This document shows positions 1 through 64,000 of a stretch of DNA of 64,000 bases, in pieces (the stretch's first letter is position 1; the number at the start of each line of letters is the position of its first letter). The stretch is from Evansella sp. LMS18 (lineage in GTDB: Bacteria > Bacillota > Bacilli > Bacillales > Salisediminibacteriaceae): assembly GCF_024362785.1 (NCBI RefSeq), contig NZ_CP093301.1:3286001-3350000 (forward strand), written 5' to 3'. The notes beneath the pieces were generated by a model, which did no database searches, was not told where the DNA came from, and saw nothing but the letters and a program-made list of their open reading frames with translations. The translations under genes were made by a program, and so were the position numbers.

Positions 1-1
1 A

Positions 2-457
2 GAAATTGATCACTCCCTCGGTAATTACATTCGTGGACAGCTGATAGTCTGTGCAGTTGTGGGGATACTTGCCTATATTGGTTTTTTACTGATTAATATG
101 CCTTACGCTGTACTTCTGGCAGTTTTCATAGGCTTCACAAATATCATCCCGTATTTTGGCCCGATTATCGGCACCGTCCCTGTTTTGTTTATCGCTCTGA
201 CTGAATCTGTCGAACTTGTAGCGCTGGCACTCGCTGTGACAGTTGCCGTTCAGTTAGTGGAAAGCAATCTGCTTGCTCCTGTAATTGTTGGGAAAACGCT
301 TCATATGCACCCGGTCCTGATTATTTTTGCACTGGTGGCAGGAGGGGAACTGGCTGGTATCGCCGGACTGATCTTATCTGTTCCTTTACTTACAGTGATA
401 AAAGTAATTTTGCTTCATGTTCGGGGAACGATGAGGAAACGGAGAGGGGTTTACTAA
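2..457 (+). CDS. AI-2E family transporter, C-terminal part (YrrI-like)
   Basis: This is the last 151 residues of a polytopic membrane protein whose start lies outside the window; the reading frame is open from base 2. It shows several long hydrophobic segments and the family-typical stretch NIIPYFGPIIG, which identifies the AI-2E/UPF0118 permease family. Members export or import small molecules and some act as Na+/H+ antiporters; the substrate cannot be read from sequence. Its position just upstream of alaS matches yrrI in Bacillus subtilis. A basic tail (MRKRRG) ends the protein, as expected for a cytoplasmic C-terminus. Family assignment is firm, substrate unknown. Confidence 0.85.
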   Translation, partial: EIDHSLGNYIRGQLIVCAVVGILAYIGFLLINMPYAVLLAVFIGFTNIIPYFGPIIGTVPVLFIALTESVELVALALAVTVAVQLVESNLLAPVIVGKTLHMHPVLIIFALVAGGELAGIAGLILSVPLLTVIKVILLHVRGTMRKRRGVY

Positions 458-521
458 AGGTGCCACTATTTTACGCATGTGAGATTCACGAGCGTGCCAG
501 AAATGGATTTACGGACATTTG

Positions 522-551
522 TTGACAAAGGAAGTTGTTATTTTTTATAAT
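522..551 (+). promoter_or_regulatory. Sigma-A promoter of the alaS T-box leader
   Basis: TTGACA at 522-527 and TATAAT at 546-551 are both consensus hexamers, separated by 18 bp. Transcription would start near 558 and produce a leader of about 290 nt ahead of alaS. Confidence 0.75.
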
Positions 552-557
552 GCATAT

Positions 558-816
558 ATATTTAACGATATTGAAATTGATGACGGAACAGGATTGTTAA
601 AGTCCATCACCAGAGAGGAATTTCCAAGGCTGAAAGGAATTCCGGATGAAGGTTAACAATCAGCTACTCCTGAGAGCAGGCAAAAACCTGCCGGTACACG
701 GCCGTTATTCGTGTCGAGGTGGCAAATCATTAAGGAAAGTGTTCCTTTATGTTTGTAACCAGGGTGGTACCGCGTGATTTATACTCTCGTCCCTGTTCAG
801 GGATGGGAGTTTTTTT
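558..816 (+). promoter_or_regulatory. Alanine T-box riboswitch of alaS
   Basis: The leader carries the T-box sequence AGGGTGGTACCGCG at 761-774, followed by a terminator hairpin. In stem I, GATTGTTAA (592-600) pairs with TTAACAATC (653-661), and GCT at 663-665 sits where the specifier codon is expected; GCU is an alanine codon. The TGGT of the T-box bulge would pair with the ACCA end of tRNA-Ala. Known T-box logic is that uncharged tRNA stabilises the antiterminator and allows read-through into alaS. The exact stem I boundaries were assigned by eye. Confidence 0.88.
783..816 (+). terminator. T-box-controlled intrinsic terminator upstream of alaS
   Basis: A 13-bp stem (783-795 with 798-810, with G-T pairs) has a tiny loop and is followed by seven T. 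Its 5' arm overlaps the region downstream of the T-box, as expected for a terminator that competes with the antiterminator. Confidence 0.85.
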
Positions 817-851
817 GTACAAAAAAACTTAATAACAAGGAGGAAATACCC

Positions 852-3488
852 ATGAAACGGCATAGTTCTGCTGAAGTAAGGCAAATGTTTTTGGATTTTT
901 TCAAAGAGAAAGGCCACAATATTGAACCTAGTGCCCCTCTTGTACCACACGAAGATCCGTCTTTATTATGGATCAACAGCGGGGTTGCAACTTTAAAGAA
1001 ATATTTTGATGGAAGAGTAATTCCTGAAAACCCGCGTATCGCTAATGCCCAAAAGTCCATCCGGACGAACGATATTGAAAATGTAGGGAAAACTGCAAGG
1101 CACCATACGTTTTTCGAGATGCTAGGCAATTTTTCCATTGGAGAGTATTTCAAAAAGGAAGCAATCCACTGGGCATGGGAGTTTCTTACGAGCGAAAAAT
1201 GGATTGCCTTTGACGAGGATAAGCTGTCCGTAACAATCTATCCGGATGACGATGAAGCATTCGAGATCTGGAATAAGGAAATAGGGCTCCCTGAAGAGAG
1301 AATCATCCGCCTTAAGGAAAACTTCTGGGATATCGGAGAAGGCCCATGCGGACCGAATACAGAGATTTTCTATGACCGTGGAGAAGAGTATGGTAACGAC
1401 CCGGAAGATCCGGAACTTTTCCCAGGTGGAGAAAATGAACGTTACCTTGAAATCTGGAACTTAGTTTTTTCCCAGTTTAACCATAATGCTGACGGCAGCT
1501 ACACTCCTCTTCCTAAGAAGAACATTGATACAGGTATGGGGCTTGAGAGAATGGTGTCTGTTATCCAGGATGCCAGGACTAACTTTGACACAGACCTGTT
1601 CCTCCCTATTATTGGTAAGACAGAAGAGATTTCCGGGGAAAAATACGGGGAATCTAAAGAAAAAGATACTGCTTTCAAGGTAATCGCCGATCATATTCGT
1701 ACCGTGGCTTTTGCTGTATCTGATGGGGCTTTGCCTTCCAATGAGGGAAGAGGCTATGTATTAAGACGGCTCCTTCGCAGAGCGGTTCGTTTTGCAAAGC
1801 AAATTAATATTGAACGTCCGTTTATGTATGAACTCGTTCCTGTAGTAGGGGAGGTCATGGAGGACTTTTATCCGGAAGTGAAGGAAAAACAGGAGTTCCT
1901 GCAGAAAGTAATCAAAAATGAGGAAGAGAGATTCCATGAAACCCTGAATGAAGGACTCTCCATTCTGAATCGTATACTGGAACTCGCGAAAGAAGGCAAA
2001 GAATCCGTGATTCCAGGGGAGGATGTATTCCGACTTTATGATACGTACGGATTCCCGGTGGACCTTACGGAGGAGTATGTAGAGGAAGAAGGATTTACGA
2101 TTGACCGGGAAGGCTTTGAAGCAGAAATGAAAAAGCAAAGAGAACGGGCAAGAACTGCTCGGCAGGATACAGGCTCCATGCAAACCCAGGATGAAGTTCT
2201 CGGCGGAATAAAAACAGAAAGTACTTTTACCGGTTATGATGTTCTTGAGAGCCCGGCAGTAGTAAAAGTAATCGTAAAAGAGAAAGAAATTGCTGATTCC
2301 GCAACAGAAGGAGAGACTGTACAGTTAATCACTGATGTAACTCCGTTCTACGCAGAGAGCGGCGGCCAGATTGCCGACCTTGGCATCTTTGAAAACAGTA
2401 CTGCTGTACTGGAAGTAACAGATGTACAAAAAGCTCCAAACGGTCAGAATCTCCATACAGCCAAAGTAATTAAAGGCACTGTGGAGACAGGAATGGAATT
2501 CACTGCAAAAGTAAATGAGCAGAATCGTAAAGGGGTTATCAAAAACCATACGGCAACCCATCTGCTTCACCAGGCATTAAAGGATGTTCTTGGAGAGCAC
2601 GTAAACCAGGCAGGATCCCGGGTAGCTGAAGACCGGCTGAGATTCGATTTCTCCCACTTTGGCCAGGTCGAATCAGACGAAATGGAGAAGATTGAACAGA
2701 TCGTCAATGAAAAAGTATGGGGCGGTATCCTCGTTAACACGATGTTTACCAGCCTGAGTGAAGCGAAGGAAATGGGTGCGATGGCACTCTTCGGGGAAAA
2801 ATACGGAGATACAGTACGGGTCGTCCAGGTAGGCGATTACAGCCTCGAACTGTGCGGCGGCTGCCATGTGGGCAACACAGCAGAAATAGGCTTATTTAAA
2901 ATCGTTTCTGAGGCAGGTATTGGGGCAGGTGTACGCCGTATAGAAGCTGTAACAGGAAAATACGCGTATGAATATATGAACGGACAGGTTGATGTGCTCA
3001 AGGAAGCTGCCGGCCTGCTGAAGGCAAAATTAAATGATGTCCCGTACCGGATTGAACAGCTGCAGAAACAGCTGAAGGAAGCAGACAGACAGAATGAATC
3101 TCTTGCAGCTAAAATGAGTCAGCTTGAAGCAGGCAGTATTTTAGACGACATGACAGAATCAGGCGGCGTACAGGTGCTTGCCAAACAAGTAAATGTGCCG
3201 GATATGAACAGGCTGCGCCAGCTGGCGGACTCCCTGAAAGCTAAAGTGGAATCTGGTATCCTGGTCCTTGCAGCAGTGAATAACGGGAAAGTAAACATTG
3301 TGGCGAGTGTTTCCAAAGATCTTATAGAAGAGGGCCATCATGCCGGAAAACTGGTGAAGGAAGTAGCCACCCGCTGCGGAGGCGGTGGAGGAGGCCGTCC
3401 TGATATGGCTCAGGCTGGCGGAAAAGATCCTGATAAGTTACAGGAAGCTTTGAAAATTATTCCTGAATTAGTAAAAAGCGATTACTAA
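852..3488 (+). CDS. alaS: Alanyl-tRNA synthetase
   Basis: Charges tRNA-Ala with alanine. The 878-residue product has the normal length. The class II catalytic domain includes [17 protein letters not shown] near residue 83. The editing domain has HTATHLLHQ near residue 565 and CGGCHVG near 667, which supply zinc ligands. A coiled-coil stretch and the glycine-rich C-Ala tail ([14 protein letters not shown]) near residue 840 close the protein. The start is ATG 852 because AAGGAGG lies at 837-843; reading further upstream would run into the T-box terminator. Expression is predicted to respond to uncharged tRNA-Ala through the leader. Confidence 0.98.
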
Positions 3489-3590
3489 TTAACAGTAATT
3501 CGTGTACAATATAAGGACAAGGGCAGATGGACGTGTTTATTTCTGCTGACTTTCCTGCCATTTCCTTCAAAATGGAGAGAGGTGTAAAGA

Positions 3591-3866
3591 ATGAGTTCAA
3601 TGGACAATACAATGAAATTCAACTTTAATGATGAATCAATGGATGAAGACGTAAGAGATGTACTGCTTACGGTGTACTCTTCTCTGGAAGAAAAAGGGTA
3701 CAACCCTATTAACCAGATCGTTGGTTATTTGTTATCGGGAGATCCGGCTTATATTCCAAGATATAATGATGCAAGGACACTCATCCGAAAAATCGAGCGG
3801 GATGAAATTATCGAGGAACTTGTAAGGTCCTATTTGTCCAGCCATGATGCCAAGAGGATAAAATGA
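3591..3866 (+). CDS. ireB: IreB family regulatory phosphoprotein (YrzL)
   Basis: This 91-residue protein matches the small IreB/YrzL (UPF0297) family, which in enterococci is phosphorylated by the Ser/Thr kinase IreK and affects cell-wall stress responses. The N-terminus [10 protein letters not shown] contains a Thr of the kind modified in IreB. The family-typical stretch [18 protein letters not shown] is present. The RBS is GAGAGG before ATG 3591. Its stop overlaps the start of ruvX by 4 nt (ATGA), so the two are translationally coupled. The ireB-ruvX-yrzB order is standard in Bacillaceae. Its role in this organism is inferred only. Confidence 0.92.
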
Positions 3867-4279
3867 AGGTCCTGGGACTGGATGTAGGCACCCGTACGAT
3901 CGGGGTTGCTGTAAGTGATGCAATGGGCTGGACTGCTCAAGGTCTGGAAACCATCAAGCGCGCTGAAGGAAATGAGGAAAAAGATTTCCTGAGGCTGGAT
4001 GAAATAATTAAAGAGCATGATGTGGAAACTATTGTAGTAGGACTGCCTAAAAACATGAATGGAACGATTGGTCCAAGCGGGGAAATGTGCCAGGAATTCG
4101 CGGAAAAGATTAAGGACAGAACAAATTTAAAAACAGAATTATGGGATGAACGTTTAACAACTGTCTCAGCGGAAAAAATGTTAATAGCTGCAGATGTGAG
4201 CCGGAAGAAGAGGAAAAAAGTTATTGATAAAATGGCTGCAGTAATGATTCTTCAGGGATATCTCGACCGGCATCAGTAA
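3863..4279 (+). CDS. ruvX: Holliday junction resolvase-like pre-16S rRNA nuclease YqgF/RuvX
   Basis: A 138-residue RNase H-fold protein of the YqgF family, which trims the ends of pre-16S rRNA (B. subtilis YrrK). Visible motifs are [15 protein letters not shown] at the N-terminus, with a catalytic Asp, [11 protein letters not shown] in the middle, and WDERLTT carrying further acidic residues. The start ATG overlaps the ireB stop by 4 nt. Length is normal for the family. Confidence 0.93.
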
Positions 4280-4312
4280 AGCTTGTTTGTAAATTGAAAG
4301 GAGGCAGTACAA

Positions 4313-4624
4313 ATGTCCGATTATAAAATGAACCTACCTCAAGGTGATGAAGACCGCATTATCGTCCCGGATGAAAATGGCGATGAACATTTATTTGAAA
4401 TTCTTTTCACTTTCGATGTGGACTCAACTGGCAGCTCATACATGGTTTTAGTGCCAGAAGGGTCAGGAGATGACGAAGAGGCAGAAGTGGAAGTGACAGC
4501 TTTCCGATATGAAGAACCTGAAGGTGAAGACCTGTCCCTATTCCCTATTGAAACAGATGAAGAGTGGGATATGGTTGAAGAACTTCTCAATACCTTTTCG
4601 GAGGAAGAAGAACAGAGTCATTAA
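4313..4624 (+). CDS. yrzB: DUF1292 family protein YrzB
   Basis: A small, very acidic 103-residue protein of the DUF1292 (UPF0473) family. It begins with DEDRIIVPDENGDEHLFEIL and ends in a Glu-rich tail. No catalytic motif is visible and no biochemical function is established for the family. GGAGG precedes ATG 4313 at good spacing. It follows ruvX by 33 nt and is the last gene of this small operon, being followed by a terminator. Confidence 0.9.
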   Translation: MSDYKMNLPQGDEDRIIVPDENGDEHLFEILFTFDVDSTGSSYMVLVPEGSGDDEEAEVEVTAFRYEEPEGEDLSLFPIETDEEWDMVEELLNTFSEEEEQSH

Positions 4625-4642
4625 GGAATAAATAATGAGAAA

Positions 4643-4673
4643 GGCTGCAGAGCCATATCTGCAGTCTTTTTTT
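4643..4673 (+). terminator. Terminator after yrzB
   Basis: GGCTGCAG at 4643-4650 pairs with CTGCAGTC at 4659-4666 and is followed by a run of T to 4673. Confidence 0.85.
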
Positions 4674-4840
4674 CTGGAATATATTCAACAATCTGTCGAG
4701 GATATCTTCCCCTGTCTAAACGTATACTGAGGAGCAGAGAGGGAAAAAGCTCGCTTACAGAATATCAGTTGACTTTAAGAAAGCACTTGTTTAAAGTAGG
4801 AAATTCAGCGAATAAAGAGAATAATGTAGTTTGTTTCATA

Positions 4841-5090
4841 TATGAATGAATTTTATATATAAGCTCTGAATTAAAAAGAAAACATTACTTTTCGATTGCA
4901 GCGTAAGGCGGCGACTCTGGCGGGAACAGCACGAGCTGAAAATCCATTTTTGACGGCGTTCGGCCGGCAAAAATTAGTTGAAGCCGTGCCCGCAGAACGC
5001 GTCCGTCTGAAGCGTAAATCGAACAATAAAATAACATTTTAAGATAGTGTTCGTATTAAATATGAAAATCTTGAATTTTGAAATTCATAT
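4841..5090 (+). repeat. MITE-like intergenic repeat, copy A
   Basis: The region between yrzB and mltG (about 560 bp) has no gene; most of it is this repeat. The core (4889-5024) runs from TTTTCGATTGCAGCGTAAGG to GTCTGAAGCGTAAATCGAAC and contains a GC-rich imperfect inverted repeat. AT-rich ends resemble inverted terminal sequences (ATGAATGAATTTTATA and TTGAAATTCATAT). It recurs at about 23309, 23549, 40462 and 47951 in the opposite orientation. Bases 4680-4840 hold nothing I recognise. Confidence 0.8.
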
Positions 5091-5152
5091 ACATAAAAGA
5101 AAGCAACAGGCTTCATTCGACAGAAAACATCGAAAAATTTTTAACATCATAG

Positions 5153-5158
5153 TATAAT
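5153..5158 (+). promoter_or_regulatory. Possible -10 element of mltG
   Basis: A consensus TATAAT lies 27 nt before the GTG start. No good -35 hexamer is at the normal distance, so this is tentative. Confidence 0.4.
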
Positions 5159-5184
5159 GGATTAGTGCGAAAGGGGGATAATAA

Positions 5185-6300
5185 GTGTCAGATAAAAAGG
5201 ACCCAAAAGATATACATGTTTCAAAACTGGTCGAGAGACAGAAAGAAGCCAGCATCGTAAGAAAAATCGTTTTAGTCTGTTTTATCGTTCTAATTCTCGT
5301 AATAGGCGGGGCAGCTTTCGGAGCTTATCAGTATGTGATGGGTGCTCTTGAACCAGTGGATGAAACTGATGACGAAATGATCGAAGTGAATATCCCGATA
5401 GGATCCTCGACAACAGGGATAGGCGAGATACTTGCAGACCATGATCTTATAAACAGTTCTACTTTATTTCGTGTGTATGTCCAGTACAGAAATGAGGAAG
5501 GGTTCCAGGCCGGAGATTATGAGCTGAGCCGTTCCATGGATATGGATGAAATTATTGCGGAACTAAAAGAGGGAACCGTTTACCAGGATTATGAGCTGAC
5601 ATTTACCATTCCGGAAGGCAGATGGCTCGAACAAATTGTCGATATTGTTTCAGATGAAACGAATATTGAAGCGGAAGAACTGGCGGAGCTGCTCCAGGAT
5701 GATGAATATATTGAGGATTTAATCGAACGTTATGCAATGCTTGAGGAAGATATACTTGATGAGGATATAAGATATCCGCTGGAAGGTTATCTGTTCCCGG
5801 CAAGATATGACTTTGTTGAAGAAGAAATTACACCTGAACAATTGGTAGAGACTATGCTTGACCGTACGGCGGCAGTTTTGGACCATTACGAGGTAGGCTC
5901 TCAGGAACTATCTTATCACGAGGTACTGACGATTGCTTCCATAATTGAGGGAGAAGCCAGGAACGATGAAGAACGTGAAAGAGTTTCCGGGGTAATCAGT
6001 AACAGAATAATTGCGAATATGCCTCTGCAGATGGACCCGACGATCGCCTATGCGCATGGAGAGCATTTTTCAAGAACACTCAATGAACATCTGGAGATTG
6101 ACTCACCATATAACACATACAGAAATACTGGCTTACCGCCTGGGCCAATAAATAATCCAGGGGAACAGTCTATCAGAGCAGCACTCATGCCGGAGAACCA
6201 TGGTTATTTATACTTCTATCATTCTCCAGAAGGGGAAGTGTTCTTTACAGAAACCTACGAAGAACACCAGGAAGTATTACGGGAGCATCGCCCTGACTAA
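5185..6300 (+). CDS. mltG: Endolytic murein transglycosylase MltG
   Basis: A 371-residue membrane-anchored YceG/MltG lytic transglycosylase that cleaves nascent peptidoglycan strands outside the membrane. One transmembrane helix (about residues 27-50) is followed by a LysM-like region and the catalytic domain, with the signature IASIIEGEARNDEE; its Glu, near residue 257, is the catalytic acid in the family. Further family landmarks are QMDPTIAYA and YNTYRNTGLPPGPINNPG. The start is GTG 5185, preceded by AAAGGGGG. Orthologue of yrrL, in its usual place before trmR. Confidence 0.95.
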   Translation: MSDKKDPKDIHVSKLVERQKEASIVRKIVLVCFIVLILVIGGAAFGAYQYVMGALEPVDETDDEMIEVNIPIGSSTTGIGEILADHDLINSSTLFRVYVQYRNEEGFQAGDYELSRSMDMDEIIAELKEGTVYQDYELTFTIPEGRWLEQIVDIVSDETNIEAEELAELLQDDEYIEDLIERYAMLEEDILDEDIRYPLEGYLFPARYDFVEEEITPEQLVETMLDRTAAVLDHYEVGSQELSYHEVLTIASIIEGEARNDEERERVSGVISNRIIANMPLQMDPTIAYAHGEHFSRTLNEHLEIDSPYNTYRNTGLPPGPINNPGEQSIRAALMPENHGYLYFYHSPEGEVFFTETYEEHQEVLREHRPD

Positions 6301-6320
6301 AAGCTGGTTAAAATGATAAT

Positions 6321-6360
6321 AAAGAAAGAGGATGTGAAAATTCGCATTCTCTTTCTCTTT
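6321..6360 (+). terminator. Terminator after mltG
   Basis: AAAGAGGATGTGAA (6325-6338) pairs with TTCGCATTCTCTTT (6341-6354) with two G-T pairs and is followed by a T-rich stretch. Confidence 0.7.
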
Positions 6361-6477
6361 GTGATAAAATATATCGGTCAAAACTACAATCAAATTTTAG
6401 CAGGTTTTGGGTACTGTTAGTGATACTTGAAAACAGGAACAAGCCTGAAAAAGAGCAGCCAGGGAGGCGCTTTTTTT

Positions 6478-7146
6478 ATGAAAATACAAAACATAACAGA
6501 AGAATATATTAATGGACTCCTTCCCCGAAGAACACCACTCCTGGAGGAAATGGAACATTATGCAGAGGAACATGGGGTTCCTATTATGGAACAAACCGGA
6601 ATAAAACTGCTCCTTCAAATTCTTGAAATCCACCAGCCGGCCAGGATTCTGGAGGTAGGTGCGGCGATAGGGTACTCTGCTATCCGTATGGCTGAAGCTG
6701 TTCCGGACGCTGAGATATACACGATGGAACGGGATGAAGAAAGGGCAGAGGCAGCCAGGGGCAATATAAACAAAGCTGGTCTTACTCAAAGAATCTTCCT
6801 TCTTGAAGGGGATGCACTTGACCTCCAAAAGGAAGCAGCAGAAAATGCTCCGTTCGACGTTTTATTTATTGATGCAGCTAAAGGCCAGTACGAGAGGTTC
6901 TTTGAACTCTATGCTCCCCTCGTATCACCTGGGGGGCTTGTTATATCAGATAATGTTCTGTTTAAAGGGATGGTTTCAGGTGAAACCGAATCAACCTCTA
7001 AACGAGTGGAAAGTATGGTAAACAAACTGAGGAAGTTTAATGAAAGACTTATGAAAGATTCCTCTTTTTCTTCCATGATTTACCCTGTCGGTGACGGGGT
7101 AATGGTCAGCAGAAAAAAGGTGGCAAATGGCGGTGAACAAAAATGA
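6478..7146 (+). CDS. trmR: tRNA 5-hydroxyuridine methyltransferase TrmR (YrrM)
   Basis: A 222-residue SAM-dependent O-methyltransferase of the class I Rossmann type. Motif I is ILEVGAAIGYSAIRMA, and FDVLFIDAAKGQY is the metal/SAM region typical of the cation-dependent group. In B. subtilis this protein converts 5-hydroxyuridine at wobble position 34 of tRNAs to 5-methoxyuridine. The start is ATG 6478 with AGGGAGG upstream; a longer in-frame reading has no RBS. It overlaps trhP1 by 4 nt, so the hydroxylation and methylation genes form one unit. Confidence 0.93.
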   Translation: MKIQNITEEYINGLLPRRTPLLEEMEHYAEEHGVPIMEQTGIKLLLQILEIHQPARILEVGAAIGYSAIRMAEAVPDAEIYTMERDEERAEAARGNINKAGLTQRIFLLEGDALDLQKEAAENAPFDVLFIDAAKGQYERFFELYAPLVSPGGLVISDNVLFKGMVSGETESTSKRVESMVNKLRKFNERLMKDSSFSSMIYPVGDGVMVSRKKVANGGEQK

Positions 7147-8072
7147 AAAAACCTGAATTATTAGTTACTCCTGTTTCTCCAGTTAATGGGGAAGAGTTAA
7201 TAAAAGCCGGTGCGACGGCACTGCTTATAGGTGAAGAAGCATATGGGCTGAGACTTGCAGGAGAGTTCAATCGGGAGGATGTTAAGGAAACTGTCCGAAT
7301 CGCCCATGAGCAAGGTGTAAAGGTTTATGTGCCGGTCAACGCGCTGTTCCATAACGATATGCTTGATGGACTTCCTGATTATATAAAGTTCCTCAGCGAA
7401 GCAAACGTTGATGCAGTTGTTTTTGGCGACCCTGGTGTGTTAATGACAGTAAGGGAAACAGCCCCGGAGATGAAACTGCACTGGAACACAGAAACCACGG
7501 CTACAAACTGGTATACGGCAAACTATTGGGGCAGGAAAGGTGCAAAACGTGCTGTACTTGCCAGGGAACTGAATATGGACGCTATTCTCGAGATTAAAGA
7601 GAATGCGGAAGTTGAAATAGAAGTTCAGGTCCAGGGAATGACTTGCATGTTCCAGTCCAGGCGGACCTTGCTGGGGAATTATATGGAATTCCAGGGGAAG
7701 GATCTTAAAGTGGAAGGTCGCAGTAAGGACAGAAGTCTGTACTTGCACGATCCTGAACGTGAGGCAAAGTACCCTGTCTGGGAAGATAAAAACGGAACAC
7801 ACATAATGAGTCCAAAAGATATTTGTATTATTGATGAACTGGAAGAACTCCTGGAAGGGAATATCGATGCACTGAAAATTGACGGAATCTTAAAAGACGG
7901 GGACTATATCGTTAAAGCCACTCAGCTTTATCGCCAGGCTATTGACTTATTTTTTGAAGACCCTGAGCAGTATGATGAGAAACGGGAATATTTCCTTGAA
8001 GAAATCAAAAAAATCCAGCCTCCTAACAGGGACACAGATACAGGATTCTTCTTTAAAGAAACCGTTTATTAG
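7143..8072 (+). CDS. trhP1: U32 family protein TrhP1 (YrrN), tRNA uridine hydroxylation
   Basis: A 309-residue U32 'peptidase' family TIM-barrel protein. B. subtilis YrrN/YrrO (TrhP1/TrhP2) are needed for prephenate-dependent hydroxylation of U34 in tRNA. Family stretches ALLIGEEAYGLR and MSPKDICIIDELEEL are visible. At the U32 signature it reads VQGMTCMFQSRRTLLGNYM, keeping one Cys and lacking the later cluster seen in the next gene. It therefore looks like the non-iron-sulfur partner. It starts inside the trmR stop (ATGA). Confidence 0.9.
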   Translation: MKKPELLVTPVSPVNGEELIKAGATALLIGEEAYGLRLAGEFNREDVKETVRIAHEQGVKVYVPVNALFHNDMLDGLPDYIKFLSEANVDAVVFGDPGVLMTVRETAPEMKLHWNTETTATNWYTANYWGRKGAKRAVLARELNMDAILEIKENAEVEIEVQVQGMTCMFQSRRTLLGNYMEFQGKDLKVEGRSKDRSLYLHDPEREAKYPVWEDKNGTHIMSPKDICIIDELEELLEGNIDALKIDGILKDGDYIVKATQLYRQAIDLFFEDPEQYDEKREYFLEEIKKIQPPNRDTDTGFFFKETVY

Positions 8073-8087
8073 AAAGGAGCGGCCGCG

Positions 8088-9356
8088 ATGGAGAAAACAG
8101 CAGTTAAATCAGCTGAAGGGAAACGTGTAATAACAAAAAAACCAGAACTTCTGGCTCCCGCAGGAAACCTTGAAAAGTTAAAAATTGCCGTTCATTATGG
8201 CGCTAATGCGGTCTTTATAGGAGGGCGGGAATTTGGCCTGCGCTCCAATGCAGGGAATTTCTCAATGGAAGAAATGGCCGAAGGTGTACAGTTCGCGAAA
8301 AAATATGGAGCAAGAATATATGTAACTACAAATATTTTTGCCCATAACGAAAATATGGACGGCCTGGAAGAGTATTTGAAAGGGATTGAGGAAGCAGGTG
8401 TGGCAGGAATAATTGTCGCTGATCCTCTTATAATTGAAGCTTGTAAACGGGCGGCGCCAAAACTGGAAATTCATCTGTCCACCCAGCAGTCCCTGACTAA
8501 CTGGCAGGCTGTTAAGTTCTGGAAAGAAGAAGGACTGGAAAGAGTAGTGCTTGCACGGGAAGTTGGTCTCCAGGAAATGCTTGAAATGAAAAAGAATGTG
8601 GATATTGAAATTGAGACTTTCATCCATGGGGCAATGTGTATTGCTTATTCAGGCCGTTGTGTGCTTAGTAATCATATGACTGCCAGAGACTCAAACAGAG
8701 GCGGATGCTGCCAGTCGTGCCGCTGGGATTATTTCCTTTATGAAGACGGAGAGGACATGGTCAGCAGCGAGGCATTATTTGCTGAATCCGACTCCCCGTT
8801 CGCAATGTCTCCAAAGGATCTTAATTTGATTGAGTCGATTCCTAAACTGGTGGATGCGGGAATAGACAGCCTGAAAATCGAAGGCAGAATGAAATCTATC
8901 CACTATGTAGCCACAGTAGTCAGCGTGTACCGGAAAGTCATCGATGCCTACTGTGCCGACCCTGATAACTTTAAAATTAAACGGGAGTGGCTGGAAGAAC
9001 TTGCGAAATGCGCAAACCGTCCTGCAGCCCCTGCTTTTTTTGAAAATACACCGGGGTATAAAGAGCAGATGTTCGGCAATCATGGTGAGAAACCATCCTA
9101 TGATTTCGCTGGCCTCGTACTTGATTACGACCCGGAAACTGGAATAGTAACTCTTCAGCAGCGTAACTTCTTCCGCCCGGGAGATGAAGTGGAGTTTTTC
9201 GGTCCGGAAATAGAGAACTTTACACAGAAGGTAGACAAGCTATGGGATGAAAAAGGCAGGGAGCTGGATGCGGCCCGTCATCCGCTTCAGATTGTGAAAT
9301 TTAAGGCAGAAAAGCCTGTGTACCGTAATAACATGATGAGAAAGGGAGCATTTTAA
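8088..9356 (+). CDS. trhP2: U32 family protein TrhP2 (YrrO), tRNA uridine hydroxylation
   Basis: A 422-residue U32 family protein. The signature [20 protein letters not shown] is intact and followed by [10 protein letters not shown], giving a Cys set compatible with an iron-sulfur cluster. A C-terminal beta-barrel extension follows (residues about 330-422). With TrhP1 it makes 5-hydroxyuridine at tRNA position 34, which TrmR then methylates. GAAAGGAG precedes ATG 8088 and the gene ends one base into the udk start (TAATGG overlap). The old 'collagenase/protease' name for this family is misleading here. Confidence 0.92.
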
Positions 9357-9991
9357 TGGAGAAAAAGCCTGTTATAATCGGTGTTGCAGGTGGTTCAGGC
9401 TCTGGCAAGACAACTGTAGCAAGAGAGATATACAATAAATTCGAACAACAGCAAATATTAATGATCGCCCAGGATGCCTACTATAAGGATCAGACTCATC
9501 TGCCTATGGAAGAGCGCCTGAAAACGAATTACGACCATCCTCTGGCTTTTGATAATGATTTGCTGCTCGATCAGCTAAAGAAACTTATTAACCGTGAAAC
9601 TATAGAACAGCCGGTATATGATTATGCAAAGCATACAAGGTCGGATGATGTTACTATTATTGAACCGAGAGATGTTATCATACTTGAAGGGATATTAATC
9701 CTTGAAGATGAACGGCTCAGAGATATGATGGATATTAAGTTATTTGTCGATACAGATTCTGATGTGCGTATTATTCGCAGGCTTATGCGTGATATTAAGG
9801 AGCGGGGGCGGACGATCGATTCTGTTATTGACCAGTACACTTCCGTCGTGCGTCCAATGCATCTTCAATTCATCGAACCTACGAAGCGATATGCCGATAT
9901 TATCGTTCCTGAGGGAGGACATAACCAAGTTGCGATAGATTTAATGGTTACAAAAATAAAAACCATTCTTGAAGAAAAATCAATTTTGTAA
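9356..9991 (+). CDS. udk: Uridine kinase
   Basis: Phosphorylates uridine and cytidine with GTP or ATP in pyrimidine salvage. The 211-residue protein has the P-loop GGSGSGKTT near residue 12, the substrate region [12 protein letters not shown], and [18 protein letters not shown]-like lid residues. Length equals B. subtilis Udk. The start overlaps the trhP2 stop, so it is the last gene of the trmR operon. The link with tRNA hydroxylation genes is conserved in Bacillaceae; no functional reason is evident. Confidence 0.97.
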
Positions 9992-10352
9992 TAGCATTAG
10001 ATAAACAAGGAAAAAGTTGTTAGAAACGGTAAAGAATACTTTATGTATGCTTGTAAAACAGCGCTCCAGTGGACTGCCTCCAAATGGATGGCAGAATAAC
10101 TGGGCGCTTCCCATTTATTTAAGAGAGACCGGGGGCTCATGAGTATTAATTCCTATACTGGAAATACTACTCAAAATTTATAATGTAAAGGGCCTTTATA
10201 AATAAAATTATCAATCAATTTTTTGTTCAGGCTTCATATGGTTAAACATAGCCGTTTCTTTATAGCTTTAATTTCAGGACGAATGCTTGTAAATAGACTA
10301 ATGTAAGCGTTCGCTAAGAGGAACCTTGATTTAGTTTGGAGGAGTGAAAGAG
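9992..10352 (+). other. udk-greA intergenic region with two hairpins
   Basis: No coding sequence is seen. A two-part hairpin occupies 10060-10108: GCGCTCCAGT pairs with ACTGGGCGC around an inner CTGCC/GGCAG stem. A second hairpin has arms GTATT and AATAC near 10143-10172. Neither is followed by a T run, so they are not standard terminators. Confidence 0.5.
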
Positions 10353-10826
10353 ATGACAGAAGAAAAGCACTATATGACCACAGAAGGTAAGGAAAAGCTG
10401 GAGAAAGAACTGGAGTATTTAAAAACGGAGCGCCGTAAGGAAGTTGTTGAGCGTATAAAAGTGGCCCGCAGTTTCGGCGACCTCTCAGAGAACTCAGAGT
10501 ATGATTCAGCGAAAGAAGAACAGGCTTTTGTAGAAGGACGAATTAACCAGCTGGAAAAAATGATCCGCAATGCCCATATTATTGAAGAAGATGGAGATAA
10601 CTCTTCCATCGTCTCTCTTGGCAAAACGGTTACCTTTAAGGAACTGCCAGATGGAGAAGAGGAAGAATATACAATTGTCGGACGTGCAGAAGCCGATCCT
10701 ATCGAGGGGAAAATCTCCAATGATTCGCCAATGGCGCAAAGCCTAATGGGCAAAACAATTGGCGACCAGGTATCTGTAAGCACACCTGGCGGAGATATCA
10801 GAGTAGAAATCACGAAAGTAAGCTGA
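10353..10826 (+). CDS. greA: Transcription elongation factor GreA
   Basis: A 157-residue factor that rescues backtracked RNA polymerase by stimulating transcript cleavage. The N-terminal coiled coil contains [18 protein letters not shown], whose acidic tip residues (D and E) are the functional ones. The FKBP-like C-terminal domain ends with [18 protein letters not shown] 10353 is chosen because GGAGG at 10338-10342 is 10 nt upstream; an in-frame GTG at 10344 lies too close to it. Confidence 0.97.
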
Positions 10827-10844
10827 TCATATTTTTAATAATGA

Positions 10845-10882
10845 ACCCGCTGCAAGCTATTACAGTTTGCAGCGGGTTTTAT
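10845..10882 (+). terminator. Terminator after greA
   Basis: A perfect 12-bp stem (AACCCGCTGCAA with TTGCAGCGGGTT) is followed by a short T-rich tail. Confidence 0.85.
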
Positions 10883-11020
10883 ATTGAGTCCCCGCAGAAG
10901 CATGAGGGTCTAACGTACTAAACTCTCTGTTACGGACATACATTCGTAATTACTATCGAATTTTTTGACGACATCCCTTATAATAGTTTTAGTGAAAGGA
11001 AAAAGGAGGAGTTTTTTTAT

Positions 11021-11740
11021 ATGAGTCAGTATGGATCTTATACACAGCGCAGTGAATTGAGAAAAAAGCGCCGGATGAATATATGGTTGAACGGTCTTAT
11101 TGGGGTAGCGGTTCTCGCAATTTTATTTGTCGGGGGCTCAATGATATTTGGAGGGGGTTCTGAGCCTGTAACTCAAGATGATACTAATCAAAATGAAGAG
11201 CAGGATAACGGCCCGCTGAACATCCCGGAGGCTGATGCTGAGGATGAAAATACAGAGGAGAATAACAGCGCTTTTAATATAAATACAGCTGATAATGAGG
11301 AAAACAGCTTAAACAATAATAATGAAACTAATAATGACGGTAATTCTGAAAATAACAACGGGAATAACGAAGAAGATAACAACAACGATAATAACGAGAA
11401 CAATGAAGATAATAACGATAACAACAACGAACGTCCCGAAACTGATGGTAACTGGGAGCCGATAGGTACTGTGCAAAGTGAACCTTTCACCATTTCTTTT
11501 GAGCGGGGCAGCACGAACTGGAATGAAATGATAGAGGCGTTAACATATGCCACCGGCCTGAGCGAAGATGAAATGACTTTATGGCGTATTGAAAACGGCG
11601 GGGATCAAAAATCTGCTGTTGGTACATTAAGTACTCCTGAAAACAGCAACACCCCATATCAGGTGCGCATTGAATGGGTAACTAACGAAGGATGGATGCC
11701 TGTTTCCGTAGAACGATTAAACAGTAATCCATACAATTAA
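11021..11740 (+). CDS. yrrS: YrrS family protein (DUF1510), membrane-anchored
   Basis: A 239-residue protein with a short basic N-terminus (RKKRR), one transmembrane helix at about residues 25-46, an extended low-complexity Asn/Glu/Asp linker (about 50-145), and a folded C-terminal DUF1510 domain (about 145-239). The topology suggests an extracytoplasmic C-terminal domain held away from the membrane by the acidic linker. In B. subtilis yrrS is linked to a penicillin-binding protein gene, which is absent here. The linker composition (very low GC) differs strongly from the flanking domains. Function unknown. Confidence 0.85.
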   Translation: MSQYGSYTQRSELRKKRRMNIWLNGLIGVAVLAILFVGGSMIFGGGSEPVTQDDTNQNEEQDNGPLNIPEADAEDENTEENNSAFNINTADNEENSLNNNNETNNDGNSENNNGNNEEDNNNDNNENNEDNNDNNNERPETDGNWEPIGTVQSEPFTISFERGSTNWNEMIEALTYATGLSEDEMTLWRIENGGDQKSAVGTLSTPENSNTPYQVRIEWVTNEGWMPVSVERLNSNPYN

Positions 11741-11744
11741 TAGT

Positions 11745-11780
11745 AAAAGGCAGCGGGAGTTATCATTCCCGCTGCCTTTT
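11745..11780. terminator. Bidirectional terminator between yrrS and yrzA
   Basis: AAAAGGCAGCGGGA (11745-11758) pairs with TCCCGCTGCCTTTT (11767-11780); T or A runs on both sides serve both convergent genes. Confidence 0.9.
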
Positions 11781-11785
11781 CATTT

Positions 11786-11998
11786 TTAATTATTCTCTGC
11801 TTTAAAATGCACAACTGCTGTATATAAACGCTGGCCTGTTTTCGGGTCGAACGCTGTATTATGCTGAACATGGTGCACCCCGAGCAAAATTGCCTGATTA
11901 TCTTCAATCTTCGCAGCAATTTGCTTTTCTAAAGCTTCAATACTCCCTGCTTCGAAAAATTCAACTTTATCTTTCAAAGGATTCGTCTGGATAAACAT
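11786..11998 (-). CDS. yrzA: DUF2536 family protein YrzA
   Basis: A 70-residue protein starting MFIQTNPLKDKVEFFEA and ending in a conserved-looking LYTAVVHFKAENN. I recognise it as the DUF2536 (YrzA) family of Bacillaceae; no function is known. ATG 11998 fits a GAGGTGG ribosome-binding site 8 nt upstream; an in-frame GTG 12 nt further upstream overlaps that site and is rejected. It is convergent with yrrS and divergent from mtnN. Confidence 0.75.
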   Translation of the reverse strand: MFIQTNPLKDKVEFFEAGSIEALEKQIAAKIEDNQAILLGVHHVQHNTAFDPKTGQRLYTAVVHFKAENN

Positions 11999-12138
11999 AA
12001 TATTCTCCACCTCGCTGTTTTTCTCATCTATAGGATAGCTGATGTACAGGTGAATGACAAATACTGAATCTCATTCCCGGAAGTAAAGGTGTAGCTTCAT
12101 TTCTTCAGCGAGGGTGCTATAGTAATGTATGTAAAACG

Positions 12139-12201
12139 GTTATGCCTTGTTATTGCATAACTGATTCGTTATTATGTAAAAAGAGTTTATTAATGCATAA
12201 C
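12139..12201 (+). promoter_or_regulatory. Repeated GTTATN/GCATAAC motifs upstream of mtnN
   Basis: The 60 bp before the mtnN RBS carry GTTATG, GTTATTGCATAAC (near-palindrome, 12149-12161), GTTATTATG (12168-12176) and ATGCATAAC (12193-12201). Such iterated half-sites could be an operator; no regulator is recognised. Confidence 0.3.
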
Positions 12202-12218
12202 AGAAAGAAGGTATTTCC

Positions 12219-12917
12219 ATGAAAATTGGTATAATTGGAGCGATGGAAGAAGAAGTTGAGCTTCTCAGATCTAAAATGGACATAGAAGATAAAACAGAGA
12301 TTGCCGGCTGTGAATTAATTTCCGGAAAGCTTGAAGGCGTTGAGGTGGTTCTCTCAAAATCAGGAATCGGCAAAGTGAACGCAGCAATAAGCACGACATT
12401 AATGAACCAGCTGTATAAGCCGGATTACATAATAAATACAGGCTCAGCGGGAGGCTTTCATAAGGAACTGTCTGTAGGTGATATCGTTGTTTCTACAGAG
12501 GTCAGGTATAATGATGTGGATGCCACCGTATTCGGCTACGAATTTGGCCAGGTTCCTCAAATGCCTGCTTACTACAAACCTGACAGCAACCTTGTATCTG
12601 TCGCGGAAAGCTGTGCGGAAAGAACAGGTGTTAACTCTGTAAAAGGACTTGTTATTTCCGGAGATTCCTTTATGAGCGATCAAATACGGGTGGAAGAAAT
12701 CAGAAGTAAATTTGCCGACCCGTATTGTTCCGAAATGGAAGCTGGGGCGATTGCCCAGGTTTGCCATCAGTTTAAGTGCCCGTTCGTGATTATCAGGTCG
12801 CTTTCAGATGTGGCTGGGCAGGATGCAAGGCTGTCTTATGAGGAGTTTCTCAAAACAGCCTCTGTTAATTCAGCTAATATGGTGTTATTAATGCTTGGAG
12901 AGCTAAAAAATAAGTAA
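12219..12917 (+). CDS. mtnN: 5'-methylthioadenosine/S-adenosylhomocysteine nucleosidase
   Basis: Cleaves MTA and SAH to adenine and the thioribose or homocysteine part, feeding methionine salvage and removing methyltransferase inhibitors. The 232-residue protein starts IGIIGAMEEEV with the catalytic Glu, has SEMEAGAIAQV for ribose binding and IIRSLSDVAG with the catalytic Asp. AGAAAGAAGG precedes ATG 12219. In B. subtilis this gene sits with mccAB and yrhC in sulfur metabolism; here yrhC follows, but mccAB are missing. Confidence 0.97.
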   Translation: MKIGIIGAMEEEVELLRSKMDIEDKTEIAGCELISGKLEGVEVVLSKSGIGKVNAAISTTLMNQLYKPDYIINTGSAGGFHKELSVGDIVVSTEVRYNDVDATVFGYEFGQVPQMPAYYKPDSNLVSVAESCAERTGVNSVKGLVISGDSFMSDQIRVEEIRSKFADPYCSEMEAGAIAQVCHQFKCPFVIIRSLSDVAGQDARLSYEEFLKTASVNSANMVLLMLGELKNK

Positions 12918-12930
12918 AAGGTTAACTAAG

Positions 12931-12957
12931 GAGGCCATCATACAGGTGGCCTCTTTA
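12931..12957 (+). terminator. Terminator after mtnN
   Basis: GAGGCCA pairs with TGGCCTC around a short loop and is followed by TTT. Confidence 0.7.
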
Positions 12958-13022
12958 ACAGGGCTACCTCTATTCAGGAGTATGGTCTGTCTGTATGAAC
13001 TTCGAAAAGGGAGGAATAAGGC

Positions 13023-13580
13023 ATGGATTTACTTGCTTGGTTTGAAAAAGGATTGTCAGTTGAGCAATATAAAAATGGGATGAACGTAAATCGTGAGAAT
13101 ATGGAACTCATTTATGAACGTTTTGAATTGAGTGAAGCTGATAAAAGAAAACTATCGACGCTGAATGTCTCTGGGATAAAGGTAATTGCTTTAACCGAAG
13201 ACTGGTGTGGGGATGCCATGTTAAACCTTCCCATTTTATTAAGAATTGCTGAAGAAACAAAAATGGATGTCCGCTTTATTTTACGGGATTCCAACCTGGA
13301 GCTGATGGATCAATATTTAACAAACGGAACATCCCGATCGATCCCTATCTTTATTTTTATAAATCAGGCGGGAGAAGAAAAGGTTGTTTGGGGTCCCAGA
13401 GCAGGAGAGGTTCAGAATCTGGTTGACTCACTCAAGTCTGAATTGCCGGACAAGGAAGCTGAAGATTTTCAGGAGAAACAAAAGAGCATATTTAACCACC
13501 TTACGAAAACCTTCCTGGAAGATGAACAGATTTGGAAGTCTGTTTCCAGCAGTATCACAGAAAAATTAAAAGCTATTTAA
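13023..13580 (+). CDS. Thioredoxin-fold protein with a single active-site Cys
   Basis: A 185-residue cytoplasmic protein without signal peptide. The central segment IALTEDWCGDAMLNLPIL has the position of a thioredoxin active site, but the usual WCxxC is WCGDA, keeping only the first Cys. The later SIPIFIFIN supplies the cis-Pro region of the fold. The closest family I can name is the thioredoxin-like group of Bacillaceae found as single genes (Thioredoxin_9 type). A dithiol redox role is unlikely; a monothiol or bacillithiol-linked role is possible but only inferred. AGGGAGG precedes ATG 13023. Confidence 0.7.
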   Translation: MDLLAWFEKGLSVEQYKNGMNVNRENMELIYERFELSEADKRKLSTLNVSGIKVIALTEDWCGDAMLNLPILLRIAEETKMDVRFILRDSNLELMDQYLTNGTSRSIPIFIFINQAGEEKVVWGPRAGEVQNLVDSLKSELPDKEAEDFQEKQKSIFNHLTKTFLEDEQIWKSVSSSITEKLKAI

Positions 13581-13712
13581 AGGGCGTTTCTCATTCTGTC
13601 AGCCTCGCTTGCAGGGGATAGTGGAAACTATTACCGGCATTTTAACCTTCCTGTTCATGTTATACTGTTCATAGTTTCATTGTTCATCTGCTTAATAGAG
13701 AGGTGGGTTAAC

Positions 13713-13949
13713 ATGACTGAGAAGAAGCTGCATGATCTGAAAAATAAAGTAACTGATTTTAAAAGATTTGCATTTATCTTACTGGCAATCTCAGGATTTC
13801 TTACTGTCGGCTTAGCTCTGCCAACAGAGTTCTCAGCTGGAGAACAGCAAGGCCTTCTGGCAGGTGTAATAATTGCTTTGTTAATTGCTGCTTACTTTTT
13901 CCATCGCCAGGCAATGAACACACAACAGGAAATAAATGAAGAAGAATAA
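13713..13949 (+). CDS. yrhC: YrhC family small membrane protein
   Basis: A 78-residue protein with a charged N-terminus (TEKKLHDLKNKVTDFKRF), two hydrophobic segments (about 20-37 and 45-63) and an acidic tail. It matches the YrhC family, which follows mtnN-mccA-mccB in B. subtilis. ATG 13713 is preceded by AGAGGTGGG. The family has no assigned function; proximity to mtnN suggests the ancestral sulfur-metabolism operon has been rearranged here. Confidence 0.75.
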   Translation: MTEKKLHDLKNKVTDFKRFAFILLAISGFLTVGLALPTEFSAGEQQGLLAGVIIALLIAAYFFHRQAMNTQQEINEEE

Positions 13950-13997
13950 GTCAGGTGAACATGAAACACTTATTCTTTAATATATACCAGGAACAGG

Positions 13998-14030
13998 AAG
14001 TGCATCGGAGGCGATGTGCTTTTTTATTTT
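13998..14030 (+). terminator. Terminator after yrhC
   Basis: AAGTGCATCG pairs with CGATGTGCTT (one G-T) over a GAGG loop and is followed by a T-rich run. Confidence 0.8.
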
Positions 14031-14075
14031 ATTGTTCCTGCATGAGCAGGAAGGGGAAGTGGGTTGCGTGTTTAA

Positions 14076-14705
14076 TCACATCTTGATCCCCTTAATTTCC
14101 TGCAGCACGTGGGTGAGTATTCTCGCCGTAAGCCCCCAGATGACATTTCCTTCATACTCATAAAATTGTTCATTTACGAAAGCTGTCCGCCAGTTATAGT
14201 TTTCCCCATTTGGGATAAGGTGGAAAGGGAATTCCTCCTCAGGTTCTACATTCAGGAAGATTTTATGTTCTTTCGGTTCCATCTCCAGGAGTTTTGATAA
14301 AGGAACGAAAAGGATTTCCTTCACTTCACCATCATTTTTCTTAAAGACTGCATCAGGGTCTATCAGGCCAAGGAATGGATAGAGCATAAAACGAAACGGG
14401 GTGATCATATAATCCAGGTCACCTGCGAGCTTGACCTTTGAAGCAGGAACACCTAATTCCTCTTCCAGTTCCCTCAATGCAGCATGTGCTGGAGAGCTGT
14501 CTGTACTATCTATTTTCCCGCCAGGAAAACAGATTTCCCCTGGCTGGCGGATATTTTGCGCTCTCACCTCAAACACGAAGTGCAATTCTTTCTGTTTCTC
14601 CACAAGAGGTACTAGAATTGCAAATTCATTATAAAGTTCATGGTCCATCACGTTTGCTTTTCTGTTCCGGAAATGCTCAAGCCAATGCGATTGTTTATCG
14701 TCCAA
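14076..14705 (-). CDS. CoA-pyrophosphatase type Nudix hydrolase
   Basis: A 209-residue Nudix protein. The region RQPGEICFPGGKID followed by ALRELEEELGV fits the CoA-pyrophosphatase subgroup (UPF0035 plus Nudix box), which splits coenzyme A into 4'-phosphopantetheine and 3',5'-ADP. Downstream, MITPFRFMLYPFLG is also typical. The start is TTG 14705 with AAGGGGAG upstream. It is a single gene, convergent with yrhC. Substrate assignment is by subfamily and was not tested. Confidence 0.85.
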   Translation of the reverse strand: MDDKQSHWLEHFRNRKANVMDHELYNEFAILVPLVEKQKELHFVFEVRAQNIRQPGEICFPGGKIDSTDSSPAHAALRELEEELGVPASKVKLAGDLDYMITPFRFMLYPFLGLIDPDAVFKKNDGEVKEILFVPLSKLLEMEPKEHKIFLNVEPEEEFPFHLIPNGENYNWRTAFVNEQFYEYEGNVIWGLTARILTHVLQEIKGIKM

Positions 14706-14784
14706 CTATTTTCTCCCCTTTTATAAGAAGTGATATAACCAATCATACCAAAAATCAGCTGAATACCGCGACAGGAGAGTACTA

Positions 14785-14826
14785 AAGAAAAAGGGACCCC
14801 CAGGACTAGTCCTGTAGGATCCCTTT
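14785..14826 (-). terminator. Terminator of the small membrane protein gene
   Basis: On the minus strand GGGATCCTACAGGA pairs with TCCTGGGGGTCCC and is followed by TTTTTCTTT. Confidence 0.8.
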
Positions 14827-14843
14827 CGTTCAGCTTATCTTAG

Positions 14844-14987
14844 TCAGGCTTTCCTGCCGGTAATCATATTGAAGATAAATACTATCAGTGCTATTACGAG
14901 AAGAATGTGCACTAATCCTCCTGCAACTTCAAAAATAAAGCCAAGTAACCATAGTACAATTAAAATTCCGATGATTGTCCAAAGCAT
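14844..14987 (-). CDS. lmo0937-type 47-residue membrane protein
   Basis: The minus strand reads MLWTIIGILIVLWLLGFIFE and continues to MITGRKA, 47 residues in all. Two hydrophobic segments are separated by EVAGG. This matches the very small 'lmo0937 family' membrane proteins common in Firmicutes, whose function is unknown and which are often stress-induced. ATG 14987 has GGAGG 7 nt upstream, and a strong terminator follows. Its codons and signals make it real despite its size. Confidence 0.8.
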   Translation of the reverse strand: MLWTIIGILIVLWLLGFIFEVAGGLVHILLVIALIVFIFNMITGRKA

Positions 14988-15154
14988 GTTTGATTCCTCC
15001 AATTGGTTATTTGTTAAGCTTTTAGTTACGCTTGTTCGCTAATTTCCCGAAAAAAATATTTTTAAAACAAAATCATTATTTTTGGTAAATATTACTATGG
15101 AATGGAACAGTTTACTTCCCTTCATAGAGCCGTCTCTTGCATGGGAGAAAGGCC

Positions 15155-15186
15155 ATAATAAAAATACCGCCTGTAAAAGGCGGTAT
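15155..15186 (-). terminator. Terminator after the S9 peptidase gene
   Basis: TACCGCC (15165-15171) pairs with GGCGGTA (15179-15185); on the minus strand the stem is followed by TTTTTATTAT. Confidence 0.85.
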
Positions 15187-15200
15187 GGGATCAAAGTCAT

Positions 15201-17189
15201 TTATTTTAAATATTTGCCAAACCATCCAGTAAGCTCTTCCAGCCGGGCAAAACGAAGGTGGGGAGGGCCGCTCCTGGATAACTCATGATTTGATTCAGGG
15301 AACCTTACAAACCTTGTTTCCTTATCCTGGTGTTTTAAAGCGACGAATAGCTGCTCTGCCTGCTCCACTGGACAGCGGTAATCCAGTTCTCCGTGAAGAA
15401 TAAGAAGCGGCGTTTCAATATTGTTGACGTACTTCAAAGGCGAATGGTGCCACAGTTTTTCCGGGTCCTTCAGCACATCTGTACCGATTTCCCATTCTGT
15501 AAAGAAGTAGCCAATATCACTCACTCCGTAAAAACTGATCCAGTTTGAGATGGAACGGAGTGTAGCAGCTGCTTTAAAACGGTTGTTATGGGAAACAATC
15601 CAGTTAGTCATAAAACCGCCGTAACTGCCCCCTGTAACTCCAAGCCGTTCTGTATCAATCGCATCGTATTTATCAATACATGCATCAAGGAAGCTCATGA
15701 GGTCGGTGTAATCTTTCCCGCCATAATCTCCCCGGCAAGCATCTACATACTTCTGGCCGTAACCATGGCTGCCCCTTGGGTTCGAGTAAAGAACCATGTA
15801 GCCCTCAGCAGCCAGAAGCTGCAGTTCGTGGAAAAAGGTGTTTGCATACATAGCATGCGGGCCTCCATGGATCTCCAGGATAGCCGGATACTTTTTCCCC
15901 TCTTCATATCCAGCCGGTTTCAGCACCCAGCCGTGGACTTCCCAGCCATCCTCTCCTTTACATCGGATTTCCTCCGGCTCCTGGATATGGACTTCATTAA
16001 GAAACGACTGATTCATATTTGTGAGCTGCTCTGCTTTCCCTGTATTCAGGTTAAACAAATAGAATTCCCCTGGGTTTACCGGGCTGCTGACCCCAAGCAC
16101 TGCCAGTTCTTTTTCCGGGTTCACTGTATATCCATATACATGGTGGCTGCCAGTATACAATTCATCAATTTTCCCATCGAGGGTGACGGAGTAAAAATTT
16201 GTATTGCCTTGTGTGCTGGCTGTCAGGTAAATTATTTCACCATCTTTTGACCAGACCGGTCCTGGGTTCGGATGGCCTGAACGGATATCCCCGATTGCAG
16301 CGTCGGTCAGGTGTACATCCCAGTCAGGGGTGATACATTTACGTTCCTTAGTTTCAGGATCTATTATCCAGAGTTTTAGATGGGTAGCTCCTGAAAACTC
16401 CCTCTCATGCCCGAAGCATGCTATTTTAGAACCGTCCGGGGAGTAGCTCCCGTTAAAAAACATCCCGTTGCTGTCTGTAAGGAGAGTGGACTCCTTCGCC
16501 TCAATATCCATAACATATAAGTCGGCGATAATAGCTGTGTCTCCCTGTTTATTGGAAGCATAGACTATCCTGGTGCTGTCTGGCGACCAGCCGGACGGTT
16601 CACAGTCAAAGTCCCCATCTGTAAGGAAGGTGACAGAATCGTCTGTCATTGTGTACAGAGCCAGCTGTTTCCGCTTTCCATCAAGGAAGCCGGCTGCATC
16701 CGATTTATATTTCAGTCTTTCGACAACAAGAGGCTGGGACTTTTTATCCTTTTCTTCGGCACTGTCTTTTACTTCCCCTGGTGCTTCGTTTTCTTTATAA
16801 GATGTAGTAAACAATATTTTCCTGCCGTCAGGTGACCAGACAGGCTGGGAAGCACCGTTTTCCAGCTCTGTAATTTGCTTTGCTTCGCCACCTGCTGTGG
16901 ACAGAAGATAAAGCTGAGGCTTAGCTTTTTCACCTCTTGAAGTTACAAAAACAACGAATTTTCCGTCAGGTGAGAATTTAGGCGAGGAAACTCTTCCTTT
17001 CCCGAAAGTCCACTGTACTGGTTCAGCGTCATCTACTGACTGTACAAATAAATGGGAAGTGTATTCATCTTTTTCTGTTATGTACTGGCGCACGAATACT
17101 GCTTTTTCTCCGTCTGCTGAGAGATGCGGTTCATTCAAAACATTAACCCGGCGCAGATCCTCCATTGTCAGAGCGCGTTTTTCAGCCAT
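15201..17189 (-). CDS. S9 family prolyl oligopeptidase-type serine peptidase
   Basis: A 662-residue cytoplasmic protein with no signal peptide. The N-terminal part (about 1-400) is a beta-propeller with repeated 'SPDGKxVVF' type blades. The C-terminal alpha/beta hydrolase domain carries the nucleophile in GGSYGGFMTNW (Ser near residue 521), an Asp in the LDYRCPVEQ region, and His in SNHELSRSG. This is the acylaminoacyl-peptidase/dipeptidyl peptidase-like S9C group, acting on short peptides. ATG 17189 has AGAGGGG upstream. It is a single-gene transcript. Confidence 0.93.
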   Translation of the reverse strand: MAEKRALTMEDLRRVNVLNEPHLSADGEKAVFVRQYITEKDEYTSHLFVQSVDDAEPVQWTFGKGRVSSPKFSPDGKFVVFVTSRGEKAKPQLYLLSTAGGEAKQITELENGASQPVWSPDGRKILFTTSYKENEAPGEVKDSAEEKDKKSQPLVVERLKYKSDAAGFLDGKRKQLALYTMTDDSVTFLTDGDFDCEPSGWSPDSTRIVYASNKQGDTAIIADLYVMDIEAKESTLLTDSNGMFFNGSYSPDGSKIACFGHEREFSGATHLKLWIIDPETKERKCITPDWDVHLTDAAIGDIRSGHPNPGPVWSKDGEIIYLTASTQGNTNFYSVTLDGKIDELYTGSHHVYGYTVNPEKELAVLGVSSPVNPGEFYLFNLNTGKAEQLTNMNQSFLNEVHIQEPEEIRCKGEDGWEVHGWVLKPAGYEEGKKYPAILEIHGGPHAMYANTFFHELQLLAAEGYMVLYSNPRGSHGYGQKYVDACRGDYGGKDYTDLMSFLDACIDKYDAIDTERLGVTGGSYGGFMTNWIVSHNNRFKAAATLRSISNWISFYGVSDIGYFFTEWEIGTDVLKDPEKLWHHSPLKYVNNIETPLLILHGELDYRCPVEQAEQLFVALKHQDKETRFVRFPESNHELSRSGPPHLRFARLEELTGWFGKYLK

Positions 17190-17357
17190 TTAATTACCCC
17201 TCTCTTTTATGTAAAAATAAATTCTGAACCTTCATATTATTTTACCAAAAATATTCGAAAACCGAAATGAATTTTTGTGAAGCAGATTCACTGTTTTACA
17301 AATATCCCAACAGGGAAAATAATAAGTAAAATCCTTTTCGGGAAAGGAAGTGGTCAC

Positions 17358-18107
17358 ATGCTGATGCATTTCAGAAGCTGGCTGAAGTCATTTGATGTAG
17401 TTGGCAAAGATGAAGATTTTGGTACGGTGGATGATGCCTTAATCGACGAAAAGGATCTGGCAATCAGATATTTCACGGTGAAAACAGGAAATTGGTTTTC
17501 AGGAGAAAAAATGTATATTTCTCCAGTTTCCATTGAAAGTATAAATGTTAACGATGAAGTAATAAAAACGGATATAACTAAAGAAGATGCTGAAAACGCC
17601 CCCAGGTTGGAAGGAAGAGATTTGATGGACAGAACGTACGAAACAAATTTCAATACGCATTATGGCCTGAACCCATACTGGACAGGACCTGGAGTGTGGG
17701 GCACCAGTTTTACTGCAAGGGAGCTCGCTGCCCAGCAGCCAGTGGCAATGCCGGAGCCTGGGGAAGATAGTAAAGGAGAACCGGAAATTTACAAAGCAAA
17801 GGATATTATCCGGTATGAATTTTCAGCGGAAGACGACTCCTTCGGTCAGGTAGAAGACCTTCTTATAGAGGAAGATTCTTATAAAGTACGCTACTTTGTC
17901 ATAGATACGAGGAAATTTTTCGGCGGAAAAAAAGTCCTCATTTCTGCAGACTGGGTGGAAAACATTGACTGGATAAAAGCCCAGATACAGACGAATGTTA
18001 CAAAAGAGCAAGTGGAAAACTCTCCGGAATATTTGCCGGAAATCCCCTTATCACGGGAAATGGAAGTTGATTTATATTCCTATTACAACAGAACCCCGTA
18101 CTGGTAA
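17358..18107 (+). CDS. Double PRC-barrel domain protein
   Basis: A 249-residue protein built of two similar halves (about 1-115 and 140-249). Each half has a PRC-barrel-like block (SFDVVGKDEDFGTVDDALID and its counterpart in the second half, DDSFGQVEDLLIEED) followed by KxYISP/KVLISADWVE strands, and ends with a Tyr/Asn-rich motif (HYGLNPYW and YYNRTPYW). The internal duplication is visible by eye. No signal peptide or membrane helix is present. ATG 17358 fits GGAAAGGAAG upstream. Similar proteins in Bacillaceae have no known function; stress or photosynthetic-type scaffolding are only analogies. Confidence 0.8.
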   Translation: MLMHFRSWLKSFDVVGKDEDFGTVDDALIDEKDLAIRYFTVKTGNWFSGEKMYISPVSIESINVNDEVIKTDITKEDAENAPRLEGRDLMDRTYETNFNTHYGLNPYWTGPGVWGTSFTARELAAQQPVAMPEPGEDSKGEPEIYKAKDIIRYEFSAEDDSFGQVEDLLIEEDSYKVRYFVIDTRKFFGGKKVLISADWVENIDWIKAQIQTNVTKEQVENSPEYLPEIPLSREMEVDLYSYYNRTPYW

Positions 18108-18219
18108 ACCAGGTGGTACAGCAGTCCCTGCTGTGTGAAGCAGATTAATTGTATTTTTGAAAAATAAGTGGTAGGGTATCCATTGTGTAACAACACAGTT
18201 AAAACAATGAGGTGAAACT

Positions 18220-18504
18220 ATGGTTATTACAGATCAGGCTAAAAGCTTTATACAAGAACTAATGGAAGAGCATAATGCCGGAAATATCCGAGTCTTCTTC
18301 GCAGGCATGGGCTGAGGAGGCCCGCAGCTTGGTTTGTCTCTGGATGAGGCAACAGAAGATGATGTAATAGAAGAAATTAACGGTATTAAGGTAGGGTTTG
18401 ATGAAACTATTTATTCCCAGACAAAGGAACTTACTCTGGAGGTCAGAGAAACACCTGAAGGCAAGGGATTAATGATGACAGGGACTGAATCAGACTGCTG
18501 CTGA
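18220..18504 (+). CDS. HesB/IscA-like protein with in-frame TGA (candidate selenoprotein)
   Basis: The frame encodes 94 codons interrupted only by TGA at 18313-18315 (codon 32). Before it the product reads MVITDQAKSFIQELMEEH and continues to IRVFFAGMG; after it GGPQLGLSLDEATEDD and a tail ending GTESDCC. Homologous small HesB/IscA-like proteins of Firmicutes read GMGCGGPxLGLxLDE, so the TGA replaces the conserved Cys exactly. HesB-like selenoproteins are known in other bacteria. GAGGTG lies before ATG 18220 and a strong terminator follows the final stop. Sequence after the TGA is fully conserved in style, which argues against decay. Alternatives are a nonsense mutation or a base-call error (TGC to TGA). 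Iron-sulfur handling is inferred from family. Confidence 0.75.
18313..18352 (+). promoter_or_regulatory. Possible bacterial SECIS region downstream of the in-frame TGA
   Basis: The RNA just after the UGA can pair GCC with GGC (outer) and CAG with CUG (inner), leaving an apical region that contains GGU at +19 to +21 from the U of UGA. That spacing is in the range reported for bacterial SECIS elements. The stem is short and was drawn by eye, so this is weak. Confidence 0.3.
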
Positions 18505-18524
18505 TAATTGAAAGTACTGAGATT

Positions 18525-18560
18525 GGCCTTCTGCCGGACGGCAGGAGGTCTTATTTTTTT
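18525..18560 (+). terminator. Terminator after the HesB-like gene
   Basis: GGCCTTCTGCC pairs with GGCAGGAGGTC and is followed by TTATTTTTTT. Confidence 0.9.
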
Positions 18561-18611
18561 CCGAAATCTATTATTTTAGTACAGACGGGTTATATGCAAA
18601 CTCAGGAATAA

Positions 18612-18620
18612 TGGTATAAT
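18612..18620 (+). promoter_or_regulatory. Extended -10 promoter upstream of prsA
   Basis: TGGTATAAT is an extended -10 (TGN plus TATAAT). No clear -35 is present, as is common for this promoter type. A leader of about 155 nt would precede prsA. Confidence 0.5.
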
Positions 18621-18783
18621 AAACTAAAAAAAGAAGTAGTTGGCTAGGCTGTGTATTTCCGTGAAGGGACTTTTTGATGTTTGCAACAGCTATTATTAAT
18701 TCTGATTATCAGTTTTTTTCCCTGCGGATGTACAGGTTGTACGCCACAAATGAACTTCAGTCAGCAGAAGGAGATTGGAACAT

Positions 18784-19695
18784 ATGAAAAAGATCGCATT
18801 AACTTTATTCCTGACAGGTGTTGTAGCGGTAACTGCTGCCTGCAGCCCTGAAGAAAACGACCAGGAAGCTGCAGCTGCGGAGGGGTCCCCAGACTCAGAG
18901 ATAATTGCAGAAACTTCAGGCGGGGATATCACCAAGGAAGATTTTTATGAGCTATTAAAAGACCGTTATGGAGAACAAATATTGCAGGAAATGATTACTT
19001 TGCAAATCTTAAAAGATAAATACGAAGTAAGCGAGGAAGAGATTGACGAGGAAATCGAAATGCTGAAAGACCAGTTAGGAGACCAGTTCAGCGAATGGCT
19101 CCAGATGCAGAATCTCGGTAACGAAGAGTCCTTCCGCCAGCTTGTGCACCTAACTTTGCTCCAGGAAGAAGCAAGAGCTGAAGGTGTTGAAATAAGTGAT
19201 GAAGAAGTAAAAGACAGATATGACCAGATGAATATTGAAGTTAGCGCCCAGCATATTCTTGTGGAAGACGAAGAAACTGCTGAAGAAGTTCTTCAGAAAC
19301 TTGAAGACGGGGAAGATTTTGATGAATTGGCAAGTGAGTATTCCATGGATGCTTCTAACGCTGAAGACGGAGGAGACCTTGGCTACTTCACAGCTGGTTT
19401 AATGGTTCCTGAATTTGAAGAGGCGGCTTTCGGGATGGAAGCAGGCGAAATCAGTGATCCGGTAGGCACACAGTTTGGCTATCATATTATTAAAGTGAAC
19501 GACAAGAGGGAAAATGAAGATGCCGAACCTTTTGAAGATGTGAAAAATGAAATTCGTCTGATGTTAATTAATGAACAGACAGATGCAGCAGAAGCGCAGG
19601 AAAAAATAGCAGCAATTATTGAAGATGGAGTCATCGATATTAAGATTGAAGAATTTGAAAATCTCTTTGATTTTGACGAAGAAGAAGCTGAATAA
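18784..19695 (+). CDS. prsA: Foldase lipoprotein PrsA (parvulin-type peptidyl-prolyl isomerase)
   Basis: A 303-residue lipoprotein that helps secreted proteins fold outside the membrane. The signal peptide [14 protein letters not shown] ends at a lipobox TAAC with Cys near residue 20. The N-terminal chaperone part is helical and highly acidic. The parvulin domain (about 145-240) shows [33 protein letters not shown] and [16 protein letters not shown] 18784 has AAGGAG 10 nt upstream; the in-frame TTG at 18775 is too near it. The acidic surface is consistent with a haloalkaliphile. Confidence 0.95.
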
Positions 19696-19723
19696 AAACG
19701 CGGTATTTCCCAATAATCAAAGA

Positions 19724-19756
19724 TCCCTGGCCTATGGATGAGTGCCAGGGGTTTTT
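19724..19756 (+). terminator. Terminator after prsA
   Basis: CCCTGGC (19725-19731) pairs with GCCAGGG (19744-19750) and is followed by GTTTTT. Confidence 0.8.
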
Positions 19757-19870
19757 GTCGTTTTTCCAAAAGGTTCGTGTAAGTAAAAAATCGAAAAAAC
19801 GAGACAGACACAAACAACCTCCAGGCTGCATATAGATTAGATACAATGCCAATATTGGAGGTGCAGTTCC

Positions 19871-20590
19871 ATGTCCAGCATTCTCGCGGCGGTTGCCAGC
19901 TTTGTAAAAGAATTATTTCTTTTTGTATCGTTCGTAAAGAACAATGCGTTCCCACAGCCGCTTGATTCTAAAACAGAGCAGGAATACATTAAGCGGATGC
20001 ATGAAGGAGATGAAGAAGCCAGGAACCTCCTGATCGAGCATAATCTGCGTCTTGTCGCCCATATCGTCAAAAAGTTCGAAAATACCCGGGAAGAAAACGA
20101 GGATCTTATTTCAATAGGAACGATAGGGCTGATTAAGGCGATAGAAAGTTATTCCCCGGGAAAGGGTACAAAGCTTGCCACATACGCGGCCCGGTGTATT
20201 GAAAATGAAATTCTCATGCACTTAAGGGCATTAAAAAAAGTCAGAAAAGATGTTTCTCTGCATGATCCGATCGGCCAGGATAAGGAGGGTAACGAAATCA
20301 GTCTGATAGACGTCCTTCAGGCGGATACAGAAGATGTAGCGGATACGATTCATCTTAATATGGAAAAGAAACAAATTTACGAATACATTCATGTACTTGA
20401 TGGCAGGGAAAAAGAGGTAATTGTAGGCAGGTTCGGACTGGATATGAAAAAGGAAAAAACACAGCGGGAAATTGCAAAAGAACTTGGCATTTCAAGAAGC
20501 TATGTTTCCCGAATTGAAAAAAGGGCGCTTATGAAACTGTTTCATGAGTTTTACAAAAACCAGAAAGGAGTTTATCGCACAAGTGAATAA
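19871..20590 (+). CDS. sigK: RNA polymerase sporulation sigma factor SigK (pro-sigma-K)
   Basis: A 239-residue mother-cell sigma factor for late sporulation. The hydrophobic pro-sequence (about residues 1-20) ends FVS, followed by [11 protein letters not shown], equivalent to the known cleavage of pro-sigma-K by SpoIVFB. Region 2 contains [16 protein letters not shown] and [16 protein letters not shown]. Region 4 ends with the helix-turn-helix [20 protein letters not shown]. The gene is intact: it is not split by a skin-like element as in B. subtilis 168. GGAG precedes ATG 19871. Confidence 0.97.
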
Positions 20591-20594
20591 GCAC

Positions 20595-20633
20595 AAAAAA
20601 CGGTGACGTCGTAAACAGACCTTACCGTTTTTT
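20595..20633 (+). terminator. Terminator after sigK
   Basis: AAAAAACGGT pairs with ACCGTTTTTT around a loop of about 19 nt. Confidence 0.75.
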
Positions 20634-20737
20634 GCTGTTTGTCTAGTTTGGGGTTTACTCTAAGCCGTAGTTTTATTCCTCTTTCAGGCGGTTATGATAA
20701 GATAACACTGGAGCGTTATTTCTGAAGGAGGATGACA

Positions 20738-21724
20738 ATGTTATTTATTGATAATGAAAATATTACAGACCCGAGAATTAATCTAGCCATTGAAGAATAT
20801 GCACTAAAGAACCTCGACCCCGATAAAACATACCTGCTTTTTTATGTTAACGGCCCTTCCATTATTATCGGAAAAAATCAAAATACAATAGAAGAGATCA
20901 ATAAACAATATGTAGAAGAGAATAACATTCATGTTGTGCGCAGGTTGTCAGGCGGAGGGGCGGTTTACCATGATTTAGGTAATCTGAACTTCAGCTTTAT
21001 AACGAAGGATGATGGGGACAGCTTCCTTAATTTCCGCCGTTTTACACAGCCGGTTATCGATGCGCTGCACGAGCTGGGAGTGAAGGCTGAATTAAGCGGA
21101 AGAAACGATATCCATGTAGGAGATAAAAAAGTTTCCGGGAACGCCCAGTATACTACGAAGGGGAGAATGTTCAGCCACGGAACTTTAATGCTTGATTCGG
21201 AAATCGAAAATGTGGTCAATGCCCTTAAAGTAAAGGACGAAAAAATTCGTTCAAAAGGCATTAAGTCCATTCGCAGCCGTGTGGCTAATATTAATGATTT
21301 TCTCGAAAATAAGCTTACTATGGAAGAGTTCAAGAAGCTTTTACTGGAGTATCTGTATAAGGAGCAGAAGATCGGCACATACAAGCTCACGGAAGAAGAC
21401 TGGAAGGGGATACATGAAATATCCGAAAAGAGATATAAAAACTGGGACTGGAATTACGGAAAGTCTCCAAAGTTCGATATTCAGAGATCCCAGCGTTTTG
21501 ACGCGGGGACCATTGATGTCCGTCTGAATATATCTAAAGGAACCATTCAGGAATGTAAAATCTACGGTGATTTCTTCGGGATGGGTGATGTATCTGATGT
21601 GCAGGATATGCTTACAGGAATCAAATATGAAAAGAATGCGATACACCAGGCACTGCAGGAGATGGATATGACTTATTATTTCGGGAGAATTCCTAAAGAG
21701 GGATTAACCGAACTTATTTATTAA
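20738..21724 (+). CDS. lplJ: Lipoate-protein ligase LplJ
   Basis: Attaches free lipoate to the E2/GcvH lipoyl domains using ATP. The 328-residue protein begins MLFIDNENITDPRINLAIEE as in B. subtilis LplJ, and has the ligase signature RRLSGGGAVYHD, SGRNDI and KVSGNAQY with the catalytic Lys region. The C-terminal domain (about 250-328) is the accessory LplA domain. ATG 20738 is preceded by AAGGAGG at 20725-20731; the in-frame ATG six bases upstream touches that site. Confidence 0.96.
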   Translation: MLFIDNENITDPRINLAIEEYALKNLDPDKTYLLFYVNGPSIIIGKNQNTIEEINKQYVEENNIHVVRRLSGGGAVYHDLGNLNFSFITKDDGDSFLNFRRFTQPVIDALHELGVKAELSGRNDIHVGDKKVSGNAQYTTKGRMFSHGTLMLDSEIENVVNALKVKDEKIRSKGIKSIRSRVANINDFLENKLTMEEFKKLLLEYLYKEQKIGTYKLTEEDWKGIHEISEKRYKNWDWNYGKSPKFDIQRSQRFDAGTIDVRLNISKGTIQECKIYGDFFGMGDVSDVQDMLTGIKYEKNAIHQALQEMDMTYYFGRIPKEGLTELIY

Positions 21725-21735
21725 ATCAGACTGGA

Positions 21736-21768
21736 AAGCATGGACAACGCTGTTGTCCGTGCTTTTTT
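21736..21768 (+). terminator. Terminator after lplJ
   Basis: AAGCATGGACAAC pairs with GTTGTCCGTGCTT and is followed by TTTTT. Confidence 0.88.
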
Positions 21769-21848
21769 AATATGGCAGATGTGAAACATAGAGATCCCTA
21801 AACTGAATAAACATAAGTTCTGCAGGCAATAATGAATTGGAAAAAGGT

Positions 21849-22370
21849 ATGGGATTAATGTATTTACTTTTTGTCGTTGTTGTCTATATAATATTTGCTA
21901 AAGTGTTTGTTGACTGGAAAAGATGGAAAGAGTTTTACCCTACAATTCAATTTTACATCGTTTGTAATCTGTTATATAATTTTCTCTTTTATAATCATCC
22001 GCTATGGTCGTACAAAGCTGTCACAGTTGACTGGCTGAACCACACGCTGATAGATCTCACATTTACATTTTTTATCGTTCCGGTTGTGCTGATGATTTAT
22101 CTGCAATACTATCCTGCTGGTAAAAAACAGTGGGCCTACATATTTGCCTGGGTTTTATACTTTACTCTTATTGAATTCCTGTTTATAAAAAAAGGGTTAT
22201 TTGTTTTGGATAATGGCTGGACTCTCTGGTGGTCGTTTATTTTTAACATTATTACTTTTACAATTATTAAACTCCATCATAGAAATACTCTTCTTGGTTT
22301 GATTGTTGCTGTACCTGTTATTTTTCTTCTGCTCCTGTTTTTTCACCCGCCGCTGCAGGACTTAAAATAG
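21849..22370 (+). CDS. CBO0543-type polytopic membrane protein
   Basis: A membrane protein of about 173 residues with five hydrophobic segments and few charged residues. Landmarks include DWKRWKEFYPTIQFYI, LLYNFLFYNHPLW and NGWTLWWSFIFNIITF, which match the 'CBO0543 family' of Firmicute membrane proteins. No function is known. The start is uncertain: ATG 21849 or ATG 21858 follow a weak GGAAAAAGG, and TTG 21837 is also possible. It is unusually AT-rich in its 5' half. Confidence 0.7.
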   Translation: MGLMYLLFVVVVYIIFAKVFVDWKRWKEFYPTIQFYIVCNLLYNFLFYNHPLWSYKAVTVDWLNHTLIDLTFTFFIVPVVLMIYLQYYPAGKKQWAYIFAWVLYFTLIEFLFIKKGLFVLDNGWTLWWSFIFNIITFTIIKLHHRNTLLGLIVAVPVIFLLLLFFHPPLQDLK

Positions 22371-22384
22371 AAAGAAGTTTTTAT

Positions 22385-22480
22385 ATGGATATAATATCTA
22401 CTCCTTTGTTTTTTGCCCTCCTGACAGGGATTTATATTTGTATGGCCGTATATCTTACGGTGAGAAAAAGAAACAAATAA
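22385..22480 (+). CDS. Possible 31-residue membrane peptide
   Basis: MDIISTPLFFALLTGIYICM continues to a basic tail VRKRNK and stop. It has one hydrophobic helix and a positive C-terminus, starts 14 nt after the preceding gene with a GAAAGAAG site, and ends right at the shared terminator. This layout is gene-like, but the length gives little support and I know no homologue. Confidence 0.35.
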   Translation: MDIISTPLFFALLTGIYICMAVYLTVRKRNK

Positions 22481-22508
22481 AGAGCCGGCTTCCATGCCGG
22501 CTCTTTTA
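22479..22508. terminator. Bidirectional terminator before deoD
   Basis: AAAGAGCCGGC pairs with GCCGGCTCTTTT, serving the plus-strand membrane protein genes and minus-strand deoD. Confidence 0.88.
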
Positions 22509-22515
22509 ACTATTT

Positions 22516-23226
22516 TTAGTCCTCTGACACTGCGGCTGTCAGGGCTACTTCAACCATTTCATTGAATGTTTCCTGGCGTTCCTGTGAAGACGTTTCTTCA
22601 CCTGTAATTAAATGATCGCTTACTGTCAGAACTGACAGTGCATCTACCCCAAAGCGGGATGCGATGGTGTAAAGGGCTGATGTTTCCATTTCAACAGCAA
22701 GCACCTGGTGGTCTGCGAGCCTTTGTACCATTTCTTTATCATCATGGTAGAAAACATCGCTTGTGAAGACACTTCCTACGTTTACGTTCATGTTATTTTT
22801 CATAGCTCCATCATAAGCTCTTTTCAGCAGCTTGAAGCTGGCAGTAGGAGCGTAAGTCACTCCGTTGAAGAACTTGTTATTGACCCCTGAGTCTGTAGAA
22901 GCGCTCATTGCGATAATAACATCTCTTACTTTTACGTCTTTCTGATATGCGCCGCATGTTCCTACACGGATCAGGTTCTTGACACCATAGCTGTTAATCA
23001 GTTCATGGACATAGATAGAGATGGATGGAACGCCCATTCCTGTCCCCTGTACCGAAACTCGCTTCCCTTTATATGTTCCTGTATACCCGAGCATTCCCCG
23101 GACTTCATTATAGCAGACAGCATCCTCAAGAAAATTTTCCGCAATGTATTTTGCTCTTAAAGGGTCACCTGGCAGCAGAATAGATTCGGCGATTTCCCCT
23201 TCTTTTGCACCAATATGTACACTCAT
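22516..23226 (-). CDS. deoD: Purine-nucleoside phosphorylase DeoD
   Basis: A 236-residue hexameric-type PNP that splits purine nucleosides with phosphate in nucleoside salvage. Motifs are [17 protein letters not shown] (phosphate/substrate site), [23 protein letters not shown], and [12 protein letters not shown] (ribose-binding Glu); [10 protein letters not shown] carries the catalytic Asp. ATG 23226 is preceded by GAAAGGG. It stands alone here; deoC is 39 kb away. Confidence 0.96.
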
Positions 23227-23308
23227 GTTAAAACACCCTTTCAAGTGATTTTTTCCTCACTTTAAATTAACACATTTGAACAGCATAATGCAAAAAATGG
23301 CATGGTAA

Positions 23309-23556
23309 TATAATCAATTTCATAAATCAAGATTCTCAATGTGGGAATTCCTTAAAAAGTTAATTTGCTATTCGACAATTTACGCTTCAGACGGACGCAT
23401 TCTGCGGGCACGGCTTCAACTAATTTTTTCCGGCTATACGCCGTCAAAAATGGATTTTCAGCTCGCGCTGTTCCCGCCAGAGTCGCCGTCTTACGCTGTA
23501 ACCGAAAAGTAATGTTCGTCTTTTTTTACACACCCTATATATGAATTCATTGAATC
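23309..23556 (-). repeat. MITE-like intergenic repeat, copy B
   Basis: Core 23371-23509 runs from TTCGACAATTTACGCTTCAG to TTACGCTGTAACCGAAAAG. The ends carry the AT-rich inverted motif (AATCAATTTCATA and TATATGAATTCATT). The deoD upstream region (23227-23671) contains only this copy and copy C. Confidence 0.82.
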
Positions 23557-23670
23557 AATTTCATAAATCAAGATTCTCAATGTGGGAATTCCTTAAAAAG
23601 TTAATTTGCTATTCGACAATTTACGCTTCAGACGGACGATTTCTGCGGGCATGGCTTCAACTAATTTCTG
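23549..23670 (-). repeat. MITE-like intergenic repeat, copy C (truncated)
   Basis: Starts inside the right end of copy B, sharing ATTGAATCAATTTCAT. The first 86 nt (23553-23638) are identical to 23312-23397. It stops after CGGCTTCAACTAATTTC-like sequence, directly against the stop codon of the next gene. Confidence 0.8.
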
Positions 23671-23671
23671 A

Positions 23672-26272
23672 TTATAATCGTTTTTTATAGTGAATCTTAA
23701 GAGAGCTCAATATATCCTCTGTCGTCAGTTCGGGTGAGTCAAGCTGAATCATCTCCGCCTGATGGAGCAGCTCTTTAAAGACGGGACCAGGAGGAAAACC
23801 GGCTTCTATTAATAATTCTCCGCTGACCTTGCTCGTCAGCTTTTCACGGGACTTTAAGTAATCCAGCCCTTTTTCAGCTGCTTTCCCGCCTGATACTGCG
23901 AAATAAATGAGCAGTGGCGCAGTATTTGTTTCAGAGAAAATGCGGTGCCAGTCACTTAATCGAAAATGGGAGACATCGTGCTTCTCCAGCGGTTGAATTT
24001 CGATTATAGAGTATAAATCCTTAAGCAGCTTGGCATCCTCTTTATTTTTACCGTACAGGGATATCTCTTCCCAGTCTTCCGCTTCCATTGGTGTACAGAC
24101 GAGGAGGTATGCTATCCAGGTTGACGGAGGGACATCCAGTCCGTTTCTCATAAACATATTAACTGCAGCTGAAAGGTTTTTTATCCTCCTCAATATAGCT
24201 GTTGGCTCGTCACTTCTTTTTATGATGTAATTATGAAGGTTAAGGTCTAAGATTCTCTCTGCCCCGGATTCAGGGTCTTCTTCATAAAACAATCTGGATA
24301 GTTCACTCGCTATTCTCGGTCTGGATACTGCTGTCAAATTATTGGCAGACTGGCGCGCCAGCTGTTCTGTCTGCGCATCCATTCTGAAACCGAACCTGTT
24401 TTCAAAGCGGAGGGCTCTGAGAATTCTTGTTGGGTCTTCAACGAAGCTGAGATTATACAAGACTTTAATTTTTTTCTGCCGTAAATGTTCGTAACCATGA
24501 AAATAGTCGATTAGTTCACTGAATTCCTCTTTATGAAGACAAATACCCATAGCGTTTATAGTAAAGTCCCGACGGTATAAGTCTTCTTTAATACTGGACA
24601 TCTCCACCTTTGGAAGCGCCGCGGGAAAATCGTAATATTCCGTACGGGCGCTCGTTATATCAATTTTAAAGCTGGATGGATGTTTCCAGGTTGCCGTACG
24701 GAAGTCTTCGTGGTAACGTACAGAACCCCCGTATCTCTCCTTTAAATGCCTGGCAAGCTGAATACCGTCGCCTTCCGCGACAATATCTATATCTTCGTTT
24801 GGTTTTCCCAGCAGTAAATCCCGAACCATGCCGCCAATAAGATAGGCCTTCATTCCAAGGGAATCAGCTTCCCTTCCGATCAGCTTAAGCAATTCGTAGA
24901 CAGTAGGGGAAAACTGTTCCCGCATGTCCGCCTCAAGACTTCTTTTGAACGGAGAGAGTGATGCAGAGGAGTATTTTATATCCAGTTTATCATTTCCATG
25001 CATGGCTTTAATTACATCCGATCTAGATACTATGCCAATTAATTCCCCGTTGTCTGTTACCGGGAGTCGGCCAACCTGTTTTTCAATCATCAGTTCCTGA
25101 ATTTTTTCCATACTTTCATTCCTGCTGATTTTAACGGGCTGGCGGCTCATGAATCCCTTTACAGGAGCATGGCCTAACCCATGGTGAAGAGCTTTATCAA
25201 CATCTCTTCTGGAGATTATCCCTGTAAGTTTGTCTTCTTCTACTACTGGGAAACCTGTGTGGCCGTACCGGTAAAGCATTTTTGAGACATCTTCAATGGT
25301 GGTTTCTGGAGAAACTACCCGGACGGGAGTGGACATTATATGCGCAGCGGTAACTGAAGGAATGACGATTTTATGCAAGTTTTCTTTAATCTCGTTCACG
25401 ACGGAGGAGACTTGTCTTTCCTTCAGCATGGCTGCAGCTGCTTTTGTATGTCCTCCCCCGCCCAATAAACTGATGACAGGGAGGACATTTATCCTTCCTG
25501 AAGACGCCCTGGAAGTAATAAATACTTTAGTACCCATCTTTACTATACAGAAGGCTGCTGACGCGCCTGTCATCTCTACCATTTTCCGTGTTATTTGAGC
25601 AAGGCTGCCTGAGTATTCCTTTTGTTCGTAGCTGCTGATCAATATTTCCGCATCGTCGACAGTTATTGTCTCGGCATTATCCAGCAAAATTTGAAACAAT
25701 TCCTGTCCTTCTTTTGGCAGAGGAGCTTCCCGGTATTGCTCCACTACAGACAGGTTGGCTCCTTTTTCCAAAAAATAGGCTCCTGCCCTTAAATCTCTTG
25801 CTGTAGTGTTTTCGTATGTAAAAGCCCCTGTATCAGTATATAAGCCAAGAGCAAAGACAGTTGCTTCAAAATCAGTTATTTCCAAAGAGTTTCTGATGAT
25901 TTCTTCAGCCAGAAGAGTGATGCATGCTCCGGTCTCCTGCATGACTCCATCAGCTTTTACAGATGAATCAGTTACCGGGTGATGATCATAAACTATGTAA
26001 TTTACATCTCTTCGTGAAAGTATTCCACCTGGCTCACCGAGTCTTTCTAAGACACTGGTATCAGTGAGAATCACTTCTTTTATAACTTCCCAAGGTATAT
26101 CTTTAATTTTTTTGAAATTAAAAGTGTCCTTGTATATAGCAAGAAAATGCCGTACGTCCTGGCTTAACCTGGCCGGAAGCACCATAGCCGCCTGAGGATA
26201 AAGCTTATTCGCAGCAATCATAGATGCGAGACCATCGAAGTCCAGATTGTTATGTGATAATATAATTTGCAT
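23672..26272 (-). CDS. DHH phosphoesterase-CBS-tRNA nucleotidyltransferase fusion protein
   Basis: An 866-residue multidomain protein. The N-terminal DHH domain has SHNNLDFDGLASM, LTDTSV and VYDHHPVTD; the DHHA1 part has LLGGGGHTKAAAA near residue 280. Two CBS domains follow (about 305-425, e.g. RYGHTGFPVVEEDKLTGIIS and IVSRSDVIKAMH). The C-terminal half is a class II nucleotidyltransferase (YLIGGMVRDLLLGKPNEDID, catalytic DID) with the RNA-binding head (RILRALRFENRFGF). Known relatives exist in other bacteria and are annotated as poly(A) polymerase or CCA/A-adding enzymes. ATG 26272 has GGAGGG upstream. The C-terminus abuts a truncated repeat. Confidence 0.9.
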   Translation of the reverse strand: MQIILSHNNLDFDGLASMIAANKLYPQAAMVLPARLSQDVRHFLAIYKDTFNFKKIKDIPWEVIKEVILTDTSVLERLGEPGGILSRRDVNYIVYDHHPVTDSSVKADGVMQETGACITLLAEEIIRNSLEITDFEATVFALGLYTDTGAFTYENTTARDLRAGAYFLEKGANLSVVEQYREAPLPKEGQELFQILLDNAETITVDDAEILISSYEQKEYSGSLAQITRKMVEMTGASAAFCIVKMGTKVFITSRASSGRINVLPVISLLGGGGHTKAAAAMLKERQVSSVVNEIKENLHKIVIPSVTAAHIMSTPVRVVSPETTIEDVSKMLYRYGHTGFPVVEEDKLTGIISRRDVDKALHHGLGHAPVKGFMSRQPVKISRNESMEKIQELMIEKQVGRLPVTDNGELIGIVSRSDVIKAMHGNDKLDIKYSSASLSPFKRSLEADMREQFSPTVYELLKLIGREADSLGMKAYLIGGMVRDLLLGKPNEDIDIVAEGDGIQLARHLKERYGGSVRYHEDFRTATWKHPSSFKIDITSARTEYYDFPAALPKVEMSSIKEDLYRRDFTINAMGICLHKEEFSELIDYFHGYEHLRQKKIKVLYNLSFVEDPTRILRALRFENRFGFRMDAQTEQLARQSANNLTAVSRPRIASELSRLFYEEDPESGAERILDLNLHNYIIKRSDEPTAILRRIKNLSAAVNMFMRNGLDVPPSTWIAYLLVCTPMEAEDWEEISLYGKNKEDAKLLKDLYSIIEIQPLEKHDVSHFRLSDWHRIFSETNTAPLLIYFAVSGGKAAEKGLDYLKSREKLTSKVSGELLIEAGFPPGPVFKELLHQAEMIQLDSPELTTEDILSSLKIHYKKRL

Positions 26273-26379
26273 GTGCTGTCCCTCCACATATAGAAGAAGC
26301 TGAAATTTAAAACAGCTGTAAAAAGCGTTCTCCTGTATGGAAAACGCATTAGTATTATTATATCTTTTTTACCATGAAA

Positions 26380-26407
26380 TTGCTTAAGTTAACAAAGATG
26401 GTACAAT
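26380..26407 (+). promoter_or_regulatory. Sigma-A-like promoter of psd
   Basis: TTGCTT (26380-26385) and TACAAT (26402-26407) are spaced by 16 bp, 51 bp before the psd start. Confidence 0.5.
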
Positions 26408-26457
26408 AAGAACGATGAAATACGCAACTGAACCCAGGGAAAAAGGAGAGTAGGATA

Positions 26458-27267
26458 ATGATAAAGCAGCGTTTTTACCAGTCGCTTGTGGAGTTAACTC
26501 AAAACCCACTGTATACGAAGATTCTCAGGATGTTTACTGCATCAAAATTAAGCAGAATACTGAATTCCTCTTTTGTGGATTTCTATAAAATAAATAAAGA
26601 AGAAATGGAATTAGATATCAAAGAATACAAAACCATCAATGAATTGTTTGCCCGAAAACTTAAAGAAGGTTCGCGGCCAGTTGCATCAGAAAAAGAGATT
26701 ATCGCCAGTCCGGTAGACGGTGTACTTTCAAAAGCAGGAATTGTTACAGAGGATGCTGCTTTTCACGTAAAAGGCAAAGACTATTCTTTAAGAAAAATGG
26801 TAGGCCTGGAAAACACATGGAGGAGATATACAGGAGGCCATTACATGCTGTTTTACTTAAGTCCCAAAGATTACCATCGTATACACAGTCCGCTGAATGG
26901 TGTTATTACTAAGAGATGGGCTCTGGGAAAATATTCGGACCCGGTAAACCAGCTTGGGCTGATGTTCGGTAAAGATCCTCTTTCAAATAATTATCGAATT
27001 ATTACAGAGTTTGAAAACGAAAACAATGTACGTATGGCGATGGTGAAAATCGGAGCTTTGAATGTTAACAGTATACATCCTACCCACCTGGAGGGAGACG
27101 TAAAAACTGGCCAGGAAGTTGCTTATTTTTCATTCGGTTCCACGGTTATCCTGCTTTTTGAGCCGGATACTGTCGAGCCTCTGACAGACTGGAACGAAGA
27201 AAACGTTATTGTTAAACAAGGACAGACTCTGGGAAGATTCAGGGAACGGGGACCAATAAGCCGTTAA
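26458..27267 (+). CDS. psd: Phosphatidylserine decarboxylase proenzyme
   Basis: Makes phosphatidylethanolamine from phosphatidylserine at the membrane. The 269-residue proenzyme has SPVDGVLSKAG, FYLSPKDYHRIHSP and HPTHLEGDV, and the self-cleavage site FGST near residue 226, where Ser becomes the pyruvoyl group. GGAGAG precedes ATG 26458. No pssA gene is adjacent, so phosphatidylserine synthesis must be encoded elsewhere. Convergent with the mrp operon. Confidence 0.95.
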   Translation: MIKQRFYQSLVELTQNPLYTKILRMFTASKLSRILNSSFVDFYKINKEEMELDIKEYKTINELFARKLKEGSRPVASEKEIIASPVDGVLSKAGIVTEDAAFHVKGKDYSLRKMVGLENTWRRYTGGHYMLFYLSPKDYHRIHSPLNGVITKRWALGKYSDPVNQLGLMFGKDPLSNNYRIITEFENENNVRMAMVKIGALNVNSIHPTHLEGDVKTGQEVAYFSFGSTVILLFEPDTVEPLTDWNEENVIVKQGQTLGRFRERGPISR

Positions 27268-27292
27268 ACACTTACTTTTAACAGCCAACATG

Positions 27293-27336
27293 AAAAGCCA
27301 CCGAAGACAAATAACAGTCTGCGGTGGCTTTTCTCT
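27293..27336. terminator. Bidirectional terminator between psd and mrpG
   Basis: AAAAGCCACCG (27293-27303) pairs with CGGTGGCTTTT (27322-27332), with T or A runs on both strands. Confidence 0.88.
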
Positions 27337-27694
27337 ATTTTGTAGTTGCTTTTTTACCGGATTTTTTCATCTCTTTTTCTAAGTCATCCTGTATGCTCTT
27401 GTCGGAAAGCTCAGCTCCAACTCTGTATGCAGAGCGGGAAATCATAAAACCGGCAAGAGGGGCTGTTAAGAAAACAAACAAGATGGTTAACAGTACTTTC
27501 CCAACAAATATTCCCTCAAGAATCAGGAAGTATAGGAAAACCCCTATCATAATACTGATAACACCAAGTGTGGCACTTTTCGTAGCCGCGTGCAGTCTCC
27601 CATACACGTCAGGAAAACGAATGATCCCGATAGAGCCTAAGAGAGAAAGGCCTCCGCCGATAAGCAGGAAGATACTAATCACGATCTCTGTCAA
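27335..27694 (-). CDS. mrpG: Na+/H+ antiporter subunit MrpG
   Basis: A 119-residue subunit of the Mrp antiporter with three transmembrane segments. Landmarks are LLIGGGLSLLGSIGIIRFPDVYGRLHAA and TAPLAGFMISRSAY, typical of MnhG/PhaG. The start is taken as TTG 27694, with GGAGGTG 8 nt upstream; this gives the usual family length and a 20-nt overlap with mrpF. Last gene of the operon. Confidence 0.93.
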   Translation of the reverse strand: MTEIVISIFLLIGGGLSLLGSIGIIRFPDVYGRLHAATKSATLGVISIMIGVFLYFLILEGIFVGKVLLTILFVFLTAPLAGFMISRSAYRVGAELSDKSIQDDLEKEMKKSGKKATTK

Positions 27695-27956
27695 GAACCA
27701 CACCTCCTTCAATAAACTTAGCGAGTGCAACAGATCCAAGGAATGCCAGGATAGCTAATACAAGCATCACTTCTGAATAGGCAATGGTACCCTGGGATAC
27801 CATTATGACCCCGGTAAATCCGATAAGATTTATTCCGATTGTATCCAGAGCCACAATCCTGTCTGACATTGTCGGGCCTTTTACAGCTCTGTATGTGCAC
27901 ACCAGGATGGAAAGTGACATGACAGCAAGTACTATTTGGGCTGTAAGCTGCAGCAT
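27675..27956 (-). CDS. mrpF: Na+/H+ antiporter subunit MrpF
   Basis: A 93-residue hydrophobic subunit (MnhF/PhaF family). YRAVKGPTMSDRIVALDTIG is the family signature, including the conserved Asp. Three membrane helices. Its ATG overlaps the mrpE stop by one base, indicating translational coupling within the Mrp complex. Confidence 0.94.
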   Translation of the reverse strand: MLQLTAQIVLAVMSLSILVCTYRAVKGPTMSDRIVALDTIGINLIGFTGVIMVSQGTIAYSEVMLVLAILAFLGSVALAKFIEGGVVLDRDRD

Positions 27957-28432
27957 TACTCTGTCACCTCCAGAATAGCCTTTTCGAAAGAATCATGAAT
28001 TTCTTTGATTGCTTCGTCTTTATCAGGTACATGGATAGAATGCACAAATATCGTTTTTCCATCTTCCGAAAAATCCATGGACAGTGTTCCTGGAGTCAGC
28101 GAAATAAGCGTTGCTAACAAGGTTACCTCCCAGTCAGTTTTCAGCTTTGTGGGAACTGCTATTATACCAGGAGTTATGTCCATTTTCGGGCTTAATACTA
28201 TTTTAATTACATCAATGTTTGACAGAATCAGTTTGTAGATAAATAAACCAATCAGTTTAAACATTGCAATTACCCGGCGAAAGTAAAAGTCGAACTTCAA
28301 GAAACGCCTTAGCAGAAATAGCATTGCTAAACCTACAATATAACCCAGCATGAATTCCACGCCGGTGAATTCGTTTCTTAACAGCATCCATATGAGCGCA
28401 ATACCGATATTAAGCAGGATTTGAAAAGCCAT
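27956..28432 (-). CDS. mrpE: Na+/H+ antiporter subunit MrpE
   Basis: A 158-residue MnhE/PhaE subunit with two N-terminal membrane segments and a cytoplasmic domain containing LISLTPGTLSMDFSEDGKT, the family hallmark, and VHSIHVPD. It is needed for assembly or full activity of the antiporter. It starts 5 nt after the mrpD stop. Confidence 0.94.
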   Translation of the reverse strand: MAFQILLNIGIALIWMLLRNEFTGVEFMLGYIVGLAMLFLLRRFLKFDFYFRRVIAMFKLIGLFIYKLILSNIDVIKIVLSPKMDITPGIIAVPTKLKTDWEVTLLATLISLTPGTLSMDFSEDGKTIFVHSIHVPDKDEAIKEIHDSFEKAILEVTE

Positions 28433-28437
28433 AGCAC

Positions 28438-29922
28438 CTACTCCTTAAGTACAGAATTTATATAAATTGATGGGTCGAGCAGCTGTTCCGCAACTTCCAT
28501 AGAGAAAGAAAAGATTGGCTCAGCCGCAAGTCCCATAATAATGGATAAAGCTACAAGCGGAGCGACAGGCCAGAGAAGGGGAGCCAGTTTCGTCTTTTTA
28601 ACTTCTTCCTCTGATAATGAAGGTTTGCCCCAGAAAACATAGACGAAAATCTTCATCATGGAGAATAGGGTTAACAGCCCTACTAATAAACTTACAAATA
28701 CGATAAAATAACGCTCTTCCTGAATACCGGATAAAATTAACGCGAATTTACTGAAGAATCCGCTTAGCGGCGGTATCCCTGCAAGTGAGATGGCTGCGAT
28801 GAAAAAGAGCCAGGCCAGTGCAGGATGGGTCTTTAACAGGCCGCTCATCTTCTTTAAGTCAGTGGTGCCTGTAATCTTTTGGGTAGCACCTGCAAAAAGG
28901 AATAATGCAGCTTTTACAATAATATGGTGGGCGATGTAATAGATTGCCCCGGCAATGGCAAGTGGAGTATAAAGCCCAAGCCCCATCACCATATAGCCAA
29001 CCTGGCTGATGATGTGGTAGGAAAGGATGCGTTTGAAGTCGAACTGGGATACAGCTCCTAATACTCCAAAGAACATTGTAAAACCTGCCAAAGCCAAAAT
29101 AATATTGTGTGTGAAATCAGGGTTATGCGTGAAAATAAGCGTGAACGAGCGGATAATTGCATAAATCCCTACTTTTGTAAGCAGTCCCCCGAAAAGGGCA
29201 GCAATTGCTGCAGGAGGGCCATAGTATGACTTAGGAAGCCAGAAATACAGTGGGAAAAGGGCGCCCTTCATACCGAATACAATGAGAAACAGAATAGCGA
29301 CAACATTAAGTACACCTGTCTGTTCAAGTTCGCCAACCCGCTCCCCGAGCTGGGCCAGATTCAGCGTTCCTGTTACAGAATATAAATAAGCTATTCCGAT
29401 AATGAAAAACATGGAAGCGAAAATGTTTATTACTACATACTTAAAAGACTCACGAAGCTGATATTTTGTTCCCCCTATAACTATTAAAACGTAGGAGGCA
29501 ATCAGCATAACCTCAAAAAATACGAAGAGGTTAAACAAATCCCCTGTCAGAAATGCACCGTTTACTCCTGTCATTAAGAAAAAGTAAAAAGGATAAAAAT
29601 AGAATTTTTCTCTTTCTGAGTGAATTGTCTGAAATGCAAAGAACAGACACGCCACTCCGACAATACTGGCCAGGATAAGCATCAGTCCTGCAAATAAATC
29701 ACCGACTAACACTATTCCAAATGGTGCAGGCCAATTTCCTAATTCAACTGTAGTGATCCCGTTCTGATAAATAATATACGTTAAGTATATGGAGACAGCG
29801 AGCATAGCGAACGCTGTCACGGCGCTGATAAAACGCTGAATGGACGGGCTGTTCCTGAAAAGGATCAAAATAACGCCCATTATGAAAGGTATCAGAACAG
29901 GGAGTAAGACAATATTATTCAT
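28438..29922 (-). CDS. mrpD: Na+/H+ antiporter subunit MrpD
   Basis: A 494-residue polytopic subunit homologous to the antiporter-like subunits of respiratory complex I (NuoN/NuoM type). It has about 14 helices. Visible are the conserved membrane Glu region FFEVMLIASYVLIV, GAISQFDFKRILSYHIISQVG-like sequence and FSKFALI. ATG 29922 follows AAGGGG with 8-nt spacing and overlaps the mrpC end; a GTG two codons upstream is less likely. Confidence 0.95.
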   Translation of the reverse strand: MNNIVLLPVLIPFIMGVILILFRNSPSIQRFISAVTAFAMLAVSIYLTYIIYQNGITTVELGNWPAPFGIVLVGDLFAGLMLILASIVGVACLFFAFQTIHSEREKFYFYPFYFFLMTGVNGAFLTGDLFNLFVFFEVMLIASYVLIVIGGTKYQLRESFKYVVINIFASMFFIIGIAYLYSVTGTLNLAQLGERVGELEQTGVLNVVAILFLIVFGMKGALFPLYFWLPKSYYGPPAAIAALFGGLLTKVGIYAIIRSFTLIFTHNPDFTHNIILALAGFTMFFGVLGAVSQFDFKRILSYHIISQVGYMVMGLGLYTPLAIAGAIYYIAHHIIVKAALFLFAGATQKITGTTDLKKMSGLLKTHPALAWLFFIAAISLAGIPPLSGFFSKFALILSGIQEERYFIVFVSLLVGLLTLFSMMKIFVYVFWGKPSLSEEEVKKTKLAPLLWPVAPLVALSIIMGLAAEPIFSFSMEVAEQLLDPSIYINSVLKE

Positions 29923-30253
29923 CGGCACTACCCCTTAATTCATCAAGATCATCTGTTTTATGTTCTTTATATGTGCGGTAAGCTAAAACAAGTAAAAAAG
30001 CTGTTACCCCAAAACTGATTACGATTGCTGTCAGAATCAATGCCTGAGGCAGCGGGTCACTATACGCTTCCGCCTGTTCTCCGAGAAGGGGAGGTGCTCC
30101 TTCTCCAAGTCCTGAGAGAGTGAGAAGGAGCAGGTGTGCTCCATGGGAAAGGAGCATGATTCCCAGCACTACACGGAGAAGGCTTTTAGTCAATATCATA
30201 TAGGTTGCCACGGAGACGAGTACTCCAACCGTTATTATCATTAATATCTCCAT
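29915..30253 (-). CDS. mrpC: Na+/H+ antiporter subunit MrpC
   Basis: A 112-residue NuoK-like subunit with three helices. Family features are LRVVLGIMLLSHGAHLLLLTLSG and DPLPQALILTAIVISFG, the latter with the DPLPQALVLTAIVI signature of MnhC/MrpC. Its start is coupled to the mrpB stop by a one-base overlap. Confidence 0.95.
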   Translation of the reverse strand: MEILMIITVGVLVSVATYMILTKSLLRVVLGIMLLSHGAHLLLLTLSGLGEGAPPLLGEQAEAYSDPLPQALILTAIVISFGVTAFLLVLAYRTYKEHKTDDLDELRGSADE

Positions 30254-30678
30254 TATGCATCATCCTCCGCGATCGTAAGAATCGTCAGCAAAGCTACCCC
30301 TACAACAACGAGGTAAATCCCAAGATCAAACGGGAGAGCTGTTGTCAATTCAGTTTCTCCTAAGACAGGGAGATCGTAATACTCAAAATACTGAGTCAGA
30401 AACGGATCCCCGAAGAGAAAACTGTTCAGACCGGTGGCAATTGCGATAAGAAGCCCCACAGCAATCATTGTTGAATAATTAAAAGGAATGACTCTCTTGA
30501 TTGTCTTTAGGTCAAAGCTGACATACAAAAGCAGCAGGGCAGAAGCTGTCATCAGCCCTCCAATAAATCCGCCGCCAGGATTATTATGCCCGGCAAAAAA
30601 CAAGAAGACGGAGAAGGAAAGGATAATGAATGCAACTATCCGCGTTATTGTATGCAGCATCAGAAAGTTCGTCTTCAT
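30253..30678 (-). CDS. mrpB: Na+/H+ antiporter subunit MrpB
   Basis: A 141-residue subunit of the MnhB family with four helices. NNPGGGFIGGLMTASALLL is the family motif. It overlaps the mrpA end by 4 nt and mrpC by one. In other bacteria MrpA and MrpB-type sequences can be fused; here they are separate. Confidence 0.95.
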   Translation of the reverse strand: MKTNFLMLHTITRIVAFIILSFSVFLFFAGHNNPGGGFIGGLMTASALLLLYVSFDLKTIKRVIPFNYSTMIAVGLLIAIATGLNSFLFGDPFLTQYFEYYDLPVLGETELTTALPFDLGIYLVVVGVALLTILTIAEDDA

Positions 30679-33104
30679 ACATCCTCGCCTCCTTTAAATT
30701 TATGCTTAATCAATGTGACCACTCCTAAGGCTGCAATTGCAAGAACAAGTACTTCAAGCAATGTATCCAGTCCACGGAAATCAACAAGGATGACGTTTAC
30801 CATGTTGTATCCTCCCGCCAGGGGCACAGAAGCCTCTACGAAGAAGTCAGAAATAGGGTCAAACCCTGCGGTTTGCCTTAAAGCATGTACGCTTAGTGCG
30901 ATTATTGTCACCATTAGTCCCATCCCTACAGAAATTGCAAGGTTGGTGAACCGGAATCTTGGAGTGAATTTTTCTCTTCTAAGTTCCGGCAGGTGATAGA
31001 AAGCAAGAAGCAGAAGTACTACCATCACTGTTTCCACAAGCAGCTGTGTAAGTGCAAGGTCCGGTGCTCTGAAGACAACAAACAGAAGGGCGACCAGGAA
31101 ACCGATAACCCCGACGACAATTATCGCAGTAATACGCTGCTGAATAAAAGGCATCGTGAGAGTGGCTGCGATCAGAACCAGGGTAATTACCCATAGAAAT
31201 GGAGTGACTTCCCCTGCGTTAAACATTGCGAGTGATTCAAACGACAACGCGTCAAACTGAATGAATGTCCAGCCGACGAGGAAAATCATGAATATCATCA
31301 TAAACGCAAAGTAATCTCTCAGTAATCCCGTCATCTGGAAGTTTGTTACACGCTGTGAGCCTGCAATAAGGCCGTCCAGTCCGCTGTCGTACACTCTGTT
31401 CAGTGGATCCCTTTCTTTCAGGAAGAAAGTTGTTTCCTGCCAGCGTTTCAGATTCAGGACAACGAGCATACCGAACAGTACAACACCTATAGTCATGAAC
31501 AGTTCCGGATTTAACCCGTGCCAGTGATATATATTCACATAAAATCTATCTCCTTCCGCTAAAAGGTTAGGGAGAATAGACTGCATTGCGGGCTCAATAA
31601 TTGTGTATCCCAGCAGGTTAGGGAACAGCCCGAAAATGACTACTAAAGATGCCAGGATGATTGGCGAAATAAGCATACCTACCGGAGCTTCGTGAGCTTC
31701 TTTTTTCAGTTTCTCCGGCTGGTATTTACCAGTGAAGGTCCTGAAAAACATTATCATACAATAAGCAAAGGTAAAGACACTTGCTATCCATGCTAATACA
31801 GGGAACAAAAAGCCCCATGTGGAAACATTGAATATATCAAGGGTCGTAGCGTTAAGCGTCCCGGTAAAGAACATCTCCTTACTCAGAAAGCCATTGAACG
31901 GAGGCAGCCCTGCCATGGAAGCAAGACCAATTAAAGAGATGGTGAATGTAATCGGCATGATTGTCATTAAGCCGCCAAGGTTCCGAATATCACGGGTCCC
32001 TGTCTCATGATCCACAATCCCTACAACCATAAACAGGCTTCCTTTAAAAGTAGCATGGTTAATAAGGTGGAATACTGCTGCCATTACAGCAGTAGCATAA
32101 AGCATATCAACATTTGCAACATCATAGTGCACTGCCGCTGAACCAAGGCCAAGCAGGGACATAATCAGCCCCAGCTGGCTAATCGTTGAAAAAGCCAGTA
32201 TTGCTTTAAGGTCTTTTTGCCTGATTGCTGAGACGGAGCCCCAGACCAGTGTAACAAGGCCGAAGATCGTCAGCAGCCAGAACCACTGTGCTGTTCCTCC
32301 GAAAACAGGTGTTAAACGGGCGACAAGATAGATCCCTGCTTTTACCATCGTAGCTGAGTGCAGGTACGCACTAACAGGTGTAGGTGCTTCCATAGCATCC
32401 GGAAGCCAGATGTGGAATGGAAATTGAGCTGATTTAGTGAATGCACCTAATAAGATCAGCAGCATAGCCGGAATAAACAGCGGATCATTGATGATTGTAC
32501 CAGCCTGTGCGATTATCTCCTGAATACTGAACGTATTTGTCATCACATATAACAGGGAGAAACCAGCAAGCATACTGAATCCTCCGGTAACGGTGATAAA
32601 CATGGACTTTTGGGCCCCGTACCGTGACTTTTCCTTATGGAACCAGTAGGCAATCAATAAAGAAGAAGCAAGACTCGTCAGTTCCCAGAAAACATAGATA
32701 ACTATCAGGTTATCTGACAGAACTACTCCAAGCATAGCCCCCATGAACATAAGAAGGTATACATAGAAGTTATTAAGCGGCTCATCTTTTTTGTTTGCAA
32801 TATAGTAAATGGAATACAGGACTACGAGTGCTCCGATACCTGTTATTAAGAGTGCAAACAACAGGCTTAATCCATCAAGGTAAACGGTGAAGTTAATACC
32901 CAGCGACGGAACCCAAGGCACTGTTAGCTGAAGCGGCTCCATAGGACCGCCAACAGGCAGATATTGCAGTAAGTAAACAAACAATACGGTTGGAAGTATT
33001 AATACAAACCACCCGGTATGGATATTGCGGAACCATTTATAAAAAAACGGGACAAATATTGCCATAATAAATGGTGCTAAAACTAAGTAATGAAGCGTTG
33101 ACAA
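30675..33104 (-). CDS. mrpA: Na+/H+ antiporter subunit MrpA
   Basis: An 809-residue subunit: an N-terminal NuoL-like part with VFWELTSLASSLLIAYW, FPFHIWLPDAMEAPTPVSAYLHS-type sequence and a Lys in the membrane core, plus a C-terminal NuoJ-like part (about 640-809) with FRAPDLALTQLLVET. The start is TTG 33104 with AAAGGAGGT upstream, giving the usual length. Mrp antiporters export Na+ and bring in H+, and are essential for alkaliphiles. First gene of mrpABCDEFG. Confidence 0.95.
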   Translation of the reverse strand: MSTLHYLVLAPFIMAIFVPFFYKWFRNIHTGWFVLILPTVLFVYLLQYLPVGGPMEPLQLTVPWVPSLGINFTVYLDGLSLLFALLITGIGALVVLYSIYYIANKKDEPLNNFYVYLLMFMGAMLGVVLSDNLIVIYVFWELTSLASSLLIAYWFHKEKSRYGAQKSMFITVTGGFSMLAGFSLLYVMTNTFSIQEIIAQAGTIINDPLFIPAMLLILLGAFTKSAQFPFHIWLPDAMEAPTPVSAYLHSATMVKAGIYLVARLTPVFGGTAQWFWLLTIFGLVTLVWGSVSAIRQKDLKAILAFSTISQLGLIMSLLGLGSAAVHYDVANVDMLYATAVMAAVFHLINHATFKGSLFMVVGIVDHETGTRDIRNLGGLMTIMPITFTISLIGLASMAGLPPFNGFLSKEMFFTGTLNATTLDIFNVSTWGFLFPVLAWIASVFTFAYCMIMFFRTFTGKYQPEKLKKEAHEAPVGMLISPIILASLVVIFGLFPNLLGYTIIEPAMQSILPNLLAEGDRFYVNIYHWHGLNPELFMTIGVVLFGMLVVLNLKRWQETTFFLKERDPLNRVYDSGLDGLIAGSQRVTNFQMTGLLRDYFAFMMIFMIFLVGWTFIQFDALSFESLAMFNAGEVTPFLWVITLVLIAATLTMPFIQQRITAIIVVGVIGFLVALLFVVFRAPDLALTQLLVETVMVVLLLLAFYHLPELRREKFTPRFRFTNLAISVGMGLMVTIIALSVHALRQTAGFDPISDFFVEASVPLAGGYNMVNVILVDFRGLDTLLEVLVLAIAALGVVTLIKHKFKGGEDV

Positions 33105-33466
33105 ATGATTTACCTCCTTTATGTAAATTGTTTCAGGTGTCAGTACTATTGTTAATTGTGTTGATTCCACTGCCTCCTGCTTATCGCTTTGTAAATTATA
33201 ATATAAATTATTTGTGCTTGCACGTTAGGCAGTTTTATCCTTTACTATAATTTTAGTTTTTATTAAATAAGTAGAAAGTGCGCAAAAAAACTCGAAAAAT
33301 TTTTTTGCTGTCCTGAAAGAAGGCGGTGCGGCAAGCTTCTGTTTAAAAAATTCTGAAATGTCCCAGTTTAAAAAGGCAGAGTCTCCTTTCATCACTTATC
33401 CTCTTATATACACTTCTAAACTGAATTTTTAAAGAAGTGACCTGCATTACGTATAAAAAAGAAAAA
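33105..33466. other. Upstream region of mrpA
   Basis: About 360 bp, AT-rich, with no gene. A TATAAT hexamer in the minus direction lies at 33195-33200, without a convincing -35. Nothing else is recognised. Confidence 0.4.
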
Positions 33467-33504
33467 ATCGCCTCATCCTTATTACAAAGGAGATGAGACG
33501 ATTG
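33467..33504 (-). terminator. Minus-strand terminator hairpin overlapping the RBS of the next plus-strand gene
   Basis: AATCGCCTCATCC and GGAGATGAGACGATT form a long stem. On the minus strand it is followed by TTTTTTCTTTTTT, so it is a good terminator for transcription arriving from sda. On the plus strand the same stem contains the AAAGGAG site of the small secreted protein gene. Confidence 0.6.
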
Positions 33505-33720
33505 AAAAACAATAAAACATATACTGTAAGTGCTGCTGTCTTCGTGGTACTATTACTGTCTGCAGTTCCGTTTCATATAAGCGCCAACAATCAGATTATT
33601 GAAAGGCAGACCTCCGAAGAAAATATTGAGAGTTTCTTTATTGGAGGAAGACCTCTTGAAGATCTGAAATTTCAGCCCAGAGAGTATATCCAGGTGGATA
33701 AGCAGCCTGTCAGAGAATAA
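33502..33720 (+). CDS. Small secreted protein of unknown function
   Basis: A 72-residue product starting MKNNKTYTVSAAVFVVLLLS and continuing to HISANN, a typical Sec signal peptide with likely cleavage near residue 28; the mature part is about 45 residues and hydrophilic. The start is TTG 33502, 9 nt after AAAGGAG; an in-frame ATG at 33493 touches that site. I recognise no family. It faces sda tail to tail, and its start lies in a hairpin. Confidence 0.55.
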   Translation: MKNNKTYTVSAAVFVVLLLSAVPFHISANNQIIERQTSEENIESFFIGGRPLEDLKFQPREYIQVDKQPVRE

Positions 33721-33754
33721 TGAATTATTGCTTTTCCGGTAATTTCAATTTCCG

Positions 33755-33913
33755 TCAGGACATGAACGGGTGCTTGTCCGCCAGGGAACGACGCTTCATT
33801 TCCTCATGAATAAGAAGAATAAAGTCCTCGCTCAGTTTCAGGTCCCGTGCTTTATTATAGGTTTCAACCAACAGATCATCCGATAAATATCTCATAGCCT
33901 CCTGCCGCTGCAT
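33755..33913 (-). CDS. sda: Sporulation histidine kinase inhibitor Sda
   Basis: The minus strand encodes 52 residues starting [19 protein letters not shown] and ending with [14 protein letters not shown]. The [21 protein letters not shown] pattern matches B. subtilis Sda (LSDELLIESY, DFIELIENEIKRRSL), the two-helix hairpin that blocks autokinase activity of KinA when replication is perturbed. AGGAGGTGG lies 10 nt before ATG 33913; an inner Met (33895) lacks an RBS. In B. subtilis sda is activated by DnaA and sits next to yqeG, as here. DnaA boxes follow upstream. Confidence 0.9.
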
Positions 33914-34154
33914 AGCAGCTCCACCTCCTATTCCTTTTACTAATTAGTAGTGAAGGCTCTACAGTTACCTGAAATAAAAATAAGGAAAATTCTGAATAAT
34001 CTCCTGTTAGTTTTGTATATTTTCCATCTGGTTGCTGCCCTCGATTATTAACTTCTGTTATGTATTATCCTGCTGACTGAAAGTCTGCTCTGTAGCCTGC
34101 TGTTTCTTACTGAGTTGATAATATCATGATACTGCAGCCTTCTCAACGTGTATA

Positions 34155-34253
34155 TTATCCACACTCCATAGTGGATAACCTGTTGATTAACTGTATATAA
34201 AGGTATAAATGGTTGTTGGAATAAAGGGGGATATGTTAGTAAGTTTATCCACA
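34155..34253. promoter_or_regulatory. DnaA-box cluster between sda and yqeG
   Basis: Perfect TTATCCACA boxes lie at 34155-34163 and 34245-34253, and a one-mismatch box in opposite orientation (TTATCCACT on the minus strand) at 34170-34178. The region is AT-rich. In B. subtilis DnaA activates sda through boxes upstream of it, so the same control is likely here. Confidence 0.75.
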
Positions 34254-34443
34254 AACGCGGCAGCCCGCAGAAACTGTCGAAAAGTTTTTAGAATATAGTG
34301 GGTTGTCTGAAGAATCGTGTCGAATCCTCCAGAATTCTTCAATCAAGGAAAAAAATTCTCTCCAGTTTGAAAACAAAGATAGAATACATGTATTATAGGG
34401 AAGGAAGTATAACATAAGCTGCCAATAGATTGGAGGACAAATC

Positions 34444-34974
34444 GTGCTAAAACAGTTTATTCCTGACCAGTACGTAAAGTCTATATATGATATTTCTATT
34501 GAGGAATTGAAAGAAAACGGCATTAAAGGTATCATTACAGATCTTGATAACACACTCATTGAATGGGACAGAGCAGATGCGACGGAAGAGGTCGTTGCCT
34601 GGTTTGAGGAAGTCAGGAAACACGGTTTTGAAATCGTCATTGTATCAAACAATAATGAAAAACGTGTGAAGAGTTTCTCGGAACCTCATAAAGTAACGTT
34701 TATTCATAGTGCGCGGAAACCGCTGAGCAGAGCCTTTAAAACAGCTGCCAAACTTATGAAGCTGAAACGGGAAGAAGTAGTGGTTATAGGAGACCAGCTC
34801 CTGACGGATGTTCTGGGAGGCAACAGAAGCGGCTTTCAGACAATCCTTGTTGTCCCGGTAGCGCAGACTGATGGCGTACTTACGAGAGTGAACAGGCGAA
34901 TTGAACGAAGAGTATTTGAAATAATGAGGAAGAGAGGGCTGATTGAATGGGAAAAGCAAAAGAAGAGCGAGTAA
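34444..34974 (+). CDS. yqeG: YqeG family HAD IIIA-type phosphatase
   Basis: A 176-residue HAD-superfamily protein. Motif I is IITDLDNTLIEWD with the nucleophile Asp near residue 33; motif II is IVSNNNEKRV; motif IV is VIGDQLLTDVLGGNRSG. The family is widespread in Firmicutes and related to the mitochondrial phosphatidylglycerophosphate phosphatase PTPMT/Gep4 type, but its substrate in Bacillus is not settled. It overlaps yqeH by 28 nt and opens the yqe operon. Confidence 0.93.
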   Translation: MLKQFIPDQYVKSIYDISIEELKENGIKGIITDLDNTLIEWDRADATEEVVAWFEEVRKHGFEIVIVSNNNEKRVKSFSEPHKVTFIHSARKPLSRAFKTAAKLMKLKREEVVVIGDQLLTDVLGGNRSGFQTILVVPVAQTDGVLTRVNRRIERRVFEIMRKRGLIEWEKQKKSE

Positions 34975-36065
34975 TTTGTTCGGGCTGCGGTGTATCTATT
35001 CAGACCGGCGACCCGAAACAATTAGGGTACACTCCATCAGCGGCGCTGGAACGGGAAGTAGTTATTTGCCAGCGCTGTTTTAAATTAAAACATTACAATG
35101 AAGTACAGGATGTTTCCCTGACAGATGATGATTTTCTGAAGATATTAAATGAAATAGGAAGCAGAGATGCTTTAATTGTCAAACTCGTGGATATTTTTGA
35201 TTTTGACGGAAGCTGGCTTCCCGGGCTGCATCGTTTTGCAGGAAAGAATAAGGTGCTGCTTGTAGGGAACAAAGTGGATTTGCTTCCTAAATCCGTAAAA
35301 AGAAATAAACTTACTAACTGGATGAAGGAGCGCAGTAAAGAATACGGCCTGAAAGCGGAAGAAGTTCATCTGATGAGCGCCGCATCCGGAGAAGGAGTTA
35401 TTGAGACAGCCAACTTAATTGAAGAACACCGCAAAGGCCGTGATGTTTATGTAGTTGGGTCTACCAATGTGGGGAAATCAACGTTTATTAACCGGCTGCT
35501 CAAAGAATTCGGAGCAGATGAGGAATTTATGATAACTACATCCAATATTCCCGGAACCACTCTTGATATGATAGATGTTCCATTAGATGACGGGTCGTCA
35601 CTCTATGACACACCAGGGATTATCAATCATCATCAAATGGCACATTTACTTGATAAAAAAGAACTGAAAGTAATCAGTCCAAAAAAGGAAATAAAACCGA
35701 AAGTGTTTCAGCTTGGAGACGGACAAACTTTATTTCTTGGAGGACTGGCCAGGGTTGATTTTGTGCAGGGCAGTGATATGTCGTTTGTATGCTACGTGTC
35801 GAATGACTTAAATATTCACCGGACAAAACTTGAAAAAGCAGATGAGCTGTATGAAAAACATCTGGGAGAACTGCTTACCCCTCCGTTTAAAGAGAACAAA
35901 GATGACTTTCCGGAGTTTACTGCACGGGAATGGAAGCTGCAAAATGAGAAGCAGGATATTGTAATATCCGGGCTGGGCTGGATTACGGTCCATGGAAAGG
36001 GTGCTTTTGTGAAAACCTACGCTCCTAAAGGAGTACATGTTACAATCCGGCCATCAATCTTTTGA
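34947..36065 (+). CDS. yqeH: Ribosome biogenesis GTPase YqeH
   Basis: A 372-residue circularly permuted GTPase needed for 30S subunit assembly. An N-terminal zinc finger (CSGCG and CQRCF) is followed by motifs in permuted order: LLVGNKVDLLPKS (G4), MSAASGEG (G5), GSTNVGKSTF (G1), and YDTPGI (G3). A C-terminal domain (about 215-372) follows. The start ATG lies inside yqeG, preceded by GAGAGGG, so translation is coupled. Confidence 0.96.
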   Translation: MGKAKEERVICSGCGVSIQTGDPKQLGYTPSAALEREVVICQRCFKLKHYNEVQDVSLTDDDFLKILNEIGSRDALIVKLVDIFDFDGSWLPGLHRFAGKNKVLLVGNKVDLLPKSVKRNKLTNWMKERSKEYGLKAEEVHLMSAASGEGVIETANLIEEHRKGRDVYVVGSTNVGKSTFINRLLKEFGADEEFMITTSNIPGTTLDMIDVPLDDGSSLYDTPGIINHHQMAHLLDKKELKVISPKKEIKPKVFQLGDGQTLFLGGLARVDFVQGSDMSFVCYVSNDLNIHRTKLEKADELYEKHLGELLTPPFKENKDDFPEFTAREWKLQNEKQDIVISGLGWITVHGKGAFVKTYAPKGVHVTIRPSIF

Positions 36066-36090
36066 CAGATAATATGGAGGGGAGATCAGT

Positions 36091-36927
36091 ATGAGAGGAA
36101 TAATGGGGGTGGCAGGCTATCCGATAGGACATACTATGTCCCCGGTAATGCATGAAGCGGCCTTTAAGGAACTAGGTTTAAATATGGCTTACCATGCATT
36201 CGAGGTGCAGCCGGAAAACTTAAGCGACGCAGTTAAGGGAATCAGAGGATTAGGATTAAAAGGAATGAATGTTACGGTACCCCACAAAGTGGAAGTTATG
36301 AATTACCTTGATGAAATTGATGGCCTTGCAGCAGAAATAGGGGCTGTGAATACGATTGTAAACAGAGACGGAAGGCTTATAGGATATAACACTGACGGCG
36401 AAGGGTATTTCCAGTCATTGAGAGAGGCTGCAGGAAGCAGCCTGGAAGATAAGCGGGTGCTTGTTGTTGGAGCAGGAGGCGCTGCCCGGGCTGTCGCAGT
36501 CACAATTGCTAAAAACGGCGTCGGGGAACTAGTTATTACTAACCGCACGCTTCAAAAGTCAGAAAACCTGGCTGAAACATGCTTGAAATTCGCAAATACA
36601 ACTGTACTTCCCATGGGCATGGCACAGGCCAGGATGACTGAATTTGACGTAATAATAAATACTACATCTGTAGGCATGTATCCGGAAACAGGCAGTATGC
36701 CTATGTCAATGGAAATGCTGAGCAGAGGAACGATTGTCAGTGATTTAATTTATAATCCCCTCAAGACAAGATGGCTTAAAGAAGCTGAAAAAAGAGGCGG
36801 AATTGCTTTAAACGGTGTCAATATGTTCGTTTACCAGGGAGCGATTGCTTTTAAATTATGGACAGGGGTGGAAGCTCCCATCAGAGTAATGAGAGAAGCA
36901 GTGCTCCGCAACCTGAAAGGAGAATAA
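36091..36927 (+). CDS. aroE: Shikimate dehydrogenase
   Basis: Reduces 3-dehydroshikimate with NADPH in aromatic amino acid synthesis. The 278-residue protein has the substrate site GYPIGHTMSPVMHE, the catalytic Lys in NVTVPHKVEVM, GAVNTIV, the nucleotide motif VVGAGGAARAVA and NRT at the NADP site. GGAGGGGA precedes ATG 36091. The gene lies in the conserved yqeH-aroE-yhbY string. Confidence 0.97.
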   Translation: MRGIMGVAGYPIGHTMSPVMHEAAFKELGLNMAYHAFEVQPENLSDAVKGIRGLGLKGMNVTVPHKVEVMNYLDEIDGLAAEIGAVNTIVNRDGRLIGYNTDGEGYFQSLREAAGSSLEDKRVLVVGAGGAARAVAVTIAKNGVGELVITNRTLQKSENLAETCLKFANTTVLPMGMAQARMTEFDVIINTTSVGMYPETGSMPMSMEMLSRGTIVSDLIYNPLKTRWLKEAEKRGGIALNGVNMFVYQGAIAFKLWTGVEAPIRVMREAVLRNLKGE

Positions 36928-36933
36928 TTAAGA

Positions 36934-37224
36934 ATGCTGACAAGTAAACAAAAGAAATTTTTAAAATCTGAAGCTCACCATCTGAAGCCAATATTCCAGG
37001 TGGGAAAAGGCGGGGTAAATGATAACCTGATTAAACAGGTGGATGATGCTCTTGAAGCCAGAGAGCTGATTAAAGTAAGTGTCCTTCAAAATTGTGAAGA
37101 AGATAAATATGAGGTAGCTGAAGCCATTTCTGAGGGAGCGGATGCTCACGTTGTCCAGGTGATCGGCAGCACGATCGTCCTGTATAAGGAATCAAAAAAC
37201 CAGAAAAAGATAGAGCTGCCATAA
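36934..37224 (+). CDS. yhbY: Ribosome assembly RNA-binding protein YhbY (YqeI)
   Basis: A 96-residue CRS1-YhbY (CRM) domain protein binding rRNA during 50S assembly. It reads LTSKQKKFLKSEAHHLKPIFQVGKGGVND, including the conserved GKGG-type loop, then ELIKVSVLQNC and a final IVLYKESK strand. AAAGGAG overlaps the aroE end, 7 nt upstream of the gene. Length normal. Confidence 0.95.
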   Translation: MLTSKQKKFLKSEAHHLKPIFQVGKGGVNDNLIKQVDDALEARELIKVSVLQNCEEDKYEVAEAISEGADAHVVQVIGSTIVLYKESKNQKKIELP

Positions 37225-37239
37225 CTAAGAGGTGAGAGG

Positions 37240-37815
37240 ATGAAGCGGATTGGTCTTTTAGGAGGTACGTTTGATCCTCCTCATATCGGCCATTTGTTAA
37301 TGGCTGAAGAAGCACGTCTGAAAATGGAGCTCGATGAAATCTGGTGGGTTCCGAACAGGGTCCCGCCACATAAGGAAAAGACAAGCCGTACAACTGCCAT
37401 GGACCGCCTGGATATGGTTGAGTCAATGACAAAGCTTAATAAATGCTATAAGGTTTGCGACATTGAGCTGAAGATGGAAGGCCCCTCCTATACAGTGCAT
37501 ACGATAGAAAAGCTTCTGGAAAAATACCCTGATTATTCTTTTTATTTTATTATCGGGGAGGACAGTCTGCTCACTCTCCAGGACTGGTATGGCAGTGACC
37601 GTCTTTTGGCAATGGTGAAGTTTATCGTGATCCGCAGGCCTGGCTATACCTATGAAGAACACGAGACCGCTCCATCTATTACCATTATACAAGGTCCGGT
37701 AATTGATGTTTCTTCTACGCTGATTCGTGAAACAATATATGAAAAGAAGTTAAACAAATTTTTGTTAACGAAAGAAGTCTATTCATTGATTGAGGAGAGG
37801 GGACTATATGAATGA
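37240..37815 (+). CDS. nadD: Nicotinate-mononucleotide adenylyltransferase
   Basis: Makes nicotinate adenine dinucleotide in NAD synthesis. The 191-residue protein begins with the nucleotidyltransferase motif GGTFDPPHIGHL and has the second motif SSTLIRE near residue 165. AGAGGTGAGAGG precedes ATG 37240. The end overlaps the yqeK start by 8 nt. Confidence 0.97.
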   Translation: MKRIGLLGGTFDPPHIGHLLMAEEARLKMELDEIWWVPNRVPPHKEKTSRTTAMDRLDMVESMTKLNKCYKVCDIELKMEGPSYTVHTIEKLLEKYPDYSFYFIIGEDSLLTLQDWYGSDRLLAMVKFIVIRRPGYTYEEHETAPSITIIQGPVIDVSSTLIRETIYEKKLNKFLLTKEVYSLIEERGLYE

Positions 37816-38368
37816 AGCAGAAGCTTTTGCTGCTGTCAGGAAGAGCCTCAAACCAAGGCGGTTTGAACACACCGAACGTGTAACGGAAGAAGCGGAACGT
37901 CTTGCTGGACTGTATGGCGCAGATGTGGGGAAAGCCCGTTTAGCAGCAATTTTGCATGATTATGCGAAATACCGCTCTCCAGAGGAAATGAGGCAGACAG
38001 TAATAGAAGCTGGTTTAAACAGAAAATTACTTTTTTTTGGTGATGAAATACTCCATTCTTTCGTTGGTGCGTATTATATTAAGGAAGAGCTGGGTATGGA
38101 AGACGAAGACATTCTTTCGGCTGTCCGATACCACACTACTGGAAGAGCCGCCATGAAAGAACTCGAAAAAATTATTTTCCTTGCTGATTATATTGAACCT
38201 GGAAGGTCGTTTCCTGGTATTGAAGAAGTTCGGGAGACAGCTAAGGTAAGTTTAGACGAAGCTTGTTTATTATCTTTAAAAAATACGATTGGATTTTTAG
38301 TGAAAAAGAAGAAGCCGGTTTATCCGGATACTTTTGAAGCGTATAATTATTACACGATGAACAAATAA
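37808..38368 (+). CDS. yqeK: HD-domain bis(5'-nucleosyl)-tetraphosphatase YqeK
   Basis: A 186-residue HD phosphohydrolase. Metal ligands are visible in RFEHTERV, AAILHDYAKY and LHSFVGAYY, and the late LADYIEPGR. Family members of this Gram-positive type hydrolyse Ap4A to ADP, an alarmone by-product of tRNA synthetases. ATG 37808 has GAGAGGGG upstream; a start further upstream within nadD lacks an RBS. Confidence 0.94.
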   Translation: MNEAEAFAAVRKSLKPRRFEHTERVTEEAERLAGLYGADVGKARLAAILHDYAKYRSPEEMRQTVIEAGLNRKLLFFGDEILHSFVGAYYIKEELGMEDEDILSAVRYHTTGRAAMKELEKIIFLADYIEPGRSFPGIEEVRETAKVSLDEACLLSLKNTIGFLVKKKKPVYPDTFEAYNYYTMNK

Positions 38369-38388
38369 AAGGAGGTTATCACACTTTC

Positions 38389-38742
38389 ATGGACACAAAT
38401 GAGCTGTTAGATACCGCTGTCAGGGCAGCAGATGATAAAAGGGCTGAAAATATTGTTGTTTTAAATATGAAAGGCATTTCTTTAATTGCTGATTACTTTA
38501 TTATATGCCATGGTAACTCAGAAAAGCAGGTCGAAGCTATAGCCAGAGAAGTGAAAGACCGTGCTATGGAACAGGGACAGGACATCAAGAGGCTGGAAGG
38601 GATCGATGAAAGCCGGTGGGTGTTAATTGATTTAAACGACGTTGTTGTCCACGTTTTCCATAAAGATGAGAGGCCATATTATAATCTGGAAAAATTGTGG
38701 GGAGACGCACCAGCATATACAGCTGATCAGGTGCTGAATTAA
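38389..38742 (+). CDS. rsfS: Ribosomal silencing factor RsfS
   Basis: A 117-residue RsfS/YbeB/YqeL protein that binds L14 and blocks subunit joining in starvation. Typical features are NIVVLNMKGISLIADYFIICHG, GIDESRWVLIDLNDVVVHVF and the terminal YYNLEKLWGDAP. AAGGAGG lies upstream of ATG 38389. Part of the yqeK-rsfS-yqeM string. Confidence 0.96.
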   Translation: MDTNELLDTAVRAADDKRAENIVVLNMKGISLIADYFIICHGNSEKQVEAIAREVKDRAMEQGQDIKRLEGIDESRWVLIDLNDVVVHVFHKDERPYYNLEKLWGDAPAYTADQVLN

Positions 38743-38781
38743 TCCCCGGGCTTTTACTGCTTAATCAGAAGGGGAAAAATA

Positions 38782-39546
38782 ATGAAAAACGAAGAGCATT
38801 TTGCATCTGTGTATGATTATCTTATGGAAGATGCCCCATACGGCAGATGGCTTGAATACACTAAGGCTTTTTTGCCAGCAGGGTCGAGAATACTTGATCT
38901 GGCCTGCGGGACTTGCACTTTTACCATTATGCTGCAGGAGGCTGGCTTCAATGCCTCTGGTTCGGATCTTTCCCAGGATATGCTGACTATCGGGGAAGAG
39001 AAAATCAGGGAGAGAAAATTGGAAATCCCTCTCTACCGACAGGACATGCGAGAGCTAGCCGGATTTAATAACCTTGATGGTATTACATTGTTCTGTGACG
39101 GTCTGAACTACCTTTTAACGGAAGAAGATGTAAGACAAACTTTAAGAAAAGCATATTCCGCATTGAAACCTGGGGGAATACTCTTATTTGATGTTCATTC
39201 CTTGTTTAAGATGAACACTGTTTTCAACGACCAGATGTACGGAGAAAACGGAGAGGATATTTCGTATATATGGTTTTGTACACCAGGGAGCGAACCGGGT
39301 AGTGTGGAACATTCTTTAACTTTCTTTTTGAAAAACGAGACCGGTTTGTACGAAAGGAAAGATGAGGAGCAGTTTCAGCGAACTTTTCCACCTGGGATTT
39401 ATAAAACCTGGCTCCAGGAAGCGGGATTCTCAAAAGTAGAAATAACAGGGGATTTTGGCCTCAGGGCACCCCTTGAAACAGATGAAAGAATTTTTATCAA
39501 AGCTGAAAAAAACAGCAGGAGTTCTTCAGACGGTGGAGAAATATAA
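38782..39546 (+). CDS. yqeM: Class I SAM-dependent methyltransferase YqeM
   Basis: A 254-residue methyltransferase with N-terminal FASVYDYLMEDAPYGRW. Motif I is ILDLACGTCTFTIMLQ; post-I is GSDLSQDMLTIG and the acceptor region has LFCDGLNYLL. The substrate is unknown in Bacillus. GAAGGGG precedes ATG 38782. It is the last gene of the yqeG-yqeM operon and faces comER. Confidence 0.9.
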   Translation: MKNEEHFASVYDYLMEDAPYGRWLEYTKAFLPAGSRILDLACGTCTFTIMLQEAGFNASGSDLSQDMLTIGEEKIRERKLEIPLYRQDMRELAGFNNLDGITLFCDGLNYLLTEEDVRQTLRKAYSALKPGGILLFDVHSLFKMNTVFNDQMYGENGEDISYIWFCTPGSEPGSVEHSLTFFLKNETGLYERKDEEQFQRTFPPGIYKTWLQEAGFSKVEITGDFGLRAPLETDERIFIKAEKNSRSSSDGGEI

Positions 39547-39580
39547 AGAGCAAGGACTATTCCTTGCTCTTTTCCTTTTC
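39545..39580. terminator. Bidirectional terminator between yqeM and comER
   Basis: AAAGAGCAAGG pairs with CCTTGCTCTTTT; it overlaps the last codons of comER. Confidence 0.88.
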
Positions 39581-40399
39581 TTTAATCTGCCGGCATACCA
39601 GCTCCCGGTCTTCTGCGTATTTTTCATGTGTTCTCCTGAACAGAAGGTTAAATTGATCCCCTACTTCGTCTCTTAGTACCTCCAGCCCTGCTCCGGTTAC
39701 TCCTCCGGGAACAGTGACCCTCTTTCGCAGCGTCTCCAGTGTAAAGTGTTTCCTTTTCAGCAACTCACCATACCCAATCAGCATGGATTCCGTTATTCTC
39801 ATCGCCTCATCTTCTTTTATATCCGTTTCCTCTACAGCGCTTTTAATCATTTTCTCTACTAAATAACTTAAAAATGCCGGACCACAGCTTGCAAGGTCGG
39901 AGGCAATCCTTGTAATGCCATCCCCGATTATCTGAGGCCTGGAGATTGTGCTGAAAAATCGCAGCAATTCCTGTTTATTAGTTTCCTCTACTTCCTCGCC
40001 GAAGGTAACAAGAGAAGGACCTTCCATTGCCCGGTTTACTATGCTTGGAATAAAACGGACTACCTGACAATCGGATATTTCCTCAAGTTCTTCTGTTAAT
40101 ACAGGACTTGTTATTGAAATGAGGGTTTTTCTCCTGTCCAGCAAGTCATTAACCCTTTTTATTACCGGAAACATCTGCAGTGGTTTTACACACAGGAAAA
40201 TCCAGCTGCATTCAGATACTAAGACACGGGGGTCATGAACAACTTTTAACCCGGGGTAAGAAGAGGCTAACTGGTAGGCTTTGTCAGCTGTCCTGTTCAT
40301 TATGATGACATTATCCGGTGAGATTGCCCGGGCATCTAAAAAGGATTCAATGAGTATCCTGCCCATGCTTCCTGTTCCGATAAAGCCAACTTTTTTCAA
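39557..40399 (-). CDS. comER: Late competence protein ComER, pyrroline-5-carboxylate reductase family
   Basis: A 280-residue NAD(P)-binding protein. The Rossmann motif VGFIGTGSMGRIL is at the very N-terminus, and the C-terminal dimerisation domain has DLASCGPAFLSYLVEKM and TVPGGVTGAGLEVL. It resembles ProC, but lies divergent from comEA, the position of comER; in Bacillus, ComER has been linked to sporulation and biofilm control. The start is TTG 40399 with GGAGGGG upstream. Confidence 0.9.
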   Translation of the reverse strand: MKKVGFIGTGSMGRILIESFLDARAISPDNVIIMNRTADKAYQLASSYPGLKVVHDPRVLVSECSWIFLCVKPLQMFPVIKRVNDLLDRRKTLISITSPVLTEELEEISDCQVVRFIPSIVNRAMEGPSLVTFGEEVEETNKQELLRFFSTISRPQIIGDGITRIASDLASCGPAFLSYLVEKMIKSAVEETDIKEDEAMRITESMLIGYGELLKRKHFTLETLRKRVTVPGGVTGAGLEVLRDEVGDQFNLLFRRTHEKYAEDRELVCRQIKEKEKSKE

Positions 40400-40461
40400 A
40401 CCATCCCCTCCTTTACAAAACATTCTCATAGTAATCGTATGATTGAGTGTTGTTTATTATG

Positions 40462-40714
40462 AATTGAATCAATTTCATAATTCAAGATTTTCGATTTTAA
40501 TGCAAACATTATCTTAGAAAGTTACTTTGTTGTTCGATTTACGCTTCAGACGGACGCGTTCTGTGCGCACGGCTTCAACTAATTTTTGACGGTTGAACAC
40601 CGTCAAAAATGATTTTCAGCTTTTCATGCTTTTCCCACCAGAGTCGTCGTCTTACGCTGCAATCGAAAAGTAGTGTTCTTCTTTTGCAAAGTCCCTATTG
40701 AAATTCATTCAATT
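40462..40714 (-). repeat. MITE-like intergenic repeat, copy D (best-defined ends)
   Basis: 253 bp between comER and comEA. The left end AATTGAATCAATTTCATAA and the right end, read on the other strand, AATTGAATGAATTTCAATA form near-perfect terminal inverted repeats. The core has TTCGATTTACGCTTCAGACG at one side and TTACGCTGCAATCGAAAAG at the other. No clear target-site duplication is visible. Confidence 0.85.
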
Positions 40715-40742
40715 AAAGTCTTATTTCTAAGGAGTGATAAAA

Positions 40743-41354
40743 ATGCTTTCTTTCGTGAATGAAAACAAAAAACTTCTGCTGTACGGGGGAGCGGGCCTGG
40801 CGGTGATTGCAGCGTTTTTTTTCCTGCTGCCATCTATACAGGGAGGGGAAGCTGACGAAGAGGACTGGGAATCGTTCCTTCAGGGGGGAGAGGCTCAGCA
40901 GGAGGACATTAAAGATAATCCAGAAGAGGAAAACGTAATTATTGTTGATATTAAGGGGGAGGTTTTAAACCCTGGGATCTACATAATGGAACAAGGTGAC
41001 AGAGTCAATGACGCGATTATAAAGGCAGGGGGGACTACAGAAGATGCAGCAGAGGAAGCGGTTAATCTGGCGGAAAAGGTTTATGATGAAATGGTTATTG
41101 CAGTACCTGCAGCGGGAGAGGATGTGGAGGTTATATTCCAGGAGGGAGGCGGGGATAGCAGCAAAGTGCGTATAAATCATGCCTCTGCTTCCGAGCTCGT
41201 CTCACTGCCGGGAATTGGGCCTGCGAAAGCGGAAGCTATACTTAAATACCGCGAAGAGGCAGGTCCCTTTAAAAGTGAAGAGGAATTGGTGAATGTACCG
41301 GGGATAGGAGAAAAAACAATGGAAACATTAAAAGAATTAATTTCTGTAAAATAA
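40743..41354 (+). CDS. comEA: Competence DNA receptor ComEA
   Basis: A 203-residue membrane-anchored DNA-binding protein that receives transforming DNA outside the membrane. An N-terminal helix (about residues 10-28) anchors it; an acidic linker follows, then a SLBB-like domain (IIVDIKGEVLNPGIY, about 60-125) and two helix-hairpin-helix motifs (NHASASELVSLPGIGPAKA and LVNVPGIGEKTMETL). AAGGAG lies 8 nt before ATG 40743. Confidence 0.95.
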   Translation: MLSFVNENKKLLLYGGAGLAVIAAFFFLLPSIQGGEADEEDWESFLQGGEAQQEDIKDNPEEENVIIVDIKGEVLNPGIYIMEQGDRVNDAIIKAGGTTEDAAEEAVNLAEKVYDEMVIAVPAAGEDVEVIFQEGGGDSSKVRINHASASELVSLPGIGPAKAEAILKYREEAGPFKSEEELVNVPGIGEKTMETLKELISVK

Positions 41355-41380
41355 CTTTATAAAATTGGCTTTGTGAAATA

Positions 41381-41421
41381 CTTTTCGATTGAAGCGTAAA
41401 TCGATATGAAATGATTCAATA
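41381..41421 (+). repeat. Collapsed remnant of the MITE-like repeat (copy F)
   Basis: CTTTTCGATT is fused directly to GAAGCGTAAATCGA, followed by ATATGAAATGATTCAAT. This equals the two ends of the core joined at their shared GCGTAA direct repeat, with about 110 bp of interior missing. Confidence 0.65.
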
Positions 41422-41507
41422 ACATATTAATTTTAGTTTGACGGAACGGGAATGGATTGTCTAAACTTAATAAGTAAAATGATATTTTTTGCCGGAGGTA
41501 CTTTATA

Positions 41508-42074
41508 ATGGACAGAATTTCATGGCACCAATATTTCATGGCACAAAGCCATCTCCTTGCTTTAAGAAGCACTTGTACAAGGCTGATGGTTGGTGCAACG
41601 ATTGTCAGGGATAAAAGAATAATCGCAGGCGGATACAATGGAGCTATTTCAGGTGGGGAGCATTGTATAGATGAAGGCTGCTATGTGATTGATAATCATT
41701 GTGTGAGAACGATTCACGCAGAGGTAAACGCTTTGCTTCAGTGTGCCAAATTCGGTGTTGCTACTGAAGGCGCCGAAGTTTACGTTACTCACTTCCCTTG
41801 TCTTAACTGCTGCAAAGCATTGATTCAGGCTGGGATAAAAAAGGTATATTATGCGGCCGATTACAAGAACCATCCGTATGCTGAAGAACTTTTCAGCCAG
41901 GCGGGGGTAGCTGCCGAGCAGGTTGAACTTGAAGAAATGATCCTGGACAGAAACAATAAAGAAAAACTGATGTTCACTGCCGACCTCCTTGCTCTTCTTG
42001 AAGATAGTGGTATTAACAGAGACCAGCTGGAGGAATTAAAAGAAAAAGCAAATAAGCTGTATACTTCATCATGA
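41508..42074 (+). CDS. comEB: dCMP deaminase family protein ComEB
   Basis: A 188-residue zinc-dependent deaminase. Zinc ligands are in HAEVNALLQCA and FPCLNCCKALI. The N-terminus WHQYFMAQSHLLALRSTC is family-typical. It sits between comEA and comEC as in B. subtilis, where it is transcribed with them but has been reported dispensable for transformation; dCMP to dUMP conversion is the assumed role. CCGGAGG precedes ATG 41508. Confidence 0.95.
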   Translation: MDRISWHQYFMAQSHLLALRSTCTRLMVGATIVRDKRIIAGGYNGAISGGEHCIDEGCYVIDNHCVRTIHAEVNALLQCAKFGVATEGAEVYVTHFPCLNCCKALIQAGIKKVYYAADYKNHPYAEELFSQAGVAAEQVELEEMILDRNNKEKLMFTADLLALLEDSGINRDQLEELKEKANKLYTSS

Positions 42075-42207
42075 AACCGGCAGGGGGATACCCCCTTTGT
42101 CCCCCGATACATGCCGGCTGATTTTATCTTCCTTACCTACCTCTTTCTGTTTCTTTACAATCCAATTCATAGAAAATCCCTCATTAAAAAGGGAGTGATA
42201 ACCAATT

Positions 42208-44499
42208 ATGGGTACCCGCACATATACATATGCGTTTCTGGCTGTTGCCGGAATCCTGGTTGCTGTTGATGGGCCAGGGCTGTGGGGAGTTTTTTTCCTG
42301 CTGGCTGGTCTGTTTCCTCTCCTCGCTGGTTCCCAGGGAAAAATGAGGAAGGCAGAAGCTGTTTTCACCCTCCTTCTATTCTTGCTTTTTTACTTTCACG
42401 GCGGCTGGTATGCTGACAGGACAACCTCCCTGCTTACGGGTACAGAGACTTACTTTGCCGGTCAGATTATCACAGAGCCTGTCATAACCGGGTCTGGGCA
42501 ATGGTCCTTTCAAATGAAGCTGAATAATGGAGAAAGAACTCAGGTTTTCCTGCAGGAGAATGAAAAACCGCCATTCTTTAATGATTATTGTAATTTCACA
42601 GGAGAGCTCGTACAGCCTGGACAAGGAAGAAACCCCGGCTCTTTTAATTATCGGAAGTATTTAGAGCGGCAGGGAATTAACTGGATAATCAGACCCGATT
42701 ATTCCGAGGGGGCTTGCAGAACAAATAATACAACACTTATGGCTGCTGTTTTAAAATTCAGAAAAGCAGGCATAGAAGAAATTATGGAAATGGATGATGC
42801 GGAAGCTTCATCCCTTATTGCTGCCCTGGTTTTCGGGGAAAGGTCTTTTTTGTCTGCTGACAGAACGGGTGTCTACCAGCAGCTGGGAATCCTTCATTTA
42901 CTTGCGGTGTCAGGTCTTCATACAGGTCTCGTGGCGTATTCGCTTTATTATCTGCTTTGCCGTATCGGAGTTACAAGGGAGAGATCATCCTTCATATTAA
43001 TATCCGTTCTCCCGGTCTATATAATAGTAGCCGGTGGTGCACCTTCTGTAGTACGTGCCTCTCTAATGTGTATGGCTGTACTTGCAGCACGGCAACTCAA
43101 GTGGAAAGTAAAGGCTGTGGATACACTCTCCATCCTTTGTCTGATGCTGCTGTTATATAATCCTTTCTATATTTTCCAGCTGGGTTTTCAGCTCTCCTTC
43201 CTAACGAGTTTCGCCTTGATACTTTCCTATAATATGTATAAAAATGATTCCCCAGTCTTCCAGGTAATTAAAGTAACTATTGTGGCACAGCTTATTTCCC
43301 TTCCTTTGATTCTCTTCCACTTTTATGAAATATCCCTCCTTGCCGTTCCGTTTAATTTAATTTTTATCCCCTTTATATCTTTCTGGGTCCTTCCTCTTGC
43401 ATTTTTAACTACTGCTTTACTGTTTATTTTTCCGGCAGCTGCGTCTGTCAGTTATTATTTGATTTCTTCCACCCTCAGGATTATACACACTGCAGCTGAT
43501 GCTGCTGCAAACTGGCACTGGGATATGCTTGTTTTTGGAAGGCCCACCGGGGTTATGCTTATTCTTATTGTTTTGTCTGTTCTTCTTTTTTTTACTTCTT
43601 TTGAGAAAGCTTCCGGAAAAAATAAAGTTGTTTCCTCTCTAATTGTCTGTTTTGTGCTTTTCCTTCAGCTCATTCATCCATATTTCGATAGTAAAGCTGT
43701 TATAACGATGCTTGACGTAGGCCAGGGTGATGCAGTTGTAATAGAGCTTCCATTCAGAAAAGGGATTTATTTAATTGATACTGGGGGAGCTGTGGTTTTC
43801 GGGGAGGAAACTGATGTATTGAACCGGAAAGGGCCCGGTATAAGGGCTTTGCAGCCGTTTTTAAAGGAAAAAGGGATTAAAAAAATCGACAAGCTGATCA
43901 TCACCCATGGACATCTTGACCATATGGGGGACGGCTGTCATGTTGCCAGGTTGTTCCCGGTAAAAGAAATTTATTTTCCTCAGTCGTCACCGCCCACTGA
44001 GTCGGTTCTGCCTTTACTGCAATGTATGCTGGAAACAGGGAGTGGTTTTAAGCTGGTGTCTGAGGGGAGAGATTGGAAAGCAGGAGAAGCTGTTTTTACA
44101 GTCATAAGTCCTGCCGGAAGTGAAATTACTGAAAATAACCGTTCCGTTGTATTGCATGCTGTGATAGAAGAGGTTGCTTTCTTATTCAACGGGGATCTTG
44201 AAGAAGAAGGGGAGAAGAGGCTGATTTCTGATTACCCAGATTTATCAGCAGACATATTAAAAGCCGGCCATCATGGGAGCCGTACATCTACTACGGAAGA
44301 GTTTCTTCAGCATGTCAGCCCAAAAGCTGTACTGATCTCTGCAGGAAGGAATAATTTATATGGGCATCCCCACGGAGAAGTCATCAGCCGTCTGGAAGAA
44401 CACGGTATAGCTGTCTACAGAACCGATATACAAGGTGCGGTAGAAATATCATTAAAGGGAGGGCGTGCTTATTTCAGGACGATAACCGGAGCCGATTAG
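42208..44499 (+). CDS. comEC: DNA internalization channel protein ComEC/Rec2
   Basis: A 763-residue polytopic protein forming the DNA uptake channel. N-terminal helices and an OB-like extracellular domain (about 65-175) are followed by the competence domain (GILHLLAVSGLHTGLVAY, about 215-480) and a C-terminal metallo-beta-lactamase domain (TMLDVGQGDAVVIELP, ITHGHLDHMGDG, LKAGHHGSRTST), thought to degrade the non-transported strand. GGGAGTGATAA precedes ATG 42208. A 133-nt gap separates it from comEB. Confidence 0.95.
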   Translation: MGTRTYTYAFLAVAGILVAVDGPGLWGVFFLLAGLFPLLAGSQGKMRKAEAVFTLLLFLLFYFHGGWYADRTTSLLTGTETYFAGQIITEPVITGSGQWSFQMKLNNGERTQVFLQENEKPPFFNDYCNFTGELVQPGQGRNPGSFNYRKYLERQGINWIIRPDYSEGACRTNNTTLMAAVLKFRKAGIEEIMEMDDAEASSLIAALVFGERSFLSADRTGVYQQLGILHLLAVSGLHTGLVAYSLYYLLCRIGVTRERSSFILISVLPVYIIVAGGAPSVVRASLMCMAVLAARQLKWKVKAVDTLSILCLMLLLYNPFYIFQLGFQLSFLTSFALILSYNMYKNDSPVFQVIKVTIVAQLISLPLILFHFYEISLLAVPFNLIFIPFISFWVLPLAFLTTALLFIFPAAASVSYYLISSTLRIIHTAADAAANWHWDMLVFGRPTGVMLILIVLSVLLFFTSFEKASGKNKVVSSLIVCFVLFLQLIHPYFDSKAVITMLDVGQGDAVVIELPFRKGIYLIDTGGAVVFGEETDVLNRKGPGIRALQPFLKEKGIKKIDKLIITHGHLDHMGDGCHVARLFPVKEIYFPQSSPPTESVLPLLQCMLETGSGFKLVSEGRDWKAGEAVFTVISPAGSEITENNRSVVLHAVIEEVAFLFNGDLEEEGEKRLISDYPDLSADILKAGHHGSRTSTTEEFLQHVSPKAVLISAGRNNLYGHPHGEVISRLEEHGIAVYRTDIQGAVEISLKGGRAYFRTITGAD

Positions 44500-44507
44500 G
44501 AAAGGAG

Positions 44508-44540
44508 AAAACACACTGCCATCAGGAAGTGTGTTTTTAA
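44508..44540 (+). terminator. Terminator after comEC
   Basis: AAAACACACT pairs with AGTGTGTTTT and is followed by TAA-rich sequence. Confidence 0.8.
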
Positions 44541-44559
44541 ATGGTTCTATGTAATTGTC

Positions 44560-44697
44560 TTAGCGAGTTCCAAAAAATTCAATTACCTGTGCGATAGCAA
44601 AAATGGAAATGAAGAATACAAAAGATACGACAAAACCTACACCGCTGTCTATAAGGTCATTTCTTTTTGACTGTACATCTTTTTCGAAATCATTCAT
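44560..44697 (-). CDS. yqzM: YqzM family small membrane protein
   Basis: A 45-residue protein: MNDFEKDVQSKRNDLIDSG followed by one hydrophobic helix (VGFVVSFVFFISIFAIA) and FFGTR. Sequence and position, antisense between comEC and holA, match yqzM of B. subtilis. GGAGGG lies 7 nt before ATG 44697. Function unknown; probably a single-pass membrane protein. Confidence 0.85.
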   Translation of the reverse strand: MNDFEKDVQSKRNDLIDSGVGFVVSFVFFISIFAIAQVIEFFGTR

Positions 44698-44801
44698 ATG
44701 AAATCCCTCCTGTCACCATTTTAGTATACGGTAATAATAAAAAAAAATCCAGTTTTAATTCAATCAAAATAGTCCCGGATAGCTGACTTTTTTGTAAAGA
44801 G

Positions 44802-44963
44802 TTGTCACCTATAGAAGTATGCTGCATAGGATAAGATAACAAATACAGAAAGAGACAGTTCAATAAAGGATTATCGTTGCAGTGAAGTTTTTCCCGGGTG
44901 CTTCACTTCAGCGTTTATCATAAATGGGAAGAGACAATTACTGTCCTCTTCCCTTTTTCCATT
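44802..44963 (+). ncRNA. Candidate small RNA or leader upstream of holA
   Basis: A possible promoter (TTGTCA 44802-44807, TAGGAT 44827-44832, 19-bp spacing) is followed by a 13-bp hairpin (44875-44913, CGTTGCAGTGAAG with CTTCACTTCAGCG) and a terminator hairpin (44922-44958). No ORF fits this stretch. It could be an independent sRNA or an attenuated holA leader. Confidence 0.4.
44922..44958 (+). terminator. Intrinsic terminator just upstream of holA
   Basis: GGGAAGAG (44926-44933) pairs with CTCTTCCC (44946-44953), followed by TTTTT. It lies only about 55 nt before the holA start, where no upstream coding gene ends. Confidence 0.8.
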
Positions 44964-45013
44964 ATGTTAACACATATGGTAATATGGATAGGAATCAGGA
45001 GGGGGGGCTGAAA

Positions 45014-46042
45014 TTGTCATATATTAACTTAATACAGCGAATAAAGAAGGGGAATTTATCTTCTGTATACCTGCTGGCCGGACAGGAAGATTATCTTATT
45101 GAAGATACACTCCACCGTATAGTGGATGGATGCTTAACGGCTGAAGAAAAAGAGTTCAACCTTTCCAGATACGATATGAAGGAGTATCCGGTGGAAATGG
45201 CTGTAGAAGAAGCTTACACCTTTCCGTTTATGGGCGGTAAACGAGTTGTTATTATTAAAGACGCTTATTTTTACAGTACAGGAAAAGAATCGGCAAAAGT
45301 TGAGCATGATTTGAAGAAGCTTGAAGCTTATCTGGAGAATCCTGCTCCTGAAACAGTTTTTATCATTCTTGCTCCGTATGAGAAACTGGACGAACGGAGA
45401 AAAATAGTAAAACTTGCCAAAAAGAATGGCGAACACTTGGATGGCTCAGCTTTATCTGATAAAGAATTAGGGCAGTGGGTTGAAGAAAGGTGCAGGGAGT
45501 TCGGCACCACCATTACAGAGGAAGCTTCAGAGCTGTTGATACAGCTGACAAGCGCAAACTTAATGATAATGGCTTCTGAGATAAAGAAGCTTTCTATATA
45601 CGCAGGAGAAGGATCCGAAATAACAAAGGGCATTGTGGACAGCTTAACAGCAAGGTCCCTGGAACAGAATATTTTTGCTTTAGTTGATGGCGTTGTAAAG
45701 CAGGAAATAGATAAGGCCTGGAAGATATACCAGGATTTGCTGAAGCAGAAGGAAGATCCGCTGAAAATCATCGCTTTGATGGTAAGGCAGTTCAGAATAC
45801 TTTATCAGGTGAAACAACTGTCAAGGCAAGGGTATGGACAGAAGCAAATAGCTTCACAGCTGAAGCTTCACCCGTATGTTGTAAAACTGACTGCAAATGA
45901 ATCGAGAAGATTTGAGGATGGTGAGCTTCTTAGTCTTCTGGACCAGCTGGCAGATATGGATTATCAGATAAAAACAGGAAAAATCGATAAATTTATTGCT
46001 GTTGAGATGTTTTTTTCCAGACGCAGCATGCCGGTTAAATAA
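45014..46042 (+). CDS. holA: DNA polymerase III delta subunit HolA (YqeN)
   Basis: A 342-residue clamp-loader subunit that opens the beta clamp. Family features are SVYLLAGQEDYLIEDTLHRI at the start, FPFMGGKRVVIIKDAYF and FALVDGVVKQEIDKAW. The C-terminal collar region has ALMVRQFRILYQVKQLS. The start is TTG 45014, directly after AGGAGGGGGGG, giving the family length; an upstream ATG at 44924 would include the terminator. Confidence 0.94.
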   Translation: MSYINLIQRIKKGNLSSVYLLAGQEDYLIEDTLHRIVDGCLTAEEKEFNLSRYDMKEYPVEMAVEEAYTFPFMGGKRVVIIKDAYFYSTGKESAKVEHDLKKLEAYLENPAPETVFIILAPYEKLDERRKIVKLAKKNGEHLDGSALSDKELGQWVEERCREFGTTITEEASELLIQLTSANLMIMASEIKKLSIYAGEGSEITKGIVDSLTARSLEQNIFALVDGVVKQEIDKAWKIYQDLLKQKEDPLKIIALMVRQFRILYQVKQLSRQGYGQKQIASQLKLHPYVVKLTANESRRFEDGELLSLLDQLADMDYQIKTGKIDKFIAVEMFFSRRSMPVK

Positions 46043-46142
46043 TTTCTATAAAGGTAAACGACAGTCACCAATAAAATTGACATAAAAAATACTTGGGAAG
46101 CCGAGCCTTAAAAGAGGCGAAGGATTGCCTTAGTTGCATTTA

Positions 46143-46211
46143 TACTATAATCCTAAAAATTTTATCAGCGTAGAGACGGCTGCATTGCTAAAATTTTATA
46201 CTCTTATAGTA
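46143..46211 (+). other. Long imperfect hairpin between holA and rpsT
   Basis: TACTATAA (46143-46150) and TTATAGTA (46204-46211) enclose TAAAAATTTTA and TAAAATTTTA arms. The 325-bp gap contains no gene. A TATAAT at 46146-46151 and a terminator at 46213-46243 bracket this stretch, so it might be a small transcript. Confidence 0.35.
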
Positions 46212-46212
46212 C

Positions 46213-46243
46213 AAAAAAAGGCGTCCGCCATGGACGCCTTTTT
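46213..46243 (+). terminator. Terminator downstream of holA
   Basis: AAAAAGGCGTCC pairs with GGACGCCTTTTT around GCCAT. Symmetric A and T runs allow both directions. Confidence 0.88.
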
Positions 46244-46321
46244 CGAGTTCTGTACTACTTTGGACAGTAATCGTACATACTATCCATAATCATCCGCACA
46301 ATATATGTATAAAGAGCAAGT

Positions 46322-46355
46322 AAAAAGGCATTCAACCTGTTTTAAGGGAATGCCT
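46322..46355 (-). terminator. Terminator after rpsT
   Basis: On the minus strand GGCATTC pairs with GAATGCC and is followed by TTTTTA. Confidence 0.85.
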
Positions 46356-46367
46356 ATACCGGATTAC

Positions 46368-46634
46368 TTATGCAGATACTTCGTTTAAACGCTTTTGCAA
46401 ACGGGATTTCTGGCGATTTGCTGCGTTTTTATGGATAAGACCTCTGTCTGCTGCTTTATCAATTTTTTTGGTTGCCACCAAGAATGCTTCTTTAGCACCG
46501 TCAACATCATTGTTTTCAGCTTTTGCGTTAAACGTTTTGATAGATGTTCTTAGGTCAGATTTGAATGCAGCATTTTGTGCGCGACGCTTTTCGCTTGTCT
46601 GAACACGTTTAATAGCAGATTTAATGTTAGCCAT
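46368..46634 (-). CDS. rpsT: 30S ribosomal protein S20
   Basis: An 88-residue basic protein binding 16S rRNA. It starts [20 protein letters not shown] and has [20 protein letters not shown] near the end, both typical of bS20. ATG 46634 has AAGGAGG upstream. It is monocistronic and divergent from gpr, as in other Bacillaceae. Confidence 0.98.
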
Positions 46635-46808
46635 CCGTTTCACCTCCTTGATGCAACCGTAATAACGTTCCCTTTTACGTGCAACAATAAGGATTGTACC
46701 AAAAGCATTTTTAAATTGCAACAGGAAAATTAACATACTGGGGTAGTTCCCATAAAAATTTCCCTGCCGATGCAGCGATACGAAAACAATAAAGAGGTGA
46801 TTTGAAAA

Positions 46809-47936
46809 ATGGGTGAAGAACTGGATTTAAGCCAATACCAGGTACGAACTGACCTGGCGCTTGAAGCACATGAAATGTTAATGGAAAAAGAAAAACAGCG
46901 TATTGCGGAAGAACAGGAAAACCAGTCTGCCATAGATGGGGTAGTTGTCAAGGAAAGAGAAGAAGACGGAGTAAGGATTACTAAAGTGGATATTTCTGAA
47001 GAAGCTACTGAACAAATAGGGAAAAAGGCTGGCCAGTACTTGACGTTTGAAGTGCAGGGGATCAGGCAGAAAGATACTCAGCTCCAAGACCGTCTGGAAG
47101 AGATTTTCGCAAAGGAATTTAGTTTGTTTCTAAAAGAGCTGGGCATTGAGAAGGATTCCAGCTGTCTTGTCGTAGGTCTGGGAAACTGGAATGTCACTCC
47201 GGATGCTCTTGGCCCCCTTGTTGTAGAGAACCTCCTGATTACAAGCCATCTGTTTGAACTGCAGCCTGAAAACGTGGAAGAAGGCTTCCGTCCGGTGAGT
47301 GCAATTACTCCGGGGGTGATGGGGATTACTGGAATTGAGACGAGCGATATTATTCACGGAGTGGTGGAGAAGGTAAAGCCGGACTTCATCATAGCTATCG
47401 ATGCACTGGCCTCCAGGTCCATTGAAAGAGTCAATACGACGATTCAGATTTCAGACACTGGTATTCATCCAGGTTCAGGGGTAGGGAATAAGCGGAAAGA
47501 GCTGTCTGAAAAGGTACTTGGAATTCCAGTAATCGCTGTGGGTATACCGACGGTGGTGGACGCTGTTTCCATTACGAGTGATACGATTGATTTCATACTT
47601 AAACACCTTGGCCGGGAAACGAGAGAACAGGGAAACCCGAAACGTAAGCTGGCGCCGGCAGGTATGACATTCGGCGAAAAGAGAGTGCTGACAGAAGAAG
47701 ACCTCCCTGGTGAACAGGAAAGAAAGCAGTATATGGGTGTAATCGGCTCTCTTGAAGATAATGAAAAAAGGCAGCTTATCTCGGAAGTCCTGAATCCTAT
47801 TGGGCACAACCTTATGGTTACACCAAAGGAAGTGGATGTTTTTATTGAGGACATGGGCAATGTACTGGCCCAGGGCCTTAATGCTGCATTGCATCAAAAT
47901 ATCGACCAGGATAATGTCGGGGCGTACACTCATTAA
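46809..47936 (+). CDS. gpr: Germination protease GPR
   Basis: A 375-residue zymogen that degrades small acid-soluble spore proteins during germination. The N-terminal propeptide contains [15 protein letters not shown], resembling the self-cleavage site of GPR. The core shows [35 protein letters not shown] and [19 protein letters not shown], the last with acidic residues important in the family. AAGAGGTG precedes ATG 46809. It is transcribed toward spoIIP. Confidence 0.96.
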
Positions 47937-47950
47937 TTTTTTCTTTAAAT

Positions 47951-48232
47951 TCCACTTTGTTGTTCGATTTACGCTTCAGACGGACGGGTTCTGCGGGCAC
48001 GGCTTCAACTAATTTTTGTCGGCTGAACGCCGGCAAAAACGGCCTTTCAGCTTCTCATGCTTTTCCCGCAAGAACGAGCATCTTCTTCACCGCAAATGCG
48101 TCGAGTTGTCTCGACGGATATTCTACGGAGTTAAGCTGTCAGAGGAAGAGACAGTCACCGCCGTCTTACGCTGCAATGGAAAATTCATGTTCGGCTTTTT
48201 TTCAAAGCTATATATGAAATTCCATTCATTTA
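47951..48232 (-). repeat. MITE-like intergenic repeat, copy E (with internal insertion)
   Basis: Core 47963-48185 begins TTCGATTTACGCTTCAGACG and ends TTACGCTGCAATGGAAAA. Relative to copy D it carries about 85 extra bp (near 48070-48156) with its own small hairpins (GTCGAG/CTCGAC and CTGTC/GACAG). It fills the gpr-spoIIP gap. Confidence 0.8.
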
Positions 48233-48306
48233 GTAAATAAGTGTTCTATCCTGTTCAGCTTGTCATAATTATGTATCAGGACACTGCTGAAGAAAGGATG
48301 GAAAGA

Positions 48307-49494
48307 ATGAGAAAACATCCATACCGACGAAGAAAAAACAGTGCCTGGAACAGGACAAGCATTCAAAAGGGTATCGTTTCCGCTGTTTTAGGAATAATTT
48401 CGCTTTTTTTCTTCAGCTCACTTCTCACTGCCATGGGTCCTGGATATACCCTCTCCTCGTCTTCCATTAATGATGCGAGCAGGAATATCTCCAACGAAAT
48501 GTTCGTTTATATGATGGGCATGGAAAACAGGCATCTGCTGAAGGCCTTGCCGGAAGACCATAAACCTCCTTCCGTAACCTCGGCTGTTTTTGAATTGGCT
48601 ACCAGCATCAATCCGGAAGACCCGCGAAGCCTGCTTGGAAGAGAGCTTCCTGGATTCGCTCTTTTTGACGGAAGAATATTTGCGGCGAGTGAGGAAATCA
48701 GTTATGCGGAAATGCCTGTGGAATCTTCCCCCCCTATGGAAGTACTAATGGCTGAGAGGGAAGCATCAACAGAGCGTCTGGAAGAAATGGACGAGTTCAA
48801 GGAAGCATTATCAGGAGATGAAGAGCTCGAGAAAGTGGTTCATATCATCCATTCACATAACCGTGAATCATTTTTCCCGGAGCTTAAAGATGTAGATGTT
48901 TCTGATCCCCATCAGGCAAACCATGGCACAGTTAATATTACTCTCGCAGGAGAACGCCTGGGGCTGGAGCTGGCTAAAAGAGGGATTGGGAGTGAAGTCG
49001 ATAAAAGTGATATAGGAGCAAAGCTTAATGAGAGGGGCTGGCAGTACGGCCAATCGTACAGGATGTCAAGGGAGGTTCTGCAGGGAGCAATCGACACTTA
49101 CGGAGAATTCGAATTTTACTTTGACCTCCACCGTGATTCCGCAAGAAGGGAAAAAACTACCGTTGAACTTAACGGAGAAAAATATGCGCAAATCTTGTTC
49201 GTCATTGGTAAAGGGAATCCTGGGTATGAGAAAAACCTTATGGTGGCAAACGAACTATTTGAGAGGTTGAAGCAGGAATATCCCGGGGTTGGGAAAACGG
49301 TCTATTCCCCGCCTGTTACAAGCGGGAGGAACGGGGTCTATAATCAGGATATTTCCCCGAACTCCATCTTAATAGAATTCGGCGGAGTGGATAATTCATT
49401 AGAAGAGGTATACCGTTCTGTTGAGGCGTTTGCAGATGTTTTCAGCGATTATTATTTCTCCGGTGCTCAATCGGAAGACGGGGAAGGGGAGTAG
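48307..49494 (+). CDS. spoIIP: Stage II sporulation protein P (SpoIIP)
   Basis: A 395-residue membrane-anchored peptidoglycan amidase/endopeptidase that works with SpoIID and SpoIIM in engulfment. An N-terminal helix (GIVSAVLGIISLFFF) anchors the protein. The catalytic domain contains VVHIIHSHNRESFFPEL, FYFDLHRDSARREKTTV and NSILIEFGGVDNSLEE, with His and Glu zinc ligands typical of the family. Start ATG 48307 follows AAAGGATGG; other in-frame starts lie a few codons upstream. Confidence 0.93.
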   Translation: MRKHPYRRRKNSAWNRTSIQKGIVSAVLGIISLFFFSSLLTAMGPGYTLSSSSINDASRNISNEMFVYMMGMENRHLLKALPEDHKPPSVTSAVFELATSINPEDPRSLLGRELPGFALFDGRIFAASEEISYAEMPVESSPPMEVLMAEREASTERLEEMDEFKEALSGDEELEKVVHIIHSHNRESFFPELKDVDVSDPHQANHGTVNITLAGERLGLELAKRGIGSEVDKSDIGAKLNERGWQYGQSYRMSREVLQGAIDTYGEFEFYFDLHRDSARREKTTVELNGEKYAQILFVIGKGNPGYEKNLMVANELFERLKQEYPGVGKTVYSPPVTSGRNGVYNQDISPNSILIEFGGVDNSLEEVYRSVEAFADVFSDYYFSGAQSEDGEGE

Positions 49495-49498
49495 TATT

Positions 49499-49924
49499 AT
49501 GGGTCATCTCCTTGGAAGAGGATTTTTCCTCGCAACTATTCTGATGTTTGGGTTTATACTGGGGATTTTATACTCTAACCATATATCCGATGCACCAGGG
49601 AAACATCAGGAGAATAACGGGCCAGGTTCGGGTATTCTCGCTTCTCTTAGTAACAGGCAGCCTTATCAGGGATATATACTGAAAGAAACGGAAGATTATA
49701 AAATTGAAATCGAGGACGGGGAGAGTACGGTCATTTATGAACATGATGATGAATCGATAAGAGAAAATCTTATACAGAGGGAAGATCTGAAAAGGGATCT
49801 TACCGGTAAACAGCAGCAGGCCGATGAGGACGCCGGGTATAATTTTTTCTCGGATATGGGTCTCAGAACAGCTGATGCCCTGGAAGGAACTTTCCGGAAG
49901 TTATTCTCTTTTGTAGATGATTGA
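49499..49924 (+). CDS. yqxA: DUF3679 family protein YqxA
   Basis: A 141-residue protein with an N-terminal membrane helix (FFLATILMFGFILGILY) and a hydrophilic outer part. Position between spoIIP and lepA and the general sequence fit YqxA (DUF3679), whose role is unknown; gpr-spoIIP-yqxA suggests sporulation. GGGGAAGGGGAG precedes ATG 49499, only 4 nt after the spoIIP stop. Confidence 0.8.
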   Translation: MGHLLGRGFFLATILMFGFILGILYSNHISDAPGKHQENNGPGSGILASLSNRQPYQGYILKETEDYKIEIEDGESTVIYEHDDESIRENLIQREDLKRDLTGKQQQADEDAGYNFFSDMGLRTADALEGTFRKLFSFVDD

Positions 49925-49934
49925 AACTCTCTTT

Positions 49935-50161
49935 GAGGCTGGGACAAAAGTGTTTGATGGATTGAAAATCCGAACAAGGATAAAGATACCGCTACGGAAA
50001 TACACTTCGCTTTCCTCGGGCTGCTGGTGAGCCTCCTCGTGCTTCGCCCTGCGGGGTCTCACCGTTGCCTTTGCTCCCGAAGGAGTCTACGTGTATTTCC
50101 TCCGCTATAGTGATATTTTGTTCGTATTTTCATTTAAACACTTTAGTTATGTCCCTGCCTC
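49935..50161. repeat. 227-bp palindromic intergenic repeat
   Basis: The ends GAGGCTGGGACAAAAGTGTT and, on the other strand, GAGGCAGGGACATAACTAAA are inverted. Inside, GCTACGGAAATACACTTCGC mirrors GGAGGAAATACACGTAGACT of the opposite strand, so the whole element is a long quasi-palindrome. Elements of this kind are common between genes in Bacillaceae. No ORF is credible. Confidence 0.75.
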
Positions 50162-50200
50162 TTTTCTTTATGGAGAAACGAAGGCTACATAACCTCAGGA

Positions 50201-50295
50201 GAGGGAAGGATTTCAAGAAGGTCATGCGATCGTTACCTGAGTTGTATCCTGCAGCCTCCTCAGGTAACGAAAGGATGTGATTCGTTCCTTCCCTC
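50201..50295. repeat. Nested inverted repeat upstream of lepA
   Basis: Outer arms GAGGGAAGGA (50201-50210) and TCCTTCCCTC (50286-50295) and perfect inner arms CGTTACCTGAG (50231-50241) and CTCAGGTAACG (50259-50269) form a hairpin of about 95 nt. No T run follows. The remaining sequence to 50470 has no feature I recognise. Confidence 0.6.
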
Positions 50296-50470
50296 CTTCC
50301 CTCGACCAAGAAAGCACCGTCAGGTACGAAAAGCTCCATTCGACCCGCATATACCTCAAGGAAACTAAAGTAATTTACACTTCGAAAAAAAGATATTTGA
50401 TGAATAACCGCCATTATTGCTATAATGTTTGTTAGTGTATTTCTCGGAAAACAGTAGGAGTGATGGCGAG

Positions 50471-52303
50471 ATGAAACGAGAAGACCGTATTAAACGGCGT
50501 GACAAAATACGTAATTTTTCTATAATTGCCCATATTGACCACGGCAAGTCTACTTTGGCTGACCGTATTCTTGAAAAAACAAGTGCGTTAACACAGCGGG
50601 AAATGAAGGATCAGATGCTTGATGCAATGGATCTGGAGAGAGAACGCGGTATTACTATAAAATTGAACGCTGTACAGCTTAAATATATTTCCAATGCAGG
50701 AGAGGAATATATTTTTCATTTGATTGATACTCCGGGGCATGTGGATTTCACCTATGAGGTGTCAAGAAGCCTTGCAGCCTGTGAAGGTGCTCTGCTTATT
50801 GTGGATGCAGCACAGGGTATAGAAGCCCAGACACTTGCTAATGTGTATTTAGCTCTGGATAATGATCTGGAAATTCTTCCTGTAATCAATAAGATAGATC
50901 TTCCGAGCGCGGAGCCTGAGAGGGTTGCCCAGGAAGTGGAAGACGTGATCGGCCTTCCAAAGGAAGACTGTGTTCCTGCTTCCGCTAAGAGCGGGATTGG
51001 TATTGAGGAGATTCTTGAAGCTATAGTTGAAAAAGTCCCTGCTCCATCCGGAGACCCGGAAGCGCCTTTGAAAGCCATGATTTTTGATTCACTTTATGAT
51101 CCATACCGAGGCGTCATTGTTTACATGCGAATAGTGGAAGGGACTGTGAAGCCAGGTGAAAAAGTCCGGATGATGGCTACCGGCAAGGAGTTTGAAGTAC
51201 AGGAATTAGGAGTATTTACGCCTAAGCCTGACGCAAGAGACGAACTCACAGTCGGGGATGTAGGATTCATGGTCGCTTCTATCAAGAATGTCAGTGACAC
51301 AAGAGTCGGTGATACAGTTACACACGCGGCCCGTCCGACAGCAGAACCTCTTCCAGGGTACAGGAAGCTGAACCCTATGGTATTCTGCGGATTGTATCCT
51401 ATAGATACGAATGATTATAACGACCTTCGGGAAGCACTTGAAAAACTGGAGTTAAATGATGCTTCCCTCCAGTTTGAACCTGAAACTTCCCAGGCTTTAG
51501 GATTTGGTTTCCGCTGTGGTTTCCTTGGTCTGCTTCATATGGAAATCATTCAGGAGCGGATTGAACGGGAATTTAATATTGATTTGATCACGACTGCACC
51601 GAGCGTTATCTATAATGTTCATCTGACAGACGGCGAATCAATGAGAATTGATAATCCGTCTGCGATGCCTGATGCACAGAAAATTGAATATGTGGAAGAA
51701 CCTTATGTAAAAGCACAGTTAATGGTTCCGAACGATTATGTAGGGGCGGTAATGGAACTGTGCCAGAAGAAAAGAGGAACATACGTGGATATGCAGTACA
51801 TGGATGAAAATCGTGTAACGATTACCTATGAACTGCCGCTTGCTGAAATAGTATATGAATTTTTCGATACATTGAAATCTAACACAAAAGGCTATGCCTC
51901 TTTCGATTACGAGATGATCGGCCACAGGGAAAGCCGCCTTGTTAAAATGGATATTCTTCTTAATGGAGAGCAGATTGATGCCTTGTCGATTATCGTTCAC
52001 CGCGACAGCGCTTATCAGCGTGGAAAAGCGATAGTTGAAAAACTGAAAGAGCTTATTCCAAGGCAGCAGTTTGAAGTGCCTGTCCAGGCTAGTATCGGCC
52101 AAAAGATTATTGCCCGGTCCACCATTAAGGCAATGCGTAAAAACGTTCTGGCAAAATGTTACGGCGGAGATATTTCCCGGAAACGTAAGCTTCTTGAAAA
52201 ACAAAAAGAAGGTAAGAAGCGGATGAAGAGTGTAGGAAGTGTAGAAGTTCCTCAGGAAGCATTCATGTCAGTACTGAGCATGGACGAAGGCGACAGTAAA
52301 TAA
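50471..52303 (+). CDS. lepA: Translation elongation factor 4 (LepA)
   Basis: A 610-residue ribosome-bound GTPase. GTPase motifs are [10 protein letters not shown] (G1), DTPGHVDF (G3), INKIDLP (G4) and SAKSGIG (G5). EF-G-like domains II, III and V and the LepA-specific C-terminal domain (about 490-610, with [19 protein letters not shown]) follow. ATG 50471 has AGGAGTGATGGCG upstream. It begins the lepA-hemW stretch. Confidence 0.98.
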
Positions 52304-52312
52304 AAATTACCA

Positions 52313-52343
52313 GAAGGCCGCAGGAGGTTCCTGCGGTCTTTAC
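52313..52343 (+). terminator. Hairpin terminator between lepA and hemW
   Basis: AAGGCCGCAGGA pairs with TCCTGCGGTCTT and is followed by a short TTT. With the weak T run, some read-through to hemW is possible. Confidence 0.65.
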
Positions 52344-52369
52344 CATAATAAAAAGAGGCGGGATACAGA

Positions 52370-53509
52370 ATGATTAAGGCTTTATATGTACATGTGCCTT
52401 TTTGTGAACAGATATGCCATTACTGTGATTTTAATAAATTTTTCCTGGCAAACCAGCCTGTTGATGAATACCTGGACCTCTGTGAAACTGAGATGAGAAA
52501 TACAGTGAAAGCTTTTCCCACGGAAGCCCTTTCTTCTATCTATGTTGGAGGCGGGACGCCGACTTCGCTGAATGTCCATCAGCTTGAAAAGCTTCTGCAT
52601 GGAATTAAATCTAATTTTCCACTGGCACCAGAATATGAATGGACGGTGGAAGTGAACCCGGGGAGTGCGGACAGAGAAAAGTTCAAAATGATGAAGGAAA
52701 CCGGGGTTAACCGTCTCAGTATCGGTGCTCAGACTTTTGATGAATCTCTCCTTAAGAAAATCGGCAGAGACCACAGGCCGGAGCAGGTGGAAGAAACTAT
52801 TGCCGCAGCACGTGCTGCTGGGATCACTAATATATCTGTTGACCTCATGTTCGGCCTTCCGGGCCAGACGGTGGAGCAATTCAGGGAAACATTGGAAAAG
52901 GCAGTGAGGCTCCCAATTGAACATGTCAGCGCGTATTCCCTTAAAGTCGAGGAGAAAACAGTGTTTTATCAGCTCTGGCGAAAAGGAAAACTCCCGCTTC
53001 CTGGTGAGGATACAGAAGCGGAGATGTATGAAGAGCTCAGGAAATATATGAAGGATGCGGGCTTCAACCATTATGAAATCAGCAACTTTGCAAAACCAGG
53101 TTTCGAGAGTTCCCATAATTTAACTTACTGGAAAAACGAAGACTATTACGGGATAGGCGCAGGCGCACACGGCTATACCGCAGGTACCAGAAGAATAAAC
53201 CATGGCCCTCTTCCAAAATATATGAATGCTGTTAAAGATACTGGCTTTCCGTACAGGGAGGAACACGAAGTTACCTTTAAGGAAAAAATGGAAGAAGAGA
53301 TGTTCATGGGACTGCGAAAACTTTCCGGGGTCTCAAAGCAGATGTTCAAAGATAAATACGGCAGGGAAATAACCGATGTTTTTCCGTTAGCAGTAAACCT
53401 GGCGGAAAAAGGACTCCTGGAGGAAGATGGAGAGAATTTCAGGCTTACGGAAAAAGGACTTCTGCTGGGAAATGAAGTATTTGAAGGTTTCCTCCTGAGC
53501 GATGATTAA
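52370..53509 (+). CDS. hemW: Radical SAM heme chaperone HemW
   Basis: A 379-residue radical SAM protein. The cluster motif is PFCEQICHYCDFNKF (CxxxCxxC), followed by YVGGGTPTSLN and VEVNPGS. It has the HemW C-terminal domain. These proteins are often misnamed coproporphyrinogen oxidase (HemN), but the motif layout and the lepA-hrcA context fit HemW, which delivers heme to membrane enzymes. GAGGCGGGATACAG lies before ATG 52370. Confidence 0.93.
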   Translation: MIKALYVHVPFCEQICHYCDFNKFFLANQPVDEYLDLCETEMRNTVKAFPTEALSSIYVGGGTPTSLNVHQLEKLLHGIKSNFPLAPEYEWTVEVNPGSADREKFKMMKETGVNRLSIGAQTFDESLLKKIGRDHRPEQVEETIAAARAAGITNISVDLMFGLPGQTVEQFRETLEKAVRLPIEHVSAYSLKVEEKTVFYQLWRKGKLPLPGEDTEAEMYEELRKYMKDAGFNHYEISNFAKPGFESSHNLTYWKNEDYYGIGAGAHGYTAGTRRINHGPLPKYMNAVKDTGFPYREEHEVTFKEKMEEEMFMGLRKLSGVSKQMFKDKYGREITDVFPLAVNLAEKGLLEEDGENFRLTEKGLLLGNEVFEGFLLSDD

Positions 53510-53604
53510 GACAATCATCTTATTTTCCTTAACGGGGAAACTGGGCAGAAGTTATAAGGTCATTTACCGAAAAAAATAAATTTTACAGCTGTAATTTCTG
53601 TCGA

Positions 53605-53610
53605 TTGACA
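53605..53610 (+). promoter_or_regulatory. -35 element of the hrcA-grpE-dnaK-dnaJ promoter
   Basis: Consensus TTGACA, 36 nt upstream of the CIRCE operator. The AT-rich AGTTATTATATAG downstream would hold the -10, but the spacing to the best hexamer is not ideal. Confidence 0.5.
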
Positions 53611-53645
53611 AGAGGAATCCTTCTTTGGTAAGTTATTATATAGAT

Positions 53646-53672
53646 TTAGCACTCAACACTCCCGAGTGCTAA
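53646..53672 (+). promoter_or_regulatory. CIRCE operator
   Basis: TTAGCACTC-N9-GAGTGCTAA is a perfect CIRCE element, the HrcA-binding site, located just before the hrcA RBS. It makes the operon autoregulated and heat-inducible. Confidence 0.98.
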
Positions 53673-53687
53673 CAGGAGGGGATGAAT

Positions 53688-54716
53688 ATGCTGACAGAGC
53701 GCCAGCTGCTTATTTTAAAAGCTATCGTAGACAACTATGTTACTCATGCAGAACCTGTAGGCTCAAGAAGCGTATCTAAACGGGAGGACATTGATTACAG
53801 TCCTGCGACAATACGTAATGAAATGTCAGATCTCGAAGAGCTGGGATTTCTTGAAAAGCCTCATAGTTCAGCAGGAAGAATTCCGTCTCACAAGGGCTAT
53901 CGTTATTACGTTGATCATTTATTGTCTCCAAAAAAGCTGTCGAAAAATGAAATAATCGGTATCCAGTCCATGTTCAGGGACCGTTTCAGCGAAATTGAGC
54001 AAGTGATTCAGCAATCAGCAAAAATCCTTTCCAATCTAACAAGCTACACTTCGATTGTCCTGGGGCCGGAAGTTTTCGAATCCACACTCAGGCAGATTCA
54101 AATAGTTCCTATTTCTTCAAGCGCAGCAGTGGCAATCATAGTTACTGATACTGGGCATGTTGAAAATCAGACAGTCGCACTTCCGGAAAACCTCGACGTT
54201 AATGAGCTGGAAAAGGTTGTTAATATTTTAAATGCCAGCCTTAAAGGGGTCCCGCTTGTAAAACTGCGTGAGAAACTCACTACTGAAATAAGCAAAGTCC
54301 TTGAAAAATATATTGACCAGTATGATGAGATGCTTTCTCTGCTGAATAAAACTTTCCTTTCGCAGCAAAATGAAAAAGTATTTTTCGGCGGTAAGACAAA
54401 CATACTGGCACAACCTGAATTCAATGATGTAGAACGGGTAAGGCGGCTGTTTAATATCTTTGAAGAAGATGAACTGATTTCAAAGTTGTTTCGCCCTGAA
54501 GATAAAGGCCTGACGATAAAGATAGGCCAGGAAAACCGTTTTGAGCCTTTCGATGACTGTACCGTGGTTACCGCCACCTATTCAGTAGAGGGGAAAAACA
54601 TGGGGACGATAAGCATATTGGGACCAACGAGAATGGAATACCAGAGAGTCATTGGCATTCTGGATTATCTCTCGAAGGATTTGTCGAAACTATTGACAAA
54701 AAGGTACCAGCAGTAG
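53688..54716 (+). CDS. hrcA: Heat-inducible transcription repressor HrcA
   Basis: A 342-residue repressor of class I heat-shock genes. An N-terminal winged helix (LTERQLLILKAIVDNYV, VGSRSVSKREDIDYSPATIRNEM) is followed by a GAF-like dimerisation domain. ATG 53688 is 7 nt after AGGAGGGG; the ATG two codons earlier overlaps it. HrcA activity is known to depend on GroEL. CIRCE lies directly upstream. Confidence 0.97.
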   Translation: MLTERQLLILKAIVDNYVTHAEPVGSRSVSKREDIDYSPATIRNEMSDLEELGFLEKPHSSAGRIPSHKGYRYYVDHLLSPKKLSKNEIIGIQSMFRDRFSEIEQVIQQSAKILSNLTSYTSIVLGPEVFESTLRQIQIVPISSSAAVAIIVTDTGHVENQTVALPENLDVNELEKVVNILNASLKGVPLVKLREKLTTEISKVLEKYIDQYDEMLSLLNKTFLSQQNEKVFFGGKTNILAQPEFNDVERVRRLFNIFEEDELISKLFRPEDKGLTIKIGQENRFEPFDDCTVVTATYSVEGKNMGTISILGPTRMEYQRVIGILDYLSKDLSKLLTKRYQQ

Positions 54717-54833
54717 CATTGCTTGACAATTGCAGAAATGGGATTTAATGTGCATAGTGCAGCGGGGTGCTTTTTAATCTTTGAAAGTTCCCTGCAGTGC
54801 TTTTAACGCACTGATTTTAAGGAGGTGAACGTA

Positions 54834-57327
<2,494 letters not shown>

Positions 57328-57340
57328 TCAAGGTTAGTGG

Positions 57341-57380
57341 AAAAGTCAAAGTCAGGTAGTCCTCGGCTTTGACTTTTTTC
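57341..57380 (+). terminator. Terminator between dnaK and dnaJ
   Basis: AAAAGTCAAAGTC pairs with GGCTTTGACTTTTTT. It may set a lower dose of dnaJ than of dnaK by partial termination. Confidence 0.8.
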
Positions 57381-57474
57381 ACGAAAAACCATATCCTTAC
57401 AAATTTTGTTCCTTGCCTGTTTCAGGCCGGAATGATAAGATATTCGTTATGGATTAGAGTCGGGAGTGAAACGC

Positions 57475-58599
57475 ATGAGTAAGAGAGACTTTTATGACGT
57501 GCTCGGCGTGGGGAAAGACGCGTCTGAAGCAGAAATAAAGAAAGCGTACCGAAAACTTGCACGTCAATATCATCCGGACGTGAACAAGGAAGCGGACGCT
57601 GAAGAGAAATTTAAAGAAGTAAAAGAAGCATATGATACACTCAGTGACCAGCAGGCACGTGCCCATTACGACCGTTTCGGGCATACAGACCCGAACCAGG
57701 GATTCGGCGGGGCTGGCGGAGCCGGTGATTTCGGCGGTTTCAGCGATATATTCGATATGTTCTTCGGTGGCGGCGGACGCCGTGATCCGAATGCCCCAAG
57801 ACAAGGCGGGGATCTTCAGTATACGATGGGACTGGAGTTTAAGGAAGCAGTCTTTGGGAAAGAAACAGATATAGAAATACCTCGTGAAGAAACCTGTGAA
57901 ACTTGCGATGGATCTGGTGCAAAGCCAGGAACCAGCCCTGAAACATGCCGCCAGTGCGGCGGGGCCGGCCAGCTGAACATAGAGCAGAACACTCCGTTCG
58001 GACGCGTAGTAAACAGACGGGTTTGTAACCAGTGTGATGGCACAGGACAGCAAATCAAACATAAATGCCGGACGTGCGGCGGCCAGGGGAAAGTTAAGAA
58101 GCGCAAGAAGATCCATATTAAAATTCCTGCAGGCGTGGATACCGGCCAGCAAATCCGTGTAGCCGGCCAGGGCGAGCCAGGAGTTAACGGAGGCCCTCCA
58201 GGAGATTTATATGTGGTATTTAACGTGAAGCCACACGAATTCTTTAAGCGGGACGGCGACGATATACACTGTGAAATGCCGATTACCTTCGTACAGTCCG
58301 CACTTGGGGATGAAATAGAAGTGCCGACTCTGAACGGGAAAGTTAAGCTGAAGATTCCTGCGGGAACACAGACTGGCACCCACTTCAGGCTGCGAGGCAA
58401 AGGTGTCCCTAACGTACGCGGGATGGGACAGGGAGACCAGCATATCAAGGTGAAAATCATCACACCTAAAAAGCTTTCTGAAAAGCAAAAAGATCTGCTT
58501 CGTGAATTCGCTGAAATCAGCGGCACTGAAGCACCTGATGAGCAAAGTGAAAATTTCTTCGCAAAAGTAAAAAGAGCTTTTAAGAACTTCGGAGAATAG
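57475..58599 (+). CDS. dnaJ: Chaperone protein DnaJ
   Basis: A 374-residue Hsp40. The J domain has YHPDVNKE with the HPD motif (about residue 33). A Gly/Phe linker is followed by four zinc motifs: [24 protein letters not shown] and CRTCGGQG. The C-terminal substrate domains follow. ATG 57475 has GGGAGTG upstream. Type I DnaJ of normal length. Confidence 0.98.
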
Positions 58600-58626
58600 T
58601 ATCTGAAACAAGAGAGGTTGGTTAAT

Positions 58627-59568
58627 ATGAAGTGGTCTGAAATCAGTATACACACCACCCAGGAAGCGGTGGAACCGGTCAGTAATGTTTTGCACGAGGC
58701 CGGAGCCAGCGGAGTGGTAATTGAAGATCCCCATGACCTAGTAAAAACCTGGGATACAACGTTTGGGGAAGTTTACCAGCTATCTCCGGATGATTATCCT
58801 GAAGAAGGGGTTATCGTAAAGGCCTATCTTCCGGTAAACAGCTTTCTTGGTGAGACTGTGGATGCCATTAAAGAAGCTATTAACCAACTTCTTTTGTATG
58901 ATATTGATCTTGGGCATAATAAAGTGACAGTCAGTGAGGTTAATGAAGAAGAATGGGCTACCGCCTGGAAGAAATACTATAAACCTGTGAAAGTTTCTGG
59001 CCGGCTCACCATTACTCCTACATGGGAGGAGTATGAAAAGGTAAAAGAAGATGAGCTTATCATTGAACTTGACCCTGGGATGGCTTTTGGTACAGGCACC
59101 CATCCAACAACTGTTCTGTGTCTTCAGACGCTTGAAAGATACCTTACTGAAGGTGATTCCGTCATTGATGTAGGGACGGGTTCTGGTGTTCTGAGTATTG
59201 CTGCTGCCAAGCTTGGCGCATCAAAAGTTTTAGCGGCTGACCTGGATGAAGTGGCAGTGAATGCGGCAAGGATAAATGTAAAGCTGAACAAGGTTCAGGA
59301 GAAGGTTACAGTTGAACAGAAAAACCTGCTGGCAAATGTGGGGGAAACGCCTGATTTAATTGTGGCTAACATCCTTGCAGAAGTAATCGTAAGAATGACA
59401 GATGATGCGTTCGAGCTGTTAAAACCTGGTGGAATACTAATAACTTCCGGCATTATCGAAGGGAAGAAAGAAGAAGTGAAGCGATCCCTTGCTTCAAGCG
59501 GCCTTACACTTGAAGAAATTACGGAAATGGAAGACTGGGTTGCCATAGTTGCGAAAAAACCGGAGTAG
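58627..59568 (+). CDS. prmA: Ribosomal protein L11 methyltransferase
   Basis: A 313-residue SAM-dependent enzyme trimethylating L11. N-terminal substrate domain (MKWSEISIHTTQEAVEPVS), then PGMAFGTGTHPTT and motif I VIDVGTGSGVLSIAAAKLGA; NILAEVI is typical of the active-site region. GAGAGG precedes ATG 58627. It lies 27 nt after dnaJ in the conserved dnaJ-prmA-rsmE-mtaB order. Confidence 0.97.
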   Translation: MKWSEISIHTTQEAVEPVSNVLHEAGASGVVIEDPHDLVKTWDTTFGEVYQLSPDDYPEEGVIVKAYLPVNSFLGETVDAIKEAINQLLLYDIDLGHNKVTVSEVNEEEWATAWKKYYKPVKVSGRLTITPTWEEYEKVKEDELIIELDPGMAFGTGTHPTTVLCLQTLERYLTEGDSVIDVGTGSGVLSIAAAKLGASKVLAADLDEVAVNAARINVKLNKVQEKVTVEQKNLLANVGETPDLIVANILAEVIVRMTDDAFELLKPGGILITSGIIEGKKEEVKRSLASSGLTLEEITEMEDWVAIVAKKPE

Positions 59569-59576
59569 GTGAGAGT

Positions 59577-60329
59577 ATGCAGCGTTATTTTATCGATGAA
59601 TCTGGATTTTTGGAAGACCATGTTGAAATCACAGGTGAAGATTCAAAGCATATACAGCGTGTGATGCGTATGGAGCCCGGGGACAGTATTATATGCTGTT
59701 CCGCCAGCCGGGGCTGTTTTATCTGTGAAATTACCAGCTTCGAGGGCGAAATGGCCAGTGCCAGAATAATAGCTGAAGAAAAAAAAGATACTGAGCTTCC
59801 TGTCAGCGTTACTATTGCTCACGGGCTTCCAAAAGGTGATAAATTAGAGCTCGTTATCCAGAAAGGGACTGAACTGGGGGCCTTTTCGTTTATCCCGTTT
59901 TCCGCTGAACGATCTGTCGTTAAGTGGGATAAGAAAAAGGGAGAAAAGAAACTGACCCGCTGGAATAAGATAGCCAAAGAAGCGGCTGAGCAGTCACACA
60001 GGCAGAAAATTCCCTTGGTGGAGGATGTTAAATCCCTTAAGGAACTGACGGATTTGTTTAAGAATTATACTTGTGTTTTAGCTGCTTATGAAGAAGCGGC
60101 TAAAAGCGATGAGAAAAGCAGCTTTCATTCCGAGCTGAAAAAACTGGGTCCTGGTGACAGTTTGTTGTTCATTGCCGGGCCTGAGGGTGGCTTTTCTGAT
60201 CGTGAGATTGAAATTATGAAGCAACACGGAGCTGTGCCCTGCGGCCTTGGACCGAGAATCCTCCGAAGCGAAACAGCTCCACTATATGGCTTGTCAGCCA
60301 TATCCTATCATTTTGAACTATCGGGGTGA
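59577..60329 (+). CDS. rsmE: 16S rRNA (uracil1498-N3)-methyltransferase RsmE
   Basis: A 250-residue SPOUT methyltransferase. An N-terminal PUA-like domain has EDSKHIQRVMRMEPGD. The SPOUT knot contains FIAGPEGGFSDREIE and GLGPRILRSETAPLYGLS, both signature stretches. GTAGGTGAGAG precedes ATG 59577. Its end is adjacent to the mtaB start. Confidence 0.97.
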   Translation: MQRYFIDESGFLEDHVEITGEDSKHIQRVMRMEPGDSIICCSASRGCFICEITSFEGEMASARIIAEEKKDTELPVSVTIAHGLPKGDKLELVIQKGTELGAFSFIPFSAERSVVKWDKKKGEKKLTRWNKIAKEAAEQSHRQKIPLVEDVKSLKELTDLFKNYTCVLAAYEEAAKSDEKSSFHSELKKLGPGDSLLFIAGPEGGFSDREIEIMKQHGAVPCGLGPRILRSETAPLYGLSAISYHFELSG

Positions 60330-60334
60330 ATAAA

Positions 60335-61672
60335 ATGCCAACAGTAGCATTTCATACATTAGGCTGTAAAGTTAACCATTATGAAACAGAAGCGATCTGG
60401 CAGCTGTTTCAGTCTGAGGGATACGAAAAAACGGAGTTTACCCAAACCTCTGACGTTTATGTTATAAATACGTGTACTGTAACGAATACAGGCGATAAAA
60501 AAAGCCGGCAGGTTATCAGGCGTGCTGTCAGAAAAAATCCTGATGCTGTAGTTTGTGTTACAGGCTGTTATGCCCAGACATCCCCTGCTGAAATTATGGC
60601 GATACCAGGGGTTGATATTGTTGTAGGTACACAGGACCGCCATAAAATGCTTGAATACATTAAGCAGTATCAGGAGGAGCGGCAGCCGATCAATGGTGTC
60701 GGCAATATCATGAAAGCGAGAGTATATGAAGAACTGGATGTTCCTTCATTTACAGATCGCACAAGAGCTTCACTGAAAATCCAGGAAGGCTGCAACAACT
60801 TTTGTACTTTCTGTATTATCCCATGGGCACGTGGCTTGCTGAGATCCAGAAAACCTGAAGAAGTGATCAGGCAGGCTAAGCAACTGGTGGAAGCGGGCTA
60901 TAAAGAAATCGTCCTCACAGGTATTCATACAGGCGGATATGGCGAGGACATGAAAGATTACAGCCTTGCCAATCTGCTTTTGGAGCTCGAAAAAGTAGAA
61001 GGACTGAAGCGGATCAGAATTTCTTCTATCGAGGCCAGCCAGATTACTGATGAGGTTATCAGTGTTATTGATAAATCTGAAAAAGTAGTTAATCATCTGC
61101 ATGTCCCTCTTCAGTCAGGATCTGACAGTGTCCTTAAACGGATGAGAAGGAAATATACAAATGAGTTTTTCTATGAAAGAATTGAAAAACTGAAAGAAGC
61201 GCTCCCTGGCCTGGCGGTTACATCCGATGTAATTGTAGGATTCCCAGGTGAGACGGAAGAGGAATACCAGGAAACTTATGACTTTATTCGAAAAGTTGGT
61301 TTTTCCGAGCTTCATGTTTTCCCATACTCTAAACGTACAGGAACTCCTGCAGCAAGGATGGAGGACCAGGTTGATGATGAAGTTAAGAACGAGCGCGTCC
61401 ATAAATTGATTTCTCTTTCTGAACAGCTTGCTAAAGAGTATGCTTCAAACTATGAAGGTGAAGTCCTTGAAGTAATACCGGAAGAGCCGGACAAAGAAAA
61501 TCCGGAAAGCGGCAACTATGTAGGCTATACAGATAACTACCTGAAAGTTAAAGTTCCGGTTGATGAAAGTATGGTTGGTGAAATCGTTAAGGTGAAGATC
61601 GAGAAAGCTGGTTATCCATATAATGTGGGAAGCTTTGTCAGAGTCCTCAAAGAAGAGACTGTTACTGGATAA
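60335..61672 (+). CDS. mtaB: tRNA (t6A37)-C2 methylthiotransferase MtaB
   Basis: A 445-residue radical SAM methylthiotransferase making ms2t6A in tRNA-Lys. The N-terminal UPF0004 domain holds three Cys (LGCKVNHYE, NTCTVTN, VTGCYAQ); the radical SAM motif is CNNFCTFCIIPWARG; a TRAM domain closes the protein. ATG 60335 follows GGGGTGAATAAA; a GTG at 60326 overlaps that site. Orthologue of yqeV. Confidence 0.96.
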   Translation: MPTVAFHTLGCKVNHYETEAIWQLFQSEGYEKTEFTQTSDVYVINTCTVTNTGDKKSRQVIRRAVRKNPDAVVCVTGCYAQTSPAEIMAIPGVDIVVGTQDRHKMLEYIKQYQEERQPINGVGNIMKARVYEELDVPSFTDRTRASLKIQEGCNNFCTFCIIPWARGLLRSRKPEEVIRQAKQLVEAGYKEIVLTGIHTGGYGEDMKDYSLANLLLELEKVEGLKRIRISSIEASQITDEVISVIDKSEKVVNHLHVPLQSGSDSVLKRMRRKYTNEFFYERIEKLKEALPGLAVTSDVIVGFPGETEEEYQETYDFIRKVGFSELHVFPYSKRTGTPAARMEDQVDDEVKNERVHKLISLSEQLAKEYASNYEGEVLEVIPEEPDKENPESGNYVGYTDNYLKVKVPVDESMVGEIVKVKIEKAGYPYNVGSFVRVLKEETVTG

Positions 61673-61694
61673 GCTTCGCTCCATTTATTGAGCA

Positions 61695-61738
61695 TACCCC
61701 TGTCCGCAATTCCGGGCAGGGGTATTATAATATTTTTA
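61695..61738 (+). terminator. Terminator after mtaB
   Basis: TACCCCTGTCCG pairs with CGGGCAGGGGTA; the following stretch is T-rich (TTATAATATTTTT). Confidence 0.65.
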
Positions 61739-61831
61739 CCCCTGTTGGGAAAACTCGTCATAGCGTTTAAAACATGGTATGCTACCAAAAGAGGTACATA
61801 CATCTAATGATTGTGAGAGAGGATGTTCAAA

Positions 61832-62506
61832 ATGAACCATGAATTAGCTAAAATGATTGACCACACATTGTTAAAGCCTGATGTAACAAAAGAGCAGATT
61901 GTCAAATTATCCGAGGAAGCAAAGGAACATGAATTTGCTTCTGTTTGTGTAAACCCTGCCTGGGTTAAAACTGCATATGAAGTTTTGAAAGACAAGCCGG
62001 AAGTGAAAGTTTGTACTGTAATAGGCTTTCCTTTAGGCGCGTCAACACCGGAGGTTAAGGCATTCGAAACAGAAAATGCCATTGCAAACGGAGCAGGAGA
62101 AGTCGATATGGTTATTAATGTCGGCGCTTTAAAGGACCAGGACGATGAGGCGGTACTTAATGACATACAGGCGGTTGTTAAAGCTGCTGAAGGTAAAGCA
62201 CTTACTAAAGTTATTATTGAAACATCACTTTTGACGGAAGAGGAAAAGGTCCGTGCCTGTGAACTGGCTGTAAAAGCAGGTGCAGACTACGTCAAAACTT
62301 CCACTGGATTTTCCGGCGGAGGAGCAACTATAGAAGATATTGCACTTATGAGAAAAACGGTTGGACCTGAAATTGGAGTGAAAGCCTCCGGTGGTGTCCG
62401 GGATAAGGAAGCTGCGGAGGCAATGGTAAAGGCCGGGGCTACCAGAATTGGCGCCAGTGCCGGAATTTCCATCATTCAGGGAGGCACCGGCGAAGGGGAT
62501 TATTAA
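61832..62506 (+). CDS. deoC: Deoxyribose-phosphate aldolase
   Basis: A 224-residue class I aldolase that splits deoxyribose-5-phosphate to acetaldehyde and glyceraldehyde-3-phosphate. IDHTLLKPD opens the barrel; KVIIETSLL carries one active-site Lys region and [15 protein letters not shown] the Schiff-base Lys. The end [12 protein letters not shown] binds phosphate. ATG 61832 has GAGAGGATG upstream. In B. subtilis deoC is elsewhere, so this site between mtaB and rpsU is a rearranged context. Confidence 0.97.
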
Positions 62507-62546
62507 ACCATTCTTTTTCCCCTCCAATTTAAAGAAAAATAGTGTC

Positions 62547-62581
62547 AGGCTGTTGAGATTGCCATCTCAACAGCCTTTTTG
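62547..62581 (+). terminator. Terminator after deoC
   Basis: AGGCTGTTGAGAT pairs with ATCTCAACAGCC(T) and is followed by TTTTT. Confidence 0.92.
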
Positions 62582-62638
62582 TGTTGATTTCGAATACAAG
62601 GTATGTCATTTTGTGAAAACATCCCTCAAACAGAGATT

Positions 62639-62822
62639 CAATCAACGAAATCGGCAGTTTAATCGACGAAATAGGATAGTCAATCAACGAAAATCGATGT
62701 TCAATCAACGAATAGAGATTCAATCAACGAAAATCGATCTTCAATCAACGAAATCAGGAGGCCAATCAACGAAATACGGTATTTAATCAACGAAACCAGT
62801 AGTTTAAATGACGAAAAGGAGG
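62639..62822. repeat. Nine-unit 21-bp tandem repeat array
   Basis: Units based on CAATCAACGAAA start at 62639, 62660, 62681, 62702, 62721, 62742, 62763, 62784 and 62805. Spacing is exactly 21 bp except one 19-bp step. The first 12-13 bases are conserved, the last 8 vary. It fills the deoC-yqeW gap. Confidence 0.85.
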
Positions 62823-62842
62823 AACCGATTAACAAAAGTCAG

Positions 62843-63769
62843 CTACTCTCGTTTATGCGCCCATTCCACGAACCTTGAAAATTGTTTTATAAACGGCAGG
62901 ACAATCAGGGAAGTGAAAATATTAAATAATAATGCAGCGTGTGCAAGCTGCTGGGACGGCGCTGCCGCCGTCATTTCTATCAGCCTGGAGAATTGCATAA
63001 TGAAAGGGAAAAACAGTGCGACACCGGCGATATTCAGCCAAATATGGGCATACGCGGTTAGTTTTGCTTCCCTGGAGCCCCCAATACTTGCAAGCCATGC
63101 TGTTGCACAAGTGCCAATATTAGCCCCAAGCATGATGGCAATTCCCGACGGAAGTGATAAAAAGCCTTCATTCATAAAGCTCATAGCAATAGCGGTAACG
63201 GCGGAACTGGACTGTATTACAGCACTTAAAAGAATTCCGGCAGCCCCGGCTATACTGATAATGTTATTTGCAGACAGCAGCCAGTCATAAACTAAAGTAA
63301 GTGATGATAAAGGGGAAGCCAGTTTTTCAAAACCGTCTACTGCAACCAATATACTGCTGAACCCAAAGAAAAAGCAGCCTGTACAAAATAAAAACTGGTT
63401 CTTCATTATAATAAACAGCACGCCTGTTATCAGAAGCGGGAAAATCAGCCATGATAAATCAAAAGCGATTATCTCAAGTGTTACAACGGTCCCGATATTA
63501 GCTCCAAGAATGATACCGACAGAATTCCGGAAAGTAATTACCCCTGCTGCTACGAGCCCTACCGTGATAATCATAACTGCTGAACTGCTCTGCAGCAGGC
63601 TTGTGACAATGGTGCCGACAATTAAGCTTTTCAGAGGCGTATTTACGGTGTACGCGATCCAGTCTGTGACCCGCTGCCTCTGCAGCTGCAGCAGACCCTG
63701 CCTCATTACTGTCATTCCGAACAAAAATAAAGCTATGTATATAATAAACATTGAAAATAGCTGATTCAT
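62843..63769 (-). CDS. yqeW: Na/Pi cotransporter II-related protein (YqeW)
   Basis: A 308-residue membrane protein with about eight helices. The repeated family motif is visible twice: TSLLQSSSAVMIITVGLV and SAVIQSSSAVTAIAMSF, each followed by GxNIGT (GANIGTVVTLE and GANIGTCATAW). This is the PhoU-less Na+/Pi cotransporter family. In B. subtilis yqeW lies between yqeV and rpsU, as here. It is the shorter type without a PhoU domain. Substrate (phosphate) is inferred. Confidence 0.92.
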   Translation of the reverse strand: MNQLFSMFIIYIALFLFGMTVMRQGLLQLQRQRVTDWIAYTVNTPLKSLIVGTIVTSLLQSSSAVMIITVGLVAAGVITFRNSVGIILGANIGTVVTLEIIAFDLSWLIFPLLITGVLFIIMKNQFLFCTGCFFFGFSSILVAVDGFEKLASPLSSLTLVYDWLLSANNIISIAGAAGILLSAVIQSSSAVTAIAMSFMNEGFLSLPSGIAIMLGANIGTCATAWLASIGGSREAKLTAYAHIWLNIAGVALFFPFIMQFSRLIEMTAAAPSQQLAHAALLFNIFTSLIVLPFIKQFSRFVEWAHKRE

Positions 63770-63846
63770 ACGTTCCCACCCCCTTTTTCATATGTATGGC
63801 ATACCTGGGACAAGGATGACATCCAAATGTTTTTTTGCAGAAAAAG

Positions 63847-63875
63847 TTGACCATAATGCCGGATTCGTTTATAAT
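63847..63875 (+). promoter_or_regulatory. Sigma-A promoter of rpsU
   Basis: TTGACC (63847-63852) and TATAAT (63870-63875) with a 17-bp spacer, about 60 bp before rpsU. Confidence 0.8.
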
Positions 63876-63936
63876 CTACAAAGACATGCAAATATGCGTG
63901 TCTTTTGGATTGGTTTTTTGGAGGGAGGGATACAGA

Positions 63937-64000
63937 ATGGCAGAAACACGTGTACGTAAAAATGAATCTATTGATGCTGCTCTTCGTCGCTTCAAGAGAA
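63937..64000 (+). CDS. rpsU: 30S ribosomal protein S21, N-terminal part
   Basis: The first 21 codons are visible: MAETRVRKNESIDAALRRFK, then R. This is the usual start of bS21, a small basic protein of the 30S subunit. GGAGGGAGGG precedes ATG 63937 and a consensus promoter lies upstream. The rest is beyond the window. Confidence 0.93.
   Translation, partial: MAETRVRKNESIDAALRRFKR

What the first reader, a model, noticed from the sequence alone, without database searches (positions are those of the whole stretch)
18220..18504. Candidate selenocysteine-containing HesB/IscA-like protein in a Bacillaceae genome
One clean 94-codon frame is broken only by TGA at codon 32, exactly where homologues have the Cys of the CGGP motif. 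The frame continues with intact family sequence to a normal CC-ending tail, an RBS precedes it and a terminator follows it. Standard gene callers would drop or split it. HesB-like selenoproteins are described in other bacteria, but Bacillales rarely use selenocysteine.
Basis: partly seen in the sequence, partly recalled or inferred. Interest (0 to 1): 0.85.

Follow-up and report, generated by a model that had tools for sequence, protein, structure and literature searches.

The report
HesB-like selenoprotein in a Bacillaceae genome
This gene almost certainly reads one stop codon as the rare amino acid selenocysteine in a small iron-sulfur-type protein, and many of its relatives sit in arsenic-resistance gene clusters, which hints at a metal- or metalloid-handling role.

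Summary
The frame at 18220-18504 is open except for TGA at codon 32. The genome encodes tRNA-Sec, SelB, SelA and SelD, and four more genes with in-frame TGA (SelD itself, an Rdx/SelW-type gene, two FdhA). The TGA is at the same codon in 27 of 35 family genomes. A 7-bp hairpin 18 nt downstream covaries: 177 of 182 cells paired, four of seven pairs changed on both sides. Across Bacilli it is 94.8% paired in Sec genes, 38.6% in Cys homologues. In the class sample all 16 genomes with the Sec form have selB, against 4 of 29 with only a non-Sec form.
The fold is IscA-like. HesB-like selenoproteins are a known kind, but this branch scores below NCBI's curated cut-offs.
Beyond the finding: many relatives, Sec or Cys, lie just downstream of arsA or arsC. 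Sec copies read UGxP in 57 of 57 rows, Cys copies CC in 29 of 32. A role in handling As(III), soft metals or Fe-S is inferred, not shown.

The parts
18209..18214 (+). Shine-Dalgarno-like GAGGTG, 5 nt before the ATG
   Evidence: sequence; a like motif stands before many relatives
18220..18504 (+). hesB-like selenoprotein gene, 94 residues with Sec at 32, stop TGA at 18502-18504, TAA at 18505-18507 behind it
18313..18315 (+). in-frame TGA read as selenocysteine (motif G-U-G-G-P)
   Evidence: same codon TGA in 27 of 35 family genomes; sel machinery present
18334..18352 (+). bacterial SECIS-type hairpin: arms 18334-18340 and 18346-18352 (7 bp, one G-U), loop UGGAU 18341-18345, 18 nt after the TGA
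   Evidence: covariation; 94.8% paired in Sec genes vs 38.6% in Cys homologues; letters
18525..18550 (+). intrinsic-terminator-like hairpin followed by a T run

Best explanation
The gene encodes a 94-residue selenoprotein. UGA codon 32 is decoded as Sec by SelB and tRNA-Sec, directed by a hairpin 18-37 nt downstream inside the coding sequence (strongly supported by comparison, not shown by experiment). The product has the IscA/HesB (A-type carrier) fold, with Sec where IscA has its first cluster-binding Cys, and a C-terminal Cys-Cys in place of the Cys-Gly-Cys tail (the fold is predicted; the IscA cluster ligands are recalled). I infer that the Sec-32 selenolate and the CC tail form a soft-ligand site that binds and passes on, or clears, Fe-S, soft-metal or As(III) cargo. 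The stand-alone copy in this genome would be a cousin of the copies that lie downstream of arsA or arsC in ars clusters. My estimates: Sec insertion about 0.95, IscA-like soft-ligand site about 0.7, arsenic or metalloid handling as the main role about 0.3. The score below is for the selenoprotein with an IscA-like fold, not for the cargo.
Against: No protein, 75Se or expression data. The hairpin of the window sequence alone is not significant against shuffles (z from +0.66 to -2.00 over four stretches). In one search two measures are weaker: 17 of 500 shuffles reach four both-side pairs, and 212 of 500 reach seven further pair types. One Sec gene folds poorly there (L137, -2.8 kcal/mol) and one Cys gene well (L123, -12.4). 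Both curated selenoprotein HesB models score the protein below cut-off (55.8 of 66.35; 50.7 of 85). G011, G015 and G016 have selB and selC but no HesB hit at E 1e-8. The Sec/Cys contrasts are not corrected for relatedness; the 94-column tree leaves 24 of 83 inner branches open. For the arsenic role: the window gene is not in an ars cluster; ars genes are near 8 of 19 Sec relatives fetched with up to about 6 kb flanks, near none of 21 named Sec loci with 4 kb flanks, and near none of the 27 main family copies with 1.5 kb flanks. Residues 90-94 with the CC tail have pLDDT under 50.
Confidence: 0.88

Rival explanations
1. Decaying Cys gene: TGA is a nonsense mutation of TGC/TGT and the rest is a young pseudogene.
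For: By the standard code the frame gives only 31 residues (one search lists no ORF of 60 aa or more at this place on the + strand).
Against: TGA at the same codon in 27 family genomes across 7 of the 8 genus groups, frames otherwise intact in 26; covarying hairpin right behind it; presence tracks selB.
Confidence: 0.02
2. Generic UGA read-through or a code change (UGA read as Trp or Cys) rather than Sec.
For: The frame is open if TGA is read as any residue.
Against: TGA ends 9 of 48 long window ORFs; the genome has tRNA-Sec, selA, selB, selD; the residue is Cys in the three family homologues read from genomes without selB.
Confidence: 0.02
3. Selenoprotein, but a thiol/selenol redox enzyme rather than a carrier of metal, metalloid or Fe-S cargo: Sec-32 cycles with the C-terminal Cys pair. 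(A rival on function only; it leaves the selenoprotein claim standing.)
For: Reviews hold most prokaryotic selenoproteins to be redox proteins (PMC13188914 passage; PMC9312934 start of abstract). Sec rows keep Cys at the C terminus: CC in 48, single C in 7, other in 2 of 57.
Against: IscA-like fold in both fold searches; Cys homologues lie downstream of arsA or arsC, which suggests binding of a soft metal(loid).
Confidence: 0.3
4. A plain Fe-S A-type carrier (a further IscA/SufA/ErpA paralogue) in which Sec gives a more oxygen- or metalloid-resistant ligand. (A rival on function only.)
For: Fold and family matches to IscA/SufA/ErpA.
Against: Scores far below the IscA, SufA and ErpA cut-offs; CC tail instead of CGC; a HesB-like selenoprotein disruption mutant of M. 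maripaludis was not impaired in nitrogen fixation (PMC11097638 passage, given there as an unpublished observation).
Confidence: 0.3

Closest known systems
HesB-like selenoproteins (NCBIfam TIGR01911, NF038090; UxGP motif in the PMC13188914 table)
   Same: Small IscA/HesB-fold protein with Sec in U-x-G-P; 86 organisms, 90 proteins in 2016 (PMC5029168 table passage); the M. maripaludis one was found by mutagenesis and 75Se labelling (PMC11097638 passage).
   Different: Scores below both curated cut-offs, as do the five other Bacilli proteins tried, three Sec and two Cys.
HesB-like protein of ars clusters (orf7 of Bacillus sp. CDB3 ars1; hesB in Exiguobacterium)
   Same: By name and place the same kind of gene as the relatives that I find downstream of arsA or arsC in Bacilli (PMC4562236 and PMC8779447 passages).
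   Different: The window copy stands alone and has Sec; its own genome's ars cluster has no HesB. I did not fetch the CDB3 or Exiguobacterium genes.
IscA / SufA / ErpA A-type carriers
   Different: 18% identity there; CC instead of a CGC tail; Sec at the first ligand position (ligand positions recalled).

Membership tests
HesB-like selenoprotein | Score over the curated cut-off of TIGR01911 (66.35) or NF038090 (85) | tested here: not met
   55.8 and 50.7 bits
HesB-like selenoprotein | In-frame UGA at the U of UxGP | tested here: met
   GUGGP; motif from PMC13188914 passage
HesB-like selenoprotein | Hairpin of SECIS type just downstream of the UGA | tested here: met
   covariation, contrast with Cys homologues; the single sequence alone is inconclusive
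HesB-like selenoprotein | Genome has tRNA-Sec, SelA, SelB, SelD | tested here: met
HesB-like selenoprotein | Selenium present in the protein | not testable with these tools
   needs 75Se labelling or mass spectrometry
IscA/SufA/ErpA A-type carrier | Fold | tested here: met
IscA/SufA/ErpA A-type carrier | Score over the TIGR02011, TIGR01997 or NF010147 cut-offs | tested here: not met
   17.6 of 150.6, 18.4 of 136.2, 31.3 of 117 bits
IscA/SufA/ErpA A-type carrier | Binds iron or an Fe-S cluster | not testable with these tools
   needs purified protein
ars-cluster HesB | Gene lies in an ars cluster | tested here: not met
   the genome's only ArsA hit at E<=1e-10 is at C1:2529079, with no HesB there; the window copy is at C1:3304220

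The most novel reading that the evidence does not exclude
HesB-like proteins of Bacilli are a metalloid-handling branch of the IscA fold that works with ArsD/ArsA. In Sec-decoding genomes one selenocysteine (UGxP) does the job that a Cys-Cys pair (CCxP) does elsewhere, so that selenium directly serves defence against arsenite or another soft metal(loid), both inside ars clusters and, as here, from a stand-alone gene.
Probability: 0.3. Interest if true: 0.75.

Novelty: new variant of a known kind. Interest (0 to 1): 0.52.

Why it matters
HesB-like selenoproteins were in print by 2006 (PMC1794560) and their function is still called not clear (PMC11097638 passage, 2024). Here a Bacilli branch that scores below the curated cut-offs, and so may often be missed by annotation (inference), carries conserved Sec and a covarying SECIS-type hairpin. 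Many of its relatives, Sec and Cys alike, lie just downstream of arsA or arsC. That gives a directly testable function (As(III) or Fe-S handling) and a natural Sec/Cys swap: in the family, ars-cluster copies are Sec in G014 and G019, which have selB, and Cys in G009 and G010, which lack it.

Tried and rejected
Single-sequence folding was too weak to show the hairpin; the alignment test replaced it. Neighbours of the Sec copies: 18 of the 27 family copies have a ZnuA/MntC-type lipoprotein gene within 1.5 kb; in 8 of the 10 named family loci it is directly upstream on the same strand; the window lacks it and keeps the PRC-barrel gene. I could not turn this into a function. Sign test of Sec against ars linkage on the tree: too few independent pairs. 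AlphaFold gives no confident place for the CC tail. The Rdx/SelW-type gene was first given in a wrong frame, so those answers for it are void; others (Pfam Rdx, 69.5 bits, 1 TGA; right frame) stand. L123 was fetched as a TGA hit but is Cys at the site with TGA elsewhere, so I count it as Cys.

Rows left out: leave out genes already present (L054-L063, L149, L160, L116; in 66, 80 and 83 also L021) and L083, an IscA/SufA-like relative (kept as outgroup; it has no ars gene nearby, and is not in the 8 of 8 of the full report). In some searches identical segments count once. Of the 32 stop-free hits I fetched wide regions of 19, plus G009; one further TGA hit (G028:C11) was not fetched. In one search nine class genomes (G050, G103, G118, G231, G264, G335, G353, G397, G415) are called non-Sec because their hits show no stop; I did not read their residue. 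G115 and G046 hold both forms and count as Sec. G023 and G030 of the family were likewise not read.

Print: a link of Sec to ars-cluster HesB was looked for (open PMC papers only) and not found in what I saw. Of the 9 papers I saw passages of 4; of the 4 passages of 3 (none holds the word HesB), not of PMC10143001; not PMC5481582. PMC6426599, the only hit, lists hesB as 2.42-fold up in a marine bacterium given DMA.

Full report
Observation. The frame at 18220-18504 is as described: 94 codons, one internal TGA at codon 32 in a GMG-U-GGPQLGL context, tail SDCC, then TGA TAA. A GAGGTG ribosome site and an intrinsic-terminator-like stem flank it. NCBIfam's best matches are the HesB-like selenoprotein models TIGR01911 (5.2e-15, 55.8 bits, cut-off 66.35) and NF038090 (1.7e-13, 50.7 bits, cut-off 85); Pfam Fe-S_biosyn is weak (19.5 of 26.3 bits).

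Sec machinery. The window lies in a single-contig 4.90-Mb genome. It has tRNA-Sec (62.2 bits, gathering score 47, anticodon TCA) at C1:4870198-4870290. In the same 20-kb stretch are selB (363 bits, cut-off 242), selA (542.6 bits) and selD (415.2 bits). SelD itself has TGA in GUGCK. An Rdx (SelW-type) gene beside it has CMQ-TGA. Two formate dehydrogenase genes have TGA in RI-U-HSS. So five genes with in-frame TGA at plausible Sec sites were seen; this is not a full survey of the genome. That these SelD and FdhA positions are catalytic Cys/Sec sites is recalled.

Conservation. Of the 35 held genomes of the family, 32 have the gene at E 1e-8. In 27 of 35 the best copy has TGA at this codon, in 7 of the 8 genus groups; 5 have only a copy without a stop; 3 have none. 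HesB proteins identical to those of named contigs show that the family includes Evansella halocellulosilytica, Salipaludibacillus, Salisediminibacterium halotolerans and Alkalicoccus; no tool names the window's own genus. selC and selB occur in the same 29 of 35 genomes. 26 of the 27 TGA genomes have them; the exception, G018, is 76% complete. The five with only a stop-free copy lack both; three have selB and selC but no HesB hit (Fisher p 0.00095 for TGA-HesB against selB).

Recoding signal. 27 DNA segments from the TGA onward align without gaps. A 7-bp stem lies at columns 22-28 and 34-40, with a five-base loop that is UGGAU in 26 of 27. On 26 distinct rows 177 of 182 cells are paired, and four of seven pairs have changes on both sides (one of these in a single sequence). 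The covariation score is 0.446 against a shuffled mean of 0.201, with 0 of 500 shuffles reaching it; slid controls are at most 57.7% paired. Two cruder measures are less striking: 17 of 500 shuffles reach four both-side pairs and 212 of 500 the seven further pair types. RNAalifold finds the same helix unprompted, plus an invariant short one at the TGA. Over the wider class, 49 distinct Sec segments have 325 of 343 cells paired (94.8%) and 35 of 49 form all seven pairs; 30 distinct Cys homologues have 81 of 210 (38.6%) and none forms all seven. Mean folding energy of this stretch is -11.0 against -5.8 kcal/mol (48 and 29 sequences), with overlap (Sec L137 -2.8, Cys L123 -12.4). These rows are related, so p values on them are not fair probabilities. 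The window hairpin alone does not beat shuffles.

Wider spread. In an even draw of 398 genomes of the class, 45 have a match at E 1e-18 and 85 have selB over cut-off. The 16 genomes with a Sec copy all have selB; of the 29 others with a match, 4 do. All eleven Fictibacillus loci that the scan returned carry TGA. The 2006 survey listed three selenoproteins in Bacillales (PMC1794560, table passage), so the trait is broader in Bacilli than that count suggested.

Arsenic link. Neighbour clustering showed that Cys relatives lie in ars clusters. With ArsA, ArsC and ArsD queries: named Cys loci 8 of 8, named Sec loci 0 of 21 (4 kb flanks); fetched regions (up to about 6 kb flanks), Sec 8 of 19, L123 (Cys) yes, other Cys 19 of 20. 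The one miss, L148, ends at a contig edge under 1 kb upstream. L149 and L160 repeat genes already present as L074 and L049. In all 36 linked loci hesB is on the same strand, downstream of arsA (or of arsC where no arsA is seen), 15 to 1457 bases away, and none has ArsA, ArsC or ArsD downstream on that strand. Within the family, the 27 main Sec copies have no ars gene in 1.5-kb flanks. But second Sec copies in G014 and G019 (L139, L140) start 17 and 24 bases after arsA, and the tree joins them (96/94, starred) to the Cys ars copies of G009 and G010, which lack selB and selC. The window's genome has arsR, an arsB/acr3-type gene, arsC, arsD and arsA without HesB. HesB in ars clusters is in print for Bacillus CDB3 and Exiguobacterium (PMC4562236, PMC8779447, passages); I found no paper that joins it to selenocysteine in the searches named under Tried and rejected.

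Motif. Sec rows read U-G-x-P in 57 of 57. Cys rows have a second Cys at the next position in 29 of 32; the three exceptions are G009, G010 and Caldalkalibacillus mannanilyticus. So one Sec stands where Cys homologues mostly have a Cys pair. The count is not corrected for kinship; the tree needs five changes of Sec/Cys state, two of them forced by starred branches.

Verdict. As a kind it is known; as a branch it falls below the curated models, and its ars-linked kin make its function testable.

Noticed in passing
window 18502-18507; relatives: Sec genes that end in TGA mostly have a second stop right behind it: 7 of 9 Sec rows against 1 of 5 Cys rows; perhaps a guard against UGA read-through. 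Small, related sample.
   Followed up: partly
L054:4277-4285 (also L023): In Evansella halocellulosilytica TGA stands where relatives have the last Cys codon, followed by TAA: either the protein is one residue shorter or it has a second, C-terminal Sec. A stable hairpin follows the stop, which may be a terminator.
   Followed up: partly
L054-L061, about 2900-3930: A ZnuA/MntC-type metal-binding lipoprotein gene (Pfam ZnuA 274.5 bits in L054) stands directly upstream of the Sec hesB in 8 of 10 named family loci; in L054 I recognised no metal-transporter partner by eye. The window keeps only the PRC-barrel gene at 17277-18107.
   Followed up: partly
own genome C1:787122-787874 (-) and C1:4357913-4358677 (+): Two FdhA genes with TGA in RI-U-HSS, each followed by a hairpin with loop GGUCU.
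   Followed up: partly
L123 (G403): A Cys-type hesB downstream of arsC carries a TGA at another codon; perhaps a broken gene or a read error.
   Followed up: no
class sample: selB is over cut-off in 85 of 398 Bacilli genomes (62 of 146 genera at E 1e-60), so Sec use in Bacilli is patchy but widespread.
   Followed up: partly
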